Assembly: GCA_002953655.1 (NCBI GenBank)
Contig: CP025839.1
Span: forward strand, 1,860,001 to 1,924,000
Direction: 5' to 3'
DNA length: 64,000 nucleotides
Origin: Latilactobacillus sakei
GTDB lineage: Bacteria; Bacillota; Bacilli; Lactobacillales; Lactobacillaceae
Shown: positions 1 through 64,000 of the stretch, in pieces
Position numbering within the stretch: the stretch's first letter is position 1
Layout: each line of letters starts with the position of its first letter
Translations under genes and position numbers: made by a program
Notes under the pieces: generated by a model
The model's input: only the letters and a program-made list of their open reading frames with translations
The model's database searches: none
What the model was told of the DNA's origin: nothing

Positions 1-162
1 AGTGACAAGGTCGGCAATAAAGGCTACTTCAGCATGAGCGACGCTTGGTTTGATGACTACGTATACGAAGTGGTTATCAAAAAAGAATACCTCACAAAAG
101 AAGAACAAGCCTTACTAGACCAAACCCCAATCAAACTAGACCCATGGGACGCACTCCAATAA
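1..162 (+). CDS. Aminopeptidase C paralogue, C-terminal fragment (runs off left edge)
   Basis: The first 53 codons read open from base 1 to a TAA at 160-162. The peptide (SDKVGNKGYFSMSDAWFDDY onward, ending DPWDALQ) aligns with the C-terminal end of the intact PepC encoded just downstream, whose matching segment reads GDKVGTKGYFVMSDSWFDEF and ends near DPMGALASR. It is therefore the end of a second C1B (bleomycin-hydrolase family) cysteine aminopeptidase in tandem with pepC. The sequences differ enough that this is an old duplication, not a recent copy. The catalytic Cys and His lie outside the window, so activity cannot be judged. Confidence 0.85.
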   Translation, partial: SDKVGNKGYFSMSDAWFDDYVYEVVIKKEYLTKEEQALLDQTPIKLDPWDALQ

Positions 163-167
163 AATAA

Positions 168-470
168 GTGCGTTCAAGCTGGTCAACTTTTGAGCATTAG
201 CACAGAAAGTTAGCTTGAAAAGCACATTAAGAAAGAAGTGCGTCATCAACAAGTAACTTCTGTGCACTTACAGCACTTGACGAATTGGCGATGCAATCGC
301 TGATTTGGCAAGTGAGGTAAGGCGGAAGAAGTTGTTGATGAAAGCACGTTAAAGAAAGAAGTGCGTTCAAACCAGTTATATTCCGAGTACTAGCGTAACA
401 AGGTGAATGATTACTGGAAGTAATCGTTTGACTTGTGGCGCTAGACACAGGAATATGGTTTGAAAAGCAC
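168..470. repeat. Array A: three tandem hairpin repeats (168-225, 238-347, 361-470)
   Basis: Three units each begin GTGC and end GCAC, separated by 12-13 bp A-rich linkers (226-237, 348-360). Units 2 and 3 are each 110 bp with a 123-bp period; unit 1 is a 58-bp version lacking the middle. Each unit is an interrupted inverted repeat. Unit 1 pairs TTCAAGCT with AGCTTGAA, unit 2 TCATCAACAA with TTGTTGATGA, and unit 3 TTCAAACC with GGTTTGAA, then ATATTCC/GGAATAT, CTAGCG/CGCTAG and GATTAC/GTAATC. The stem sequence differs between units while pairing is kept. The same family occurs at 58912-59265. It fills the gap between the two pepC genes. No coding frame of note was seen in it. Confidence 0.85.
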
Positions 471-518
471 GTTAAGAAATATCAATAATCCATCCCAATT
501 CTCAAGGAGGTTTTTTCA

Positions 519-1865
519 ATGGTTCAAGCTATCACACCCGAAAATATTCAACAATTCAAAGCCGATTTCAAGGCGGTTCCACAATCAAACGTCATTAAAA
601 ATACGGTGATGAACAACGGCTTTTTAGCCAGCAGTCAAAATACAACTTCAAAGGCTTTGATGGACCCAGTCTTTTCAATCGATTTAGATACTGGCGCCGT
701 TTCAAATCAAAAGCAATCCGGCCGTTGCTGGATGTTTGCCGCATTAAATACGATGCGTCATAGCTTACAAGCACAATTCAAGATTAAGGATTTCGAACTT
801 TCGCAAAATTATACGAACTTCTGGGATAAATTCGAAAAATCAAACTACTTCTACGAAAATGTTTTAAAAACCGCCAATCAACCAATCGGTGATCGCAAAG
901 TCGACTTTTTAATGACGACACCCCAACAAGACGGTGGTCAATGGGATATGTTATGCGCCCTCATCGAAAAATACGGGATTGTGCCTAAGTCAGTCATGCC
1001 CGAAACTTATAACAGTGAGAAATCAAGCGAACTCAACAGTGTCTTGAACCTTAAACTCAGAAAAGATGCCGTCACCCTTCGTCAATTGGTTGCCGATGGT
1101 GTCAGCGAAGCTGATATCCAAGCAAAGAAGGATACAATGTTGACTGAAGTTTACCGGATGCTTGTTTTCGCATTGGGCGAACCCCCTGTTGAATTTGACT
1201 TCGAATACCGCGATGATGACCACAACTACCACATTGAAAAGGGCCTCACACCACAAACTTTTTATCAAAAATATGTTGGTTGGGACCTCGAAAATTACGT
1301 TTCATTAATCAATTCCCCAACAGCGGACAAACCATACAACCACTTATATAGCGTCGAAATGCTCGGCAACGTGGTTGGCGGCCGTGAAGTTCGCCATTTG
1401 AATCTTGATATCGATGATTTCAAACAACTTGCCATCAAACAACTCCAAGCTGGCGAATCAGTTTGGTTTGGTAGCGATGTTGGCCAATCATCCGACCGTA
1501 AACTGGGTATCATGGATACGGAAATCTATCAAAAAGCAGCATTACTCAACATGGACCTTTCAATTTCTAAAGGCGAACGCCTAGATTACGGTGAAAGTTT
1601 AATGACGCATGCAATGGTCATTACTGGCGTTGATATCGTTGATGGTCAACCAACGAAATGGAAGGTTGAAAACTCATGGGGCGATAAAGTCGGTACTAAG
1701 GGCTACTTCGTCATGAGCGACAGCTGGTTTGACGAATTCGTCTACCAAATCGTCATCAACAAACGCTTCTTAACAGCAGAAATGCAACGGATTGAAAAAG
1801 AAGAATACGATCACCCAACCGTTCTCGCACCATGGGATCCAATGGGCGCATTAGCAAGTCGCTAA
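519..1865 (+). CDS. pepC: Aminopeptidase C (cysteine aminopeptidase, C1B family)
   Basis: A 448-residue cytoplasmic aminopeptidase of the PepC/bleomycin hydrolase family, which removes N-terminal residues from peptides in lactic acid bacteria. The papain-type triad is visible: Cys70 in QSGRCWMFA, His364 in MTHAMVITG and Asn385 in KVENSWG. Length matches the family (about 440-450). The ATG is preceded by a strong AAGGAGG nine bases upstream, so the start is secure. It lies behind repeat array A and a paralogous pepC end, and is closed by a bidirectional terminator. No clear promoter was found; transcription may arise inside or upstream of the repeat array. Confidence 0.96.
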   Translation: MVQAITPENIQQFKADFKAVPQSNVIKNTVMNNGFLASSQNTTSKALMDPVFSIDLDTGAVSNQKQSGRCWMFAALNTMRHSLQAQFKIKDFELSQNYTNFWDKFEKSNYFYENVLKTANQPIGDRKVDFLMTTPQQDGGQWDMLCALIEKYGIVPKSVMPETYNSEKSSELNSVLNLKLRKDAVTLRQLVADGVSEADIQAKKDTMLTEVYRMLVFALGEPPVEFDFEYRDDDHNYHIEKGLTPQTFYQKYVGWDLENYVSLINSPTADKPYNHLYSVEMLGNVVGGREVRHLNLDIDDFKQLAIKQLQAGESVWFGSDVGQSSDRKLGIMDTEIYQKAALLNMDLSISKGERLDYGESLMTHAMVITGVDIVDGQPTKWKVENSWGDKVGTKGYFVMSDSWFDEFVYQIVINKRFLTAEMQRIEKEEYDHPTVLAPWDPMGALASR

Positions 1866-1872
1866 ACAAATT

Positions 1873-1906
1873 AAAAAGGTCAGGACAAATTTGCCCTGGC
1901 CTTTTT
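1873..1906. terminator. Bidirectional intrinsic terminator between pepC and the convergent M20 gene
   Basis: The arms AAAAAGGTCAGG and CCTGGCCTTTTT pair with one G-U, with A- and T-tracts on both sides. It sits between two convergent stop codons. Confidence 0.85.
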
Positions 1907-1914
1907 AGTTTGTC

Positions 1915-3237
1915 CTAATCCTGTGTGCCAACAACTAACAAACTATCGTAATAAATTTGCATCATCATTTGCCAATCGCTGAATTGGAGCCATTCATCAC
2001 CCTTATGCGCGATGCCCTTTTGTCCTGGGAAAGAAGGCCCAAACGCGATGATATTCGGTAAGGCGCGGGCGTAAGTCACCCCGGTCGTCGTCACCGGTGT
2101 GCCATCTAAGCCTGTATCAGCCGCATAAATCGCTGATAATTGTTGAATAAATGGCAATTGCGGATCAGTTACTTGCGATGGATACCGCCGCTTAACCGTC
2201 ACCGTCATCCCCGGTAACAACGCCGCTTCGATACCGGCTAACAATTGTTCTTCAGTCACCGAAATCGGATAACGACACGTTAAATGACAACTCAACTGTT
2301 GCGCCTCAATTGACAACCCATAAAAGGCTAGCTGCAAAGCCCCCGAGGCTGCATCTTCAAAATTGATCCCCAGATTTTCCCCAGTTGATTGATTACCAAT
2401 TTTAGCAGCAAGCCACTGATAAAATTGACCGGTCTGCCCTGTCAATTGGCTAGCGTCTGCCACTAATTCCGGTAACACATTATCCGCCATTTCAGGTGCA
2501 TTACTTGGCGCTTTTTTTCCTTGATAAGTTTTAACCGTCCCATCCGCTAAAAGCAGGCGGACGTGATCTGGTAAATAACTTTTGGCAAACTGCCCGTCAA
2601 TCGCTGTAATTTGGCGCTCAGAGCCGTCTGTAATCGGCAACGATAACTGAACGTCTAACAAACCACGTTCCCCATAAACGGCCGGGAACTTACAATCTGG
2701 CGTAAAACCGGCGGACGGCGCTGCTTCTTGTTGTAGATACAACGGAATATCTTGGCTCCCTGACTCTTCATCCGTGCCAAAAATAATTCGGACCCGGTGC
2801 TTAAACGTTATTTTTTGCGTTTTAATCAGATAAAGTGCAAACAACGTGGATAAAAGTGGCCCTTTATTATCCAATACCCCACGTCCGTACAACAAGTTAT
2901 CCACTTGGGTGAGATCAAACGGTGGATAATGCCAATCATCTTCAACGTCGACTACATCCAAATGGCCCAAGATGCCAAAATACGTTGGTGCTTGGCTTTC
3001 AGCCGGCCCATATTCAGCCCAGCCAACACAATCACCGACTTGCCCCGTTCTAAAACCCATTCGCGTCGCAATAGACAACACCGCTTCCAACGCCCGCTTA
3101 GGCCCAATCCCAAATGGTGCTTGATACGTTTTAACGCCACGAACACTCGGCACCCGCAAAACAGCCTTCAAATCGGCCAAAAATTCTGCTTCATATGGTT
3201 CAAATAAAGCTTTAAAATCCGCTCGAATCGCTTTCAC
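1915..3237 (-). CDS. M20 family metallopeptidase (PepV-like dipeptidase)
   Basis: A 440-residue protein of the M20/ArgE-DapE-CPG2 family, closest in layout to PepV-type dipeptidases (usually about 465-470 aa). The di-zinc site is complete: His92 and Asp94 in GHLDVVD, Asp123 in GVLDNKGP, Glu157-Glu158 in TDEESGS, Asp181 in DCKFPAVYG and His411 in GIAHKGDEW. A lid or dimerisation insert separates the two halves. The start is GTG at 3237 with a GAAAGAAG stretch upstream. It is the last gene of the peptidase/PTS operon and probably finishes hydrolysis of small peptides released by the M42 enzymes. Exact substrate is unknown. Confidence 0.85.
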   Translation of the reverse strand: MKAIRADFKALFEPYEAEFLADLKAVLRVPSVRGVKTYQAPFGIGPKRALEAVLSIATRMGFRTGQVGDCVGWAEYGPAESQAPTYFGILGHLDVVDVEDDWHYPPFDLTQVDNLLYGRGVLDNKGPLLSTLFALYLIKTQKITFKHRVRIIFGTDEESGSQDIPLYLQQEAAPSAGFTPDCKFPAVYGERGLLDVQLSLPITDGSERQITAIDGQFAKSYLPDHVRLLLADGTVKTYQGKKAPSNAPEMADNVLPELVADASQLTGQTGQFYQWLAAKIGNQSTGENLGINFEDAASGALQLAFYGLSIEAQQLSCHLTCRYPISVTEEQLLAGIEAALLPGMTVTVKRRYPSQVTDPQLPFIQQLSAIYAADTGLDGTPVTTTGVTYARALPNIIAFGPSFPGQKGIAHKGDEWLQFSDWQMMMQIYYDSLLVVGTQD

Positions 3238-3259
3238 AAAAATGGCTTCTTTCTATGGT

Positions 3260-4372
3260 TTAATACGTCTTTTCTAAAGCTTGACGCGTCGCTTCTTTAA
3301 ACAGTGCAACGTCGGCCGTTGTTAGTGACTGACAAAATGCCGTCAATAACTGAATCGTTTGTTTGTAATCATCTTGATGGACCATCAACCGTGGTGAATG
3401 CATATAGCGGGTTGGCATCGAAATCGTCATTGTCACGACACCATCCATCGCTTTATGAATATTACAGGCATCCGTCCCGCCCACGGTCATAAAGTCATAA
3501 CGCACATCTAATTTTAAATCAGCAACGAGCCGTTCCATTCGGTACAACAATCCTTTGTTAGCCATCGTTAAAGAATCCAGTACAGCTAAGACGACCCCAC
3601 CGCCTAATCGATTACTATTTTCATTATCGAGCGGTGTGTCCTTAGCGGTTGTGACATCGAGTGCAATTGCTAAATCCGGTTGAATTTGATGAACTGCTGT
3701 CCGTGCACCCCGAATTCCCACTTCTTCTTGTGTTGAACCTGTAAAAAAGAGTGTTGCTTCATGTGGCTTTTGCGCTGTTCGTTTCATCACTTCTAATTCT
3801 GCACCCAAACTAAAACGATCATCCCACGCTTTTCCAGCCAAGAAGTTAGGATCATTCATTTGTCTAAATGGAATGTATGGTGTAATCATATCTCCAATGC
3901 GAATTCCTAATGTTTCAATCGCCTGACGATCAGCGACCCCCATATCTAAAAACATCGTCATTGGGGTCATTACCTTATTCTTGACCTCATCAGGTAAACC
4001 ATGTGGGGCCCGGCTCCCCACAATGCCAATATATTTTTGCCCAGTTGCGGTTGTGACCGTCATTTCTTGAGCGGGCATCACATGCCCCCACCAACCACCA
4101 ACTGGTAATAACTTAAGATAACCTTCTGGTGTAATTTGACGGACCACAAACCCCACCTCATCCATATGCGCTGACAACATCACTTTGGGGCCTTCGGTTG
4201 TCGTGCCGTTTTGCTTTAGAATAATTGATCCCAAGTTATCATAACTAATCTCATCTACATATGGTTGGGCATAATCATGCACTAACCGGCTCACTTCACG
4301 TTCACGCCCACCAATGCCATCAGCTTCACTGAGTCGGCGCAATAAATCTATATCGATTATCTCTTCTACCAT
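3260..4372 (-). CDS. M42 family aminopeptidase (glutamyl aminopeptidase/FrvX type), catalytically intact
   Basis: A 370-residue M42 peptidase of the kind that assembles into tetrahedral dodecamers. All five metal ligands and the general base are present: His69 (SAHMDEVGF), Asp184 (KAWDDR), Glu216 (catalytic) and Glu217 (TQEEVGIRGA), Asp239 (ALDV) and His325 (RYMHSPR). It lies 12 bp after a paralogue that has lost several of these residues, and 22 bp before the M20 gene, so the three are co-transcribed. The family trims acidic or hydrophobic N-terminal residues; the specificity here cannot be read from sequence. Symbols such as pepA or frvX are used for relatives but I do not assign one. Confidence 0.88.
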   Translation of the reverse strand: MVEEIIDIDLLRRLSEADGIGGREREVSRLVHDYAQPYVDEISYDNLGSIILKQNGTTTEGPKVMLSAHMDEVGFVVRQITPEGYLKLLPVGGWWGHVMPAQEMTVTTATGQKYIGIVGSRAPHGLPDEVKNKVMTPMTMFLDMGVADRQAIETLGIRIGDMITPYIPFRQMNDPNFLAGKAWDDRFSLGAELEVMKRTAQKPHEATLFFTGSTQEEVGIRGARTAVHQIQPDLAIALDVTTAKDTPLDNENSNRLGGGVVLAVLDSLTMANKGLLYRMERLVADLKLDVRYDFMTVGGTDACNIHKAMDGVVTMTISMPTRYMHSPRLMVHQDDYKQTIQLLTAFCQSLTTADVALFKEATRQALEKTY

Positions 4373-4384
4373 TTTTTCACCAAC

Positions 4385-5449
4385 TTATCGATTTTCTGCT
4401 TTAAACGCTTGAAGACTATCATTATCGATTTGCTTAATAAATTGAATCAATCCCGCCTTAGCAGCTTGATAATCAGCAGCAGCAATTACCGAGCGAGGCG
4501 TATTCATATTTCTAACCGGAATATTCACGAAAAGCGTTGGACAACCTGTTCGTAACTTATTCACCCAACCGGCTTCAGAATCAGCCAGTGAATAGTAATA
4601 TTGATAAGGAATTTGATCTTGTTCACAAGTTTCACGGAAAGTTTGGAGTAATAATCGATTAGGTAAAACCGTTTTGTCATAGTAGTTTAATAAGACGCCA
4701 TCCCCTAAAACGCCAATCCGGTCATCAGAATCAGTTTGATAATCAAATGCAGCATCTGTATCTAACATGATTGCTAAATCAGGCGTCACTTTATTCGTCG
4801 CCGTCTGAATTCCCCGTAAACCAACTTGTTCCTGAACTGTGCAGCCCACATATAAATCAAATGGCAACTCAACATTTTGCAAGGCTTGTAATAATTCAAT
4901 CCCCAGAATAGGTGCATAGCGGCCATTCCAATTACGACTCATCAAAGCACCACCTTCAGTTTGAACAAATGCCGTTGCAAAACTGAGCGTATCACCTAAC
5001 TGCACACCAGCCTTTTCAACTGCTGCTTTACTTAAAAAGCCAAGGTCGACTTGCACTTTATTCGTCTTATCAACAACTTGATTATTTTCCGTTTGGGCTA
5101 AAATTGTGCCTTGATAAGTTTCCCCAGCAAAATCGCCTTGGACACTAGCCCCTAACAAACTATTAGTGGGCATGTCGCCGAGTAATAAAGCTTGCAATAA
5201 GCCATTATCCAACACTTTAGTCACGATTAGACCAACCTCGTCCATATGCCCCGAAACCATTACATGCGGCGCATTTGGTGTTTGACTTTTTTTCACTGCA
5301 TAAATCGACCCTAAGTTATCGTAAATCACTTCATCCGCTAGTTGCGCATAATCTTGTTTTAAACGCGCTGCAACTAACCGTTCATTGCTAGCAACCCCGT
5401 TAATATCGGTTAGTGCCTGCATCAGGTCGATTGTTTCTTGATTTAGCAT
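4385..5449 (-). CDS. M42 family paralogue with degenerate metal site (probable pseudoenzyme)
   Basis: A 354-residue M42-fold protein. I place the start at the ATG at 5449 because GGGTGATG sits just upstream; the reading frame extends four codons further to a GTG. It retains His68 (SGHMDEVGL), Glu207 and Asp230. However, the bridging Asp is replaced (Asn175 in RNWNGR, where the paralogue has AWDDR), the metal-binding Glu is Gln208 (VQEQVGLRG), and the final His ligand is Asn316 (RNMNTPR, where the paralogue has YMHSPR). GGTDA has become LADSEAG. With three ligands changed it is unlikely to be an active di-metal peptidase. It may be a structural or regulatory subunit of a mixed complex with the intact neighbour. 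Confidence 0.8.
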   Translation of the reverse strand: MLNQETIDLMQALTDINGVASNERLVAARLKQDYAQLADEVIYDNLGSIYAVKKSQTPNAPHVMVSGHMDEVGLIVTKVLDNGLLQALLLGDMPTNSLLGASVQGDFAGETYQGTILAQTENNQVVDKTNKVQVDLGFLSKAAVEKAGVQLGDTLSFATAFVQTEGGALMSRNWNGRYAPILGIELLQALQNVELPFDLYVGCTVQEQVGLRGIQTATNKVTPDLAIMLDTDAAFDYQTDSDDRIGVLGDGVLLNYYDKTVLPNRLLLQTFRETCEQDQIPYQYYYSLADSEAGWVNKLRTGCPTLFVNIPVRNMNTPRSVIAAADYQAAKAGLIQFIKQIDNDSLQAFKAENR

Positions 5450-5463
5450 TTCATCACCCACAG

Positions 5464-5982
5464 TTAATAGATTTTATCGCTTGGAAACTCAGAAATGTCG
5501 CCGTGATTAGCTTTTATCCGGCAGAGTGCCAAGATGTCTTTCAAAGCATCACTTAAACCAGTTCCACCTTTTTTAGGCATCTTAACAATATCAACACGTT
5601 GGCGATATTGATCAATTACTGACTGGCATTCTTTAGACATCGCAGCGACAACTGGAATATCGGTTTTTTCGGTCACTAAAGCCCCCGTTTGGGCACACAT
5701 TTCAGCGTATTGTTCATAATGAAAAGCTGGCCCACAAATAACAACATCCGGGTGCAACTTTTTAATCATCGCTGCCAACTTTAGGCTGACCTCATCTTTG
5801 TGATCCATGAAATTTTGATCACCACAGTATAAGGTCACCGCGATTTTTTCGTCTTTTTCTAAATACTTTTCAAACATATCGGCAGAACCCATCGCCATTT
5901 TTTTACCACCCAAGGGTAAATCGCCACGTTCGGTGCCACCTAAACCTGCTTGAATTTGATCCAATAAAATTAAAATTTCCAT
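5464..5982 (-). CDS. GrdB-like protein (glycine/sarcosine/betaine reductase component B family, short form)
   Basis: A 172-residue cytoplasmic protein. The segment VVICGPAFHYEQYAEMC matches the GPAFxxGRYxxAC signature I associate with the N-terminal part of GrdB/GrdF/GrdH component B of amino-acid reductases. Those proteins are about 430 aa and carry a selenocysteine. This one is much shorter, has no in-frame UGA, and no other reductase genes are nearby, so a Stickland-type reductase function is not supported. It is 15 bp downstream of the EIIC gene and clearly in the operon. Its real role is unknown; it may be a small redox or binding protein acting on the imported compound. Confidence 0.6.
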   Translation of the reverse strand: MEILILLDQIQAGLGGTERGDLPLGGKKMAMGSADMFEKYLEKDEKIAVTLYCGDQNFMDHKDEVSLKLAAMIKKLHPDVVICGPAFHYEQYAEMCAQTGALVTEKTDIPVVAAMSKECQSVIDQYRQRVDIVKMPKKGGTGLSDALKDILALCRIKANHGDISEFPSDKIY

Positions 5983-5997
5983 GACTATTCTCCACCT

Positions 5998-7344
5998 TTA
6001 CAAATTCAAGTCCGCTTCCGTTAAATCATCAAATGAAATATCTTCTGCTTTAGCCATCTCTGCGTCTTGTTCTTCTTTGATATATTGTTTATCCAATGTC
6101 TTAATAAATGGGTAGTAAATTAAACAACCTAATGCTAATAATGCGAATTGATAGAGTGAAGCCACAATGCTCCCAGTTGAAAGGTAGCCGGAAAAACCGA
6201 TTGGTGTTGTCCATGGTAAGGCCACCCCATTGGTATATGGAATCAGTCCCCATTTCGTTACCATCGTTGATAGCAAGAGGTTGATAAGTGGTACTAAGTT
6301 AAATGGAATGATGAGAATCGGATTCAACACAATTGGCAACCCAAAGATGATTGGTTCGTTAATGCCGAAAATCCCAGGTAAAATAGCCAACTTCCCAAGT
6401 TGTTTGATTCGTTGTGAGCGACAGAATAAGAGCATCACGATTAATAGTGATAAAGTACTCCCGCCACCACCGAAGTTAGTGAAAAAGTTTGAGAAGGGAT
6501 CAGTAAAAATGTTAGGCAATGCCTTATGTGCTTGGAAAGCATCTAAATTTTCCATTGTTAACACTTTAGAAATCGGTGCAAAGACAGAGTTAGCAACTGC
6601 TGGTCCATTAATACCAAAGAACCAGAAGATTGTGCAGGCAAATCCGTAGATGATCTGGGCAGTTAAAGTATTGCCGGCCCCTTTTAATGGCACTTGCAAA
6701 ATCTCGAAGATGAAATTATACAGTGTTTCATATGGTGTTAATCCGAAAATAATGCGAATTGCGAAGAAAATTAGCATCACTACTGCACTTGGAATTAAGG
6801 CTTCAAATGATTGCGAGACTGCAGGTGGAACACCGTCCGGCATTTTAATCGTCCACCCTTTTTCAGTGACATAACAATAAATGGGCACTGCAACAAGGGC
6901 GACAACTAGGCCCAAGAAAATCCCATTTGTGCCAAGGTAGTTCATATCCAAAGCCCCATCAACAGGTTCTTTTAGATTTTCAACAACCATTTTAGTTGGT
7001 GTTAGGATTAAAAAGGCCACTAAAGCAACTGCGGCTGCCTGAATTGCATCCGTATTTTTTTGTTTGCCATAAGCGTAAGCCGTACTAAAACAAGTGAAAA
7101 AACCAACCGTATTAAAGACAGCCCGCGAAACGTTAGTAAACCAACTTTCCCACCCAGTCCCTAAGAATTGGCCCCAAAATTCAGACCAATGCGGAATCGG
7201 AAAGTTAGCAATTAATAGGAAAATTGAAGCGACGATAATTAAAGGGGTGGTGATTAAGAAGCCATCCCGAATAGCAATTAAAACTTTATTACTCCCCAGT
7301 TTTATCGCTAACGGCATCAAGAATTTTTCTAATTTATCAAACAT
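5998..7344 (-). CDS. PTS sugar transporter EIIC, lactose/cellobiose family (orphan)
   Basis: A 448-residue integral membrane protein with about ten hydrophobic segments. It carries the EIIC motif GINEPIIFGLPIVLNP and the family segment PFSNFFTNFGGGGST. This places it in the lactose/cellobiose/diacetylchitobiose EIIC family, which moves a sugar across the membrane with phosphorylation by EIIB. No EIIA or EIIB gene lies in the operon, so partners must come from elsewhere or the protein works differently. The start has GGAGG a few bases upstream. It sits between the GntR regulator and the GrdB-like gene. Linked to a glycosylasparaginase, the cargo may be an N-acetylglucosamine-containing compound; that is inference. 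Confidence 0.88.
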   Translation of the reverse strand: MFDKLEKFLMPLAIKLGSNKVLIAIRDGFLITTPLIIVASIFLLIANFPIPHWSEFWGQFLGTGWESWFTNVSRAVFNTVGFFTCFSTAYAYGKQKNTDAIQAAAVALVAFLILTPTKMVVENLKEPVDGALDMNYLGTNGIFLGLVVALVAVPIYCYVTEKGWTIKMPDGVPPAVSQSFEALIPSAVVMLIFFAIRIIFGLTPYETLYNFIFEILQVPLKGAGNTLTAQIIYGFACTIFWFFGINGPAVANSVFAPISKVLTMENLDAFQAHKALPNIFTDPFSNFFTNFGGGGSTLSLLIVMLLFCRSQRIKQLGKLAILPGIFGINEPIIFGLPIVLNPILIIPFNLVPLINLLLSTMVTKWGLIPYTNGVALPWTTPIGFSGYLSTGSIVASLYQFALLALGCLIYYPFIKTLDKQYIKEEQDAEMAKAEDISFDDLTEADLNL

Positions 7345-7409
7345 GTTTAATCCTCCAGATTAAAATTTTGTCTTACCTGCCTGCTAATGAACAATACCTC
7401 CTTCTAACA

Positions 7410-8126
7410 TTAATGTTTACGACTCAAGATATTGTGGAACGTATACTTGTCAGCCCGATAATGGGAATTATCGTAAAAAATCGGGTAGCCATCCATCGAA
7501 TAGGCGACCGTGTGCGCCAAAAAGGCGGGCTGACCTGGTGTTGTTTCTAGTAACTCACTTAACCCCGGTTCTAAGATAACGGCTTCTAATTCTTGTTGCG
7601 CATAACCAATTGGCATCTCTTGTTCAATCAAACGGTAGAGAGAGCCTTGCGCTTCGTGGGCCGTCAAGTTGGGGAGTATTCTTTGTTTAAGGTAAATCTG
7701 TTCGTGCGTCATTGGCTCGTTATCGGCCATCCGGATGCGTTCAATCTGCCAAACTGGTTCTTGCTCGTTGAGTTGTAATTTAGACGCAACGTAGTCTGGA
7801 TAGACAATTGCGCGGCGCAGATCTAACACCCGCGTGCTCGCGTCCAAGTGTAATTCTTTGGCAGCTTCGGTAAAGCCCACTAACCCGCTGGCCCCACTCG
7901 AAATTTTGCCTTCGGTCGCTAAAACATAGGTCCCGCGATTCCGATCACGGACGACAACTTGTTGTTTTTCGAGTAAGTCGATTGCCTTGCGGATTGTTAA
8001 CCGCGTCGTCGCAAACTGCGCGGCTAAGTCCGTTTCTGACGGTAATTTTTGATGGACACCATAGATTCCCGCCCGGACATCTTCGTTTAACGCTTCTGCA
8101 ATTTCGACATATAGATACTTCGCCAT
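7410..8126 (-). CDS. GntR family regulator with UTRA ligand domain
   Basis: A 238-residue HutC-subfamily regulator. The winged helix occupies about residues 5-70 (RAGIYGVHQKLPSETDLA, TRLTIRKAIDLL, DRNRGTYV) and a UTRA effector domain about 85-235 (ERIRMADNEPMTHEQIYL, SLYRLIEQE). Such proteins typically bind a phosphorylated sugar or related metabolite and release DNA. It is the second gene of the operon, between the glycosylasparaginase and EIIC, and most likely autoregulates it through the palindrome at 9148-9161. Confidence 0.9.
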   Translation of the reverse strand: MAKYLYVEIAEALNEDVRAGIYGVHQKLPSETDLAAQFATTRLTIRKAIDLLEKQQVVVRDRNRGTYVLATEGKISSGASGLVGFTEAAKELHLDASTRVLDLRRAIVYPDYVASKLQLNEQEPVWQIERIRMADNEPMTHEQIYLKQRILPNLTAHEAQGSLYRLIEQEMPIGYAQQELEAVILEPGLSELLETTPGQPAFLAHTVAYSMDGYPIFYDNSHYRADKYTFHNILSRKH

Positions 8127-8142
8127 TTTCTAAATACTCCTT

Positions 8143-9096
8143 CTAATCAATTGGGGCCTTAATTCGTTTTTCATAAGCTGCTAACCAATCTTCGGAAATT
8201 GGTTCGATAATAGTAGTCTGATCCGGCCCTGGATTAGCCATATAAATCTGCGGTGGCTGTTCGTCATTTCCCGCTGCAAAAGTGAATTCAACATTGGTGG
8301 CCACGCCCCATTCGCCTTGATTATTCAACGCGATCAGTGAGAATTCACCCACCTTGCCGTAGCGTTTCTTAAGTTTTTCAACAAATGGATAAACCGCTTG
8401 ATCACAAGCAGCTTGCGGCGATAATCCCGAACCCATCAAGCGCACGATTTCATAGGAGAGACAGCCCTTCATTAAATCTTCGCCTAAACCAGTTGCGGTG
8501 GCGCCACCGATGTCGCTATCCACATAAAAGCCACTGCCAGATAACGCTGAATCGCCTGTGCGCCCTGGCTTTTTCATGAATAAACCGGAAGTCGAGGTCC
8601 CGGCCGCCATACCAGCATCTTGATCCAAGCTCACCATGCCTACCGTATCGTGACCGTCATAAGGACTAAGATTTTTTTCGTTAATTTCTTGAACGCGTTT
8701 GGCCCATAACTTATGTGCCCGTTCGGTTAACATGTTGCGTGCTTCAAAGCCGTTGAACATCGCATATTGTGACGCACCGGCACCTACTAGAAAACTATTA
8801 AAATGATCGTTACTCAATTGGCGCGCAACTGAGATCGGATTTTTAACATCGCTAATCCCCGCAACCGCCCCAATCGCAAATGTATTACCATCCATAAAAG
8901 CCGCATCCATTTCGACTAGTCCTTGTGCATTCGGTAAACCGCCATAGCCAACCGATTTAAAAAACGGATAGTCTTCAACTTCTTTGATAGCGATTTCAAT
9001 TGCGTCCGTACTTTTGCCACCTGTTTCGAGCGACGTCATCGCTTTAGCTAATCCTTCATAAGCCATTCGCCATGTGCCAATCATTGCATACGTCAT
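8143..9096 (-). CDS. Glycosylasparaginase (N4-(beta-N-acetylglucosaminyl)-L-asparaginase family)
   Basis: A 317-residue Ntn hydrolase. The autocleavage site and nucleophile are visible as Asp150-Thr151 in DGHDTVGMV, followed by GTSTSGLFMKKPGR and the substrate loop GRTGDSALSGSG. Family members process themselves into two subunits and hydrolyse the bond between N-acetylglucosamine and asparagine; some act as isoaspartyl peptidases or asparaginases. There is no signal peptide, so it acts on imported substrate. It is the first gene of the operon, which then supplies an EIIC and three peptidases. GGAGAT precedes the ATG. Confidence 0.85.
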   Translation of the reverse strand: MTYAMIGTWRMAYEGLAKAMTSLETGGKSTDAIEIAIKEVEDYPFFKSVGYGGLPNAQGLVEMDAAFMDGNTFAIGAVAGISDVKNPISVARQLSNDHFNSFLVGAGASQYAMFNGFEARNMLTERAHKLWAKRVQEINEKNLSPYDGHDTVGMVSLDQDAGMAAGTSTSGLFMKKPGRTGDSALSGSGFYVDSDIGGATATGLGEDLMKGCLSYEIVRLMGSGLSPQAACDQAVYPFVEKLKKRYGKVGEFSLIALNNQGEWGVATNVEFTFAAGNDEQPPQIYMANPGPDQTTIIEPISEDWLAAYEKRIKAPID

Positions 9097-9114
9097 AATC
9101 GTTCATCTCCAAAT

Positions 9115-9128
9115 TGTAAGCGTTTTAA
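9115..9128 (+). promoter_or_regulatory. Candidate cre site (CcpA) of the glycosylasparaginase operon
   Basis: TGTAAGCGTTTTAA matches the cre consensus TGWNANCGNTNWCA with one mismatch. It lies between the -10 box and the start codon, a position typical of CcpA roadblock repression. Confidence 0.5.
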
Positions 9129-9135
9129 TAATTGT

Positions 9136-9164
9136 AGTATAAACAAAATTGTATATACAATCAA
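9136..9164 (-). promoter_or_regulatory. Promoter of the glycosylasparaginase/PTS/peptidase operon
   Basis: On the minus strand TTGATT (9159-9164), a 17-bp spacer and TATACT (9136-9141). A start site near 9130 gives a short leader with GGAGAT before the ATG at 9096. Confidence 0.75.
9148..9161. promoter_or_regulatory. Candidate GntR/UTRA operator
   Basis: ATTGTATATACAAT is a perfect 14-bp palindrome lying in the spacer and touching the -35 box. HutC/UTRA regulators commonly bind TGTATATACA-type sites, and a gene for such a regulator is in the operon. Confidence 0.65.
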
Positions 9165-9180
9165 GTTATTTTCCAAAATA

Positions 9181-9222
9181 AAAAAGCGTTGCGGCAAAAG
9201 AATCCTTTTGCGACAACGCCCT
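9181..9222 (-). terminator. Terminator of the betaine transporter operon
   Basis: GGGCGTTGTCGCAAAAGG pairs imperfectly with CTTTTGCCGCAACGC, followed on the minus strand by a run of T. Confidence 0.8.
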
Positions 9223-9262
9223 TTTCAATCATCAACTATTGATGACGATAACACCTATTTTT

Positions 9263-10168
9263 TTATTTCGTTTTTAAATCGTCAATTGAATTCACGTTGG
9301 TCATATACTTCGGCACAGCTAAGCCAACTCTAGCGCCTTCTAAGTTAGGCCCTAAGTCTTCAAACTTACCTTGATAATCCTTGTAGTATAAACCAGATGT
9401 CTTTGGTAACCAAGCAGCAACCTGCGCATCAGCCGCTTTAGTTGCAACTGACGCCCACATTGGTTGAATTTCCATCGCCTGAATTGTTGGTTCGTAACCT
9501 TGTTGACGAAGCACTTCGGCTACAACATTAGTTGAGGCAATTTCAGAATCCCAAGCCACATAAGTTAACTTGATCTTCGTGCCATGAACCTTCTTAACGC
9601 CCTTGGTCCATTTAGAAACCTGTTCGGGATTAGCCTTAATCCAATCCTTAGCCGCCTTTTGCGGATCAACACCATCATTAACTTGTAACATCACTTTTGA
9701 CATTTCCGCTGGTGTCCAGTGGAACCGGTCAAGGATGGTATAAGCTTCCGGCATATCTTTTTTGAGGCCTTTTCGAACTATCGTATTGATGTGTTCAGCT
9801 TGCCCAAAGACATTTTTCGGATCCTTCAAGAACTTAATTGGATATTTAGTAAACATCCAATGCGGTTGCCAACCGGTAATCACGATTGGCCGCTTGTCCG
9901 CAATTGCTTTATCCAAAGTACTGGTCATCGCAGCGGTTGAACTGGTTTGTAACTGCCAGTTTTGGCCTTCCAAATGATAGGTTGATAAAGCCTTTTGCGT
10001 TGAAGCCATAATACCAGCTCCGGCATCAATCCCAGTAATCGTGTAATTGATTTGTGGGCCTAACTTCTGCTGAGCATCATATGGCTTAGTTTGTGAGCTA
10101 CAGGCACTAAGCAACGTTACTAACCCAATTAAGGTGAAAAAAGCTATTAATTTATTCTTCTTAATCAC
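9263..10168 (-). CDS. gbuC: Glycine betaine/carnitine-type ABC transporter, substrate-binding lipoprotein
   Basis: A 301-residue lipoprotein with lipobox LLSAC (Cys23) and an OpuAC-like binding domain. Trp100 and Trp104 in GWQPHW are of the kind that cage quaternary amines. It captures betaine or carnitine outside the cell for the permease and ATPase encoded 12 bp upstream. Gene order ATPase-permease-binding protein is that of Gbu/OpuA systems, which protect against salt and cold. The symbol is by analogy; carnitine or choline are possible ligands. Confidence 0.82.
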   Translation of the reverse strand: MIKKNKLIAFFTLIGLVTLLSACSSQTKPYDAQQKLGPQINYTITGIDAGAGIMASTQKALSTYHLEGQNWQLQTSSTAAMTSTLDKAIADKRPIVITGWQPHWMFTKYPIKFLKDPKNVFGQAEHINTIVRKGLKKDMPEAYTILDRFHWTPAEMSKVMLQVNDGVDPQKAAKDWIKANPEQVSKWTKGVKKVHGTKIKLTYVAWDSEIASTNVVAEVLRQQGYEPTIQAMEIQPMWASVATKAADAQVAAWLPKTSGLYYKDYQGKFEDLGPNLEGARVGLAVPKYMTNVNSIDDLKTK

Positions 10169-10179
10169 TAAATCCCTCC

Positions 10180-11034
10180 TTAATGTTGTCGTTGTCGGTT
10201 TAGCGCTTGTGTCAAACGATCAATGATAATCGCCAAGATAACGATGGCTAAGCCGGCTGCAAAACCGCCCCCAGCGTCGTTCCGACCAACGGCGAAGTAT
10301 ACCCGAGTTCCAAGACCCATTGCACCAATCATCGAGGCAATCACAACCATTGATAAAGCTAACATCATACTTTGGTTAACGCCGGCCATTAAGGTTGATT
10401 TGGCAAGTGGTAATTGCACTTTAATCAACTTCTGCCATTCTGTTGAACCATAAGAATCGGCGGCTTCAATTAATTCAGTTGGCACTTGGCGAATCCCAAG
10501 GTTAGTCATCCGAACTGTGGGTGGCATCGCAAAAATCACAGACGCAAAAACGCCCGGTACCATCCCAATCCCAAAAAAGGCAACCGCTGGAATTAAGTAA
10601 ACAAAGGCTGGCATAGTCTGCATGAAATCAAGAATTGGTTTGAATATTGCCTGGGCAATATCACTTTTAGCCATCCAAATCCCCAGTGGCACACCTATCA
10701 CTAATGAGATTAAACTAGACGTCAACACAAGGGTTAACGTTTGCGTCATATCCCGCCAAAAATCTAAATTCCAGATTAAAAGAAGTCCGGCCACTTCAAA
10801 GATGATTAAGCCCCACTTCTTCGTATCACGATTGGCGAAGTAAGTGACACCCGCGATAATCACGATAAATAACCAGATTGGAATTAAATCAAAGACCCAC
10901 TGAAAGCCATTGATAATCCCCCCGATAAAGTTTGTTAAACCATTAAAGAAGCCTGTAAATTGTGTTAGCCAATCGACAAAACTGTCCATCCAACTAGCAA
11001 GGGGTAATTTAGGAATTGTCATTAAATTAAGCAA
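10180..11034 (-). CDS. gbuB: Glycine betaine-type ABC transporter permease
   Basis: A 284-residue permease with about seven membrane segments and the binding-protein-dependent transport motif around ELIEAADSYGSTEWQKLIKVQLPLA (shown in the EAA-loop position, residues ~190-215). The frame begins with TTG at 11034, placed 6-8 bases after GAGGTGA; the in-frame ATG at 11022 is too far from that Shine-Dalgarno sequence, so I prefer TTG. It overlaps the ATPase gene by 8 bp, indicating translational coupling. Confidence 0.82.
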   Translation of the reverse strand: MLNLMTIPKLPLASWMDSFVDWLTQFTGFFNGLTNFIGGIINGFQWVFDLIPIWLFIVIIAGVTYFANRDTKKWGLIIFEVAGLLLIWNLDFWRDMTQTLTLVLTSSLISLVIGVPLGIWMAKSDIAQAIFKPILDFMQTMPAFVYLIPAVAFFGIGMVPGVFASVIFAMPPTVRMTNLGIRQVPTELIEAADSYGSTEWQKLIKVQLPLAKSTLMAGVNQSMMLALSMVVIASMIGAMGLGTRVYFAVGRNDAGGGFAAGLAIVILAIIIDRLTQALNRQRQH

Positions 11035-12226
11035 AATGGTTCACCTCGTTTCCTGCAAGTGCGCCTAAAACGGCACCGCGAATGATGATCCCACGTAATT
11101 GTTTTTTCTCATTTAAGACGGCAAATGGAATCCCGGTTTGTGAAATATCATCTAGAATCTCCGCAATTGGTGTTTCTTCAGTGGTTGTCGGTACGTTTGC
11201 ATTAACGACGGATTGAAGATCACGACTTTCTTGACGGACTAATTCTAGGACATCCTGAGCATCGATAATCCCCACCAATTCACGCTTGTTATTGACAACA
11301 TAAACAGTTGAAACTTCATTTTCACGCATACGTTTCAAGGCTAAGCGGGGGCCATCTTTTTCGATATTGACCGTTGTCGGGCGAATCATAACGTTGCCGG
11401 CCGTATAAACTTTACTACGATCGACATTTTCGATAAATTTCTCAACATATTCATCAGCTGGGCGCGTTAAAATATCTTCCGGTGTCCCAGTTTGAACAAT
11501 TTCGCCATCTTTCATAATCATAATGTGATCGCCAATTTTAAGGGCTTCATTTAAATCATGACTAATAAAGATAATTGTTTTGTGCATTGTTTCTTGCAAA
11601 TCAAGTAATTGATCTTGCATGTCTGAACGGTTCAATGGATCTAACGCTGAGAAAGCTTCGTCCATTAATAGGATTTCTGGATCATTGGCTAAAGCCCGGG
11701 CTAAGCCAACCCGTTGTTGCATCCCACCAGATAATTGCGTTGGATATTGTTCACCATAACCATTTAACCCAACGAGATCTAACGCTTCATTAGCTTTTTG
11801 ATCGCGCGTTTGTTTATCAATCCCTTGAATTTCCAATCCATAAGAAGTGTTGTCTAGGATTGTGCGGTTTGGGAAAAGTCCGAAATTCTGAAAGACCATG
11901 CTCATTTTCTTGCGCCGGACCTCAAGTAATTCTTTCTTATCAATCTGCATTAAATCTTCGTTATCTATCAATACACTACCTTCAGTTGGTTCAATCAACC
12001 GGTTAATCATCCGTACCAATGTTGATTTTCCACTACCAGATAGTCCCATAATAACGAATATTTCGCCAGATTCGACTTCAAAGTTAGCCCGGTCGACACC
12101 GATTGTCGCACCTGTTTCCTTTAGAATCTCAGCTTTGCTCTTCCCTTGCTTCAATAGTTCTTTGGCCCGCGGCACCCGCTTACCAAATATCTTCGTTAAA
12201 TCTTTGACTTGTAATTTGACAGTCAT
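11027..12226 (-). CDS. gbuA: Glycine betaine-type ABC transporter ATPase with C-terminal CBS domains
   Basis: A 399-residue ATPase. The N-terminal extension of OpuAA/ProV proteins is followed by Walker A GLSGSGKST (61-69), signature LSGGMQQR and Walker B LLMDEAFSALD. Two CBS domains occupy about 265-395. In OpuA-type transporters the CBS pair senses ionic strength or cyclic-di-AMP. GGGGG lies before the ATG. First gene of the operon; its promoter must lie in 12227-12500 but I could not fix it. Confidence 0.86.
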   Translation of the reverse strand: MTVKLQVKDLTKIFGKRVPRAKELLKQGKSKAEILKETGATIGVDRANFEVESGEIFVIMGLSGSGKSTLVRMINRLIEPTEGSVLIDNEDLMQIDKKELLEVRRKKMSMVFQNFGLFPNRTILDNTSYGLEIQGIDKQTRDQKANEALDLVGLNGYGEQYPTQLSGGMQQRVGLARALANDPEILLMDEAFSALDPLNRSDMQDQLLDLQETMHKTIIFISHDLNEALKIGDHIMIMKDGEIVQTGTPEDILTRPADEYVEKFIENVDRSKVYTAGNVMIRPTTVNIEKDGPRLALKRMRENEVSTVYVVNNKRELVGIIDAQDVLELVRQESRDLQSVVNANVPTTTEETPIAEILDDISQTGIPFAVLNEKKQLRGIIIRGAVLGALAGNEVNHFA

Positions 12227-12512
12227 AGAATCCCCCTTTGATATAAATTTTTCTGAAAACTATACCTAAAAAGTATACTAGTTTATCAAACATGTTGCAT
12301 ATCGCTGGTTAACTCTCTCATTTTTTTATCATAATTCGCATTAATTAACGTTTTAGCAGACAATCATTAAAATATCTTATTTCCCAATCCATTGCACCCT
12401 AGAAAATTTAAATAACACTTATAAAACTTATTTTCAAATTGCAACTATTTTGTTCCTATTATTAAAATGTAATGAGAAATGCAATTATTTTCTCTCTAAA
12501 TTTAAGCAGCAA
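12227..12512. other. AT-rich intergenic region upstream of the betaine operon
   Basis: About 290 bp without a convincing ORF. Near 12260-12300 the minus strand has TTGATA, TATACT and TATAGT hexamers but not at ideal spacing. Nothing else stands out. Confidence 0.4.
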
Positions 12513-12547
12513 TCAAAAAAACAGGCCCCTTTGGGAGGACCTGTTTT
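12513..12547 (-). terminator. Terminator of the YjeM-like permease gene
   Basis: AAAACAGG pairs with CCTGTTTT across a 14-base loop, with a T-run on the minus strand. Confidence 0.8.
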
Positions 12548-12557
12548 GGCTAACCTG

Positions 12558-14042
12558 TTAAGCGACCTTCTTTTGATAACGGTGGTAAAGCGCAATCGCC
12601 ATAATTGCAAAGACGATGGGCCCGATGACCATCCAGAAAGCATCCATATAGCTACCTTCTAGCATTGGTTGCACAATCGTGAAGGCAATCCCGAAGACTA
12701 AGACTAAATCGACAACAATTGTTACAGCTTGCACTGATGCTTTAGTCTTGAAGAATTCGTAAGGGCGCTCTAAATCTTTGCGCGCCTTAAAGTAAGGAAA
12801 GGCAGTCACTAAGAAGAGATAAGGTAATGATGTTGAAACGTTCGACATCAAGGTTAATACGTTGTAGAATTCGCTGGCAGCTTTACCCCCAAATGAAATA
12901 ACAGCAATTAATAAACAAACCAAAACGGCTTGTGCCCACATCGCCTTTTCAGGCATCCCGTGTTTATTAACTTCAGCAAAGCCTTTGGGCCATAATGCTT
13001 TAGGTGTTCCCAGTACAAATGATTTTAATGGTGAATAAATGAGGACGGCAAAGGCCCCGAGGTAACTGATAAACATAATTAAACCAGTGATTCGAGCAAA
13101 TAACGTCCCGATTCCAACGGCGGCTGTCGTTGACATGCCAAATGCGTGGCCGAATTGATAGCCTAAATTTTGCATCAAGACATACGTGATATTCCCCATG
13201 TTGGCTTTATCGCCACCTAAAACTTGGTGCCAGTTCGTTGAAATCCCCCACATGAAGATTGCAATCGCGTAGATTAAGGTAATGAAGGCTGTCGCAATCA
13301 TTAACCCCTTAGGGAAAGTTTTTTCTGGATGGTCCATACTATCCGTCACGCCACCCATTGTTTCCATCCCCGCATAGGCGAAGATTGAAAAGACAACGAA
13401 CGACAACATCCCGATTGGTGATTGATAAGAAGCCATGGGACTCTTAACAAACGTTGTCACACCGTGAATTGGTTCAGCAAGCTTAAAGCCTGTCTTGAAC
13501 CAGATTGCAAGACTGACCACTAAGAAAGCTGCGAATAAAAAGGCGACAGCCATCCCACTGAAAGAAGCAAACTTCTGAATCTTATCAATCCCACGGCTTG
13601 AGAGGAAGGTTAAGGCTAAAATCCAAAGCACGCCTAAAACACCGACGACTTGGGTCCCATTTAACCCGATAAAATGCCAAGTTGTTGTTTGGTCTGAGCC
13701 TTGTAAGAAAGTTGAAAATGGAATCCACACTTTCGCAGCGGTCGATACCATCCAAACAATCCATGAAGCTAACCAGATAAACGTTCCGATGAAAGCAGCC
13801 TTCTTACCGATTGACGCTTCAAGCCATGAATAAAGCCCCCCGCGCGCTTCTTTCAATGATGAACCGTATTCGGCAAACATCAATGAAGTTGGTAAAAAGA
13901 AAAAGATTGCTGCTAGGATATACCAGATAATGCTGGCATAGCCCATTAAATAAAAGGCAATGGTGGTATTCGCAAAGCCAAAAATTGATCCAAAGATCAT
14001 CAAGATCAAGCCCTTGACATTAATCTTCTTTGATTTCTCCAT
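12558..14042 (-). CDS. APC superfamily amino-acid transporter, YjeM-like
   Basis: A 494-residue membrane protein with about twelve hydrophobic segments. The first, GLILMIFGSIFGFANTTIAF, is of the APC helix-1 type, and AEYGSSLKEARGGLYSWLE follows after helix 2. Overall layout resembles the glutamate/GABA-family transporter YjeM. It presumably exchanges or imports an amino acid across the membrane; substrate cannot be told. Monocistronic, with its own strong promoter and terminator. Confidence 0.8.
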   Translation of the reverse strand: MEKSKKINVKGLILMIFGSIFGFANTTIAFYLMGYASIIWYILAAIFFFLPTSLMFAEYGSSLKEARGGLYSWLEASIGKKAAFIGTFIWLASWIVWMVSTAAKVWIPFSTFLQGSDQTTTWHFIGLNGTQVVGVLGVLWILALTFLSSRGIDKIQKFASFSGMAVAFLFAAFLVVSLAIWFKTGFKLAEPIHGVTTFVKSPMASYQSPIGMLSFVVFSIFAYAGMETMGGVTDSMDHPEKTFPKGLMIATAFITLIYAIAIFMWGISTNWHQVLGGDKANMGNITYVLMQNLGYQFGHAFGMSTTAAVGIGTLFARITGLIMFISYLGAFAVLIYSPLKSFVLGTPKALWPKGFAEVNKHGMPEKAMWAQAVLVCLLIAVISFGGKAASEFYNVLTLMSNVSTSLPYLFLVTAFPYFKARKDLERPYEFFKTKASVQAVTIVVDLVLVFGIAFTIVQPMLEGSYMDAFWMVIGPIVFAIMAIALYHRYQKKVA

Positions 14043-14081
14043 AATTTAAACAAGTCCTTTTTGTTGGTCTAAGTTAGAATA

Positions 14082-14110
14082 AATATACAATTGTGCCGGT
14101 ATAATGTCAA
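14082..14110 (-). promoter_or_regulatory. Promoter of the YjeM-like permease gene
   Basis: On the minus strand TTGACA (14105-14110), 17-bp spacer, TATATT (14082-14087); about 40 bp leader before the ATG with AAAGGA. Confidence 0.8.
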
Positions 14111-14200
14111 TCTTATATGAATAAAGAATACTAAGTAATCGTTTTTATTCATATATTCATTATTTTTATACAACAACGCCCTTAACCACTATTTAAAAAC

Positions 14201-14245
14201 AAAAAAAGATTGGGACAAAAATGAATTTGTCCCAATCTCTTTTTC
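14201..14245 (-). terminator. Terminator of mgtC-like gene
   Basis: AGATTGGGACAAA and TTTGTCCCAATCT form a 13-bp stem flanked by A and T runs, so it may also act on the plus strand. Confidence 0.85.
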
Positions 14246-14256
14246 AATACTTTTAG

Positions 14257-14958
14257 TTAAATGCTGACCATTCTAATTGTCATAATATTCTTGTTCATCG
14301 AGATATCTTCCACGATTTCTGAATATTGCATATCTCGCGGAATTTCAATCCGGTAGACGTTAGTATAGATTGTATCCCGTTCATTTTGAGTCACGGAGAA
14401 ATTGACATCCCGAATCTGAATATGGTGCTCTTCAAAATAAGTTTGGATAAATTCTTTGGTTTCTAGTTTGTGCTTGTATTTAATTTCAATCTTCTTCAAC
14501 GTATTGATATGAATAATTTTCTTTAAAAAGACAATCACAAAAATAACAAAAAACGCACTAATGACGGCAATTTGATAATAGCCCATCCCAATTGCTAAAC
14601 CAATGCCCGCGGTTGCCCATAGTGAGGCTGCCGTTGTCAGTCCCTGAATCTTATGACGAGTTACCACAATTGTACCGGCACCCAAAAACCCAATCCCACT
14701 AACAACTTGAGCAATCAAGCGTGCTTGATCAGAACGAATTGTCGTGGCAATCGCTAAATGGTGTAAAGCAAACTGGACATTTTGCGCCGCAATCTCCTGT
14801 TGGATCATTGCAATCACACAAGCACCTAAACAAACAAGAATATGCGTTCGAATCCCCGCTGGACGATTTTTATATTCGCGATCTGATCCGATAATCCCTG
14901 CAATCACTGTCGCTAAAGCTAACCGGATTAAAATATGAACTGTTGTTACTTCAAACAA
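14257..14958 (-). CDS. MgtC/SapB family membrane protein
   Basis: A 233-residue protein with four or five membrane segments in the first 150 residues, containing the MgtC signature: GSDREYKNRPAGIRTHILVC, VSGIGFLGAGTIV and GLTTAASLWATAGIGLAIG. A C-terminal soluble ACT-like domain (about 160-233) follows. MgtC relatives are linked to Mg2+ limitation and control of P-type ATPases; the biochemical role here is unknown. It is flanked by terminators and transcribed alone. Confidence 0.85.
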   Translation of the reverse strand: MFEVTTVHILIRLALATVIAGIIGSDREYKNRPAGIRTHILVCLGACVIAMIQQEIAAQNVQFALHHLAIATTIRSDQARLIAQVVSGIGFLGAGTIVVTRHKIQGLTTAASLWATAGIGLAIGMGYYQIAVISAFFVIFVIVFLKKIIHINTLKKIEIKYKHKLETKEFIQTYFEEHHIQIRDVNFSVTQNERDTIYTNVYRIEIPRDMQYSEIVEDISMNKNIMTIRMVSI

Positions 14959-15019
14959 AATATCATCCCTCCAGAGTTATTACTTCTTTCTAGTCTAGCA
15001 CATCTAACGAACCGCAATC

Positions 15020-15068
15020 AAAAAAGCAACTAACTAGGCTAATCTTCACCTAAGCTAATTGCTTTATT
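15020..15068 (-). terminator. Terminator of mntH
   Basis: On the minus strand AAAGCAATTAGCT pairs imperfectly with AGTTAGTTGCTTT, followed by six T; it begins a few bases after the mntH stop. Confidence 0.7.
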
Positions 15069-15071
15069 TAA

Positions 15072-16448
15072 TTAGGCTGTAATGCCCACTGTTTGTAAAA
15101 TCAAATAGATATTCAATAATGTTAAGACAATTGTTACGAACCAAGCCGTATATTTCACCCAAGGGCGGTTAACGAATGGCCCCATGATTTTTTCATCACT
15201 GGTAAACATCGTCAATGGAATCATTGAAACGGGTAATGCGATACTCAAGAAGACTTGTGAGTAAATCAAGAGGTTTTCAACTTGCGCTTCATTCCCGTGG
15301 TAATAAACCGTGAAAATGATGACTGGTAAGATTGACAAACCACGTGTGATGACCCGCCGTGCCCACAATGGAATCTTCATGCGGACGAAACCTTCCATGA
15401 CAATTTGGCCTGAAAGGGTCCCTGTAATCGTTGAGTTTTGACCTGATGCCAATAAGGCAACAGCAAAAAGTAAACTCAACATTGGACTAGCAATGCTCCC
15501 AACGATTTCTTTGTTTTGTAAAGCATTAAATAAATCAACAAAACGACCTAAATCACTATTAGTGCCATAGAACATTGCTGCCCCAAGGATTAAGAGTAAA
15601 CAGTTAACGACAAACGCCACTGTTAATTGGATGTTTGAATCGATTACTGTAAACTTGATTGCTTTGCGTTTTTCAGCAACATCATCCCGATCGTATTGAC
15701 GTGCTTGCGCAATTGAAGAATGTAAGTACAAGTTATGTGGCATAACAGTCGCACCAACAATCCCTAATGCTAAGAATAACATCTTCTTATCAGTCATAAT
15801 TCGTGGACTTGGTACAAATCCACGCACAACATCACCCATGTTAGGTTGTGCCAAGATTACTTCATATAAGAAAACGAATAAGATAACAGCCACCAAAGTT
15901 GCCACAATCGCTTCAATTTTCCGGAAGCCAAGTTTCATTAATAATAATAAGAGCAAGACATCAAATGCGGTGATTAAGACACCCCATAATAATGGAATGT
16001 TAAAAATTAATTCTAACGCGATTGCGGAACCAATAATTTCGGCAATATCGGTCGCCATAATGGCTAATTCTGTGACGATCCACAGGAAAATTCCCATCTT
16101 TTTACCGGTTTTGGCCCGCGTCATCTGCGCTAAATCCATTCCGGTAACAATTCCTAAACGTGCCGCCATCGCTTGTAATAGCATGGCAATTAAGTTCGAT
16201 ACTAAAATAACACTAATCAAGGTGTAAGCAAACTGTGCCCCACCAGCAATTGATGTAATCCAGTTACCTGGATCCATATAACCAACCGCAACCAATGCAC
16301 CAGGTCCCATGAAAGCCATCAAGGTTTTCCAGAAACCAGCGTTCTTAGGGATCGCGACGGTGTTGTTAATTTCTTCTAGACTACTACCATCAGCATAATG
16401 AATAAACTTTTCATGCTTCTGTGAATCTTCTCGCTGTTTCTTATCCAT
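15072..16448 (-). CDS. mntH: Nramp-family Mn2+ transporter
   Basis: A 458-residue Nramp protein with about eleven membrane helices. The metal-site motifs are MDPGNW in helix 1 and [10 protein letters not shown] in helix 6, with [12 protein letters not shown] between. It uses the proton gradient to import Mn2+, which lactobacilli accumulate heavily. AGAGGT lies before the ATG. The leader holds an inverted repeat that may be a DtxR/MntR-type operator or an RNA hairpin (separate entry). Confidence 0.92.
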
Positions 16449-16508
16449 ATAAGTACCTCTTTCTCTTCGATTGAGTTATTCAACTATTAGGATTCAATGA
16501 CTTTGATT

Positions 16509-16534
16509 TTAGGACGACCTAACTTTAGTCGTCC
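16509..16534. promoter_or_regulatory. Nested inverted repeats in the mntH leader (possible MntR operator or hairpin)
   Basis: TTAGGACGACCTAA (16509-16522) has TTAGG/CCTAA arms, resembling DtxR-family operators. The same bases also form GGACGAC (16512-16518) with GTCGTCC (16528-16534), a 7-bp stem with a 9-base loop. It lies about 60 bp upstream of the mntH start codon. Confidence 0.4.
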
Positions 16535-16661
16535 CCACTGCTCAAATAATCCTTCATTATTCTATCACATCCGGATTGACTTGTCCCTATCGAAATTCAA
16601 AAAAATACCGATTTAACGGTCTTTTTGAGTGAAGCGTTTTCTCAACATTACTTTAACACGA

Positions 16662-16698
16662 AAAATACCCAGATGTCCAAGAACACATCTGGGTATTA
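16662..16698 (-). terminator. Terminator of the small DUF2187-like gene
   Basis: AATACCCAGATGT and ACATCTGGGTATT form a perfect stem with a T-run on the minus strand. Confidence 0.85.
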
Positions 16699-16730
16699 TT
16701 TAATAGGAGGAAAATCGATTAAGTTGACAG

Positions 16731-16949
16731 CTAACCAGCAACTCGTGTCAGTGAAATTCGACATAATTGCTGCGAATTCACGATAATCTGTTGCATCAGT
16801 TCGTGGACAATAAAGCGATCATTCGGCATATAGTTCAAAATTAAGACGTGCACAGTCTCTTCACACTTCTCTAAGACCTTCCCTAAATAAGGTTCCGTCA
16901 TCATTTCATTGGCTTGGCAACGTACCAAGTCACCTACTTTAATCGTCAT
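16731..16949 (-). CDS. Small cytoplasmic protein, DUF2187-like
   Basis: 72 residues. The opening IKVGDLVRCQ and the segment GKVLEKCEETVHVLIL fit the pattern of small DUF2187/KOW-like proteins of Firmicutes (VGD.V ... GKV ... S.IV). A GAGGTGG lies upstream and a strong terminator downstream, supporting a real short gene. Function unknown; being next to mntH is not enough to link it to metal. Confidence 0.6.
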   Translation of the reverse strand: MTIKVGDLVRCQANEMMTEPYLGKVLEKCEETVHVLILNYMPNDRFIVHELMQQIIVNSQQLCRISLTRVAG

Positions 16950-17063
16950 CTATCATCCACCTCGTTAGCTTATTTGACTACAACTACATTATATCGTAAC
17001 CGCTTCCTTTTATCAAACATTAACTTATACTAATGATTAGTTTTGGTAGGTAACTAAATTAGA

Positions 17064-17600
17064 TTAACGTTTAATCTTCTTGTAGTTTTCATCGAAGTAA
17101 CGACCTTCTTGAATATCTTCAATGATCCCATCATAGGGTGCTTCACTAATAACATCTTCGTTATTTTGACCTGCATCACCCATGTAAGTAATCGTGGCGA
17201 ATTCAGGGACTAGCATCTTAGGATATGTTTCGTATTTTTCACGAGATTCTTCCATTAATGCGATATGGTCATTTTGGTAAGTAACCGTAATTTCGGGATG
17301 TTCCTCAACCCATTTAGGGAAGAAAATCATACCATGTAATTTGTTTTCATTAGGCATAAAGTCTAGGGCAACATCCGTCCCTGTTGGTTCCGTCCAAGTA
17401 ATCTTGAAGACGCCATCTGTTAGCTTAACAATGTTAGCTTCTTGATCGCGAACCCAGCGGCCTGCAACCATCCCACCATGAATACGGTAGTCAACTGTGT
17501 GATCATTTTTAGCATACCATTCATATTGCCAACCATTGTCATATGTGTAAATAAAGTGTGTGCCTAAAAAGTCTTCTAGTTCTTTAAATTTTTTTGTCAT
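17064..17600 (-). CDS. padA: Phenolic acid decarboxylase
   Basis: 178 residues from the ATG at 17600, matching the usual PAD length. The frame extends five codons upstream, but GGAGGC lies inside those codons and serves the ATG at 17600. Typical PAD sequence is present: [34 protein letters not shown] and [13 protein letters not shown]. The enzyme non-oxidatively decarboxylates p-coumaric, ferulic and caffeic acids to vinyl phenols as detoxification. A PadR-type palindrome lies upstream, but no padR gene is adjacent. Confidence 0.93.
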
Positions 17601-17620
17601 TAAAATTGCCTCCAAATTAT

Positions 17621-17638
17621 CATGTATTTAATTACATG
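17621..17638. promoter_or_regulatory. Candidate PadR operator of padA
   Basis: CATGTATTTAATTACATG has 6-bp arms CATGTA/TACATG about 20 bp upstream of padA. PadR repressors of pad genes bind ATGTAA-type dyads in this position. Confidence 0.6.
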
Positions 17639-17684
17639 TTTTTATTACAATGTAAGTGTACGGCTGATTTAAAAATTTGTCAAC

Positions 17685-17733
17685 AAAAAAGAGCCGTCAG
17701 CACAAATATTCCTTTTGTCCTAACGCCTCTTTT
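17685..17733 (-). terminator. Terminator of adhP
   Basis: AAAGAGGCGTTAGGACAAA pairs with TTTGTGCTGACGGCTCTTT with a few mismatches, then a T-run on the minus strand. Confidence 0.75.
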
Positions 17734-17743
17734 AAACTTAACT

Positions 17744-18757
17744 TTATTTTGTAAAATCAATCACCATTCGGCCCGAAATCTTACCTTCAGCCATTTCAGT
17801 CATAATATCATTGATATCCGCTAATGGTCTGGTTTGAACGATTGGTGTCACTGCACCATCTGCTGCAAATTCAAAAGCCTCTGCTAAATCAGCCCGTGTC
17901 CCAACCAATGAACCAATTACTTCAATCCCATCTAACACCAATCTTGGAATTGAGAGGTCCATTGTTTCAACTGGGAGGCCCACAGCAACCACCTTACCGG
18001 TTGCACGAACAGCATCTACCGCTTGGTTGAATGCTACTTTAGAAACGGCCGTAATAACTGTTGCGTGAGCACCATCACCTGTCACTTCTTTAACGCGTGC
18101 TACAACATCTTCTTTTTTGTCATTAATAATGATATCAGCACCCAGTTCTTGAGCCAAGGCTAACTTATCATCATTAATATCTACTGCTATCACTTTGGCA
18201 TTAAAAACGTTCTTCGCATATTGAAGGGCCAAGTTTCCTAAGCCACCCATCCCAAAAATCACTAGCCATTGTCCGGGTTGCACGCCTGAAACTTTAATCG
18301 CCTTATAGGTTGTAACACCGGCACAAGTGATACTGCTAGCGGCAACTGGATCCAATTTTTCAGGCACCTTCACTGCATAATCGGCTGTCACAATGCATTC
18401 TTCAGCCATCCCACCATCAACTGTATAACCCGCATTTTGTGCTTGCCGGCAGAAGGTTTCTTGTCCGTTCACACAATAATCACAGTGTCCACAACCTTGG
18501 AAGAACCAAGCAACGCTGACCCGATCGCCCACTTTTAATGAGGTCACTTCTGAACCAATTTCACTTACGACCCCAATCCCTTCATGTCCCAAGACACGAC
18601 CAGGAACTTCACCGAAATCACCATTTTTAACATGCAAATCGGTGTGACAAACACCGCAGTATTCCATCTTAACGAGCGCTTCATTAGCCTTAATAGGTCG
18701 TAATTCCTTATCAATAATATCAACTGTATGGTTTTTGTTTGCGACTGCTGCTTTCAT
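17744..18757 (-). CDS. adhP: Zinc-dependent alcohol dehydrogenase
   Basis: A 337-residue medium-chain dehydrogenase. Catalytic zinc region: Cys37/His38 (CGVCHTD) and His58-Glu59 (GHEG). Structural zinc cysteines 89, 92, 95 and 103 in the GCGHCDYC segment. The NAD-binding GMGGLG follows near 170. It interconverts ethanol or other alcohols and aldehydes with NAD(H). Own promoter, own cre site and own terminator, so it is a catabolite-controlled single gene. Confidence 0.92.
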
Positions 18758-18781
18758 AATGGCACCTCTTTAATTAGTTTT

Positions 18782-18795
18782 TGAAATCGTTTCCA
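18782..18795. promoter_or_regulatory. Candidate cre site of adhP
   Basis: TGAAATCGTTTCCA (TGGAAACGATTTCA on the other strand) matches the cre consensus with one mismatch; just downstream of the -10 box. Confidence 0.6.
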
Positions 18796-18801
18796 TAACT
18801 T

Positions 18802-18830
18802 ATTATAGCGCATAAATATTTTTTTCACAA
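18802..18830 (-). promoter_or_regulatory. Promoter of adhP
   Basis: Minus strand TTGTGA (18825-18830), 17-bp spacer, TATAAT (18802-18807). The arms GCGCATAA (18808-18815) and TTATGCGC (18838-18845) bracket the -35 box and may be the napA terminator or an operator. Confidence 0.8.
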
Positions 18831-18854
18831 TCTTTTATTATGCGCTTAGTGCGA

Positions 18855-20015
18855 TTATTCAGTTGTTGCCAATTGTTTTTTAATCGCTGATTTTAAAATG
18901 AACGGTGCTAAAATCGTTGTTAAAATAATGACGAAAATAATCGCCGAGTAATACATTTCGCTTAGTAGCTTTGCTGTGTAGCCGATTTGTGCAATAATTA
19001 ACGCCATCTCGCCCCGCGAAATCATGGCAGCGCCAATCGTGTAAGCACCCGCATATGGAATACCCATCATTTTGGCACCCCAGCCACTGCCTAAAAGTTT
19101 TGCCAAAACAGCCAAGATTGTTAAGACAATAATAAAGACGAAATGCCGGTTTAAATCAGTAAACGTCATCGATAACCCGATGCTAACGAAAAACACCGGA
19201 ATAAAGACTGTATAGCCTAGCGGTTCGATATGCCGACTGATCTCAGTTTGATACGGCGTCTGCGAAATCGCAATCCCTGCGAAAAAAGCGCCAACAACTG
19301 CGCTCAAATCAACAAGTTCCGCCAACCAGACAAAAACAAAACAAATGACTAACGACATAATTGCGTTAGCATAAGGTACTAATAACCGTTGGCTGAGATG
19401 CATTACACCTGGTACTAACCATTTAACACTGAAGTAAACCACAATGAAAAAAGCAATCTGTAAAGCAAAGGTCAGACCAAGTCCCATCTGGTTAGGCGCG
19501 GCGGTTGCTAATTGCGAACCAAACAAACTAGTCAAAACGCTCAAAATGATGACCGCTAACAGATCATCGACGACCGCAGCCCCTAAAATAATCGTGCCTT
19601 CACGACTTTCAAGCACGTTTAATTCCCGCAAGACTTCGACCGAAATCGAGACTGAAGTCGCGGCAAAAATGACACCGATAAATAGACTTTCCAATTGATT
19701 GATGCCAAAAGCTAAACTCATGGCATAAATTAATCCCACTGGCACAATTACGCCCAAAATCGCAACGACCACACTAGGTTTAAAATATTTCTTTAAAAGC
19801 GTTAAGTTACTCTCAAGACCAGCTGTAAACATCAATAAGACAACGCCAATCTCCGAAAAAGTATGAATAAAGCTATTCTCATGTAAAATCCCCAATAACG
19901 CAGGGCCCAGAATGATGCCGACAAGCAGCTGACCAATCACCGCCGGCATGCCGATCCGTTTACTAAGATGACCAGCTAACAGGGTACTAATTAAAATAAT
20001 TGCTAATGTTGCCAT
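18855..20015 (-). CDS. napA: NapA-type Na+(K+)/H+ antiporter (CPA2 family)
   Basis: 386 residues from the ATG at 20015, preceded by GGAGGG at a good distance. The frame extends 28 codons upstream through a terminator-like hairpin, which argues against the longer form. About twelve membrane helices. The CPA2 signature appears as RIGMPAVIGQLLVGIILGP, VVDDLLAVIILSVL (the ion-binding Asp pair) and AFFAGIAIS. It exchanges Na+ or K+ for protons across the membrane. Size equals Enterococcus NapA. Divergent from a P-type ATPase gene. Confidence 0.82.
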   Translation of the reverse strand: MATLAIILISTLLAGHLSKRIGMPAVIGQLLVGIILGPALLGILHENSFIHTFSEIGVVLLMFTAGLESNLTLLKKYFKPSVVVAILGVIVPVGLIYAMSLAFGINQLESLFIGVIFAATSVSISVEVLRELNVLESREGTIILGAAVVDDLLAVIILSVLTSLFGSQLATAAPNQMGLGLTFALQIAFFIVVYFSVKWLVPGVMHLSQRLLVPYANAIMSLVICFVFVWLAELVDLSAVVGAFFAGIAISQTPYQTEISRHIEPLGYTVFIPVFFVSIGLSMTFTDLNRHFVFIIVLTILAVLAKLLGSGWGAKMMGIPYAGAYTIGAAMISRGEMALIIAQIGYTAKLLSEMYYSAIIFVIILTTILAPFILKSAIKKQLATTE

Positions 20016-20031
20016 TTTTAATTCCCTCCAT

Positions 20032-20089
20032 AAAAAAAGCGCACCAAAATTCCCTTCTACCACCCTAAAGAAGGAAATCTTGAATGCGC
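20032..20089 (-). promoter_or_regulatory. Terminator-like hairpin in the napA leader (possible attenuator)
   Basis: On the minus strand GCGCA pairs with TGCGC, and AAGATTTCCTTCT with AGAAGGGAATTTT. The loop contains AGGGTGGT, and seven T follow directly, only ~17 bp before the napA ATG with the Shine-Dalgarno sequence just after. This is the layout of a leader that can stop transcription before the gene. An upstream TTGTAA, 17-bp spacer, TAGCAT with TG extension is a possible promoter. Confidence 0.6.
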
Positions 20090-20250
20090 AATGCTTCAAC
20101 CGAATTTTTTCAATTGTATAATTATGCTACCATATCAAGCACTTAATTACAAAAGTATTGCTTAGTTATTGCTAATAATTCTTATTAGATTGACACGGAA
20201 TCAGTTTCTTGATAATTTAAATATAGAGACTATTCAGGAGGTGAACGTTT

Positions 20251-20319
20251 TTGAAAGATAACCCCGACGCTGTGGCGTGTTATTGCTTACGAAGCAATCT
20301 TTATTGGCGAAAGGAATAA
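20251..20319 (+). CDS. Possible 22-residue leader peptide upstream of the P-type ATPase
   Basis: TTG start nine bases after a very strong AGGAGGTG (20236-20243), then 22 codons ending in TAA at 20317-20319. The peptide contains Cys10 and Cys12 (ACYC) and ends RKE. Within and after it the RNA can form ATTGCTT/GAAGCAAT and GACGC/GCGT hairpins. It ends 48 bp before the ATPase start, which has its own AAAGGAG. It could be a regulatory upstream ORF; no known leader peptide was recognised. Confidence 0.45.
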   Translation: MKDNPDAVACYCLRSNLYWRKE

Positions 20320-20367
20320 TGGATTTGATTTTAACTATTATGAATTTCAATATAAAGGAGATTAACA

Positions 20368-23028
20368 ATGACAACCCAGATTAACCCTTACAATCAATCG
20401 ATTGAGGACTTACAAAAAGATTACCCGGGAAATGATTTTGAACAAGGCCTTTCCCAAGTCGAGGCACAAAAACGTTTAGCCACAAACGGCCCTAATAAAC
20501 TAGAAAGTAAGAAAACACCTAAATGGCGTCTTTTCATTCGTCAATTTAATAACCTCATTATCTACATCTTAATTGCTGCAGCGCTACTGACAACTTTGAT
20601 GGGGCATTATTCCGATGCCATCATTATTGGTTTAGTGGTCATCATCAATGCGATTATCGGTTACTACCAAGAAGCCAACGCCTCAGATGCACTTGAACGC
20701 ATTAAAGATTTATTAGCGACCGAAGCAACCGTTTATCGCGACGGTCAACGAATCGATATTCCCACCGAAGATTTAGTGGTTGGTGATGTCGTCTTCTTAG
20801 AAGCCGGCGATAGCATCCCTGCTGATTTAAGAATTGTCGATACCGATAACTTACGTCTGGAAGAATCAGCATTAACTGGTGAGGCCGATTCAGTCGATAA
20901 ACGGGCAGCAACCCTCACACCGACAACCGTTCCATTAGCCGATCAAGTTAATATGGCATTTGCCTCAACCTCTGTTACTAACGGGAGCGGCCTAGGCGTG
21001 GTTGTGGCGACTGCTGAACAAACTGAAATTGGACAGATTTCAAAAGCCGTTACACAGACACAAAGTCGTCCAACACCACTGACTCGTGAGATTAACAAAT
21101 TAGGGGCTGGCGTTTCTTACGTGATTATTGCCGCTGCCATCTTATTATTCATCTTAGGTTTTATCAGCGGCCTCTATTCATTACCGGTACTGGCCATCGC
21201 CATCGTTACGATGGTTGTTGGCTCAATTCCAGAAGGACTTCCTGCCACAACATCCGTTATTTTAGCCATGGGTGTTAGTGATATGGCTAAAAATAAACAC
21301 GCGATTGTCAAAACCCTCCCTGCTGTTGAGACGTTAGGTTCAGTTGATGTCATTGCAACTGACAAAACTGGGACCTTAACGAAAAATGAAATGACAGTCA
21401 AAGATATTGTCACTGCTGACCAAATTTACCATGTTTCTGGTAACGGTTATGCACCTGAGGGCCAAATTCAACAAGCTGATCAACCGGCCGTTATTGATGA
21501 CACCCTCGCCTTATTCTTAGAAGCTGGATTTGAAGCCAATGATACCACTCTCTTCAAATCAGATGAGGGTTGGTCAATTAACGGTGAACCAACCGACGGT
21601 GCCTTTTTAACGGTCTATCACAAAGGCTACACGATTGATCAAGCGCCTCAAAATACCGAAATTGATATGTTACCGTTTGATTCTGATTATCGCTACATCG
21701 CTAAATTAGTTCAAACAACAACCGGCCAACGCCGCCTCTACATTAAGGGCTCACCAGATAAATTATTCCCGATGGCGCAACAAAAAGATGCCGCCTTCCC
21801 ACTAGACACTTGGAATCAACACGTCCAACGACTCTCAGAACAAGGTAAGCGGGTCGTGGCTGTTGGGTATCTTGATGTCCCAACATCAACAACGACGATT
21901 ACCCACGAAGGACTTAACAAGGGGATTATCTTGCTTGGTTTAGCCGGCATTATCGATCCACCTCGTGACGAAGTCATTCAAGCCCTGGCCGAAATGAATG
22001 CAGCTGGTGTCGACGTTAAAATGATTACCGGCGATCACCCCCTAACCGCCAAAGCAATTGGTGAAAAACTAGGCTTAGCACCAGTCATCAAAGCAATCAC
22101 TGGTCCTGAATGGGATCAATTAGCCCCTGAAGATAAAGCAATTGCCGCAGTTGAACATCAAGTTTTCGCGCGTACCACCCCTAGCAACAAACTTGAAATC
22201 GTCGAAGCCCTTCAAAAACAACATAAAGTGACGGCAATGACCGGTGACGGTGTCAATGATGCCCCTGCTTTAAAACGGGCCGATATTGGCGTCGCAATGG
22301 GCATTAAAGGGACCGATGTTGCCAAAGACTCGGCGGATATGATTTTAACCAACGATAACTTTGCCACCATGTCTGTCGCAATTCAAGAAGGGCGACGAAT
22401 TTACGATAATATCAAAAAGAGTATTCTCTTCTTATTACCAACGTCATTTGCGGAAGGTTTAATTATTGCCTTCACGATTTTAATGCAACAATCAATGCCA
22501 CTCCAAGCTGCGCAGTTACTCTGGATTAACATGGTTTCGGCAATTACGATTCAATTTGCCTTCATCTTCGAACCAGCTGAAGATGGGATCATGGCGCGGG
22601 CCCCACGCAAAACGGGTCAAACTTTAATGAACAAACACGACATCTTCCAGATGGCCTATGTATCGGTCTTAATGGCTTTGATTGCCTTATGGGCCTATGA
22701 CTGGTTACTCGGCCAGGGTGTTGATCAAGTGACCGCAAGCACGATGATGGTCAACATTATCGTGATCAGTAAGATTTTCTACCTCTTCAACATTCGGACA
22801 ACGAAGCTAGCCTTTTCAAAGGCCTTCTTCTCAAATCCAAAAGCGTTCGGAATCATTGCCGGCATGATTGTCCTCCAATTGATTCTGACTTACGTACCGT
22901 TTATGCAAAAACTATTCTATACAGAACCACTAACAGTATTAGAATGGGCGGTATCAATTGGCGCTGGCTTCTTAATTCTGATTATCACGGAATTTGATAA
23001 GATTATCCGCCTTAAAATAAAACGATAA
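20368..23028 (+). CDS. Cation-transporting P-type ATPase (type II)
   Basis: 886 residues. Motifs: actuator LTGEADSV (~169-176), helix-4 IPEGLPATTS (~287-296), phosphorylated Asp332 in DKTGTLT, hinge TGDGVNDAPALKRADIG, and about ten membrane helices. PEGLP places it near the Ca2+/Na+ pumps. Helix 6 reads WINMVSAITIQFAFIFEP where Ca2+ pumps have NxxTD, so one calcium-coordinating Asp is missing and ion choice is uncertain. It is divergent from a Na+/H+ antiporter, so a sodium or potassium role is possible. ATG with AAAGGAG; strong terminator after. Confidence 0.88.
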   Translation: MTTQINPYNQSIEDLQKDYPGNDFEQGLSQVEAQKRLATNGPNKLESKKTPKWRLFIRQFNNLIIYILIAAALLTTLMGHYSDAIIIGLVVIINAIIGYYQEANASDALERIKDLLATEATVYRDGQRIDIPTEDLVVGDVVFLEAGDSIPADLRIVDTDNLRLEESALTGEADSVDKRAATLTPTTVPLADQVNMAFASTSVTNGSGLGVVVATAEQTEIGQISKAVTQTQSRPTPLTREINKLGAGVSYVIIAAAILLFILGFISGLYSLPVLAIAIVTMVVGSIPEGLPATTSVILAMGVSDMAKNKHAIVKTLPAVETLGSVDVIATDKTGTLTKNEMTVKDIVTADQIYHVSGNGYAPEGQIQQADQPAVIDDTLALFLEAGFEANDTTLFKSDEGWSINGEPTDGAFLTVYHKGYTIDQAPQNTEIDMLPFDSDYRYIAKLVQTTTGQRRLYIKGSPDKLFPMAQQKDAAFPLDTWNQHVQRLSEQGKRVVAVGYLDVPTSTTTITHEGLNKGIILLGLAGIIDPPRDEVIQALAEMNAAGVDVKMITGDHPLTAKAIGEKLGLAPVIKAITGPEWDQLAPEDKAIAAVEHQVFARTTPSNKLEIVEALQKQHKVTAMTGDGVNDAPALKRADIGVAMGIKGTDVAKDSADMILTNDNFATMSVAIQEGRRIYDNIKKSILFLLPTSFAEGLIIAFTILMQQSMPLQAAQLLWINMVSAITIQFAFIFEPAEDGIMARAPRKTGQTLMNKHDIFQMAYVSVLMALIALWAYDWLLGQGVDQVTASTMMVNIIVISKIFYLFNIRTTKLAFSKAFFSNPKAFGIIAGMIVLQLILTYVPFMQKLFYTEPLTVLEWAVSIGAGFLILIITEFDKIIRLKIKR

Positions 23029-23033
23029 GCGCC

Positions 23034-23077
23034 AAAAAGGGACTGGGCAAATTTACTTTTGCACAGTCCCTTTTTTT
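23034..23077 (+). terminator. Terminator of the P-type ATPase gene (also usable by the convergent gene)
   Basis: AAAAAGGGACTG...TTTGC stem with CAGTCCCTTTTT and seven T on the plus strand. Confidence 0.9.
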
Positions 23078-23092
23078 ATACAGCAACGTGTT

Positions 23093-24094
23093 CTATAGTC
23101 GACTAATCACTTCGTCGACATTTTTAATTTCAACCGACATTGTGCCATCTGGATGATTGATAAATTCGAACAAATCAGGATTTTGATAGACGTCAATTGG
23201 AACAATTAATTCAATTCCGTTCGATAATTTTAGTTTTTGCTTACCATACTTCTTCTCAGCAATTTCACGTACTGCGGGCGAAATGGGCGCATCTGCTGGT
23301 GCCTTTTCAACCATTGCCGCTTTAAATTCAGTTTGCGCTGAGACATTGTCTTTGAAAACTTTAGCGGCAACATCCTGCGTATTAATTTCGCCCTTTGCTT
23401 CAATCGTTTCGTAAATCGCCTCTTTAACGTTGGCAACAATATCATGCTTGGCGACTTCGAACTTCGCGCCGATTTTTTCAGCAGCCTTCTTAACGACCCG
23501 TACATTTTCTTCTAATGAAGGCTGTGGTTCACTCTCAATGACTTCAGTTGACAGATATGGTCGTTTATCCCCAGAGAAGGTATATTGTTTTTCAATTAAC
23601 TCAAACCCTAAGGTCTGTAAATTGATGGCAAATCCTTCATCCGCTTTTTGTGTCTTATTAGACAGAATTGATTGATGAATAATTAATTGATTGGTTAATG
23701 GGCCATCTTCAGCGTTCACGTAGTGTGTATAAGCTTCATGGTAATTAACCTTCAAAAAAGCGACATAGGCCTGTGTATCCTGTTCATAAAGGGCAATGAA
23801 AACATCGGCACTAGGAGCATCATCACTTTTTTGATAAGCTTGATACCATTTATCCACAAGTTGTTGACTAACACCCGTAAAGTCTGAAGCAATATTCAAC
23901 AATTGATTAGCAACCTCCGAACCTTGCCGAATGACCCCCGTCTTGCTCTGTGCGGATGATAACTTCTTGATTTTATTCGTCAAATAATCCCGGGTGTTCC
24001 CGTTGGTTAAATCAAGTGGCTGTTGTGAATAAATCGGTGCCCCTAATTCGCGATCAACCACTTGTAATATAGCTTGTTTTAAATAAATATCCAC
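23093..24094 (-). CDS. Nucleoid-associated protein (NA37/NdpA-like)
   Basis: A 333-residue cytoplasmic protein. The layout, with an N-terminal MDIYLKQAILQVVDRELGAP segment, FIALYEQDTQAYVAFLKVNY in the middle and KKYGKQKLKLSNGIELIVP near the C-terminus, fits the 37-kDa nucleoid-associated protein family (YejK/NdpA). It starts with GTG at 24094 after GGGGGA. Family members associate with DNA; function in Gram-positives is little known. A probable ncRNA or long leader lies directly upstream. Confidence 0.75.
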   Translation of the reverse strand: MDIYLKQAILQVVDRELGAPIYSQQPLDLTNGNTRDYLTNKIKKLSSAQSKTGVIRQGSEVANQLLNIASDFTGVSQQLVDKWYQAYQKSDDAPSADVFIALYEQDTQAYVAFLKVNYHEAYTHYVNAEDGPLTNQLIIHQSILSNKTQKADEGFAINLQTLGFELIEKQYTFSGDKRPYLSTEVIESEPQPSLEENVRVVKKAAEKIGAKFEVAKHDIVANVKEAIYETIEAKGEINTQDVAAKVFKDNVSAQTEFKAAMVEKAPADAPISPAVREIAEKKYGKQKLKLSNGIELIVPIDVYQNPDLFEFINHPDGTMSVEIKNVDEVISRL

Positions 24095-24162
24095 AATATA
24101 TCCCCCGCATTCATCTCACACAATTTGCTTCCACTAGCGTATCAGCATCGTTCCCATTTAGC

Positions 24163-24208
24163 AACATCAAAAAAGACTGAAGCAGCTGCCTCAGTCTTTT
24201 TTGATGTT
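24163..24208. terminator. Strong bidirectional terminator of the ncRNA candidate
   Basis: Perfect 18-bp arms (AACATCAAAAAAGACTGA and its complement) around a 10-base loop, with internal A6/T6 tracts. Confidence 0.9.
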
Positions 24209-24402
24209 GATCCGTGTCTAATCACAAGTTAAGCACTCGTAATTACGATAATTAATCGTCTCCGATACTCTCGCTCCATACTGAGCATTAATGACACCCT
24301 TATTAAGGCATTACTCCCCCCGAAATAACGCTTAATATCAAGCAGTGTCCTTATCTAGCTGCCCTTAGGCTATTGTACAATACCCTTCAATAGTCTATAA
24401 CC
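24163..24402 (-). ncRNA. Probable structured ncRNA (or long leader) of ~240 nt
   Basis: On the minus strand a promoter (24409-24437) is followed by ~240 bp without an ORF and a very strong terminator ending at 24163. Predicted pairings: CTATTG/CAATAG near the 5' end; GACAC/GTGTC enclosing TATTAAG/CTTAATA, which encloses CGTTATT/AGTAATG with an apical TCGGGGGG loop; and TCGTAATTACGA further on. Not recognised as tmRNA, SRP RNA or RNase P RNA; 6S RNA could not be confirmed. Since ndpA starts 69 bp after the terminator, a leader attenuator is the alternative. Confidence 0.6.
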
Positions 24403-24408
24403 GATATT

Positions 24409-24437
24409 ATTATACCCCAAAACAATTATTATGACTA
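24409..24437 (-). promoter_or_regulatory. Promoter of the ncRNA candidate
   Basis: TAGTCA (24432-24437), 17-bp spacer, TATAAT (24409-24414) on the minus strand. Confidence 0.65.
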
Positions 24438-24462
24438 TGCCCGCTAGTGCCCATTTTTTAAC

Positions 24463-24508
24463 AAAAAAGGAACATTGATGATAAAATGACATTTATCCCA
24501 ACATTCCT
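24463..24508 (-). terminator. Terminator of the serine hydrolase gene
   Basis: GGAATGTT and AATGTTCC with ATAAA/TTTAT form the stem; six T follow on the minus strand. Confidence 0.8.
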
Positions 24509-24518
24509 CTTAGACTAT

Positions 24519-25505
24519 TTATTTTTGAAACGCCGCCAAGCTTAAAGCGCCAATTGCTTGGCGTTCAGCTGTTGGATTTTGAACTTGATTTGTTAAAACA
24601 ACAATTGCAAACGGATCGTTAGCTTTAAAGACGATGCCCACATCATTTTCAACATCGGCTAATTCCCCGGTCTTATTGGCAACTACCGTATTGGCAGGTA
24701 ATTGGCTGGGAATCTTAGTCCGCGTTTGTTGCCCCTTCATAATCGTCAACATCTTATTATAAGGTGCCTGATCACGATTTTGATAGAGCTGGTTCAAAAA
24801 TTGTAAGACGTCTTTCACGGACGTATAGTTATCCAACCCTTGACTACGAGCTGCATCGTCTAACATCTTCCGTTCTAACTTAGTCTGTGTATAACCTTGT
24901 TGTTGAATATATTGGTTAATTTCAGTCATCCCTGCAAAATCAATCAACAAGTTAGTGGCGTTATTATCACTTTGTTGAATCATCAATTGAATCCACTCAT
25001 CGACTGAATGGTTATCAATGTAATGGCCCCCGGAAATCTTACCTTGTTTAATCTGATCAAATAGATAATCCATGATGAATAACTTAATCACACTAGCCGA
25101 AATAAAAGGTTGATCTTGATTACTACCGACTGAGCGTTTGGTGTTGTAGTAATAGACACCATACCCGACCTTTTGCGCATTAGCGGTTAGATTTTGCGTC
25201 TCAAAGGTTAACGCTTTTTCAGTGGGTTGCTTCTTCGTTTTTTCAGTTGCTTGGGCCGTTTGTTTAATTGCTTTTTGTGACCGGCTAGCCGCTAATTTGC
25301 GAGCTTTTTTGGACTGCGTTTTTTTGCGAGCAACCAGTGATTCGTGCTGGGCTCGACTTTGAGCGGCTTGATTTTGATGATTTTTTACGACCGCGATGCC
25401 AATCCCAACCGCAATGATCACGATGATGCCCACAACAACGACTAGTATGTTTCGACCTAAGCGTTGATTCTTTTGCTTACTAAACTTTTCTCTACGCGGT
25501 TCCAT
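24519..25505 (-). CDS. Membrane-anchored serine hydrolase, class A beta-lactamase fold
   Basis: 328 residues: basic N-terminus, one membrane helix (about 19-40), a Lys/Ala/Gln-rich linker to ~100, then an extracellular beta-lactamase-like domain. All three motifs are present: Ser138-V-I-Lys141, Ser179-Asp-Asn181 and Lys278-Thr-Gly280. An Omega-loop Glu was not obvious, so a penicillin-binding or D,D-peptidase-like role is as likely as beta-lactamase. It is 15 bp downstream of a zinc-ribbon membrane protein gene and probably co-transcribed with it. Confidence 0.8.
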   Translation of the reverse strand: MEPRREKFSKQKNQRLGRNILVVVVGIIVIIAVGIGIAVVKNHQNQAAQSRAQHESLVARKKTQSKKARKLAASRSQKAIKQTAQATEKTKKQPTEKALTFETQNLTANAQKVGYGVYYYNTKRSVGSNQDQPFISASVIKLFIMDYLFDQIKQGKISGGHYIDNHSVDEWIQLMIQQSDNNATNLLIDFAGMTEINQYIQQQGYTQTKLERKMLDDAARSQGLDNYTSVKDVLQFLNQLYQNRDQAPYNKMLTIMKGQQTRTKIPSQLPANTVVANKTGELADVENDVGIVFKANDPFAIVVLTNQVQNPTAERQAIGALSLAAFQK

Positions 25506-25520
25506 CTGTCATCCTCACCT

Positions 25521-26339
25521 TCAGTTGCCAATAATATTGCTGAACCCATTTCTTAAATCAGTATTTTCTGTTTCCTTAAACGCAATCGAACTCGCTGTAC
25601 TACCTTGTCCTTCTTGCGCAATCAAGACCACTGGACGGCCATCATGAATCGTAAATAGATAGAAATGATCTTCTTCACCGCCACTATTGGCATCTGAATA
25701 AGCTGCGACAACTTTATAATCTGCCTTAGCTGAAACACCGTCTTCGGACCATTTAACGGTTACCGGACTACCGCCGACCTCAGTTTGAATAGCACCCGAT
25801 AATAAGTCACCTGGTAAATCAACACCGTACAGCGAAACATTATGATGATCAGTATACGCTTGGTAATCCTGATTCATTTCAGTGCCCCAGTCAGCCATAA
25901 AGCTCTCTAGACTGTCCTTTTTAGACTCAGTCCATAGCGGATTGGCTACGGATTTCGAACTACTTGATGAGGCTTCTGAATCACTGATACTTTCACTATC
26001 GCTAGCTTGTGAACTTGGTTGTTTTGAAGAAGCACTCGTTGCTGTTTTGGTATTGGTAGCCGGCTTTTGTAGATAGAAACCGGCGCCCACTGCAATTGCT
26101 AAAACAATTAGTCCGCCAATGATGATTGGTAGCCACTTTTTAGATTTTGATTGTTGTTTCACTGCCTGGCGACTAACCACCGGTTCATGGGGTGTGCTAG
26201 CTGAGTTGCTAGGTCCCACCATTTCTTCCTTAGGTTGTTGCGTTGCTGGTTGTTCTGTAGCGTCTTCTAGTGGCTTACCACAATTAATACAGAATCGTGA
26301 ATCTGCGTCATTTTTAGTCCCACAATATTGGCAAAACAT
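25521..26339 (-). CDS. Zinc-ribbon, single-helix membrane protein with DUF4767-like extracellular domain
   Basis: 272 residues. An N-terminal zinc ribbon (Cys3, Cys6, Cys17, Cys20) is followed by a linker, a membrane helix (~70-90), a Ser-rich stretch and a C-terminal domain beginning LESFMADWGTEMNQDYQAY. That start is typical of DUF4767. The ribbon is in the cytoplasm and the domain outside. Function unknown. The gene precedes the serine hydrolase and likely forms a two-gene unit with it. Confidence 0.7.
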   Translation of the reverse strand: MFCQYCGTKNDADSRFCINCGKPLEDATEQPATQQPKEEMVGPSNSASTPHEPVVSRQAVKQQSKSKKWLPIIIGGLIVLAIAVGAGFYLQKPATNTKTATSASSKQPSSQASDSESISDSEASSSSSKSVANPLWTESKKDSLESFMADWGTEMNQDYQAYTDHHNVSLYGVDLPGDLLSGAIQTEVGGSPVTVKWSEDGVSAKADYKVVAAYSDANSGGEEDHFYLFTIHDGRPVVLIAQEGQGSTASSIAFKETENTDLRNGFSNIIGN

Positions 26340-26412
26340 GTCGTTCCCCCCGAGTAATATAGTTTCAACCCTATAATACCATTTATTTCAACCCCTTAAT
26401 AGGTCATCAGCT

Positions 26413-28113
26413 CTATACAGATTTAAAATAACGGGCACCTTCAATAGTGTGAAAATAAATCACCGTTTCGACCATTTCATTATTGACACTACTTAGAAAT
26501 GGCCATTCACCCTGGAGGACCCGCAATGCAGTATGCGGACGCGATAATTCCTTTTGGAAGTTTTCTTGGACCGCCACTGGCGTATCTCTGAAAATCTTAG
26601 CATCGTATAAATAACGCGCGTAGGCACTAAATAAACGTTTGGCTGCTGGGGTTTTAATCGCCCCATAAACTTCTCGTAGTGCTTGTAGCCCGTAAGCAAC
26701 TAAACTGGCCAGCATAATTGAACCATTTTTATTTTCGACGCGTTTAAGATGGCGAATCAAGTTACCCCAAAACTGACTGTAAGCCTGCATCTCATCATCT
26801 TTGAGATAATCCCGAATATCTGACACAAAAGGATAGGTCCAGTTACGGGCATTCAAATAATTGGCCGTGCCAATATAGAACGTATATGGAAAGCCAAAAT
26901 AAATCCGCGTTAAATCCTTGATAAACCATTCATTATTGATTTCGGCATAGTGTAAGCCCGTTTTAACCTGTAGGAGTTGCTCAATTTTCTTATCTTGCGT
27001 ATTTTGCTTGGTTAATTCAAATAGCGCTTGCCAAGTCGCATCATCACATAAATCTGGTCGATAATGCTTAATTTGCTTCAATTGAACCGGTGCTGCATTC
27101 AAGGTGTAACCCGCGTTAAACGGTTGGTCCAATAACTGCAAGGTTTGCACAAAATGACCGCCCAGTGAATGGCCGAGACCATAAATCCGTGTTGTCGCTT
27201 CAATTTTTTTAACATGTCGAACCACGTAGCGGGTGAAACGCCGTGCTAGTTGTAGTTGCTCGTCGTTATCGGTGTGACCAATCAACATCGCATCGATATT
27301 ATATTTCCAGTCCTGATAACTCTCGCGAACATAATTATCCAAACGCTGCCGGAACGATTTAATCCGCGGATCATCCATCGTCCCCTCTGTTCCTTTATAC
27401 GAAATAAACGTCATACTCTGCTGTTTGAAGGTGAAATAATAGGCAACGGCTGAGAACCCGGTATTTTCGGCATTCGGTAAAATAGTTCGCGCATCATAAA
27501 TCAACACATTATCCACCGATTGTTGCGTGTATCGATAAACCAATAAGCGAATATGACGTTGAATTTCTACTGGTGTAAACATAATATCCATATAATTGAG
27601 CATCATTATCGCCATTTTAAAATCCCGGCTTAAAAATGGCACCGCCACCGGCGCAATATTGGGCCGATAGTGTGCAATGAACATGTTTTTTTCGGTTTCG
27701 TATAAATAAGCCAGTAATTGGTCACACAAGACGATGCTGGTTTCGATTTTCTCCCCTTGTAAATTCAGGATTAACTGGCGCAGGCGATTAATTTTGCGTT
27801 GCCGATTATACTGGGGTGTCGTGGTCCAAGCGGCTTGACTTTGTTGATTAAGCTCATTCAATTGACCGATTTTCTGGCGTAAATAAATATCGCCACTAGT
27901 CATTTTTAGCAATTGTTTCAAAAGCTTTGTCTTTTGATTTCGCAACTGTTGGTACCGAAATTCGAAGCGATTATTCTGGCGTAATAATTCTTGTGACTGT
28001 TCACGATTTAAAGTTAATGGCACCTTTAAATGCGCTTTGAACAATAGCTTGCCTAAATCATCTAAAACAGTCTCTAGGCGGGTTAAATAAATTATCATTT
28101 GTTCAATTTCCAT
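26413..28113 (-). CDS. Alpha/beta hydrolase (DUF2974/lipase-3-like)
   Basis: 566 residues from ATG at 28113, with GAGGT eight bases upstream; the frame extends 16 codons further without a better ribosome site. An N-terminal helical, charged region (1-150) precedes a hydrolase domain with nucleophile elbow GLGHSLGGH (Ser316). SYKGTEGTMDD near 240 resembles the oxyanion-side segment of lipase-3-like proteins. No signal peptide. It probably acts on a lipid or ester in the cytoplasm, substrate unknown. Confidence 0.7.
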   Translation of the reverse strand: MEIEQMIIYLTRLETVLDDLGKLLFKAHLKVPLTLNREQSQELLRQNNRFEFRYQQLRNQKTKLLKQLLKMTSGDIYLRQKIGQLNELNQQSQAAWTTTPQYNRQRKINRLRQLILNLQGEKIETSIVLCDQLLAYLYETEKNMFIAHYRPNIAPVAVPFLSRDFKMAIMMLNYMDIMFTPVEIQRHIRLLVYRYTQQSVDNVLIYDARTILPNAENTGFSAVAYYFTFKQQSMTFISYKGTEGTMDDPRIKSFRQRLDNYVRESYQDWKYNIDAMLIGHTDNDEQLQLARRFTRYVVRHVKKIEATTRIYGLGHSLGGHFVQTLQLLDQPFNAGYTLNAAPVQLKQIKHYRPDLCDDATWQALFELTKQNTQDKKIEQLLQVKTGLHYAEINNEWFIKDLTRIYFGFPYTFYIGTANYLNARNWTYPFVSDIRDYLKDDEMQAYSQFWGNLIRHLKRVENKNGSIMLASLVAYGLQALREVYGAIKTPAAKRLFSAYARYLYDAKIFRDTPVAVQENFQKELSRPHTALRVLQGEWPFLSSVNNEMVETVIYFHTIEGARYFKSV

Positions 28114-28226
28114 TATCATGACCTCGATTTCACAATTATTTCCCAGGCAATTGCCCACCAACCAAAATATGTTATCTACTATTATAGCTGATTTGAAAAT
28201 AAGACGCCCGCCGCAGCTCTTTCCAA

Positions 28227-28267
28227 TAAAAAAGTTGCGGCAAAAATGATTTTGGCCGCAACTTTCT
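28227..28267 (-). terminator. Terminator of lacLM
   Basis: AAAGTTGCGGCCAAAA pairs with TTTTTGCCGCAACTTT; T-run on the minus strand. Confidence 0.85.
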
Positions 28268-28274
28268 TTACTTT

Positions 28275-29231
28275 TTAAAACGAAATTTCAAATTCAAAAT
28301 GATGATCCTGCGTCGCATCGATTTGATAGGCCACTTCTACGTCGCTGCCCCAACTATCGATACCGCCCACCCCACGAACGGCTCCTAAAATACTTAAAAC
28401 TGTTCGATGTGGTGCCGGTAGTTCTGAATGATGAGTCGCATTCTCCAATTCTTCAGCCGTATATGGTAGACATGAAAAGGCAAACGGTTGAGCGACTGCT
28501 TTGAACTTCAAGCCAGTTTCGACTGGCTCACGTAAGCGATTATCTAACACTGCTTGCCGATAAACCGTCACCCAATCGGTAGCCATATGCACACCACAAT
28601 CTTGTGGCACCAGATAAGGCGTCACAGGTAGCCCGGTGACTTCATACTCACCAGCTATTCCACCGGCCATTCGATCCGGATACGTTTCCCCCGACAAGCC
28701 TTGATAAATAAAACGCGTTGCTGGGGTTGGCATGACAAAGCGTAAACCAAAGACTGGTAATGATGATAACCCAGCTTGACCATGATAAGTCACCGCTACA
28801 CAGATTTTACCACCAGCTTGAATCGTATAACTGACTTCTACCGTCGTCTGCGGCGTCGTGATTGTTTGATAGGTATACGTAATTGTTACTTCTTGGGCTG
28901 TTTCTTGACCATTATAGCGATTATTCTCGGGACCAATTGGTAACGGAATCGTTTGACCATCAATCGCCACTGCAATCGATTGACAAGCAATGAACTGATC
29001 GGCAGCTAGCCACATTCCTGATTTCAATGGAAATTGATTGCCACGGTCATTATCGGTAGTTGCCCGCCAAAAAGTCGGTTTTGGTGAGCGATAAAGCCAT
29101 TCTTTCCCTTGAATCCGCAATGATTCTGGGCCGCCCGTTTGATACGAAAAGAGGTAGTGAAAGTCAGGACCTTTAAGGCCTAAAGTCACATCTCCAAAGA
29201 TCACTGCTAAGCGTTTATTTGTGTTCGCCAT
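28275..29231 (-). CDS. lacM: Beta-galactosidase small subunit
   Basis: 318 residues from the ATG at 29231 (MANTNKRLAVIFGD). The frame is open for 40 codons further, but those lie inside lacL. The sequence corresponds to the C-terminal domain 5 of LacZ (FWRATTDNDRGNQF, YSYTIQAGGKI-like strands). LacM joins LacL to form the active heterodimer that cleaves lactose. It overlaps lacL by 17 bp, which is characteristic of lacLM and implies coupled translation. Confidence 0.95.
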   Translation of the reverse strand: MANTNKRLAVIFGDVTLGLKGPDFHYLFSYQTGGPESLRIQGKEWLYRSPKPTFWRATTDNDRGNQFPLKSGMWLAADQFIACQSIAVAIDGQTIPLPIGPENNRYNGQETAQEVTITYTYQTITTPQTTVEVSYTIQAGGKICVAVTYHGQAGLSSLPVFGLRFVMPTPATRFIYQGLSGETYPDRMAGGIAGEYEVTGLPVTPYLVPQDCGVHMATDWVTVYRQAVLDNRLREPVETGLKFKAVAQPFAFSCLPYTAEELENATHHSELPAPHRTVLSILGAVRGVGGIDSWGSDVEVAYQIDATQDHHFEFEISF

Positions 29232-31092
29232 AATAGTATCTAACCTCCTGCATTGCTGGTTTTTCGTCGCGGGTAGCAAAAACCAACCCATCCCCTGAAA
29301 ATTCATAGTCTGATGGGCGGTCATCAAAATCGCCACCATAACGTAATTCACGTTGGCCCGTCACTGGATCTGTCACCAAGAGTGCTTGATCGATGAAATC
29401 CCAGATAAAGCCCCCTTGATACAGGTCATATTGTGATAATAAGTCGATATACGCTTGCATGCCACCCAGCGAATTCCCCATATCATGCATATATTCGCAG
29501 AGAATAAATGGCTTTTGTGGGTCGTTATCTAAGTAAGCCTTAATCTCAGCCGGTGTCGCATACATCCGACTTTCAACATCCGAAATCGTCGCTTTGTACT
29601 CAGGTGCCCGGAAGACGCCTTCATAATGCACTAAGCGTGTTGGATCTTGTTGCTTATAATAGGCGTTCATCTTCTCAAGAACACTACCAGCGTATGATTC
29701 GTTGCCTAACGACCAAAAGAGAATTGACACGTGATTCTTAAAGGTTTCAAAATTAGTCCGCGCGCGATCGAGCGTCGCCGCTTCCCATTCATCGTAGGAA
29801 CCCGGTACGTTCCAAGACGGTTCGACCGCCCCCATCTTTTGCCAAGAACCATGCGATTCCAAATTGGTTTCAGCCATCATATAGAGGCCGGCTTGATCAC
29901 AACGATTATAAAAGGATAACCGATCTGGATAATGCGATGTTCGGACGGCATTGATATGGTTGCGCTGCATGCAGGCGATATCCCACGCCTCATCTTCAGG
30001 CGTAATTGTCCGACCAGTTTCAGGATGCCATTCATGCCGATTGACGCCATTAATCACTAACCGTTGCCCGTTGAGCAACATTACCCGATCTTTAATCTCA
30101 ATTTTACGGAAGCCAAATGGTTGCTGACTAATTTCAATCGTTTCCCCAGCTTGATCCACAACTTCCAGCTCTAATGTGTATAAATTGGGAGTTTGATTGG
30201 ACCACGCTTGCACCAATTCGGGCATTTTATAAAGATCGTTAACCTGAGCGGTACTTGTTAAGTCGGCCGTTAAAATGATTTGATGTTGGTCCCTAATGCG
30301 TAGCTGAACTCGGTTTTCATCCCCTGAAAATTGGAGGCGGAGTTTCACCTGTCCGGTTTGCTGTGCCACATCATATTCGGGAATCACCCATAAATCTTCC
30401 AAATGCGTGCGGGGTTTAGCTAACAACTTAACATCCCGGAAAATCCCGAAGAAGCGGAAGAAATCTTGATCTTCGATGAAAGCCGCACTACTGCGCTTAT
30501 GCACTTCAACCGCCAAGCAATTATCCGTTTCTTTGAGATATGGCGTCAAATCAAATTCGGACGGTGTAAAACTATCTTCAGCATAGCCGATAAACTGACC
30601 GTTTAGCCAAACATACATCGCTTGTTCGACCCCTTCAAAGCGAATGATGACCCGTTGCTTTCTTAAAGCCGGGGTTAAATCGAAATGGTGCAGGTATGAA
30701 CCGACGGGATTATAATCGGCTTCGCTAAACATGCCGCGGTGTTGCTTGTCATCAGACGTTGCAAACGCAGGACGCCGATAATAATGCCCTTCCCACGGAT
30801 ACATGGTGTTGATGTAGTGCAATTGCTCATAACCCGCCAATTCGATATGTTGGGGCACTGTAATTGGTTCAAAATCTTGCGCATCAAATGCTAATTCATA
30901 AAAAGATTTAGGTCGACTCGCCGCATTAACGCTGTAGTGGAATTGCCACGTGCCATTCAAAGATTGTTCAAACGAACTCTGTTGTTGGGCCATTTCGGCC
31001 AATGTCGCATAGTAGCGGTGATCACTGTGGGCAGGCAATTGGCCCACTCTGAATACGGCCGGTGTATCTAACCATTGAATATTAGGTTGCAT
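29215..31092 (-). CDS. lacL: Beta-galactosidase large subunit (GH2)
   Basis: 625 residues from the ATG at 31092. A TTG five codons upstream is open, but GGAGG lies within those codons and serves the ATG. GH2 catalytic residues: Glu465 (SLGNES, acid/base) and Glu533 (ILCEYMHDMGNS, nucleophile). Carbohydrate-binding and Ig-like domains precede the barrel. With LacM it hydrolyses lactose in the cytoplasm. Strong promoter and cre site upstream show catabolite control. No lactose permease gene is adjacent in this window. Confidence 0.96.
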   Translation of the reverse strand: MQPNIQWLDTPAVFRVGQLPAHSDHRYYATLAEMAQQQSSFEQSLNGTWQFHYSVNAASRPKSFYELAFDAQDFEPITVPQHIELAGYEQLHYINTMYPWEGHYYRRPAFATSDDKQHRGMFSEADYNPVGSYLHHFDLTPALRKQRVIIRFEGVEQAMYVWLNGQFIGYAEDSFTPSEFDLTPYLKETDNCLAVEVHKRSSAAFIEDQDFFRFFGIFRDVKLLAKPRTHLEDLWVIPEYDVAQQTGQVKLRLQFSGDENRVQLRIRDQHQIILTADLTSTAQVNDLYKMPELVQAWSNQTPNLYTLELEVVDQAGETIEISQQPFGFRKIEIKDRVMLLNGQRLVINGVNRHEWHPETGRTITPEDEAWDIACMQRNHINAVRTSHYPDRLSFYNRCDQAGLYMMAETNLESHGSWQKMGAVEPSWNVPGSYDEWEAATLDRARTNFETFKNHVSILFWSLGNESYAGSVLEKMNAYYKQQDPTRLVHYEGVFRAPEYKATISDVESRMYATPAEIKAYLDNDPQKPFILCEYMHDMGNSLGGMQAYIDLLSQYDLYQGGFIWDFIDQALLVTDPVTGQRELRYGGDFDDRPSDYEFSGDGLVFATRDEKPAMQEVRYYYGEHK

Positions 31093-31114
31093 AAGCTTAA
31101 CCTCCAAGTCTAAA

Positions 31115-31128
31115 TTAAAACGGTTTCA
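31115..31128 (-). promoter_or_regulatory. cre site of lacLM
   Basis: TGAAACCGTTTTAA on the minus strand, one mismatch from the cre consensus, between -10 and the Shine-Dalgarno. Confidence 0.7.
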
Positions 31129-31134
31129 TTTTTG

Positions 31135-31163
31135 AGTATAGAAGTTTGTTACTAGGATGTCAA
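31135..31163 (-). promoter_or_regulatory. Promoter of lacLM
   Basis: Consensus TTGACA (31158-31163), 17-bp spacer, TATACT (31135-31140) on the minus strand. The -35 touches the terminator of the upstream gene. Confidence 0.88.
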
Positions 31164-31198
31164 AAAGAACCCTACACAATTAGTGTCAGGGTTCTTTT
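31162..31198. terminator. Terminator between the XRE/membrane-protein pair and lacLM
   Basis: AAAAGAACCCTACAC and GTGTCAGGGTTCTTTT form a near-perfect stem. Confidence 0.85.
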
Positions 31199-31204
31199 CA
31201 GACT

Positions 31205-31720
31205 TTATTCCTGTAATAGATGTAAATCCTTTTTCTTTCTAAAGTAACTGCCCACGCCGACGATGATCCCTGATACACCCCAAATAATGGCTACCGTCCA
31301 GCTGGCATCTGTCGGGCGTTGTTGAATAAACGGAATCACAATTGTCAGCCAAATGAACATCCCGACTGCCCAATTGATGCCCCGCCAGACCGAACGGACC
31401 TTCAATTGCTTAAGGGCCGCTTGGTAAGTCGGCATATCATAAAATTCAGTCTGATCAACCGCGGCTTTGCGGACCAAACGCGCCGTATAAACGCCGTTAA
31501 TCAGTTGCGTTAGAATCAAAAAGAAAGTCCCCAACGTCAACATTGCACCATGCGATAAGTCCCAAATTAAACTGACGAACATCAAGATTGTCAGCACACA
31601 ATAAGTTAATAAGTTGGCCTTTACCAAAATATGATCAATCGTCGCGCTTTGTTGTTCATCGCGCGCCCCCCAATAACCAATTTGTTGTTTCAATAACCAC
31701 TCTTCAAAACGGTTAAGCAT
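31205..31720 (-). CDS. Small membrane protein (DUF3278-like) paired with XRE regulator
   Basis: 171 residues with four hydrophobic segments (about 37-55, 60-78, 112-130, 140-160) and a short basic tail. It overlaps the 3' end of an XRE regulator gene by 8 bp. Such regulator plus small membrane protein pairs are common in lactobacilli, and the family resembles DUF3278, though I could not verify that. Function unknown. Confidence 0.65.
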   Translation of the reverse strand: MLNRFEEWLLKQQIGYWGARDEQQSATIDHILVKANLLTYCVLTILMFVSLIWDLSHGAMLTLGTFFLILTQLINGVYTARLVRKAAVDQTEFYDMPTYQAALKQLKVRSVWRGINWAVGMFIWLTIVIPFIQQRPTDASWTVAIIWGVSGIIVGVGSYFRKKKDLHLLQE

Positions 31721-31916
31721 TACGGTCCCCCACCTTCCAAAATAACGTATTTAGATCCGTTTCTAGCACCTGAGCTAACTTAATACATAAAGCCAATGAT
31801 GGATTATATTTATTATTCTCAATTAAGTTGATCGTCTGGCGCGCCACTTGGACACGTCTAGCCAATTCAGTTTGTGATATCCCGATTGACTGCCGATATT
31901 GTCTAATATTATTCAT
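31713..31916 (-). CDS. Small XRE-type HTH regulator
   Basis: 67 residues from the ATG at 31916, with GAGAGGATGA upstream; another ATG two codons earlier abuts the ribosome site. The whole protein is one helix-turn-helix domain (ISQTELARRVQVARQTINLI, then NPSLALCIKLAQVLETDLN). Translationally coupled to the membrane protein gene that follows, so it probably controls that pair. Confidence 0.85.
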   Translation of the reverse strand: MNNIRQYRQSIGISQTELARRVQVARQTINLIENNKYNPSLALCIKLAQVLETDLNTLFWKVGDRNA

Positions 31917-32006
31917 ATTCATCCTCTCAAAACTGTCATATATAAATGACTAACTATAGTTTACAATTTTTGCCAGAATTGTCAATTATATGTGACAATT
32001 CCAACT

Positions 32007-32040
32007 AAAAAAAACCACTATCACTAGTGATTCTCTTTTT
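32007..32040 (-). terminator. Terminator of the nitroreductase gene
   Basis: AATCACTA pairs with TAGTGGTT (one G-U) around GTGA, followed by eight T on the minus strand. Confidence 0.7.
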
Positions 32041-32777
32041 TATGCTAATGTAAACCCCTGCTTCTTCAAAAAGGCTCCCACTTCTGGGCGACGTGGTTCA
32101 CTGAAGAAGGCGAGGTTCTTACTCGTCCAATCGGCTTGTTGGCGATTTGATCCCCGATTAGCATAGTAGTCTGCAATTTGTTGATCGTACTGTTTTAAAT
32201 CCGCAAATTGATCCCGTGGATATTGATTCTGCGCTACTTGATTATGCTGTGGCAGGCGCGGTTTAACTTGATTTTTTGTCTTGGGAATCCCTACCGTTAA
32301 TCCAAAAAGCGGCACTGTATATTCCGGTAAGCCCAGTAATTCGGCTACCCGCGCAATATCATTGCGAATCCCGCCGATATAACAAATACCGAGTCCTAAT
32401 GATTCCGCAGCGACCGCCATATCTTCGGCAGCAATCGTCGTATCCACACTGGCCACTAGCAAGGCCTCCATATTTTGAACCCCCGCCAAAGATTGGCCCT
32501 GGGCTTTTAAGATTGCAGCTTGCCGGTATAAATCCGCAACGAAGACGTAAAATGTACCGGTCTGATTGACGTAGCTAGCACTATTGGAAATCGTTGCAAT
32601 TTCGGCGCGCAACGCGACATCCGTCACTTCAATAATTGAAAAAGCTTGAACGAAGTTAGAAGACGAACCACTCTGGGCCGCCGCAATTAATTGCTGTTTT
32701 ACCTCAGCGTTCAAGGGTGTTGCTTCAAAATCCCGAACAGAAACATGTTGTTGCATTTGTGCGATTAAATCAGACAT
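32040..32777 (-). CDS. NADPH-dependent flavin oxidoreductase (nitroreductase family)
   Basis: 245 residues. FMN-binding nitroreductase fold: HVSVRDFEATPL at the N-terminus (HxSxRxF motif), AAQSGSSSNFVQ, and AAESLGLGICYIGGIRN. The layout matches NfrA-type oxidoreductases, which reduce flavins, nitro compounds or quinones with NADPH. It is a single gene between two terminators. AAGGAG lies before the ATG. Confidence 0.85.
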   Translation of the reverse strand: MSDLIAQMQQHVSVRDFEATPLNAEVKQQLIAAAQSGSSSNFVQAFSIIEVTDVALRAEIATISNSASYVNQTGTFYVFVADLYRQAAILKAQGQSLAGVQNMEALLVASVDTTIAAEDMAVAAESLGLGICYIGGIRNDIARVAELLGLPEYTVPLFGLTVGIPKTKNQVKPRLPQHNQVAQNQYPRDQFADLKQYDQQIADYYANRGSNRQQADWTSKNLAFFSEPRRPEVGAFLKKQGFTLA

Positions 32778-32845
32778 TGATAAACTCCTTATTCCATAAT
32801 AATCTTAGCAGAACGCTGTCTTATTTTAGCACTTAATAACGCATT

Positions 32846-32880
32846 AAAAAATACACTAGCATTATCACCAGTGTATTTTT
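32846..32880 (-). terminator. Terminator of the repeat-domain membrane protein gene
   Basis: AAAAATACACT and AGTGTATTTTT around a 12-base loop. Confidence 0.85.
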
Positions 32881-32889
32881 ATAACTTCT

Positions 32890-34047
32890 TTATTGAATTA
32901 AAAGGGCATTTTTTTCAATTCGTTTCTGAATAATTGGTAAGTTATCGGTTGAGATACTCTTAACCCCATCTTCATCTGTATTTTTCGAATCAATATTCAA
33001 TACGTTATCTTCTAGTGTTAAATCCTTAATCCCATAACTCTTGTATTGTGTTGTTTTTTCAACAGCTTCTAACTTAGGAATATCCGTCACTTTATACAAC
33101 GTCAAAATCGTTATTTTAGGTGTTGGCACGCTGCTATTAACTGATACCAATGATGTGTCGCGTTCATTATCGCTACTACCATAACTCATATCAATATTGG
33201 TATTATCACCATTAACCATCGCATACGTATGGATTTTCTCGACCTGGTAGGTATCATACTCACCATTTTTATTTTCGTTATGCATGAATGCTGTATTCAA
33301 TTTAATCACATCATCCATATTACTAATTTGGGTAATGTCTGTCAGACCGGTTACCTTAACCGTCACCTCGTGCTGACCTACAAATGCCGTCCCTTCATCA
33401 GCGTCATATAAACGATAAACATTAATTTTTACAGTGTCCCTGTTTTTCAAGTGACCGTTATGTTTAATCTTAATCGTCTCGTTACCATATTGTTTACTTG
33501 TTATTTTAGCCTGTCCGAAACCATCATAACCCACAAATTTAACCTTTAAGTGCGCCATAATATCCTTTGCTTTAACCACTTTGACTTGCTTCAAACCTTT
33601 AACTGTATATTCTTTTTCAAACGGCTGCACCTTAATTTCTTTTAGCGGTACTCTCACGATTAATTTTACTTTATCACCGTTTGACAGATTCCCATTTGGT
33701 ATGAAGTTAATCGAAACCATTTTTGCCAAAGAGGCTGCCTTGCTAGCCTTACTAAAAATATTCATGAGATTATTGAGGCCCGTTCTTTCAGCTTGATCAA
33801 TTTCACGATTACTAAGTCCTCTTTTTTTACCGATATATTCAAACATATTTTTGGTTACTATCTGCTGATTGTAACTTGCGGTACCATGCCCGTTGTAGCC
33901 TTCAAAAGACACAACGATATCCTTTGAAACATCGTATTTCTGATGACTACGCCAGACTGAAAAGCCACCGATAATCACGACTAGTGCGACTAGCGCTAAC
34001 CACCATTTACGATCAATTCGTTTTAATTTTGCCATTAATTCAGCCAT
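32890..34047 (-). CDS. Membrane-anchored extracellular protein of unknown function
   Basis: 385 residues: one N-terminal membrane helix (about 14-28, basic residues before it), then an extracellular part. Two similar modules are visible, one beginning FEGYNGHGTASY (~48) and one FVGYDGFGQAKI (~171), each ending in a PFEKEYTVKGL- or GQHEVTVKVTGL-type strand. The third region (about 245-385) is not similar to them. No enzyme motif was found. Part of a run of small envelope genes. Confidence 0.6.
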   Translation of the reverse strand: MAELMAKLKRIDRKWWLALVALVVIIGGFSVWRSHQKYDVSKDIVVSFEGYNGHGTASYNQQIVTKNMFEYIGKKRGLSNREIDQAERTGLNNLMNIFSKASKAASLAKMVSINFIPNGNLSNGDKVKLIVRVPLKEIKVQPFEKEYTVKGLKQVKVVKAKDIMAHLKVKFVGYDGFGQAKITSKQYGNETIKIKHNGHLKNRDTVKINVYRLYDADEGTAFVGQHEVTVKVTGLTDITQISNMDDVIKLNTAFMHNENKNGEYDTYQVEKIHTYAMVNGDNTNIDMSYGSSDNERDTSLVSVNSSVPTPKITILTLYKVTDIPKLEAVEKTTQYKSYGIKDLTLEDNVLNIDSKNTDEDGVKSISTDNLPIIQKRIEKNALLIQ

Positions 34048-34101
34048 CTACGCTAACACTCCCCCGTTAATTCTTTCGTAATCGCTCACTAGTACTAAAG
34101 A

Positions 34102-34136
34102 AGGAGCTGGGACAAATCGCAATTTGTGCCAACTCC
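34102..34136 (-). terminator. Probable terminator of the 98-residue membrane protein gene
   Basis: AGGAGTTGGCACAAA pairs with TTTGTCCCAGCTCCT; the following T-run on the minus strand is short. Confidence 0.55.
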
Positions 34137-34170
34137 TAATGATATTTGGCCAATAAATTGGTCAAATTAA

Positions 34171-34467
34171 TTAAAATGTCAATGCTGACGCGATACCACC
34201 CAGCACACTCATAATAATAAAAATAACAAAAAATGAAATAGCCGTGCCAGCAATCGCAAATCCCCGTGGTTTCTTAAAAAGACCAACAATTGAGAAAACT
34301 GCGCCTAATAACCATAGCACAATATCCACTCCTGGAATCCAAGAGGTACAAAAGGCCACCAACGCTAAAATAAACCCTGCTAATCCTAATGAATTCTTTT
34401 CTTCTTTTTGAACCACCTGATACGTGTTACCATTATGACCATTATTCCCGTTTTGATTATTATCCAT
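34171..34467 (-). CDS. Small membrane protein, DUF4190-like
   Basis: 98 residues: an Asn/Gly-rich N-terminus, then two or three hydrophobic segments (NSLGLAGFILALVAFC, VLWLLGAVFSIVGLF, GFAIAGTAISFFVIFIIM). The G-x-A-GFILAL pattern with KKPRG between helices fits DUF4190-type proteins. GGGGGA lies before the ATG. Function unknown. Confidence 0.65.
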   Translation of the reverse strand: MDNNQNGNNGHNGNTYQVVQKEEKNSLGLAGFILALVAFCTSWIPGVDIVLWLLGAVFSIVGLFKKPRGFAIAGTAISFFVIFIIMSVLGGIASALTF

Positions 34468-34618
34468 TTAACGACTCCCCCTAATTATGCGCCATCCTAA
34501 AAACATAAAAAATGTAATGACTCTTGTTCGTTATATATTTTAGCACCTCAACATATAAATGTATACCTATTTTTACGTAAAAAGTAGCATTAAAAACACA
34601 TTGCGCGATAAGTAGTCA

Positions 34619-34657
34619 AAAAAAGAACCCTGACAAAATAATTCTTGTCAGGGTTCT
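34619..34657 (-). terminator. Terminator of the 47-residue small ORF
   Basis: AGAACCCTGACAA and TTGTCAGGGTTCT form a perfect 13-bp stem followed by seven T on the minus strand. Confidence 0.85.
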
Positions 34658-34664
34658 GCTATTG

Positions 34665-34808
34665 TTACCAGTGAATTTCTGTAAAAATCTTCGGGCCTTT
34701 ACGCATCTTAGTCCGATCATTTTTAGCGACATCGGTTTGTTTAGACTTCCCGCCGCCCTTTTTTTGATCGATTAAGGCTTGCATCTTTTCTTTTTGCTTT
34801 TGATCCAT
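34665..34808 (-). CDS. Small basic protein, 47 residues
   Basis: Open frame from ATG at 34808 to TAA at 34665. The peptide is rich in Lys and Gln, with MQALIDQKKGGGKSK in the first half and MRKGPKIFTEIHW at the C-terminus. A near-perfect terminator begins 8 bp after the stop and GGTGGG lies ~10 bases upstream. It is too short for usual ORF cut-offs. No function recognised. Confidence 0.65.
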   Translation of the reverse strand: MDQKQKEKMQALIDQKKGGGKSKQTDVAKNDRTKMRKGPKIFTEIHW

Positions 34809-34871
34809 CTTCTTAATCCCACCTATTCTATTCCTATCAGCTTACCACAGTTTATAGTACTACGGCACCTA

Positions 34872-35552
34872 TTATTTTTGAATTGCTGGTATTAATAAGT
34901 CGGTGACTGCCTGAACTGAGAACGGATTTTGCCCAGTTACTAACTGCCCATCTTGAACAGCGAATGACTTATAGGCCCGCTTTTTAGTGAATTCAGCGCC
35001 GTTTTGAGTGGCCACTTCTTCATTTAAAAATGGGACGACGTTCTTCTTACCTGCCAGTACTTCTTCGGCGGTCGTGAAGCCCGTCACTTTTTTGCCAGCA
35101 ATCACAAACTGACCTGCTGCATCTTTTAATTGTAAGAGTCCCGCAATACCGTGACAAACTGAAGCAAGGTAGCCACCTTGTTGATAAATTGCCCGTGCAA
35201 TCGCTTGAATCTCAGTATTATCCGGGAAGTCCCACATGACACCATGGCCCCCTGTATAATAAATCGCTGCATAATCCGCCGGGTTAACGTCGCTCGGTTT
35301 CAATGTGGCAACTAAGCCACGTTGCACATAATCCGGTTGCTCATAGATCGCCAAAATGGCTCCATCGGTATACTTCATCCCGCGTGGATCAAGCGGCACA
35401 AAGCCCCCTTTAGGACTGACAAAGTCATAGTCGATGCCTGCCTTTTGCATTTCTGCGACAAATTCTGCCGACTCACCCAACCATAAACCCGTGGGATCCG
35501 TTGTCCCTTGATACCGCGTGACGTTGGTATGCACGATTAATACTTTTACCAT
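34872..35552 (-). CDS. DJ-1/PfpI superfamily protein (Hsp31-like)
   Basis: 226 residues with a class I glutamine amidotransferase-like fold. Nucleophile elbow ASVCHGIAGLL gives Cys133-His134; Glu27 in LGESAEF is the usual third residue. The FVSPKGGFVPLDPRG segment is typical of Hsp31/HchA-like members, which act as glyoxalase III, protein deglycase or chaperone. Which activity applies cannot be told. Cytoplasmic, single gene. Confidence 0.8.
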   Translation of the reverse strand: MVKVLIVHTNVTRYQGTTDPTGLWLGESAEFVAEMQKAGIDYDFVSPKGGFVPLDPRGMKYTDGAILAIYEQPDYVQRGLVATLKPSDVNPADYAAIYYTGGHGVMWDFPDNTEIQAIARAIYQQGGYLASVCHGIAGLLQLKDAAGQFVIAGKKVTGFTTAEEVLAGKKNVVPFLNEEVATQNGAEFTKKRAYKSFAVQDGQLVTGQNPFSVQAVTDLLIPAIQK

Positions 35553-35626
35553 TTTAAAAAGCCTCCCGAAACTAGTGATGTGGGTTTATTAAATCATTAC
35601 TGGGAATGACTGTCAATTGACCGCTC

Positions 35627-36262
35627 TTATTTTCTCCATAATAATCCAAACAACGTTTTGAACTGATTTTTAAAGGACAGCACATCATTAAAAATATCCT
35701 CGCCATCGTTGAGCATTTTGACCGTCAACCAACCAAGCGTTTCAGTAATTGACATCGCAACCGTTGCGTTAATCGCTGCCCCAGTGACTGTTCCGACAAC
35801 TGGCACAAGCTTCAAGATATTCCCGACAGCGCTGCGACCTAACCCAACTAAGACTAATTCCTTCGACAAACTTTTACCGAGACTCGCCGACCAAGATTGG
35901 CCGAATAATTTGTGTAACCGGGCCATCATGGTTAATTGAACTGGGACTAATAGGAAGGCATCCGAAAATGGAATTGGCGAACAGCCGATAATCGCTGCTG
36001 TTAACGAGGCCGCGTGAATAATGTTATGAGCCTGTTGCCGTTTTTGATTATCAACACCGACCAAGAAGTCGGCAAAGACGCCATTAAACTGTGACCGACT
36101 CTTGGCCATCGTCTTTTCTGCTAACGCTTTGGACTGGTTGAAAGACTTGGCAATGATTGCCGCTGATTGTCGGGGTAACTTCTGCAACACTTCCGTAAAG
36201 AATGAATCGAACTCTGGATTATCATCCTGGTTCTCTTGCCGCTTATCAAATAACTTCTTCAT
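35627..36262 (-). CDS. DUF697 family membrane-associated protein
   Basis: 211 residues. A charged N-terminal half is followed by two hydrophobic hairpins (NIIHAASLTAAIIGCSPIPF and VGNILKLVPVVGTVTGAAIN) typical of DUF697/YcjF-like proteins. No GTPase domain is attached, unlike some relatives. Function unknown. Confidence 0.7.
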   Translation of the reverse strand: MKKLFDKRQENQDDNPEFDSFFTEVLQKLPRQSAAIIAKSFNQSKALAEKTMAKSRSQFNGVFADFLVGVDNQKRQQAHNIIHAASLTAAIIGCSPIPFSDAFLLVPVQLTMMARLHKLFGQSWSASLGKSLSKELVLVGLGRSAVGNILKLVPVVGTVTGAAINATVAMSITETLGWLTVKMLNDGEDIFNDVLSFKNQFKTLFGLLWRK

Positions 36263-36365
36263 TACGCCGCACTCCTTATCTGATTAACTAATACTGCTAC
36301 TTTAAGCTGATTATATAATATTGAACCGGACTTCGTCTATCGAGCGGAAGGCTGACTTTTTACTA

Positions 36366-36400
36366 AATAAAAACAACTCATCACTAGTTGTCATGAGCTG
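36366..36400 (-). terminator. Terminator of the XRE regulator gene
   Basis: CAGCTCAT pairs with ATGAGTTG (G-U allowed), then TTTTTATTT on the minus strand. Confidence 0.75.
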
Positions 36401-36419
36401 CTTCTTACGTAATCATAGC

Positions 36420-36740
36420 TTACTGTTTATCCGCGTCGTTCAAGGTTTCATTGGCCTTTTCAATTAACGAGACAAATTGAAGGATACTCTCCATTTGTTC
36501 ATCCGTTAAGCCCCCCATTTTAAAGGGCAAATCATCAGAAATACTCAATAAATAGTCCGCTGACGTATCCAGAATACTACAAATACTGACTAGCGTTTCT
36601 AGGGATGGGTATGACAGCCCCTGCTCATAAGCCGAAACGGTCCCCTTGCTGACCCCTAATCGTTGTGAAAGCTCTAATTGGGTGAGCCGCTTTGCTTTGC
36701 GGACCGCCTTCAATCGCCCACCGAAAAAATTAATTGTCAT
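36420..36740 (-). CDS. XRE-type HTH regulator
   Basis: 106 residues with an N-terminal HTH (LTQLELSQRLGVSKGTVSAY, then YPSLETLVSICSILDTSADYLL) and a short C-terminal acidic helix region, possibly for dimerisation. Divergent from the lipoprotein gene and the 30-codon ORF across a 394-bp gap, so it may control that side. Target unknown. Confidence 0.88.
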   Translation of the reverse strand: MTINFFGGRLKAVRKAKRLTQLELSQRLGVSKGTVSAYEQGLSYPSLETLVSICSILDTSADYLLSISDDLPFKMGGLTDEQMESILQFVSLIEKANETLNDADKQ

Positions 36741-36857
36741 AAAATTAAACCTCCGTTTAGCGTAGCAAAACGACGTATAAATATTATATGTATTAAGTGC
36801 ATGCTACATTGACACTTTCGAGGTTAATTGTTACTATTAACAGCATAAAGTGATTGT

Positions 36858-36863
36858 TATACT
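36858..36863 (+). promoter_or_regulatory. Candidate extended -10 promoter before the small ORF and lipoprotein gene
   Basis: TATACT preceded by TG one base away; a poor -35 (TATTAA) lies 17 bp upstream. The rest of the 36741-37134 gap shows the small ORF and no other structure. Confidence 0.4.
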
Positions 36864-36937
36864 AGTAATATAGCCAACTTATCGTCAACTAGCTTAACAG
36901 ACTTTAAAATATCGTAAAATTATTTTGGGGGGAATGA

Positions 36938-37030
36938 ATGATTACAAAATCAAAGCAACAGACTTATTCACTAGCATGTTACCGTGAAATAGCTAACAAA
37001 GATTGTGGTGCCACAAGGTCTGTCTCTTAA
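36938..37030 (+). CDS. Possible 30-residue peptide
   Basis: ATG five bases after GGGGGG, 30 codons, TAA at 37028-37030. The peptide has two Cys (SLACYRE and NKDCGATR) and no hydrophobic segment. It lies between a divergent XRE regulator and a lipoprotein gene. An ATG four bases earlier opens a 17-codon frame instead. Coding status is uncertain. Confidence 0.35.
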   Translation: MITKSKQQTYSLACYREIANKDCGATRSVS

Positions 37031-37134
37031 TTGAACACAATTCAACCAGATACTGTCAAATATATTGCCAGCATCAGGAAGTATTAGCATCAATAAGCAT
37101 AAATTATCTATCTAACTCGGGGGAGTATTAGACA

Positions 37135-37773
37135 ATGAAAAAGCATTTAACTGTCATTATGAGTGTCACAGCCACATTAATGTTAGCCGCTTGTGGGCCA
37201 GCACCAACGAAGACCCCACAAACTAGTCACAGTAAGGCCGCTCAGGTCGCTTCAACACATCAGCCAAAATCGACGTCACAAAACACAACGTCGCGTGTTG
37301 CCAAGAAAGAAACGACCAGCCAAAGTACCACGGCTAAAAGCAGCTCAGCAACATCACAAACACCGGCAAAGCAAACTGGCATGAATCTCACTCAGATCCA
37401 AGCGGGCGATTATAGTAGTATCGCCGGTCAATGGCAGTTGAGTCGTCGCCAAGCTAAAGGTCGCGAAATGACAATCGACAATGCCAAACCTTTAGCGATT
37501 ACCAACAATCAACTCACATCAGACAGTATAACGCTCAGCAAAGCTGGCTTAAAAGACAACGCCGGTTTGCATCCAGTCAATTTCAAAACGACTAATGGCC
37601 ACCTAGCCGCCCTATTAGCGAATTCAGTTGCCATTAATTGGTCTGTCACCTTCTATCCAATTGGTACCAGCACCGAATACGGCCTTGAAGCCGGCAATAC
37701 CACCAATTCGAAAAACGTGATTGTCATCTGGACCAGCAACATGTCATTGACTGACGTCTATGTGCAAAGTTAA
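37135..37773 (+). CDS. Lipoprotein with DUF6287-like C-terminal domain
   Basis: 212 residues. Lipobox LAAC (Cys20), a Ser/Thr/Lys/Gln-rich linker to ~80, then a domain starting IQAGDYSSIAGQWQL that matches the C-terminal domain of the convergent neighbour (VKTGNYASLNGTWQN). This G-DYSS-GxW opening is typical of DUF6287. GGGGGAG lies nine bases before the ATG. Surface-exposed lipoprotein of unknown function. Confidence 0.75.
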   Translation: MKKHLTVIMSVTATLMLAACGPAPTKTPQTSHSKAAQVASTHQPKSTSQNTTSRVAKKETTSQSTTAKSSSATSQTPAKQTGMNLTQIQAGDYSSIAGQWQLSRRQAKGREMTIDNAKPLAITNNQLTSDSITLSKAGLKDNAGLHPVNFKTTNGHLAALLANSVAINWSVTFYPIGTSTEYGLEAGNTTNSKNVIVIWTSNMSLTDVYVQS

Positions 37774-37785
37774 GCGATGGTCATC

Positions 37786-37827
37786 AAAAAAAGACCGTTC
37801 AAGTTTAAAACTTGAACGGTCTTTTTT
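37786..37827. terminator. Bidirectional terminator between the two DUF6287-like genes
   Basis: Perfect inverted repeat: A-run, GACCGTTCAAGTTT paired with AAACTTGAACGGTC, T-run. Confidence 0.92.
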
Positions 37828-37831
37828 GGTG

Positions 37832-38845
37832 CTAATTAACTTTGTAGTAAACAGCTGCTGCATCAACAGAAGTAGCACTCGCTTGCGTGCCAACCGAAAT
37901 GATTTTATCTTGGTTAACGTCGCCATCGGTTAAATCACCCATCGTGCCTTTAGGTAAGAATGAAATCGTTAGGACTGCACTTGGAATTGTACTCCCTAAA
38001 GTAAAGACGCCATCTTTTTCCCCTGATTTTAATTGTTGTTCGTAGGCTTTAGTCGTTGTGCCACCTAAATATGGTACATCTTGCGGTCTACCATCTTGGC
38101 CATCTAATCCCGGAATATCAATTTCCTGTCCGATTACCGTTGCGGTTCCCTTATGGTCTAAGATATCCGAAAATTGCATCATTTGATCCCTAATGACAAT
38201 CTTTCGACCCTCACCATTTTGCCAAGTGCCATTCAGACTCGCATAGTTACCGGTTTTAACCTCTTCGTAATTCATGGCTTGGGCTTGCTTAGGCAAAGCT
38301 TTGGTTGCCGTTTCTGATGATGTTGATGATACTGTTTCCTGAACAGCTTCTTCTTTAACATATTCCTTATTTGCTTTAATCGTCGTTTTGATTTGTTGCG
38401 TCATTTTTTTCAATCCTTGTGTCGTATACACGGTTGACCACTGCTGATTAACGTCAGCCAATAAGGCTTGTAGGCGGTCATTTTTGCTCGTAACAGTCTC
38501 AGTACTAACAGCCTTGGATAGTGTATTAGCCTTTAATACCTGCTGGTTTTGATTTTTAAAGACGCCTTGGCCCATTGTAATCGCGACATGATAGGCCTGA
38601 TTAACCTTGCTACTCTGATTATCTTTTTGATGGTAACGGTCAGCTGCCGTCACCATTTTTTTCAGGACTGTTAATTTCTGTGCATCCCCTTGCGCCTCAT
38701 TAAACGTCTTAACGTCCTTTTGAATATTATCTAATTGCGTCGTGATTTGCGCTTCTTTTTGCTGATCCTGGTACCGCGTATAACCCCAAACGCCACCAAT
38801 GACCACGATGATTAAAATCACGACAATCCATACTTTATGCTTCAC
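37832..38845 (-). CDS. Membrane-anchored protein with DUF6287-like C-terminal domain
   Basis: 337 residues: a single N-terminal membrane helix (about 5-21), a long helical, Gln/Lys-rich extracellular part (25-175, probable coiled coil) and a C-terminal domain beginning VKTGNYASLNGTWQN. It shares this last domain with the convergently transcribed lipoprotein, so the two may work on the same surface target. Function unknown. Confidence 0.72.
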   Translation of the reverse strand: MKHKVWIVVILIIVVIGGVWGYTRYQDQQKEAQITTQLDNIQKDVKTFNEAQGDAQKLTVLKKMVTAADRYHQKDNQSSKVNQAYHVAITMGQGVFKNQNQQVLKANTLSKAVSTETVTSKNDRLQALLADVNQQWSTVYTTQGLKKMTQQIKTTIKANKEYVKEEAVQETVSSTSSETATKALPKQAQAMNYEEVKTGNYASLNGTWQNGEGRKIVIRDQMMQFSDILDHKGTATVIGQEIDIPGLDGQDGRPQDVPYLGGTTTKAYEQQLKSGEKDGVFTLGSTIPSAVLTISFLPKGTMGDLTDGDVNQDKIISVGTQASATSVDAAAVYYKVN

Positions 38846-39087
38846 AACTATTCCCCCTCATAATTGTCTATGCAATTGATTATCCACTAATTAGGAACCG
38901 ATTTCAACGCTGATTTGTTGAGTTTTTAAGGACAGTTACTTCTTCTTAATCTCATCCCATTTAAATAAGACACTATGCCTGTTCAATTAACGCTTCAAAA
39001 AACTTTATTTCTCCTAGATTCAATAAATGATCTTTATAGAATTACAAAGTTTCATAAATATGAATATTAAAGATTTTAGAGGTTCTT

Positions 39088-41562
39088 TTACTCTAGCGTT
39101 CCTAAATCAATACTCTTATCTAAACGAATTGCAATATCCCCATACTCATCTTTTATACCGCTAAGTTGATTCTCAAAAACCTCCTTTAATAAATCTTGCT
39201 TTTCATTAACCGATTCCACTCTCCCGTTATAATCCTTCAATAGATCAACATCTACCATATTTTCAAAATTATCGCGCATCGCATATGAATAACCTCGGCT
39301 TCCTTCAGTTATACCAACTAAATCGCTCAATATTCTAAAATATGTCTCCTCATTCATACAGTACTGTAAATATTCTTTATACTGACTAGAAGCATTTATT
39401 TTTTCCAAATAAAAATAAATCTGCAGTGCGTTTAATCTAATGTATATATTACGTTCAAATAGATTAACTTTCTGACTCAATATTCTTTCAATTGAATCTT
39501 TAAACTCAGCATCAATATATTCAAGTTTTTCTTTGTTATCTCTTCGCACTGAATGTTCAAACCAATAACGGATATCCGACACCATAGTAAGATACTTAGG
39601 TTCGAAAATATAATCGTGAAATAAGTTTTCAAATTCATTCTGTTCTGAGCCTTCCAATAATTCTGAAATCACAAGAGCAAGCCTATTCTTAGTGCTCAAA
39701 ATTAAAAATCCCTTAAAATCTTCAAACATAAAATAGTTCTTTAAGAATAATTCCCCTCGTATATATCTTTGTTTTGACGACATCTCTTCTACGTATAGAG
39801 AAAGATTTGAAAGATATTCTATCTGTACATCTTCTTCTAAATCTAATATTGAATCGATTTCATGTTGTATACTTTCCTGTGTTTGATGTTTTTCAACAAA
39901 ACTACTTACTAAATCAATCATATTTGCATCTGGATTTGTATCTTTTGTAAAGTATAAATCAAAGAACTTCCCGCTACTGATTCTTTTGTTTTTTTGAATA
40001 TTCTGGTATACGGGATTGTTCCTACCATCATTAATAGTATTCTTGTAATTAGCCTTATATTTGAGGTAATTCTCTACAAACGGAAATGAAAGTTGTAGCA
40101 ATTTTCCAGTCAAATTATCTTCAATACCGATATTTTTAAATAAATCATTCATTTCTTGGTCAATTTTCTTCGAATTAACATACTTAAAACTATTTTCCCA
40201 ACCTATATCACTCGATATAAAATAGCTAGGATTACGATAAATATCTTCGTATAAAGTCCCATCATAAATTCGAATAAACTCAATGACCAAATAATCAATA
40301 ATTGTAATTTTTCTAGCATTTAAAACAAATGGGATAATACTTGAATTCAGAAATCTCTTGAAATCTCTAAGCCCCACTTGATTATCAGAAAGAATTTTCG
40401 AAAATTTATTAACTTCCTCAATATTGTATTCTATATGCTTACTATCAAGTAGATTCCTAATGGTTCTACTGTAGATATTATTTCTATCAGATTTCTTCAC
40501 TGGTGGCATTACAAGTTTTTGCTGAATTATTTTATCTAAATATTTAGAACTAATATTTATACTTCTTAATCCATTTTCTAACTCATCTCGATCATAAGAT
40601 AGTATGACGATTAAATTATGGAAATTTAATATATTATTCACAATGTTAAGCACTAAATAGACACTATCAGGTTTTAATCTATCTAAATTATCAATTATAA
40701 ATAGAATCTTTTTTCCTTGTCTATCAATCATGTAATTGATATCAGAAGTAATATTTGAGATATAATTCTGTTCAACATTCTCTATTGCGTTGATAATAGG
40801 ATTTACATATTTCTTCCCCAAAACTAATTCACTAGTTGTTTTAATGAAAATATCAATTTCTCTTCTCGAAATATCAAGATTAGATTGCATTAAGATAGTA
40901 TTCAACAAATTTCTTAGTAAAGATTCCTTACTTTCCGATAACCACGGCTCAAAATCGTCAATAATTATAAAGTCATCATCTTTAATTTCTTCTATTAAAT
41001 TATTGAGAAATGTTGTTTTTCCTGATCCCCATCTGCCTTCCAAAGATACCACAAACTTTTCACTAGATGTGTAGTTTTTTAAACTTGTTAATAGGTTTGT
41101 CACTAAACTACTTCTATTGAATAAATCGTACCCTACGGCATCTTCCCTAACGAAAAAAGGGACAGTACAGTCTATTTTATTATCAAGAATTTGCTTCAAA
41201 TCAACAACTGTAGATTTTTTTTTGCGCAACTCTTTTCCTACATTTATATCTCTTATCAAAAGAACTATTCCTAGTAGCAATATAAATATTTCGACGTAAT
41301 CTATGTTTTTTGTTGCTTTACTATATTTTAAAAAGGCGGTAACCCGAAATAAGATTAGCGTAGAAAAAGAAAATACTACAAAAAAATCAACTCTATTTAC
41401 TAACGGAGATAGTATATTTTTGAATATCTTATATTTCATAATAAATAAAAATATAAGAACACCACCTAGTATAAAAATAACGTTTAGAACACTTCCAGGT
41501 AACGTATGTATTGAATTTGAAATAAGATTTTTATTGTCTAAAAATACTAACACTGCAGCCAT
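39088..41562 (-). CDS. KAP-type P-loop NTPase with N-terminal membrane helices
   Basis: 824 residues from ATG 41562. Membrane segments lie near 27-43, 59-77 and 90-105. The KAP NTPase domain follows: Walker A GRWGSGKTT (176-184), Walker B ILFIIDNLDR (286-295), and the KAP-type QQKLVMPPV loop. The C-terminal ~400 residues are helical with no known motif. KAP proteins are membrane-linked ATPases; several prokaryotic ones are suspected in defence. The gene is markedly more AT-rich than its neighbours, suggesting transfer. The frame is open 145 bases further upstream without ATG, GTG or TTG, and that extension completes a membrane helix; see findings. Confidence 0.82.
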   Translation of the reverse strand: MAAVLVFLDNKNLISNSIHTLPGSVLNVIFILGGVLIFLFIMKYKIFKNILSPLVNRVDFFVVFSFSTLILFRVTAFLKYSKATKNIDYVEIFILLLGIVLLIRDINVGKELRKKKSTVVDLKQILDNKIDCTVPFFVREDAVGYDLFNRSSLVTNLLTSLKNYTSSEKFVVSLEGRWGSGKTTFLNNLIEEIKDDDFIIIDDFEPWLSESKESLLRNLLNTILMQSNLDISRREIDIFIKTTSELVLGKKYVNPIINAIENVEQNYISNITSDINYMIDRQGKKILFIIDNLDRLKPDSVYLVLNIVNNILNFHNLIVILSYDRDELENGLRSINISSKYLDKIIQQKLVMPPVKKSDRNNIYSRTIRNLLDSKHIEYNIEEVNKFSKILSDNQVGLRDFKRFLNSSIIPFVLNARKITIIDYLVIEFIRIYDGTLYEDIYRNPSYFISSDIGWENSFKYVNSKKIDQEMNDLFKNIGIEDNLTGKLLQLSFPFVENYLKYKANYKNTINDGRNNPVYQNIQKNKRISSGKFFDLYFTKDTNPDANMIDLVSSFVEKHQTQESIQHEIDSILDLEEDVQIEYLSNLSLYVEEMSSKQRYIRGELFLKNYFMFEDFKGFLILSTKNRLALVISELLEGSEQNEFENLFHDYIFEPKYLTMVSDIRYWFEHSVRRDNKEKLEYIDAEFKDSIERILSQKVNLFERNIYIRLNALQIYFYLEKINASSQYKEYLQYCMNEETYFRILSDLVGITEGSRGYSYAMRDNFENMVDVDLLKDYNGRVESVNEKQDLLKEVFENQLSGIKDEYGDIAIRLDKSIDLGTLE

Positions 41563-41657
41563 TATCGTTCCTAGAATGAACGTATTAACAAAACCATATT
41601 TCTTATTATATGTAATATAATATCTATTTAACGCTCTTAGTTTTGATCTAATTTTTT

Positions 41658-41771
41658 TTAGAATTTTAGTTCTCCCCTTTTGACAGATATAATGATACCC
41701 AAGTTTCTACCTTCACAAGTATATTTTATATTTTTGTAAACCTCAATATCCCTACAGAATTTAACATCCAT
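41658..41771 (-). CDS. Possible 37-residue ORF upstream of the KAP NTPase
   Basis: ATG at 41771 preceded by AGGTGAG, 37 codons, TAA at 41658-41660. The peptide (MDVKFCRDIEVYKN start, VKRGELKF end) looks like a short beta-rich segment. Its 3' end contains AAAGGGGAGA, a strong ribosome site. Seven bases of it overlap the first codon positions of the extended NTPase frame (-1 relative). It may be a coupled small gene, or the true N-terminus of the NTPase separated by a frameshift. Confidence 0.45.
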   Translation of the reverse strand: MDVKFCRDIEVYKNIKYTCEGRNLGIIISVKRGELKF

Positions 41772-41795
41772 AAATAACTCACCTATATATTACAT

Positions 41796-41834
41796 AAAAA
41801 AAACACCCCACAACCATAAGTTGTGGGGTGTTTT
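41796..41834 (-). terminator. Terminator of rplM-rpsI
   Basis: AAAACACCCCACAA and TTGTGGGGTGTTTT form a perfect 14-bp stem with eight T on the minus strand. Confidence 0.92.
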
Positions 41835-41861
41835 GCAAAACCGAATAATATCGGATTGATA

Positions 41862-42254
41862 TTAACGTTTTGAGAATTGACTTGCTTTACGAGCTTTCTT
41901 AAGACCTGGTTTCTTACGTTCCTTCATACGAGGGTCACGTGTTAACATGCCAGCGCTCTTAAGAGCTGGACGGAAGTCAGGGTCAACTGTCAATAGGGCA
42001 CGTGAAATACCGTGACGGATTGCACCAGCTTGGCCTGAGAATCCACCACCATTAACGTTTACCAAGATATCATAGCTATCTGTTGTTTCAGTAATTGTTA
42101 AAGGTTGTTTCATATCTAAAATCAAGTTAGCAAATGGGATGTAATCAACAACGTCTTTGTTGTTGATAGTGATTTTACCAGTACCTGGTACTAAACGTAC
42201 ACGAGCTACTGAGTTTTTACGACGGCCTGTACCGTTATAAGTTACTTGAGCCAC
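41862..42254 (-). CDS. rpsI: Ribosomal protein S9
   Basis: 130 residues with the S9 signature [19 protein letters not shown] and the basic tail [18 protein letters not shown], whose end reaches the P-site tRNA in the 30S subunit. Follows rplM by 13 bp in the universal L13-S9 operon. AGGAGG before the ATG. Confidence 0.98.
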
Positions 42255-42267
42255 TATAGTTTCCTCC

Positions 42268-42711
42268 TTAAATAATGTCCGTAATGTCTAAGACTTCTGG
42301 ATTTTGTGCTTGGTGTTTGTGTTCGCCACCAGCGTAAACGTGTAACTTCAAGAATTGGTTGTGACCCAATGAGTTCTTAGGTAACATCCCTTTAACTGAC
42401 ATTTCAATTAAACGTTCTGGGTTGTTTTCACGAATTTCGCCAGCAGTACGAGTTTTCAAACCACCAGGATGATTACTATGGTGATGATATAACTTGTCGG
42501 TTGCTTTGCGACCTGTTAATTTAATTTTTTCAGCGTTGATGACGATGATGTTATCACCTGTATCAACGTTAGGTGTAAATGTTGGTTTATTTTTACCGCG
42601 TAAGATAGAAGCGACTACAGTTGATAGACGACCTAATGCAATATCTGTTGCATCGATCACATACCATTTACGTTCTACTTCGCCTGGTTTAGCCATGTAA
42701 GTTGTACGCAC
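42268..42711 (-). CDS. rplM: Ribosomal protein L13
   Basis: 147 residues starting with GTG at 42711 ([20 protein letters not shown]), with GGAGGAA seven bases upstream. Contains the L13 signature [20 protein letters not shown]. Large-subunit assembly protein. It is preceded by the L13 leader and its own promoter, and in this group L13 represses its operon through such a leader. Confidence 0.98.
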
Positions 42712-42714
42712 GAT

Positions 42715-42788
42715 TTATTCCTCCAATATTCTGTGTTTGTTTGACACTCAATAAGTTTCCGGGGCCTATCGTGGGGCAAACAATACCA
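42715..42788 (-). promoter_or_regulatory. L13 ribosomal leader
   Basis: The minus-strand leader between the promoter and rplM contains GTTTGCCCCACGATAGG, then GGAAACTTATT pairing with AATAAGTTTCC-related bases and TGTCAAACAAACAC. GTTTG/CAAAC and GAAACTTATTGAG segments fit the Bacilli L13 leader. Assigned by recognition and position; fold not computed. Confidence 0.65.
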
Positions 42789-42794
42789 GATACT

Positions 42795-42823
42795 ATAGTA
42801 CCGTAATTTTCTAATTAAGTCAA
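42795..42823 (-). promoter_or_regulatory. Promoter of rplM-rpsI
   Basis: TTGACT (42818-42823), 17-bp spacer, TACTAT (42795-42800) on the minus strand, just after truA. Confidence 0.75.
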
Positions 42824-42845
42824 TCGAATCTCGTATATTTCCAGT

Positions 42846-43598
42846 CTATTTATAATAAACTTCTTTTAAATACAAACCGCTTGCTGGCGCGGTTGAGCGC
42901 GCCTGTTGCCGATCTTTAACTTCATACAATCGTAAAAAGTCATGCACGTCGCGACGACCATTACCGATTTCCAATAAAGTGGCCACTAAGATGCGGACCA
43001 TATTATATAAAAAGCCATTGCCGTGGAATTCAAAAACGAGTTCGTTTTCAGCTGCGTTGTATTCAACGGTTGCTTCATAGATCGTTCTCACTTTATCCTT
43101 GATCACCCCGCCAGCGGCCGCAAAACTCGTATAGTCATGCGTCCCCATCACATCAGGCAAGGCCGCCTTAATCCGTTCAACATCGATAGGATATGGATAG
43201 TGACCCGTATAACGCCGTTTAAACGGATTGGTGTAATGGCCTAGGTCAACCCGGTACATATAGCGCTTGCCGACCGTTGAAAAACGGGCATGAAAATCAT
43301 CATCTGCCAATTGGCTATCAACGACTTCCATATCTAACGGTAAAAGGCTGTTTAAGGCCCGTAGCATGCTTTTAGCAGGGAGTGCAGACGGATAGTCAAA
43401 ATGCACAACTTGACCCATAGCGTGGACGCCAGAGTCGGTTCGGCCGGAACCGTAAACTTGAATATCAGCGCCCTTACTCATCTTAGTTAGCGCCTTTTCC
43501 AAGGTGCCTTGAACAGTACGTTGCTTAGGCTGGACTTGAAAACCGGCAAAATCAGTCCCATCATAGGCGACCGTTACTCGATAGCGTTGTGTCATCAT
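42846..43598 (-). CDS. truA: tRNA pseudouridine38-40 synthase
   Basis: 250 residues. Catalytic Asp55 in [12 protein letters not shown], plus KRYMYRVD and [19 protein letters not shown] typical of TruA. Modifies the anticodon stem-loop of tRNA. AGGAG precedes two adjacent ATG codons; either could start. In Bacillus it directly follows ecfT, but here a 12.8-kb WxL region separates them. Confidence 0.96.
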
Positions 43599-43682
43599 TT
43601 CTCCTCTTACTTCACAAAATCATTATTTCTATAATAGTCAATTTTCTGAAAAGTAGCAACCCTCCTTCCTATAATAGATAGC

Positions 43683-43716
43683 AAAAAAACCATTCATAAA
43701 AATGAATGGCTTTTTT
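43683..43716. terminator. Terminator of the MarR gene
   Basis: AAAAAACCATTCAT and ATGAATGGCTTTTTT, active on both strands. Confidence 0.88.
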
Positions 43717-43721
43717 AACGA

Positions 43722-44069
43722 TTAACCAATTTGATACAATACCTTGCGCAATGCAGTATATTTCTCTCTACCTTCTCTGGTTACCTCGAGCTGCACTGTC
43801 CGTTGATCATCATCTATGTTGTGGGCCTTCATTATATAGTGCTTGTTTTGTAAAGCATTCAACTTACGTGAGGCGGCAGGTGGTGACGTATTAAATTTCT
43901 TTGCGATTTGCCCAGGTCGGTTATTACCGAGTTCAATAATCTGCTCCAAAACAAGGAACTGATCGTAGGTTAAGCCATATTCTTCACTCGCTTTGTTCAA
44001 CTGGCTAATCTTTCGTTGTGCGTCAAGATACCACTCACTGATACTTAGAATTTCATTTTGCTCTGCCAT
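43722..44069 (-). CDS. MarR family regulator
   Basis: 115 residues, short for MarR. Winged-helix segments: YGLTYDQFLVLEQIIELG, PGQIAKKFNTSPPAASRKLNALQ, and the wing DIDDDQRTVQLEVTREG. It sits at the 3' end of the WxL cluster and may regulate it, but no operator was identified. Confidence 0.85.
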   Translation of the reverse strand: MAEQNEILSISEWYLDAQRKISQLNKASEEYGLTYDQFLVLEQIIELGNNRPGQIAKKFNTSPPAASRKLNALQNKHYIMKAHNIDDDQRTVQLEVTREGREKYTALRKVLYQIG

Positions 44070-44136
44070 TTTTGTTCCTCCTAAGCCTAGGCACCTTCAT
44101 TTAATACCTGCTTCTGTGTTATGATAGCTATGTATG

Positions 44137-44243
44137 TAAAAGTGACCGGTAGTTGGTTTTCGAAGGCAAACTACCGACCACTTTTATAAAAATATTTTTT
44201 AAGAGCTTTAGTCTAATCTGTTTCAGATTGGATTAAAGTTTTT
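44137..44243 (+). ncRNA. Candidate small RNA with two hairpins
   Basis: On the plus strand TTATGAT with a TG extension (~44121) is followed by hairpin 1, AAAAGTG...CGGTAG paired with CTACCG...CACTTTT (44137-44186). Hairpin 2 pairs CTTTAGTCTAATCTG with CAGATTGGATTAAAG (44203-44236) and ends in seven T. No gene on this strand explains a plus-strand terminator here. Hairpin 1 may also end the convergent-side WxL transcript. Confidence 0.4.
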
Positions 44244-45215
44244 TTATGCAACTGTTGAGCTCAATGTCCATGTTAAGTTTGCTTTGTAGATAGCATTTGT
44301 AACTTGTGCACCTGAAGGCATTGATAATGTAATATTTTCTGGTGTCCAACCAAAGACGTTAGCACCTTGACCTTCGCCATCTTTAGCTTCAGCTACTTTA
44401 ATGTCTGCACCACCAGCAGCTAATGGTGTTGAGAAATTATTTGTAATTGATGAAACTTTAGCTACTTTTGGTTGTGTAGGAAGAGCTGCTAAATCAGCTG
44501 TATAAGTAGCATCTTGTTTGTCTTTTGTTAATTCAGCCACTTTTTGTGTTTGACCGTATTGTGTGTTGTTAAATGATAACTTAGCCCCTGTAATTGTTTC
44601 AGCAGTTGGTTTTGATGGGTCAGAATTATCCATAGCTGTTAAAGGATCTACAGATTTAACTGATAATACCCACTTACCAGCTACAGAAGTTGTCCCTTCC
44701 CAGAAATCACTTGTTGGATCTGTTGTATTGTTAGGGTTAGCAGCATTGCTCTTAGAATCTTTACGTGTTACTTGTTTATCAACAACAGTTGCCCAAGCAG
44801 TACCATCGACATGACCAGCTTTTAAGTCTGCATCATCTGTATTTAAAACAGCTGTTTGGTTAGTCTTACCGCCTTCGTAACTTGCTTTAAGGTTATTTGT
44901 TGGTAATGATGTATTCTTACCATCAGCAGTAAAATCTAATTTTGAGTCATCTAAAATTTTGTGGTTACCAAAATCTAGTGTATGTGGCACCATTTGGAGA
45001 CGTAAGTACCCTGTATTACCGTTGTCACTATTATCACCAAATGAAATCCCAGCAATTGTCTTGTCAGTTTGTGGTAATTTTGTACCACCATTATCATTTG
45101 ATTGAGCATCTTGTGAACCTTGTTGTGATGTTGCAGCAAATGATGCAGTTGGTGCCATAAGTGAAAGTAATGTTGCGCCAGCCAATACTGAGCTTGTTAA
45201 TTTTGTGAATTTCAT
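44244..45215 (-). CDS. WxL domain surface protein
   Basis: 323 residues with signal peptide (cleavage near ASFA-ATS, ~28). The WxL domain has HTLDFGNHKI, the first motif Trp182-Val-Leu (KWVLSVKS) and the terminal motif Trp316-Thr-Leu (LTWTLSSTVA). WxL proteins bind the peptidoglycan surface non-covalently, in clusters with DUF916/DUF3324 proteins. It has its own strong promoter after the rest of the cluster, so it may be made in excess. GGGAGGAA before ATG. Confidence 0.93.
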   Translation of the reverse strand: MKFTKLTSSVLAGATLLSLMAPTASFAATSQQGSQDAQSNDNGGTKLPQTDKTIAGISFGDNSDNGNTGYLRLQMVPHTLDFGNHKILDDSKLDFTADGKNTSLPTNNLKASYEGGKTNQTAVLNTDDADLKAGHVDGTAWATVVDKQVTRKDSKSNAANPNNTTDPTSDFWEGTTSVAGKWVLSVKSVDPLTAMDNSDPSKPTAETITGAKLSFNNTQYGQTQKVAELTKDKQDATYTADLAALPTQPKVAKVSSITNNFSTPLAAGGADIKVAEAKDGEGQGANVFGWTPENITLSMPSGAQVTNAIYKANLTWTLSSTVA

Positions 45216-45259
45216 GAGAAATTCCTCCCTAGAATTTTTAGCGCATTAAGCGCGTTTTT

Positions 45260-45288
45260 ATTATATCACTAATATCATATATAGTCAA
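45260..45288 (-). promoter_or_regulatory. Promoter of the short WxL gene
   Basis: TTGACT (45283-45288), 17-bp spacer, TATAAT (45260-45265) on the minus strand, then a GCGCTTAATGCGC hairpin in the leader. Confidence 0.85.
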
Positions 45289-45347
45289 TATAATATTTAG
45301 TGTTTATAACCTTTTTTTGTGTAATGCGTTTAAAACCCGTCTGACAA

Positions 45348-45500
45348 CTACATTGTAATCGTTGTATAGACGTTGTAGCTATGGTAAACAAGGGCCGCCA
45401 TAACGCCAGTCCCAATGAGTGTGATTGTTAGTATCGTTACCAGCGCAATCATGCCCCATTTCGTCTTTTTATAACCAAATTTATTTACCATTTTCTGCAT
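45348..45500 (-). CDS. Small single-helix membrane protein in the WxL cluster (50 residues)
   Basis: ATG at 45500 preceded by GAGGG, TAG at 45348. A basic N-terminus (KFGYKKTKW) is followed by one hydrophobic helix (GMIALVTILTITLIGTGVMA) and a short Tyr/Thr-rich tail. It overlaps the upstream DUF916-type gene by 20 bp, showing translational coupling. WxL clusters often carry a very small membrane or LPXTG peptide; no LPXTG is present here. Too short for usual gene finding. Confidence 0.75.
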   Translation of the reverse strand: MQKMVNKFGYKKTKWGMIALVTILTITLIGTGVMAALVYHSYNVYTTITM

Positions 45501-46545
45501 GAAGATCCCTCTTTCGTTTTCTAACTCGGTATACTCTAAAGCAGAGGCTACCGATTATCACTAAAGCAATTGCGATGCCACCCAGAATCCAATTACGATT
45601 TCTGAGATAAGCAGCGTTCAGACTGTTAATATATTTAGCTTGCGACGCCGTGATTAAAACATCCTTATGAATCGTCTTGGTATATCGACTATTCTGTGTC
45701 GTTAAAGTCATATCATATGTGCCTGGTACCAAACGCTTTCCCCCAAGCAATAGATCCATATAGAAACTCGTATTTGGTGCCACCTTACCGTTTTTCACAG
45801 ATGTCGTATATTGAATAAATTGCCATTTCTGATTCTGCAATTTGATTTTAATTTTTGCCTTTTCTAAATACATCGGATCAGGATTATTAATTTTGACACT
45901 AATCGCTGCCTTGCTAGCTTTAGTGAAACGCGTCTTAATCGACGGTGACTGCAAGTATTGATAGTCTCGCTTTTGCACCTGCTGATCATTCAAAATTAAC
46001 CCAATCGCATACCGGTAAGCATTTTTAATAGCTGATTTTTGATTAAATTGGTCAGCACTTAGATTAATCGCCGTCGCTTTAGTCCCCTTAAAACTATCAT
46101 TTGTTTTAATCTTAATGGTAATCCGTTTAGTGGCACCTGCTGGCAAACTTGTTTTTTTAGGAACAGACACCAACTGGCTTCCTGGTTTCTTCAAAAGATG
46201 TTTGTCAATCGAATGAGAACCAAGATAATCAACCGATGCATTGTCATTAGTTGTCGCATCTTTGACCTGACCATAAATATTAATTGTATGTTCAGTTGGG
46301 TTATAAACCTTAATTCGAACCGTTTTTGTCTGGTTAGCCTTAACATGTAAGTTAAAATAACCTAACCGTTTACCACCAATATTGTCCTTCGGCAATTCTG
46401 GCATCAACATAAATGTCGCTTTATTAGCTGCTGGAAGCTTAATGGTACTCTTCTTTTTAGCCGCCTGTACTTGCCCAACTCCTAGTGTCAGTACCACGCC
46501 AACCAGCATGGTCATTATTAATACATAACGCCAGTATTTCCGCAT
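45481..46545 (-). CDS. DUF916/DUF3324-type WxL-associated membrane protein (second copy)
   Basis: 354 residues from the ATG at 46545, five bases after the previous stop; the frame extends 21 codons into that gene. Signal peptide (MRKYWRYVLIMTMLVGVVLTLG, ending near VQA), two beta-sandwich domains (DUF916 ~35-150, DUF3324 ~155-300), a C-terminal membrane helix (~320-340) and a basic tail. Such proteins are thought to link WxL proteins to the membrane or peptidoglycan. Confidence 0.85.
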   Translation of the reverse strand: MRKYWRYVLIMTMLVGVVLTLGVGQVQAAKKKSTIKLPAANKATFMLMPELPKDNIGGKRLGYFNLHVKANQTKTVRIKVYNPTEHTINIYGQVKDATTNDNASVDYLGSHSIDKHLLKKPGSQLVSVPKKTSLPAGATKRITIKIKTNDSFKGTKATAINLSADQFNQKSAIKNAYRYAIGLILNDQQVQKRDYQYLQSPSIKTRFTKASKAAISVKINNPDPMYLEKAKIKIKLQNQKWQFIQYTTSVKNGKVAPNTSFYMDLLLGGKRLVPGTYDMTLTTQNSRYTKTIHKDVLITASQAKYINSLNAAYLRNRNWILGGIAIALVIIGSLCFRVYRVRKRKRDLHAENGK

Positions 46546-46549
46546 GGCA

Positions 46550-47611
46550 TTAACCAATCCTAATAACTTTATAAAGACCATATGCTGCAACCAATAATAA
46601 AACCCCATTAGCTGCCATCATATACAACCATTTATTAGTTGGTCGTTGAATTGAGCGCTTATTTAAATTAGCAGCTGCTTCCTTCGATACCTTTAATGTT
46701 TTTTTAAACGTCCAAGACATCGGCAACTTATTCCAGAGGTTCTCCCCAGTTACTTTAACCGAAACTTGATACGTTCCAGCCTTCATGTTGTTATACTCCC
46801 ATGAAATTGGCAGGGTCACAGATGAATTAGGCGCAATACTTGAACCTTCTTTTTCATAAAGGCGTTTATCAGAGAAAATCCCTTTTTTCGACACAACCGC
46901 TTTAAAATGTACGTTCTTCAAAACCATCGGCTGCGGGTTACGGAGCTTGATCCCCATCGCAGGTCGGTTATTATACAAAATCGGCTTAGTGGAATCGTAT
47001 TTTAACTCTGGGTACACCTTATAGTGCGATCCCCGTAAAACAACACTAATCATATAAGCGTAATTACTCGAAATCGTTTGATCAGATGTTTTATTATCAC
47101 GATATTCAATAAAATGCCAACCTCCAGAAATCATACCGTTAAAATTTTCTTCCGGCATCTTAATTTCTGCTTGAATCACCGTTGTTTCCTGTGGTCCTAA
47201 ATGAAGCACACGATCTGATTTTCGAACAGCACCAATTGTTGTTAACGGAATCTTCGCACTGGGATCCAACCCCTTAGTAGACGTTTGAAATTTCATATCG
47301 CCGCCCATTTGAGTCATCCCATTTTGAAATTCATTCTTAATAGTAATTTTCTTATCGGTGAAATTTTGAACGCGCATCTTAATGGTATGTGTCGTCCCCG
47401 GTTTGAACTTAACATCAAAATAGTTCAAACTCGTATCCACTTGACCGTCGGGCATAATTGGTTGAATTTCAAAATCCGCTTTTTCTGTACCAGAAGCTGC
47501 CTGTACTTGCTGTGATAGAGCAAAGCCCCCTATCACACCGAAAGCAAGCCCTAAAATAATATTTTTTAATAATCGTTTTCTAAACACGATTTTCTTCCTC
47601 CTATGGTGCAA
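46550..47611 (-). CDS. DUF916/DUF3324-type WxL-associated membrane protein (first copy)
   Basis: 353 residues. Signal peptide with cleavage near QQVQA (~39), DUF916-like domain (ADFEIQPIMPDGQVDTSLNYFDV onset), DUF3324-like domain (YAYMISVVLRGSHYK onset) and a C-terminal membrane helix with a very short tail. It overlaps the 2135-residue gene by 11 bp. Two diverged copies suggest each serves a different WxL partner. Confidence 0.87.
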   Translation of the reverse strand: MHHRRKKIVFRKRLLKNIILGLAFGVIGGFALSQQVQAASGTEKADFEIQPIMPDGQVDTSLNYFDVKFKPGTTHTIKMRVQNFTDKKITIKNEFQNGMTQMGGDMKFQTSTKGLDPSAKIPLTTIGAVRKSDRVLHLGPQETTVIQAEIKMPEENFNGMISGGWHFIEYRDNKTSDQTISSNYAYMISVVLRGSHYKVYPELKYDSTKPILYNNRPAMGIKLRNPQPMVLKNVHFKAVVSKKGIFSDKRLYEKEGSSIAPNSSVTLPISWEYNNMKAGTYQVSVKVTGENLWNKLPMSWTFKKTLKVSKEAAANLNKRSIQRPTNKWLYMMAANGVLLLVAAYGLYKVIRIG

Positions 47612-50600
47612 CCGTTAATGTCCAATCTAAAGTCGTTGTATAGGTTGTATTATCCCGTTCAGTCGTTTCTGGGACATGTAAGCCAATACTGATATCGGCG
47701 TTTTTCTTATCACCAAATTGATAATACCAACTACCTTTACCTTGGTCATCACTGTAACGGTTAGTTTCACTACTCTTATCTTTATTAAGATCGACATCTT
47801 GGAAGACACCCGACTTAGTATAAGTCATCAAATTCTTAACTGTATCACCGGTCTTTAATTCAAAATGATTAATTGAAGACATCGCTTGCGCCGGAGTTGT
47901 GTTACCAGCATCTGCAATAACATTACCGTTCTTAAACTGTAGCTCCGCGTCTTTTAAGACTTGTTTGCGATCGTCCATAAATGGTTTTTCTTGCGTAACT
48001 TGCAATTGCCATGAATCTACACCGTAGTGATCAGTTACTTTAACAGCTTGTGGTGTCTTGTGATCTTCTAGATAGTAGGTACTATCCGTTTGTGTCCGGT
48101 TATGCGTCCCGAAGTCCCAATAACTAGGCGCTTCTACTGAAAGCATCCGTTTGTAATACCCATAAGTAATCGTTCGAACCTTATCTGTAAAGACAGGATC
48201 ATCCTTGTAGGCTTTAGACCAATTAGCATTTGTCAAATCGGTATCTTCCGTTACAGCATGAATCGTGTAACCTTCGATAATCTTAGGTGCTACTCGTGCC
48301 GAGTTAACAGTCGATAGCTTAGTACCTGACGTTCCTTTTTCATCAACCTCACTAGCAATATAAGTTGGATGTTTCAAATCATTATCTTCTAAATCAACAT
48401 AGCGGATAATGATTTCGCCAACATTCTTCTTCAAATTCAATATCGTTTGATTGAAGGTCATTGTATTACCAGCAATTAATGCATTTTCAGTCCCAGTTGA
48501 TGTCGTTTTAGTTTCCGTTAATTCGTCCGCTGTTAGTTTGGCATCATTTGTAACTACTTTATCCGCTGCCAATGTATTATCATCAACACTAGCCGTCACT
48601 TGCATCTTATAGCTGATAGTTGCCATATATCCTGGCTTCAACGGTTGTGATAGTGTAATCGTCTGATGATCAGCACTGAATTTAGCATTTGTATCTGTCG
48701 TTTCATTCGTCCCATCGGCTTTGCTGATTTTAACAATCAGTGGGTAATCTTTACCAGTATCGGGGTCACTAAATGAAAGCTTGTCCGATTTTTTCATCGT
48801 AATCGCATTAACTTTCATGTTAGTAATGTTCCCGGTATTATCGTCTGCTGCTGTTACCTTGTAACGATAATCAATGACATCCCCTTTACCGGCAGTTGTT
48901 TCTACACGGTAACCATCCTTATCAGGATATTTAGGGTCAGTGGATGTTGATGTATCTTCCGTTGTCATATTTTTGAGCGTTTGTTCAAGTTTAACTTCTT
49001 TTTTATTCCGAATTTTCAACTTCGACTGGTTAGCTTTTGTCTTATGTTGGTAATTAGCAACCGTCTTATCCGTTAAATCACCGGTTAAATTGTCAGCGTA
49101 GAAGTTGGCATCATTCGTAACATCTTGCGTTTTAGCATTGTCTTTGATCTGTACTCGATATTGGACCATTACCTTTTTATCTGCATCAAGTGGATTCTTC
49201 AAAGCAATGCCTTTAAGCGTTGCTAACGTATCTGATACCGCGGAGCGTATAATTGTCCCGCCATAACTAATTTGAATCTGTTTATCTGGATACCCTTCAA
49301 GTGATACTAATGCCAAATCATCTGGCACATTCATCGTGATGTCTTGAATAGCAGCATTTACTAAAGCAGCATCGTTTGTATACTTCCCTGACGTACTGTC
49401 AGTTGGCAATGTAATATCAAAACGATAGCTGACATAATCGCCAGGTTTCCCCGTTGTTTCGGCTTTACCATCTCCAAAACCAGGACCGTTCCAAGCTTGT
49501 CCAGGAAGTGCAGTTGCTGGATTTCTGATAAATTGTTGAATGGTTGCACGGTTCGTTTGTGGCACCACGTTCAATTTTGTTTGATTAAACGCTTGTGAAT
49601 TACCAGCCGTATTATCCAAACGCGTCGCCGTCAGATTACCATCATTAAAGATAGTCTTGGTCTCATTAGTCTTAATCTGCATGAGATAAGTAACCTTGAA
49701 CGACTTCTTAATTGTCGGTGCAACATCGATACTATTACCAGTCATGTTCCCATTACTCATCACAACCGTGTCATCAACCGTGATGTTCATTGACTTCTCA
49801 ACGAAAGTCATCATATCGGTGGCGTCGACCGCATTCGCTTCAGTCAACTTGATATTCTTAATGGCAACTTGTTTAAGATCTTCAGTATTACCAGTTGTCG
49901 TTTCACCCTTGAATGTGTAGCGGATTGTATCGCCCATCTTCCCGGACGTTTCAACAGCTTCTTTAGTCGTTGCATCATTCTTATCATTACTTGGTGTTGT
50001 CGTATTACTAATTGTTTGTTTTAGATTTGAAACTTGCGCCTGTGTTTTCTTAATAATCAAATGTGTTGCATTAGCCGGAATCAAATGACTCGGATCTGTT
50101 GGCTGATTTCCTGGGAAAGTACCGCTGCCAGTTAAATTGCTTGCGTAGAAGTTAGCGTCGTTTTGCACATCGACAGTATCGTCCATAATTGGTTCTAGTG
50201 TAATTTTCATTTGATATGAAATAACAATTTGTTGGTCAACGCCGTTAATTAGCGTCGAGGCAATCTTCACAGTACCATTCTTATTATTTAGAAAGTCTGT
50301 TTCTGATGGTGCCGGTGTAATTGGCTGACCATTAATCGTCGCCTTTAAAGTCCCTGAAACTAAATCCAACCCAAATGGTACGTTACTCATATTATTATTG
50401 ATATCTTTTAACTGTGCATCTAATAGCGCTGCGTCATTCCCCTTTGGCACATTGATGGTGAATTGGTAATTAATCAAATCACCCATGACCCCCGCTGATT
50501 TAGTATCATCCCCGGTTGTATCCATTGTTGGCCGAGTAATATTATGAACTGTTTGTGTAACGGTTGCCGTATTATGTTGTGCAATAATATTTAAATATGC

Positions 50601-53600
50601 CTTATTGAAAGGAACATCTGTATCAGCTGAAAGACCGTCACCTGTAGAACCAGATTGGATATACTGATCACCTGCGACAGCTGTATCTTTAATAGTTCTT
50701 TCCAGATAAACTTTGACAACATCGCCAGCCTTAATACCCTTGCCACTAGCTAATGTCACCATGTAACTATCTTCGCCTGAACCACCTAGCGTTGCAGCAA
50801 TCGGCGTATCACTTGCGCCTGTCGTCACTTTCAAGTTAGTTGGTGCTGTTAATTGATCAGCTTTTTGAATCCCGATTGCCTTCAAAATTTGCCCTTCAAT
50901 ATCAGCGGTATTATTTGACTTTGCTGTAAATGAGAATTCATAAGCAATTTCATCACCGATTTTACCTTCGGTTACAGCCTTAGGATCCTTCGCATCATCA
51001 TATTGCCAATCTTCACCAGTTGTTTTGTTCTTAATTTTTTGTTTCAAATCTTCAACTTCACGTTGATTCTTAATGTGTAAAATTGATTGATTGGCTGCGG
51101 TTTTGTGCGTCTTATCAATGACTGTTGAAGTTGCTGGCATATCGCCTGTTAAGTTTGATGCGTAGAAGTTCGCGTCGTTGGTAACATCTTGCGTATAGGC
51201 AGTCTGACTAATCTTCGCACTATACTCAATTGTTACACCCTTACCCTTTTCTAGTGGGTCAGCTATCGCCAGTTCCGCGTTGTTACTAATTGGGTTACCA
51301 CTTATATAGATAGGCGTTTCACCATCGATTGTAATTTTCACTTGCTTCGTAGCATCCGCAGAGCCTTCTGGATTAACTAATGACATCCCGCCTGATTCTT
51401 TCATCGTAATATCTTTCAAGGCAGTTGCCGCTAAAGCAGCGCCATTTTTTGCACCAGGTGCAACCTTGAATTTATAATCGATGATATTCCCAGGAACGCC
51501 ACTTGTTTCAGCCTTATCATCACCAATACCAGGGCCCTTCCAAGTTTCGGCAGCAATACTTCTGTTTTTAATGAATTGTTGGATAGCAGCTGTATTATTA
51601 GCAGCGGTTATAGTGATAACAGCCGGATTAAATGGATAGCCATCCGGCACTAAATTATGGCCGACAGGGTCAGCGGTTAAGGAAGCAGCCTTTAAATAAC
51701 CGGGTTGTAAATAAAAGCCACTTTTATTAGCCGTTCTCTCAAAGGTTACTGTGACTGTCTCACCTTTTTTAATCGGTGTATCAATTTTAATGGCATAAAC
51801 ACCAGCGGTTGAACCCTCAACAACCGTACCATCCGTTGTTGTTGAACCAACCGTCACCTTAGTGTTAGTTGGTGCGCTCAGCCCGGCGTTAACGGAAATC
51901 GCATTGATTGAAGCATCCGTAATACTTGCCGTATTTGAATCTTTAGCTTTGAAAGAGAAACGATAACCAACTTTATCACCCACATGGCCTGTAGTTGTCG
52001 ACATATCCTCTACAATCGGTTGCCAATCTTCACCCGCTGTATCGTAGTTCTTGATTTCTTGTTTCATATCCTGCACTTCACGGACAGGATCTGGGACTTT
52101 AACGTGTCCGAAGGCCTCATTACTGTCCCAACCTTCCGCTTTTGCACCAGCCGCTTTAACAACATCTAAATGTGCGGTATTGGCGATTTTCGCATACGTA
52201 TGTTTGACACCCTTATCATCCGTTGCCGTCACAGTTGGTAGACTGCTTAAATCGGCATCGGCTGCAACTGATGTTTCAATCTTCATATTATACGTTTTAG
52301 CGTAGTTATCTTCCTTGCCCAAGAAATCAGCCTTCGCCTTTGCCGTCACTTTGTTACCAGTCGTATCAATATCAAAATTGGCGGTTACATCCGTTACCCC
52401 ATCTTGCATAATCGTGACTTTATCAACTTTTAAATTCTCATTGATCGGATCGGTTAGTTCAAACTTTTCCGTTGGATGGAAGGTACTAATCGTGCCACTT
52501 TCAGCTGTACCATGTTGTGGGTTTTTAATTGTACTCCCACGATATGGTAACGTCGCAACAACATTATAGTTAATATTATTGTCATCCCAATCTTGATTCC
52601 ATTCATCGCCATCACCTGACTTTCCAGGTGCAGAGAATGCCACCGGTACGAGCGCTGATGCTAGAAAATCTAACCGTTGCCAATCAGAAACTGCATATTG
52701 AATTGATTGCGTTTTACTGAACGTAACGGTCGCCCAAGCATCTGTATTGTCGGGGTTAATAACTTCGTTATTGTCCCCCCATTCGTCACCGTTATTAGCA
52801 GATCCCCCGTTTCTGTCAGTATATTCTTTATTCCCGATATTATTAACAATCACGGTTGATGGATCCATTCCTGGCCCGAAAGTCCCTTTTAACGTACTCT
52901 TAGTGACTTGATTATTTGTAACGTAAACGCCTTGAATATTGCTATCTTTAGAAAATTGTAAAAAATCGCGGTGATCTAAATCGGCAACCGTTAAGAAGCC
53001 AGATATGCTAATCGGTTTTTTAGTTTCATTATCGTAGAATTCTAACTTGACCGTTGCCAACTGACGATACTGTAAATAGGCTTTTGGATCTTTATCTAAA
53101 ATACCACCTGCTGAAGATTTTATCTTAGTCGTTCTAAAACCACCGGGTGCTTGAAATGAGCCATTGATCCCCAACATATCTTGTCGATTTTGATTACCTT
53201 TATTAGTGCCACGGCCGAAATTAAAACCCCAATTAGTGATATACGTTGTATCCAAAGTAGTACCATTAGGATCACTATAGCCTTGCGTTTTCCACTGAGG
53301 CCAATCATTATACCAACCGTGCTTTTCAAGGCCTACAAATTTCTGTTTAATGTCAATCCAATGTTGTTTCCCATTTCCATCCCGAAAGGCCATGACTTTT
53401 GTATAGTAGATATAATCTTTATCACCGTCTAATCCATTACCATTTATAAAATCTTTACTCGACTTTGTCTGACCATAATCCGTTTCAGTCGAAACACCTG
53501 GGATAAAACTTGGAAACGCGTTATTCGGATAAGGAATTTCGTTGTACGAATCATCTGGTTTTAAGGTCCCCGATGCATCAGCAATCGATGTGTGCGCATT

Positions 53601-54008
53601 ACCAGCTGAATCGTAGTTAACAGTGATTACGCCTTGCTGTGATGATAATGTCTTACTGAAATCAGGATACGTATACGGATCCGTTTCAGTAATTGCTCGT
53701 GGTTGAATCAAAACAGACTTAACTTGTTTCTTCGATGATGCTTTTTTTTCACTACTTTTCTTAGACTCGCTCTTCTTAGACGTTTGTTGTTCACTAGACG
53801 ATTGAACAATACTTTGGCTACTGCTACGAAGTTGCGAAGAGCCACTGACTTGCGTAATTGCTTTAGTGCTATCTATTATTTTAGATGTCTTCACACTATC
53901 ATCGCCGTCTTGCGTTGATGAGGTCGCTAATACAGCACCTAGTGATTGAACAACCGTTGTCATCAATAGGAAAATTATTAATAAACTATAGATAATTCGC
54001 TTCTTCAT
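47601..54008 (-). CDS. Giant MucBP/WxL surface adhesin with seven repeats
   Basis: 2135 residues. Signal peptide, Ser/Lys-rich stretch to ~105, then a lectin-like N-terminal region (~110-480) and an isopeptide-type domain. About seven ~160-residue repeats follow (roughly 650-1860); each starts with a (Q/K)xIxN helix and ends in NDANFYASNLTG-like strands. A MucBP-like domain (1863-1955) and a WxL domain (1956-2135) with Trp2000-Gln-Leu and Trp2129-Thr-Leu close the protein. Probably a cell-surface adhesin attached through WxL. GGGAGGG before ATG. First gene of the coupled cluster. Confidence 0.88.
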   Translation of the reverse strand: MKKRIIYSLLIIFLLMTTVVQSLGAVLATSSTQDGDDSVKTSKIIDSTKAITQVSGSSQLRSSSQSIVQSSSEQQTSKKSESKKSSEKKASSKKQVKSVLIQPRAITETDPYTYPDFSKTLSSQQGVITVNYDSAGNAHTSIADASGTLKPDDSYNEIPYPNNAFPSFIPGVSTETDYGQTKSSKDFINGNGLDGDKDYIYYTKVMAFRDGNGKQHWIDIKQKFVGLEKHGWYNDWPQWKTQGYSDPNGTTLDTTYITNWGFNFGRGTNKGNQNRQDMLGINGSFQAPGGFRTTKIKSSAGGILDKDPKAYLQYRQLATVKLEFYDNETKKPISISGFLTVADLDHRDFLQFSKDSNIQGVYVTNNQVTKSTLKGTFGPGMDPSTVIVNNIGNKEYTDRNGGSANNGDEWGDNNEVINPDNTDAWATVTFSKTQSIQYAVSDWQRLDFLASALVPVAFSAPGKSGDGDEWNQDWDDNNINYNVVATLPYRGSTIKNPQHGTAESGTISTFHPTEKFELTDPINENLKVDKVTIMQDGVTDVTANFDIDTTGNKVTAKAKADFLGKEDNYAKTYNMKIETSVAADADLSSLPTVTATDDKGVKHTYAKIANTAHLDVVKAAGAKAEGWDSNEAFGHVKVPDPVREVQDMKQEIKNYDTAGEDWQPIVEDMSTTTGHVGDKVGYRFSFKAKDSNTASITDASINAISVNAGLSAPTNTKVTVGSTTTDGTVVEGSTAGVYAIKIDTPIKKGETVTVTFERTANKSGFYLQPGYLKAASLTADPVGHNLVPDGYPFNPAVITITAANNTAAIQQFIKNRSIAAETWKGPGIGDDKAETSGVPGNIIDYKFKVAPGAKNGAALAATALKDITMKESGGMSLVNPEGSADATKQVKITIDGETPIYISGNPISNNAELAIADPLEKGKGVTIEYSAKISQTAYTQDVTNDANFYASNLTGDMPATSTVIDKTHKTAANQSILHIKNQREVEDLKQKIKNKTTGEDWQYDDAKDPKAVTEGKIGDEIAYEFSFTAKSNNTADIEGQILKAIGIQKADQLTAPTNLKVTTGASDTPIAATLGGSGEDSYMVTLASGKGIKAGDVVKVYLERTIKDTAVAGDQYIQSGSTGDGLSADTDVPFNKAYLNIIAQHNTATVTQTVHNITRPTMDTTGDDTKSAGVMGDLINYQFTINVPKGNDAALLDAQLKDINNNMSNVPFGLDLVSGTLKATINGQPITPAPSETDFLNNKNGTVKIASTLINGVDQQIVISYQMKITLEPIMDDTVDVQNDANFYASNLTGSGTFPGNQPTDPSHLIPANATHLIIKKTQAQVSNLKQTISNTTTPSNDKNDATTKEAVETSGKMGDTIRYTFKGETTTGNTEDLKQVAIKNIKLTEANAVDATDMMTFVEKSMNITVDDTVVMSNGNMTGNSIDVAPTIKKSFKVTYLMQIKTNETKTIFNDGNLTATRLDNTAGNSQAFNQTKLNVVPQTNRATIQQFIRNPATALPGQAWNGPGFGDGKAETTGKPGDYVSYRFDITLPTDSTSGKYTNDAALVNAAIQDITMNVPDDLALVSLEGYPDKQIQISYGGTIIRSAVSDTLATLKGIALKNPLDADKKVMVQYRVQIKDNAKTQDVTNDANFYADNLTGDLTDKTVANYQHKTKANQSKLKIRNKKEVKLEQTLKNMTTEDTSTSTDPKYPDKDGYRVETTAGKGDVIDYRYKVTAADDNTGNITNMKVNAITMKKSDKLSFSDPDTGKDYPLIVKISKADGTNETTDTNAKFSADHQTITLSQPLKPGYMATISYKMQVTASVDDNTLAADKVVTNDAKLTADELTETKTTSTGTENALIAGNTMTFNQTILNLKKNVGEIIIRYVDLEDNDLKHPTYIASEVDEKGTSGTKLSTVNSARVAPKIIEGYTIHAVTEDTDLTNANWSKAYKDDPVFTDKVRTITYGYYKRMLSVEAPSYWDFGTHNRTQTDSTYYLEDHKTPQAVKVTDHYGVDSWQLQVTQEKPFMDDRKQVLKDAELQFKNGNVIADAGNTTPAQAMSSINHFELKTGDTVKNLMTYTKSGVFQDVDLNKDKSSETNRYSDDQGKGSWYYQFGDKKNADISIGLHVPETTERDNTTYTTTLDWTLTVAP

Positions 54009-54625
54009 GTTAAATACCCTCCCGTAGTGCTCTGTTACGTCATGTAACCGTCTGCGCCATTCTTAGGACTCACCCTAACTGCTACAGCGCTAGTTCAAAT
54101 ATTTTAAACAAAAACCATAACTCTTGAGTTATGGTTTTATTCGAAAAGCAATTATTAGCCAAGCGCAATGAACACCCCCGTTAACAGAACAAGCTGTTAA
54201 TTTTTATAAAGCCCGTTAGAATAACATTAAAAAAAATAGATAATTACATTAATTACCTTGCACGCTATTAAACAATGGTGTAAACTAACTCTAGAGTTAA
54301 TGATTCACAAATCAAGAGTTGCGGTTTTTATTTTTATTAATTAACAAATTCTTTCTACGTTAAAAACATAGCTATAATCGTTATAAATTAGCCCTTTTAA
54401 TTCTAAATTCCCATTTTTACTAATTATAGAATTAAAAAATAACAGCTTATTATAAGCGTTAAATCAATCACATACCGGCTATTTTTATGATGTTTTTCTA
54501 ATTAACCATTTATTAGATATCATTTTTGGAATCAAATAATTCATCACGTTGATATCGGTTAAGTTAACAAACAATTCCAAATGTTAAATTACGACTACTC
54601 CTAACCGTATTTATTAATCCCAGTT
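54009..54625. promoter_or_regulatory. Leader/promoter region of the giant WxL gene, with palindromes
   Basis: About 620 bp without a supported gene. It holds GTTACGTCATGTAAC (54034-54048) close to the start codon. A perfect 13-bp-armed hairpin AAAACCATAACTC (54111-54138) is followed by T-rich sequence on the minus strand and could be a leader terminator. The perfect palindrome TAACTCTAGAGTTA (54286-54299) shares the AACTC/GAGTT core with it. No promoter could be fixed. Confidence 0.45.
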
Positions 54626-54682
54626 AAGCATATAAAAAGGAACTCATCACTGTGAAAGTGATGAGTTCCTTTTTATATGCTT
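54626..54682. terminator. Very strong bidirectional terminator of the Ig-like protein gene
   Basis: Perfect 26-bp arms around a 5-base loop (GTGAA), with internal AAAAAGGAAC/GTTCCTTTTT. Confidence 0.95.
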
Positions 54683-54703
54683 ATTTATTTTTAAATGTTA
54701 GAA

Positions 54704-55999
54704 TTATCCCTTTGGCATAACTAACAATGTTGTTTCCTTACTTACTTGATCACCATTATGTTCTGTGAAAATAACATTTGTTGGTAAAACATCTTGATCA
54801 ATTTGGCTTGTATCAAATTTGAATGATAAGCCGTCTTCGCTAACAGTCACATTATATTTTTCATTTGTATACATATCAACCGCCTCAATTGTATGTCCCG
54901 GTGTACTGATTTTACCGTTTACAATTACTCCCCACTTAACTCTTGATGCGTCCAATGAAGGTGCTGGTGGTACTGCGTTATCGTGTTCCACAATTGCTGT
55001 CCCAAACCCTTTAGTGCCTAATGCTGTTGTTTGATCAGCGTATAATTTCGTACCGGCTTTTTGTTGGATAATATCAGCAATGTATGTGCCATCAACGCCA
55101 GCAATTGCTGTCCCGATAACTGGACCATCTTCTGAGTTAGCACGAATTTTAACCGTTGAACCAGCTGGTGCGTTACCACCAATCACTTTAGTATCCGTAT
55201 CCTTAACTGGTGTATGAATTGTTGGTACTTGGTTAATAATTGTCCAGCCTTTATCTAATTTATCCCAGTTAATCTTACCTTCAGATTCTGCATCCCCGAT
55301 TAAGCTCCAATCTGGAATTGCTTCTGTTGATGTAACAACTGATTGAAATTGATAGAATGAGTTGTTATATGCATCAGGAATTCGTTCACCTAAATCTGTA
55401 ATCGCTTGACCTAAGTCGATATAGATGTGTGATTCAAGCGTTTGATTGTTGAAAATGTTGTATAAGCCAATCTTGTTTTGGAAGACTAAGACGTTATTCG
55501 TACGGTCGTATGAAATATCTTCGCGCTTATAAGTATATTTCTGTGGTTGTCCACCTTGGTTATTCGGTGCGTAGAAGTAACTTGATGGTTCGATATAATC
55601 TAAGAATGTTTTTCCATCTGCTGTTGTTTTATTCATTAACGCTTTAAATTCATCAGGCATTACGATCTGAGTTTTTGTTTTTTCACCCACTGCAAGAGCT
55701 ATAGTTGTCTTACCAGTATATGAAATCTGTAAAGTACCAGAAGTTAATGAAAAGTCATTTGATAGATGAACACCTTCAAGCATGTTTGAACCTTCAAAAG
55801 TTGTAGAACCTTTCGTTAAGAATCCAATACCTGCTTTTGGATCTGCAATCTTTGATTTTGCTTTTGTGTTTACTTTTTGTTCAGTCTTCACTGAGCTATT
55901 TTCGGCTGCCCGTACCGTTGCAACACCTGTGCTCACCATCAAACCTAACACCGTTGATGATGTTAATAATAAACTAACCATTTTTGTACTCTTGATCAT
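54704..55999 (-). CDS. Secreted surface protein with bacterial Ig-like domain
   Basis: 431 residues from the ATG at 55999. Five codons upstream are open but contain the GGAGGC that serves this ATG. Signal peptide (MIKSTKMVSLLLTSSTVLGL, cleavage near VRAA), an N-terminal beta-rich domain (~45-235), then an Ig-like domain (IHTPVKDTDTKVIGGNAPAG onset, ~250-330) and a last beta domain. No LPXTG, WxL or membrane tail. It lies at the head of the WxL cluster but is separated by a strong terminator. Confidence 0.75.
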   Translation of the reverse strand: MIKSTKMVSLLLTSSTVLGLMVSTGVATVRAAENSSVKTEQKVNTKAKSKIADPKAGIGFLTKGSTTFEGSNMLEGVHLSNDFSLTSGTLQISYTGKTTIALAVGEKTKTQIVMPDEFKALMNKTTADGKTFLDYIEPSSYFYAPNNQGGQPQKYTYKREDISYDRTNNVLVFQNKIGLYNIFNNQTLESHIYIDLGQAITDLGERIPDAYNNSFYQFQSVVTSTEAIPDWSLIGDAESEGKINWDKLDKGWTIINQVPTIHTPVKDTDTKVIGGNAPAGSTVKIRANSEDGPVIGTAIAGVDGTYIADIIQQKAGTKLYADQTTALGTKGFGTAIVEHDNAVPPAPSLDASRVKWGVIVNGKISTPGHTIEAVDMYTNEKYNVTVSEDGLSFKFDTSQIDQDVLPTNVIFTEHNGDQVSKETTLLVMPKG

Positions 56000-56159
56000 A
56001 ATTTTCGCCTCCATGTGCGTTTTTTATTTTTTAGCAGCGATCATTATTAGTCAATGACGTTAATTTCCTCTGCTATGTGAATAATGTACCATCTCATTTT
56101 CAATTGTGCAAGTAATATTTTCAATTAGATTTTTCCTATGTTAACAGACTTATTGACGC

Positions 56160-56173
56160 TGTAAGCGTTTCGA
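56160..56173 (+). promoter_or_regulatory. Weak cre-like site upstream of the Ig-like protein gene
   Basis: TGTAAGCGTTTCGA has the cre core but two mismatches to consensus. The rest of the 56000-56338 gap is AT-rich with no ORF of note. Confidence 0.25.
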
Positions 56174-56338
56174 AAATAAACTTTTTTTAAATTCACTTGG
56201 CTGAATATGTTATTTTTTTAACTTGTTTACCATTATATTTTGAGACATGTAAATATAACCTAATGCTTATATAAATCCTGCTATACCAGTCGTTTTCAGG
56301 ACTCATGCTAGGATTAGAAATAATTAACCGTTGCTACT

Positions 56339-56395
56339 AAAAAAGCATTATCTGTAAAATCACCTTTTTGAGGTTGTTTTCAGATAATGCTTTTT
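56339..56395 (-). terminator. Terminator of the ecf operon
   Basis: AAAAAGCATTATCTG and CAGATAATGCTTTTT pair around a 26-base loop that holds a smaller stem. Confidence 0.85.
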
Positions 56396-56406
56396 ATTAT
56401 TATTGA

Positions 56407-57207
56407 TTAACGTAAGATTACTAACCCAATCGTTAATACCGCCATTGCGACAAACGCGAGCGTATCTCTTGTCTGCCATTTCAAGACACGATATTTACTG
56501 CGGCCTTCGCCACCTTGATAACCACGGGCTTCCATGGCAGTTGCTAAGTCATCAGCCCGGTTGAAGCTACTAACAAATAGCGGAATTAAGATGGGAATAA
56601 TAGCTTTCATTTGTTGCAAAAGACTACCTTCGCCGAAATCAACACCCCGCGCACGTTGCGCATTCATAATCTTCGTGGTTTCATCCATCAACGTTGGTAC
56701 GAAGCGTAGGGCAATTGATAACATCAATGCGACTTCATAGACTGGGAAATGGATGACTTTTAATGGCTTCAGGATCGATTCGATCGCATCCGCTAATGAT
56801 AACGGTGGTGTCGTTAACGTTAAGAGCGTCGACATGAAGATAATCAATACAAAACGCATGAAGATATACGCCCCGTTGAGTAATCCGAACTTGGTTAGGC
56901 TCAAGAAGCCCCACTGCCAATAGACGGTGCCTCCACGCGTGAAGAAAATTTGGAGTAAAACGGTAAAGAGGATGAGCCACAATAATGGCCGCACCCCTTT
57001 CAAGAAGAAACTGAGTTTAATTTTCGAAATTAGAATTAAAGCCATCGTGAAAACAAATAATAAAAGATAAGCTGGCCAAGAGCGTGCTAAGAAAATGATT
57101 CCGATGTAATAGAAACTGGCAATTAACTTCGCCCGTGGGTCCATTCGATGCAGGATTGAATCTCCCGGGATATAGCGGCCTAGAATTAGTTTATTCATTA
57201 GCGCCAC
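56407..57207 (-). CDS. ecfT: ECF transporter transmembrane subunit EcfT
   Basis: 266 residues with five or six membrane helices. The EcfT coupling motifs are [10 protein letters not shown] and [10 protein letters not shown]. It joins substrate-specific S components (vitamins, metals) to the two ATPases. Overlaps ecfA2 by 17 bp. Position next to rplQ is standard in Firmicutes. Confidence 0.95.
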
Positions 57208-58066
57208 CTGCTTCCTGTGGTAACTGATCGCGCAACATTGCCGCCAACTCGTGTTCCGTTAACGGTACCTTAGGGAATACAAAGCCCTTCTTGATTAATG
57301 CTTGGGCAAACTGCGTCGTGGTGGGCAGACCTAGTTGTTTAGACGTTAGCCATTCCGGATCGGCAAAAATTTCGCGCGGTGTCCCACTCTTGGCAATCCC
57401 TCCATTTTCCAAGACAACAACGTGATCTGCATAGTTAGCAACATCGTCCATTTGATGTGTAACCATCACAATTGTCATCCCCTGTTCGCGGTGCAGCTTT
57501 TCAAATAAGCCCATCATTTCCCGGCGACCAACTGGATCGAGCCCAGCGGTTGGTTCATCGAGAATTAAGACTTCTGGCTGCATGGCCAAAACACCAGCAA
57601 TTGCAACCCGGCGCATCTGGCCACCGGATAAATCAAATGGTGATTGTTCTAAGACCGCTTCTGGCAGACCAACCAGTTCAACCATTGCTTTAGCCCGTTC
57701 AAGCGCTTCGGCTTCTGGTACCCCGAAATTTTGGGGGCCAAAGGCGATATCCTTTTGGACCGTAGCTTCAAATAATTGACTTTCTGGAAATTGGAAGACC
57801 ATACCAACTTTTTGCCGGATAATCTTCAAATTTTTGTTATTCGTTTCAGGCGTAATTTGGCGCTCACCAATCTGCACGATCCCTTCAGTCGGCTTCAACA
57901 ACGCATTCAAGTGTTGCAATAACGTCGACTTGCCACTGCCGGTATGGCCGATTAATGCTGTATAAGAGCCCGATTCAATCGTTAAATTAATGTGTTTTAA
58001 CCCAATCCCTTGAAAAGGTGTCCCGGGTTGATACGTATAACTTACATCTTTGAATGTAATGTCCAT
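57191..58066 (-). CDS. ecfA2: ECF transporter ATPase EcfA2
   Basis: 291 residues. Walker [10 protein letters not shown], signature [13 protein letters not shown], Walker [12 protein letters not shown]. Pairs with EcfA1 to power uptake of vitamins through EcfT. Overlaps ecfA1 by 25 bp. Confidence 0.95.
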
Positions 58067-58884
58067 AGATGATCAACCATCCTTTCCGTTGTGAGATAGT
58101 CCGCTGGCATCGGTACGCCTAACTTAGTAAGTGCTGCTTTGAGTTTCTCGGGATACGGTACATCTAACCCGAGGTCGAGCAATCGTTGGCCATATGCAAA
58201 GATTTCGGCTGGTGTCCCTTGATCAATCACTTGTCCCTTGTCTAACATAACAATCCGATCCGCACTAGCCGCTTCGTCAATATCATGGGTAATGGAAAGC
58301 ACGGTCATTTTCGTTTCTTGTTTCAACGTATGAATGGTCTCGAGGACTTCTTGGCGTCCCTTAGGATCAAGCATGCTTGTTGCTTCATCGAGAATGAGAA
58401 TCTCAGGTTGTTGGGCGATAATCCCCGCTAATGCCACTCGTTGCTTCTGGCCGCCTGATAAACGACTTGGTTCGCGCGTCATAAATTGGGTCATACCAAC
58501 GCGGTCAACCGCATCTTGAACCCGTCGCTGCATTTCAGTCCGTTCAATCCCTTGGTTTTCCAGACCAAACGCCACATCATCTTCGACCGTCGCGCCAACA
58601 AATTGATTATCCGGATTTTGGAAAACCATGCCAATCTTACGGCGAATGTCCCAAACGGTTTCAATCGATAAGGGTAATCCATCAATCGTAATACTTCCTG
58701 ACTGTAAATCTAATAAGCCATTCAAGGATTTGGCAAACGTACTCTTACCACTCCCATTATGGCCAATAATTGCGACCCACTCATCGGCATTGATGCTGAC
58801 CGATAAATCATTAAGGGCCAACCGATTCGCCTGTGGGTATTCATATTTTAAATGTGTCACTTCTATGATTTTATTTTCATTCAT
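58042..58884 (-). CDS. ecfA1: ECF transporter ATPase EcfA1
   Basis: 280 residues. Walker [10 protein letters not shown], signature [13 protein letters not shown], Walker [12 protein letters not shown]. First gene of the ecf operon. Its ATG is only 28 bp from repeat array B, so the array lies in the leader if transcription starts upstream of it. Confidence 0.95.
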
Positions 58885-58911
58885 TGAGAATACCTAATTT
58901 CATGATTTAGA

Positions 58912-59265
58912 GTGCCATTTCAAGCGGTAGCTTCTGAGTATAGCATAATCAGGTGAATTAACGATGTAATCGTTGATTTGACTGATGTCGCTAGACGGAA
59001 GAAGTTGCTTGAAAGGGCACGTTTCAATTTAGAGTGCCGTCAAAGCGTTTTGGCTCTGAGCATTAGCCTAGTATCGTGAATAAGCGACACAGTCGATTGT
59101 TTGCGATGCATAGCTAAGCACAAAAGGCAGCTTTGAAAGGCACGTTTCAATTTAGAGTGCCACTTCAAGCGGTAAATTCTGAGTATAGCATAATCAGGTG
59201 AATTAACGATGTAATCGTTGATTTACCTGATGTCGCTAGACGCAAGAAGTTGCTTGAAAGGGCAC
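58912..59265. repeat. Array B: three tandem hairpin repeats (58912-59020, 59034-59143, 59157-59265)
   Basis: Units of 109, 110 and 109 bp begin GTGCC and end GGCAC, separated by identical 13-bp linkers GTTTCAATTTAGA. Outer stems: units 1 and 3 TTCAAGC/GCTTGAA; unit 2 TCAAAGC/GCTTTGA. Inner stems include AACGAT/ATCGTT (units 1, 3) and AAGCGAC/GTCGATT (unit 2). Units 1 and 3 are nearly identical; unit 2 is diverged but keeps the same fold and length. Same family, unit length and spacing as array A at 168-470. It lies in the gap between the rplQ terminator and ecfA1. Confidence 0.87.
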
Positions 59266-59384
59266 GTTTCTACCAAAATCGCCCAACCACTTGCTTCTAG
59301 GGCTGCGAAACTACCCTCTATTTTATCATAGAATCCCCTTAAAGTGGCTGTGTAAGTCGCTCTGTTTATATTTCTACCTAACAC

Positions 59385-59422
59385 AAAAAACGCCTAACTC
59401 TGTTAACAGAATTAGACGTTTT
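59385..59422 (-). terminator. Terminator of the spc/alpha ribosomal operon
   Basis: AAAACGTCTAATTCTGTT pairs with AACAGAGTTAGGCGTTTT on the minus strand, then a T-run. It lies 135 bp after rplQ; the stretch between shows no ORF. Confidence 0.8.
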
Positions 59423-59556
59423 ATTATGTAAATCATCAATCGATGAAAGCTATGCTGTAGTGCTAACATAACCTTAGGACTAGACTTGGCAAATAAATGC
59501 CATCATCATAACGCCCTGTCTCATCGATCAAATGACCTAGAAATCATTTTTTATTA

Positions 59557-59937
59557 TTAAACAAGTTCAATAATAACCATTAATGCACCGTCACCACGAC
59601 GAGGGGCTGTTTTAAGAATGCGTGTGTAACCACCATTTCTTTCAGCATAACGTGGAGCAATGTCACTAAATAACTTTTGTAAAGCAGATTGAACGATTAC
59701 AGCATCGTCTTCTTCGCGAATATCAGCTACTTCGTTACGAACGAATGCTGCAGCTTGACGACGAGCGTGTAAATCACCGCGTTTACCTAAAGTGATCATT
59801 TTTTCAGTTGTTTTACGAATTTCTTTGGCACGAGCTTCAGTAGTAACAATACGTTCATTGATGATTAAATCTGTTGTCAAATCACGTAACATTGCTTTAC
59901 GTTGTGAGCTTGTACGACCTAATTTACGATAACTCAT
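59557..59937 (-). CDS. rplQ: Ribosomal protein L17
   Basis: 126 residues with [20 protein letters not shown] and [20 protein letters not shown] typical of bacterial L17. Last gene of the alpha operon, 26 bp after rpoA. Confidence 0.98.
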
Positions 59938-59963
59938 GAATGGAGTCCCTCCTTCTTATCAGT

Positions 59964-60902
59964 TTATTCTTCTGTGCGTAAGCCTAAGCCAAGATCAAAT
60001 AACTTGTTCTTAACTTCTTCTAACGACTTGCGACCAAGATTTCTAACTTTCATCATATCTGCTTCTGATTTGTCAGTTAACTCTTGAACAGTGTTGATAC
60101 CAGCGCGTTTCAAACAGTTGTATGAACGGACTGATAAATCTAACTCTTCAATTGTCATTTCAAGCATTTTTTCTTTATGCGTCTCTTCTTTTTCGACCAT
60201 GATTTCAGCATTCTTCGCTTCATCAGTAAGATCTACAAAGATTGCCAAATGCTCTGTCATAATCTTCGCAGCTAAGCTAATAGCTTCTCTAGGACTGATG
60301 GAACCGTTTGTCCAAACATCAAGTGTTAACTTGTCGAAATCGTTACGACGACCAACACGTGTACTTTCTACTTGATAGTTGACACGACTGATTGGGGTAT
60401 AAATTGAGTCGATTGGTAAAACACCAATTGGCATATCGTCTGACTTGTTTTGAACAGCAGCAACATAACCACGGCCTTTTTTAACTGTCATTCGCACGTG
60501 GAAATTGCCGCCTTCAGCTACTGTACAAATATATTGATCAGTATTTAAGACTTCAACATCGTCATCCGAAATGATATCAGCAGCAGTAACTGTTGCTGGT
60601 CCCTTAACGTCAATCTCAATCGTTTTGTCTTCTTCAACGTGCAATTTAAGTGCTAATTTTTTGATATTCAAAATGATTTGTGTCACGTCTTCTAGGACGC
60701 CATCAATTGTTGAAAATTCATGTAAGACACCATCAATTTGGATATCTGTGACAGCAGTACCTGGTAAAGATGCTAATAAGATACGACGTAAAGAGTTACC
60801 TAAAGTCGTACCGTAGCCACGTTCAAGTGGTTCAACAACGAATTTACCGTAGTTAGTACTTTCATCAACCTTTGTAATGTTTGGTTTTTCAAATTCGATC
60901 AT
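59964..60902 (-). CDS. rpoA: RNA polymerase alpha subunit
   Basis: 312 residues. N-terminal assembly domain ([26 protein letters not shown]-type segment) and C-terminal DNA-binding domain ([35 protein letters not shown]). Length is normal for Firmicutes. Confidence 0.98.
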
Positions 60903-60985
60903 TCTTATCTTTTACCCCTTTCAAAACGAGAAGTGTTTATACGTGAACACGTTTCAGTTTGTCTCAAAATGAAGCGTAGCCCAGA

Positions 60986-61378
60986 CTAAACACGACGGCG
61001 TTTTGGAGGACGAGATCCATTATGAGGAACTGGTGTGACGTCACGAATAGCAGTAACTTCTAAACCAGTTGCTTGTAATGAGCGGATTGCAGCTTCACGA
61101 CCAGAACCTGGTCCTTTAACAGCAACTTCAATAGATTTCATACCATGTTCCATGGCTTCTTTACCAGCAGCTTCTGCAGCCATTTGAGCAGCAAAAGGTG
61201 TTGACTTACGACTACCTTTGAAACCTAATGAACCAGCAGATGACCATGCAACAGCATTCCCGTTAGGATCAGTGATCATTACAAGAGTGTTGTTAAATGT
61301 TGAGTGAATATGTGCAACGCCAGCTTCGATATTTTTCTTTACACGACGCTTACGTGGTGCATTCTTCTTGTTTGCCAT
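60986..61378 (-). CDS. rpsK: Ribosomal protein S11
   Basis: 130 residues with [20 protein letters not shown] and the C-terminal [13 protein letters not shown]. 30S platform protein. GAGG before ATG. Confidence 0.98.
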
Positions 61379-61401
61379 AAATTATAACCTCCTTTTACTG
61401 A

Positions 61402-61767
61402 TTATTTTTTCTTGCCTGCGATAGAAACTTTCTTACCTTTACGTGTACGAGCGTTGTTCTTCGTGTTTTGACCACGAACTGGTAAACCACGACGATGACG
61501 CATGCCACGATAAGAACCGATTTCTTGTAGACGTTTGATGTTTAAGCTAACTTCACGACGAAGATCGCCTTCAACTTTAACTGTATCTAATGCTGCACGG
61601 ATCTTGTCTTCTTGATCCGGCGTTAAATCGCGTGTACGGACGTCTGTTGGGACGCCAGCATCAGCCAAGACTTTAACGGCAGTTGTATTTCCGATTCCGA
61701 AAATATAAGTTAAAGCAATCACAATTTGTTTATCACGTGGTAAATCCACACCTGCGATACGAGCCAT
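61402..61767 (-). CDS. rpsM: Ribosomal protein S13
   Basis: 121 residues with [20 protein letters not shown] and [18 protein letters not shown]. Located in the 30S head. GGAGG before ATG. Confidence 0.98.
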
Positions 61768-61789
61768 TCTTGCACCTCCTGCTTATTAA

Positions 61790-61906
61790 TTAACCTTGAC
61801 GTTGTTTGTGTTTTGGATTAGCTGCGCAGATAATCATAACGCGGCCTTTTCGTTTAATAACTTTACAATGTTCGCACATTGGTTTTACTGATGGTCTTAC
61901 TTTCAT
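61790..61906 (-). CDS. rpmJ: Ribosomal protein L36
   Basis: 38 residues, [20 protein letters not shown] onward. It is the zinc-binding form with Cys11, Cys14, Cys27 and His33. Too short for usual ORF cut-offs; placed between infA and rpsM as in other Firmicutes. GGAGG lies before the ATG. Confidence 0.97.
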
Positions 61907-61938
61907 ATCGACTGACCTCCTTGATATGATCCTTACGC

Positions 61939-62157
61939 CTATTTAAAGCGATACGTAATTCGTCCCTTAGTCAAATCATATGGTGATAGTTCAACTGTCA
62001 CACGGTCTCCCGGTAAAATCTTGATGTAATTCTTACGGATTTTACCTGAAACGTGTGCCAAAATCACAGCACCATTTTCAAGTTCTACTTTGAACATTGC
62101 ATTTGGTAAAGTATCAGTTACTTTACCTTCAATTTCAATGACGTCATCTTTTGCCAC
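61939..62157 (-). CDS. infA: Translation initiation factor IF-1
   Basis: 72 residues, one OB-fold ([40 protein letters not shown]). Binds the 30S A-site during initiation. Confidence 0.98.
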
Positions 62158-62348
62158 GCAAAAGTACCCCCTTGTGGTTATGAAAATTCATACAGAAAAA
62201 TGGTGAGAGCTCTCCGCACTCACCCTAGTGTCATACCGAGATATTATATCACAAGCATTAAATTTTTAAAAGCACTGAGTACTTAGTCATTAACCACAAG
62301 TCAGGCTTTTACGTGAATAATGACCTAAAAGATCACTTGAGTTGATGA

Positions 62349-63005
62349 CTAGTCTTTAATGGTATCAAGTACTTTTTTAACGGCAGCGAACACGTCATCA
62401 ATTTCTTGATTCCCATCTACCGTGTAAAGCAGGTTACGTTTTTCATAAAAATCAAGTAAAGGTGTATTCATTTCGATATTGACCTTTAAGCGATTCTTAA
62501 CCGTTTCAGGTTTATCATCTTCTCGTTGGAAGAAGACGTGGCCGCCACAGCGATCACATGTGCCTTCCACTTGAGTTGGATGGTAAAGCTTGTGGTACGT
62601 TGCGCCACAAGTTTTACAAATGAAGCGACCAGATAAACGATCAGCCAAGATTTCAGGATCAACATCAATGTTAATCACACCATCTAAAGGTTTGTTCAAT
62701 TTATCAGTAATGACCGCTAAAGCATCCGCTTGGTCAAGTGTCCGAGGAAAACCATCAAGAAGATAACCTACATTAGTATCTGCTTGTGAAAGACGTTCCT
62801 CGACAATTCCGTTTGTCACATCGTCTGGTACCAATTCACCTTTGTCGATGAAGGCCTTAGCTTTAACACCAAGGTCTGTTTGATCTGCCATAGCAGCTCT
62901 AAACATGTCACCAGTTGAAATGTGTGGAATATGATAAGCGTCAACAATCTTTTCAGCTTGTGTTCCCTTACCAGCGCCAGGAAGTCCCATTAACATGAGA
63001 TTCAT
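62349..63005 (-). CDS. adk: Adenylate kinase
   Basis: 218 residues. P-loop [13 protein letters not shown]-binding region, and a zinc-type lid with CKTCG and CDRCG cysteines. Interconverts ATP, AMP and ADP. Follows secY as usual. Confidence 0.98.
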
Positions 63006-63058
63006 GCCTTTGCCTCCTATTTAAAACAAGGATTCAATACTTTTTAAACGATAATTGC

Positions 63059-64000
63059 TTATCGAATGAAGCCAACGTATTTCCGTTTCATGAGTAAACC
63101 TTCGAGTTGACGTGTGCTTTCAAGCGCCACACCAACGACGATTAGTAAACTAGTCCCACCTAAACCAATTGATTGAGGTAGACCACCGAGGTTTGCTGCT
63201 AATTGAGGTAATAATGCAATTACCCCTAAGAACAACGCACCGACAGTCGATAGTCGCATTAATACGCCGGAGAGATATTTCTCGGTACCTTTACCCGGCC
63301 AAACACCTGGGATATAACTCCCTTGTTTGGTCAAGTTCTCAGCAACTTTTTCAGGGTTAACCTGAACAAACGCGTAGAAGAAGGTAAAGAGAATAATGAG
63401 CACCGTATAAACGATCGAACCTGTCACAGTTTGCATACTGAAAATGTCTGACATAACTTTGAACCAAGCATCTTCACCATGGCTTCCCTGGAAGGCCATT
63501 AAGATTGTTTGAGGTGTCATAATAAATGAACTAGCAAAGATAACCGGAATCACACCAGCAACATTGACCTTTAGTGGTAAGTAACTGTTGTCACCTGCAC
63601 CTGCTTCGCGACGTGTATATTGAATTGGAATCTTACGGTTCGCCTGTTGCACCCAAGTAACGAAAGTCACAATGACTAAAACCGCTACAATCAAGCCAAC
63701 AACGAACAAGATACCAAGCCACATTTCACCTTTAGAAGCATTCAAGACATGTTCCTTGATGATTTGATGAAGGCCACTTGGGAGGCGCGCAATGATACCC
63801 GCGAAGATAATCATTGAAACACCATTCCCTAAACCTTTATCAGTTATCTGTTCACCTAACCAAGTAATTAACATCGTCCCACCCGTCAGGATGATCCCGA
63901 TGCTAACGAAGGTCTTAATTCCTGGATCCTTAACCAAACCCATTTGACTGAGTGAGTTAAAGCCAGCAGTAATCCCAATTGATTGGATAAACGCTAAGAT
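63059..64000 (-). CDS. secY: Preprotein translocase SecY, C-terminal part (runs off right edge)
   Basis: 314 residues visible; the frame stays open to base 64000 (upstream residues ILAFIQSIGITAGFNSLSQ). Helices and loops of SecY are recognisable: KGLGNGVSMIIFAGI, QQANRKIPIQYTRRE and GSYIPGVWPGKGTEKYL. Forms the membrane channel of the Sec system. Next to adk in the spc operon. Confidence 0.97.
   Translation of the reverse strand: MLAFIQSIGITAGFNSLSQMGLVKDPGIKTFVSIGIILTGGTMLITWLGEQITDKGLGNGVSMIIFAGIIARLPSGLHQIIKEHVLNASKGEMWLGILFVVGLIVAVLVIVTFVTWVQQANRKIPIQYTRREAGAGDNSYLPLKVNVAGVIPVIFASSFIMTPQTILMAFQGSHGEDAWFKVMSDIFSMQTVTGSIVYTVLIILFTFFYAFVQVNPEKVAENLTKQGSYIPGVWPGKGTEKYLSGVLMRLSTVGALFLGVIALLPQLAANLGGLPQSIGLGGTSLLIVVGVALESTRQLEGLLMKRKYVGFIR

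Follow-up and report, generated by a model that had tools for sequence, protein, structure and literature searches.

A dispersed family of structured intergenic repeats in Latilactobacillus sakei, apparently related to EFAR/Efa-1-type elements of Enterococcus and located mainly behind stop codons

The EFAR elements of Enterococcus reportedly are about 170 bp long, consist of two stem-loops and range from 42 to 650 bp through variable assembly; they are said to be miniature insertion sequences that target stem-loops. YPAL repeats adjoin stop codons, and a role in termination has been proposed for the REP sequences of Escherichia coli that lie within 15 nt of stop codons. Among the described systems, Efa-1 of Enterococcus faecalis (163 bp, 65 copies) folds as two adjacent stem-loops (PMC2267715), whereas most REP sequences, which are 20 to 40 bp long, carry the tetranucleotide tag GTAG or CGTC at one end (PMC3733652). 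YPAL, or RU-2, of Yersinia is an intergenic, strongly folded repeat of about 168 bp with target duplications of 3 to 26 bp and a proposed influence on the stability of the upstream transcript, and RUP is linked to IS630-Spn1 (PMC2229807).

We analyzed a 64,000-nt stretch of the L. sakei genome (hereafter, the window), which contains two arrays of hairpin units, the first of them between two pepC-like genes:

1-162, plus strand: 3' part of the upstream pepC-like gene (Peptidase_C1_2), with the stop codon TAA at 160-162
168-225, plus strand: unit 1, internally deleted form of 58 bp, GTGCG + TTCAAGCT ... AGCTTGAA + AAGCAC
226-237, plus strand: linker 1, ATTAAGAAAGAA
238-347, plus strand: unit 2, complete hairpin of 110 bp
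348-360, plus strand: linker 2, GTTAAAGAAAGAA
361-470, plus strand: unit 3, complete hairpin of 110 bp
471-479, plus strand: conserved 3' tail GTTAAGAAA behind unit 3
519-1865, plus strand: downstream pepC-like gene (PF03051, E 9.5e-203)
58912-59265, plus strand: second array; its three unit cores are at about 58912-59020, 59034-59143 and 59157-59265

The coordinates, GTGC...GCAC ends, 110-bp unit length, 123-bp period and A-rich linkers that an earlier note had given for the first array all agree with the sequence, and both flanking open reading frames indeed encode C1-like peptidases of the PepC type (PF03051). The upstream gene starts about 1,160 bases ahead of the window and its stop codon is separated from unit 1 by 5 bases; unit 3 and the start codon of the downstream gene are 48 bases apart, and inspection by eye revealed no obvious terminator between them. 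Units 2 and 3, folded individually, adopt one common interrupted hairpin (-56.6 kcal/mol for a 129-nt stretch with unit 2 and -53.9 kcal/mol for a 128-nt stretch with unit 3). Its parts, from base to tip, are the GTGC/GCAC foot, an outer stem that varies, a bulge of 4 nt confined to the 5' side, a helix of 6-7 bp, a small internal loop, one more helix, and a long inner helix closed by a loop of 3 nt. The covariance model matches cover positions 165-234 (unit 1, 57.6 bits), 235-356 (unit 2, 114.5 bits) and 358-479 (unit 3, 127.0 bits).

The interpretation of unit 1 as a product of internal deletion holds: a sister genome (G005), in which the downstream pepC is 95% identical to that of the window genome (G000), has the full-length version in the same place. 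This full-length orthologue contains GCACAG and GCGCAG near the ends of the deleted part, which would fit slippage across the hairpin. Unit 3 also has an orthologue at the same position in G005, and an 88% identical stretch corresponding to unit 2 is present at the same locus in G002. Across six genomes of the genus, the pepC site is an empty gap in G003 (40 nt including flanking bases), contains a decayed remnant in G001, and is occupied by two or three units that differ in kind in G000, G002, G004 and G005.

The second array of the window is antisense, between rplQ (59557-59937, minus strand) and an ABC transporter gene (58042-58884, minus strand), and both of its linkers are identical (GTTTCAATTTAGA). 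Known ribosomal leader and downstream elements in the window, on the minus strand, are L13_leader (42730-42787) and L17DE (Rfam RF01708, 59449-59517), the latter about 180 bases from this array. In the region of the units between the pepC-like genes, no Rfam family matched at the gathering score, and the matches up to E = 10 were all at chance level.

The units are members of a family of which more than 130 copies are scattered over the window genome. A hairpin-only scan of 1.66 Mb of this genome yielded 96 matches, ordinary terminators among them, compared to 3 in a shuffled control; a structure-plus-motif scan of 1.66 Mb yielded 105 units, and BLAST of the genome 47 related stretches. The covariance model denoted R1 gave 138 matches in the genome, a few of which are weak and lie on the opposite strand of a hairpin already matched (for example, 563802-563924, minus strand). 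The units of the pepC locus are far above chance expectation. In the 1.66 Mb, the covariance model resolves 136 non-overlapping units in 86 arrays, of which 55 are single, 17 double, 9 triple and 5 fourfold.

These arrays consist of unlike members held together by array-specific linkers. Units of the same array are 65% identical, compared to 63% across arrays, whereas the similarity of linkers is 0.87 inside one array and 0.69 across arrays. The verdict "not CRISPR" in the earlier note is therefore justified, given that units within an array resemble each other like any two units and it is the short linkers that repeat. The 3' flank starts with GTTT or GTTA in 75 of the 86 arrays, and most genomic linkers start likewise. 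Simple tandem duplication is rejected as the general rule of array formation because identity within arrays barely exceeds that between arrays; some duplicated units do occur, and near-identical units are present at unrelated loci. Copying of the linker from the 5' flank of the same array was rejected as well, with a similarity weakly over the background (0.65 vs 0.54).

Two variants of the unit stand out within the genome. In a second unit type, the outer part is kept and the inner stem is a near-perfect helix of about 18 bp, for example ATGAGCGTTATGGTGG/...CCATAACGCTCAT; it was found on contig G000:C1 at about 397733-397983, 693101-693225, 937919-938043 and 211413-211535 (example pieces L028:17733-17983 and L057:17919-18043). 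A subgroup of units (L074:18615-18737, L073:3486-3677, L051:13435-13556 and others) shares the 3' tail GTTTAnACCATCAATATTCGGATATCnAAAAAG, which leads into a terminator and makes up a larger module.

To characterize the structure, we aligned 26 units without gaps over 122 columns. RNAalifold predicts 42 base pairs for this alignment, and 33 of these show a double change at least once. Paired cells amount to 95.5%, compared to 73.2% after shuffling and 29-42% after sliding, and there are 256 double-change cells compared to 78 and 14-42, respectively; none of 500 shuffles reached the observed value of either measure. The earlier observation that stems differ between units while pairing is kept is thus confirmed by compensatory changes in most of the pairs. 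Mutation that perfects palindromes is unlikely to have caused these changes, considering that conserved bulges and wobble pairs persist, and the conserved bulges suggest that the hairpin may be recognized by some protein.

The earlier note allowed for selection on the structure either as RNA or as a DNA cruciform. A cruciform in double-stranded DNA predicts equal numbers of G·U pairs and A·C mismatches, whereas standard-length units contain 215 G·U pairs and 57 A·C mismatches (116 and 50 without three fixed wobble columns); the excess implies that the relevant form is the sense-strand RNA or else single-stranded DNA of the same sense. Together with the sense position behind stop codons described below, this favors the RNA form, at the expense of the cruciform. 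A purely DNA-level element, that is, a cruciform or a binding site for a protein or gyrase with no RNA role, would agree with stems that are perfect or near-perfect in DNA and with the occurrence of antisense copies. We nevertheless regard such an element as highly improbable in view of the strand polarity of the wobble pairs, of which the one at column 48-72 is kept in 43 of 53 units, and of the mostly sense orientation at stop codons.

The location of the arrays relative to genes is far from random. The upstream gene runs in the same direction in 70 of the 86 arrays, and in 62 arrays the distance from a same-strand stop codon to the first unit is at most 18 nt, compared to about 7 arrays expected, with the stop codons taken from greedy ORF calls rather than annotation. 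The 16-nt bin right behind a sense stop, a placement reminiscent of YPAL, accommodates 60 of the 86 arrays, against 7.3 expected and a maximum of 17 in 1000 random placements in the same gaps; trimming of the unit ends makes the distances 4-6 nt too long, and the comparison is valid by virtue of the equal bin width in observed and random data. Among 84 arrays in named genomes, mainly of Levilactobacillus but also of Lapidilactobacillus, Paucilactobacillus, Lacticaseibacillus zhaodongensis and Latilactobacillus fragifolii, 26 are located behind a sense stop, compared to 4.1 expected. On the annotated L. curvatus plasmid pL127-1, an array starts at the stop codon of a DUF6506 gene, and the same placement is seen in some Enterococcus copies. 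About 24 of the 86 arrays depart from the rule: some follow a terminator T-run, where poor transcription would be expected, and about a dozen are antisense, including the second array of the window.

The units themselves do not qualify as intrinsic terminators because they end with GTTTnAAAA, without a T-run, and 28 of the 62 stop-linked cases have a distinct terminator further downstream. The combination of a unit with a following terminator fits the form of Efa-1 and that reported for EFAR. The genes ahead of stop-linked arrays have a mean codon-adaptation percentile of 0.70 (p = 3.5e-8), a bias of the kind typical of better-expressed genes, which could instead mark conserved core genes. The sampled host genes are a mixed set: araD, an MFS transporter gene, cbpA and purB, and genes for a signal peptidase, an OppC-like permease and a mannose-type PTS IID component.

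The tight spacing raises the prospect of a translation-termination element, in which the hairpin would lie directly against the terminating ribosome and modulate termination, recycling or rescue. The distance from stop codon to unit is nearly always below 15 nt, which comes close to the leading edge of a ribosome positioned on that codon, and other genera show this spacing too; in addition, TGA is absent from the 62 upstream stop codons compared to 9% elsewhere, a weak signal. Given that the later units of arrays lie 130-500 nt from the stop codon, so that many units would be unable to act in this manner, and that some single units are away from stop codons, we consider this role quite unlikely as the main one.

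The family was also compared with that of the sister genome G005, of which 0.8 Mb were covered. The 46 array sites of G000 matched in G005 are mostly occupied in both genomes, and the number of units at matched sites, from 1 to 4, differs in steps of about 123 bp. For 46 of the 72 units at these sites there is an orthologue with at least 85% identity; 6 have a closer match elsewhere, and 20 have no match that close. The mean divergence of 34 orthologous unit pairs is 4.3%, against 24% at fourfold sites of genes, with the within-unit value underestimated because the pairs were picked at 85% identity or more.

In these 34 pairs, 61% of the base pairs touched by change are still paired, compared to 38% by chance (sd 3%, maximum 48%), and paired positions, 77% of the unit, receive 55% of the changes. 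Watson-Crick pairs turned into G·U 47 times and into A·C 29 times. All these counts sum both directions of comparison and are accordingly not independent events. The proposal of selection on structure is thus supported twice, by covariation over 42 pairs and by fewer pair-breaking changes between sister genomes than expected by chance. That pairing is selected in copies that stayed put favors use by the host over pure selfishness.

The main contender, a selfish miniature element, is possible, if doubtful. Under this scenario, some mobilizing enzyme recognizes the hairpin, only foldable copies move, and gene ends are harmless and rich in stem-loops. Dozens to more than 100 copies in many genomes with a patchy spread, near-identical copies at unrelated loci, units located behind terminator T-runs, and the reported stem-loop targeting by EFAR would all be accounted for. 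Mere harmlessness, however, leaves the sense orientation and the tight stop spacing unexplained, and a selfish copy should decay freely at sites shared by both sister genomes, where we find selection for pairing. Nor did the comparison of 46-50 orthologous sites reveal a clean insertion with target duplication: most differences are deletion remnants or whole periods, one candidate empty site has a bare terminator in G000, and no target duplications were detected around single units or in the orthologous comparisons. A search of the window genome for the Y1 (TnpA-REP) transposase (PF01797) gave no match, compared to 5 positive among 14 control genomes. This result, together with the different unit size and structure, upholds the statement that the units are no simple REP. 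A phage origin was rejected after blastn found no match in 50,697 phage records and the exact pattern proved absent from viral contigs.

The family extends well beyond the genus. The covariance-model search with R1 produced matches in 52 of 121 sampled Lactobacillaceae genomes, representing 17 of 40 genera; in a pattern search of named genomes, the exact 93-base form had no match, and a looser form did. Outside Lactobacillaceae, R1 weakly matched a few Enterococcaceae (E 2.1e-7 to 7.2e-4 per genome), and BLAST with one of these matches led to an intergenic element of E. faecalis that is common on Enterococcus records and shows, in its fold, the helix order and one-sided 4-nt bulge of the Latilactobacillus units. 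To build a second model, R2, we combined ten Enterococcus elements with one from an L. plantarum plasmid (11 in all); it matches units from several genera of Lactobacillaceae over the full model length and in register, with E from 1.8e-13 to 2.5e-4 (1.8e-13 for L121, 1.6e-10 for Levilactobacillus angrenensis, 9.5e-6 for L. brevis and 2.5e-4 for L. fragifolii); R2-type elements are abundant across Enterococcaceae genomes. R2 had no match in the L. sakei genome at E 1e-5, and R1 no direct match to the E. faecalis and E. faecium elements used to train R2, so the link runs via intermediates.

By their common architecture and homologous sequence, then, the Latilactobacillus units are distant relatives of the Enterococcus repeats, and the view that they resemble no nameable element has to be abandoned: intergenic elements of E. 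faecalis and E. faecium share the architecture, and R2 finds Lactobacillaceae units in register. We take these Enterococcus elements to be EFAR/Efa-1 by organism, size, copy number and two-hairpin form. EFAR-like elements lie on the Enterococcus records L325 and L330 at about 1501, on L321 at about 1503 and at L320:2480-2604; in L325 and L330, they follow the stop codons of a GNAT gene and an AraC-type regulator gene, respectively, by a few bases. An Enterococcaceae genome (G034, L116:1255-1620) contains a tandem array with a period of about 123 bases and distinct but similarly built units. An E. faecalis-like element (95-96% identity) is also present in OL539428.1 and NZ_CP151545.1, labeled as E. 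coli and P. aeruginosa plasmids and possibly mislabeled or contaminated.

Taken together, we hold with evenly balanced confidence that this is an EFAR/Efa-1-related family of structured repeats kept mainly as 3'-untranslated RNA hairpins that probably slow mRNA decay. One unit, or 2-4 unlike units in tandem, would be transcribed together with the upstream gene; the unit would begin approximately where the terminating ribosome releases the mRNA and fold into a hairpin of about 42 bp with conserved bulges. For so stable a hairpin at the 3' end of a message, the simplest action, and most likely the real one, would be to stop 3'-to-5' exonucleases such as PNPase and RNase R and thereby to prolong the life of the upstream message, as proposed for YPAL (PMC2229807) and discussed for REP. 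The close spacing would permit a second action, on the terminating ribosome, from which distant array units are excluded. The sense position could equally stem from an insertion preference. A broader scheme, which we consider unlikely, is an ancient 3'-UTR RNA common to all Lactobacillales, with bulges read by a common RNA-binding protein or nuclease that coordinates the stability of many housekeeping messages; if so, the number of units per gene, which changes fast between sister species, would be a tuning knob.

The family occurs in close to half of the Lactobacillaceae genomes sampled and is linked to abundant Enterococcus repeats, yet has no Rfam entry, for which R1 and R2 are possible seeds. 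It offers, in a single genome, more than 100 natural copies of one RNA structure, each evolving on its own, at a fixed distance from the stop codon and in variable number. This makes it possible to test whether hairpins near stop codons set mRNA lifetime or translation termination, and whether dispersed bacterial repeats are kept by selection for host benefit. In the open-access literature, a scope that leaves out the primary EFAR and YPAL papers, no earlier description of the family in Lactobacillaceae was found. New here are the stop-codon rule, the selection for pairing between sister genomes, the codon bias of the host genes, the composition of the arrays and the link to Enterococcus.

Among the known systems, the family resembles, by description, BOX and RUP of Streptococcus pneumoniae, short folded intergenic repeats that also belong to Lactobacillales. 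With REP and BIME, for which mRNA stabilization has been discussed, it shares dispersed palindromes, a location at gene ends and arrays; it differs from the REP/BIME elements with RAYT (TnpA-REP) in the 110-bp units, as opposed to 20-40 bp, and in that no Y1 transposase gene was found in its own genome. YPAL (De Gregorio et al. 2006), by description also a strong intergenic hairpin near stop codons, comes nearest in known function; it belongs to another phylum and has target duplications, which are not seen here. In relation to the EFAR/Efa-1-type elements of Enterococcus (L320-L328, L330), the Latilactobacillus units are far more divergent, with pairing and the GTGC/GCAC ends retained, and form tandem arrays of 2-4 unlike units. 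Common to both are the outer stem, a 5' bulge of 4 nt (GTTT), the helix order, the position of an internal loop and the 3' tail GTTTAT, and several of the Enterococcus elements likewise stand behind the stop codon of a gene.
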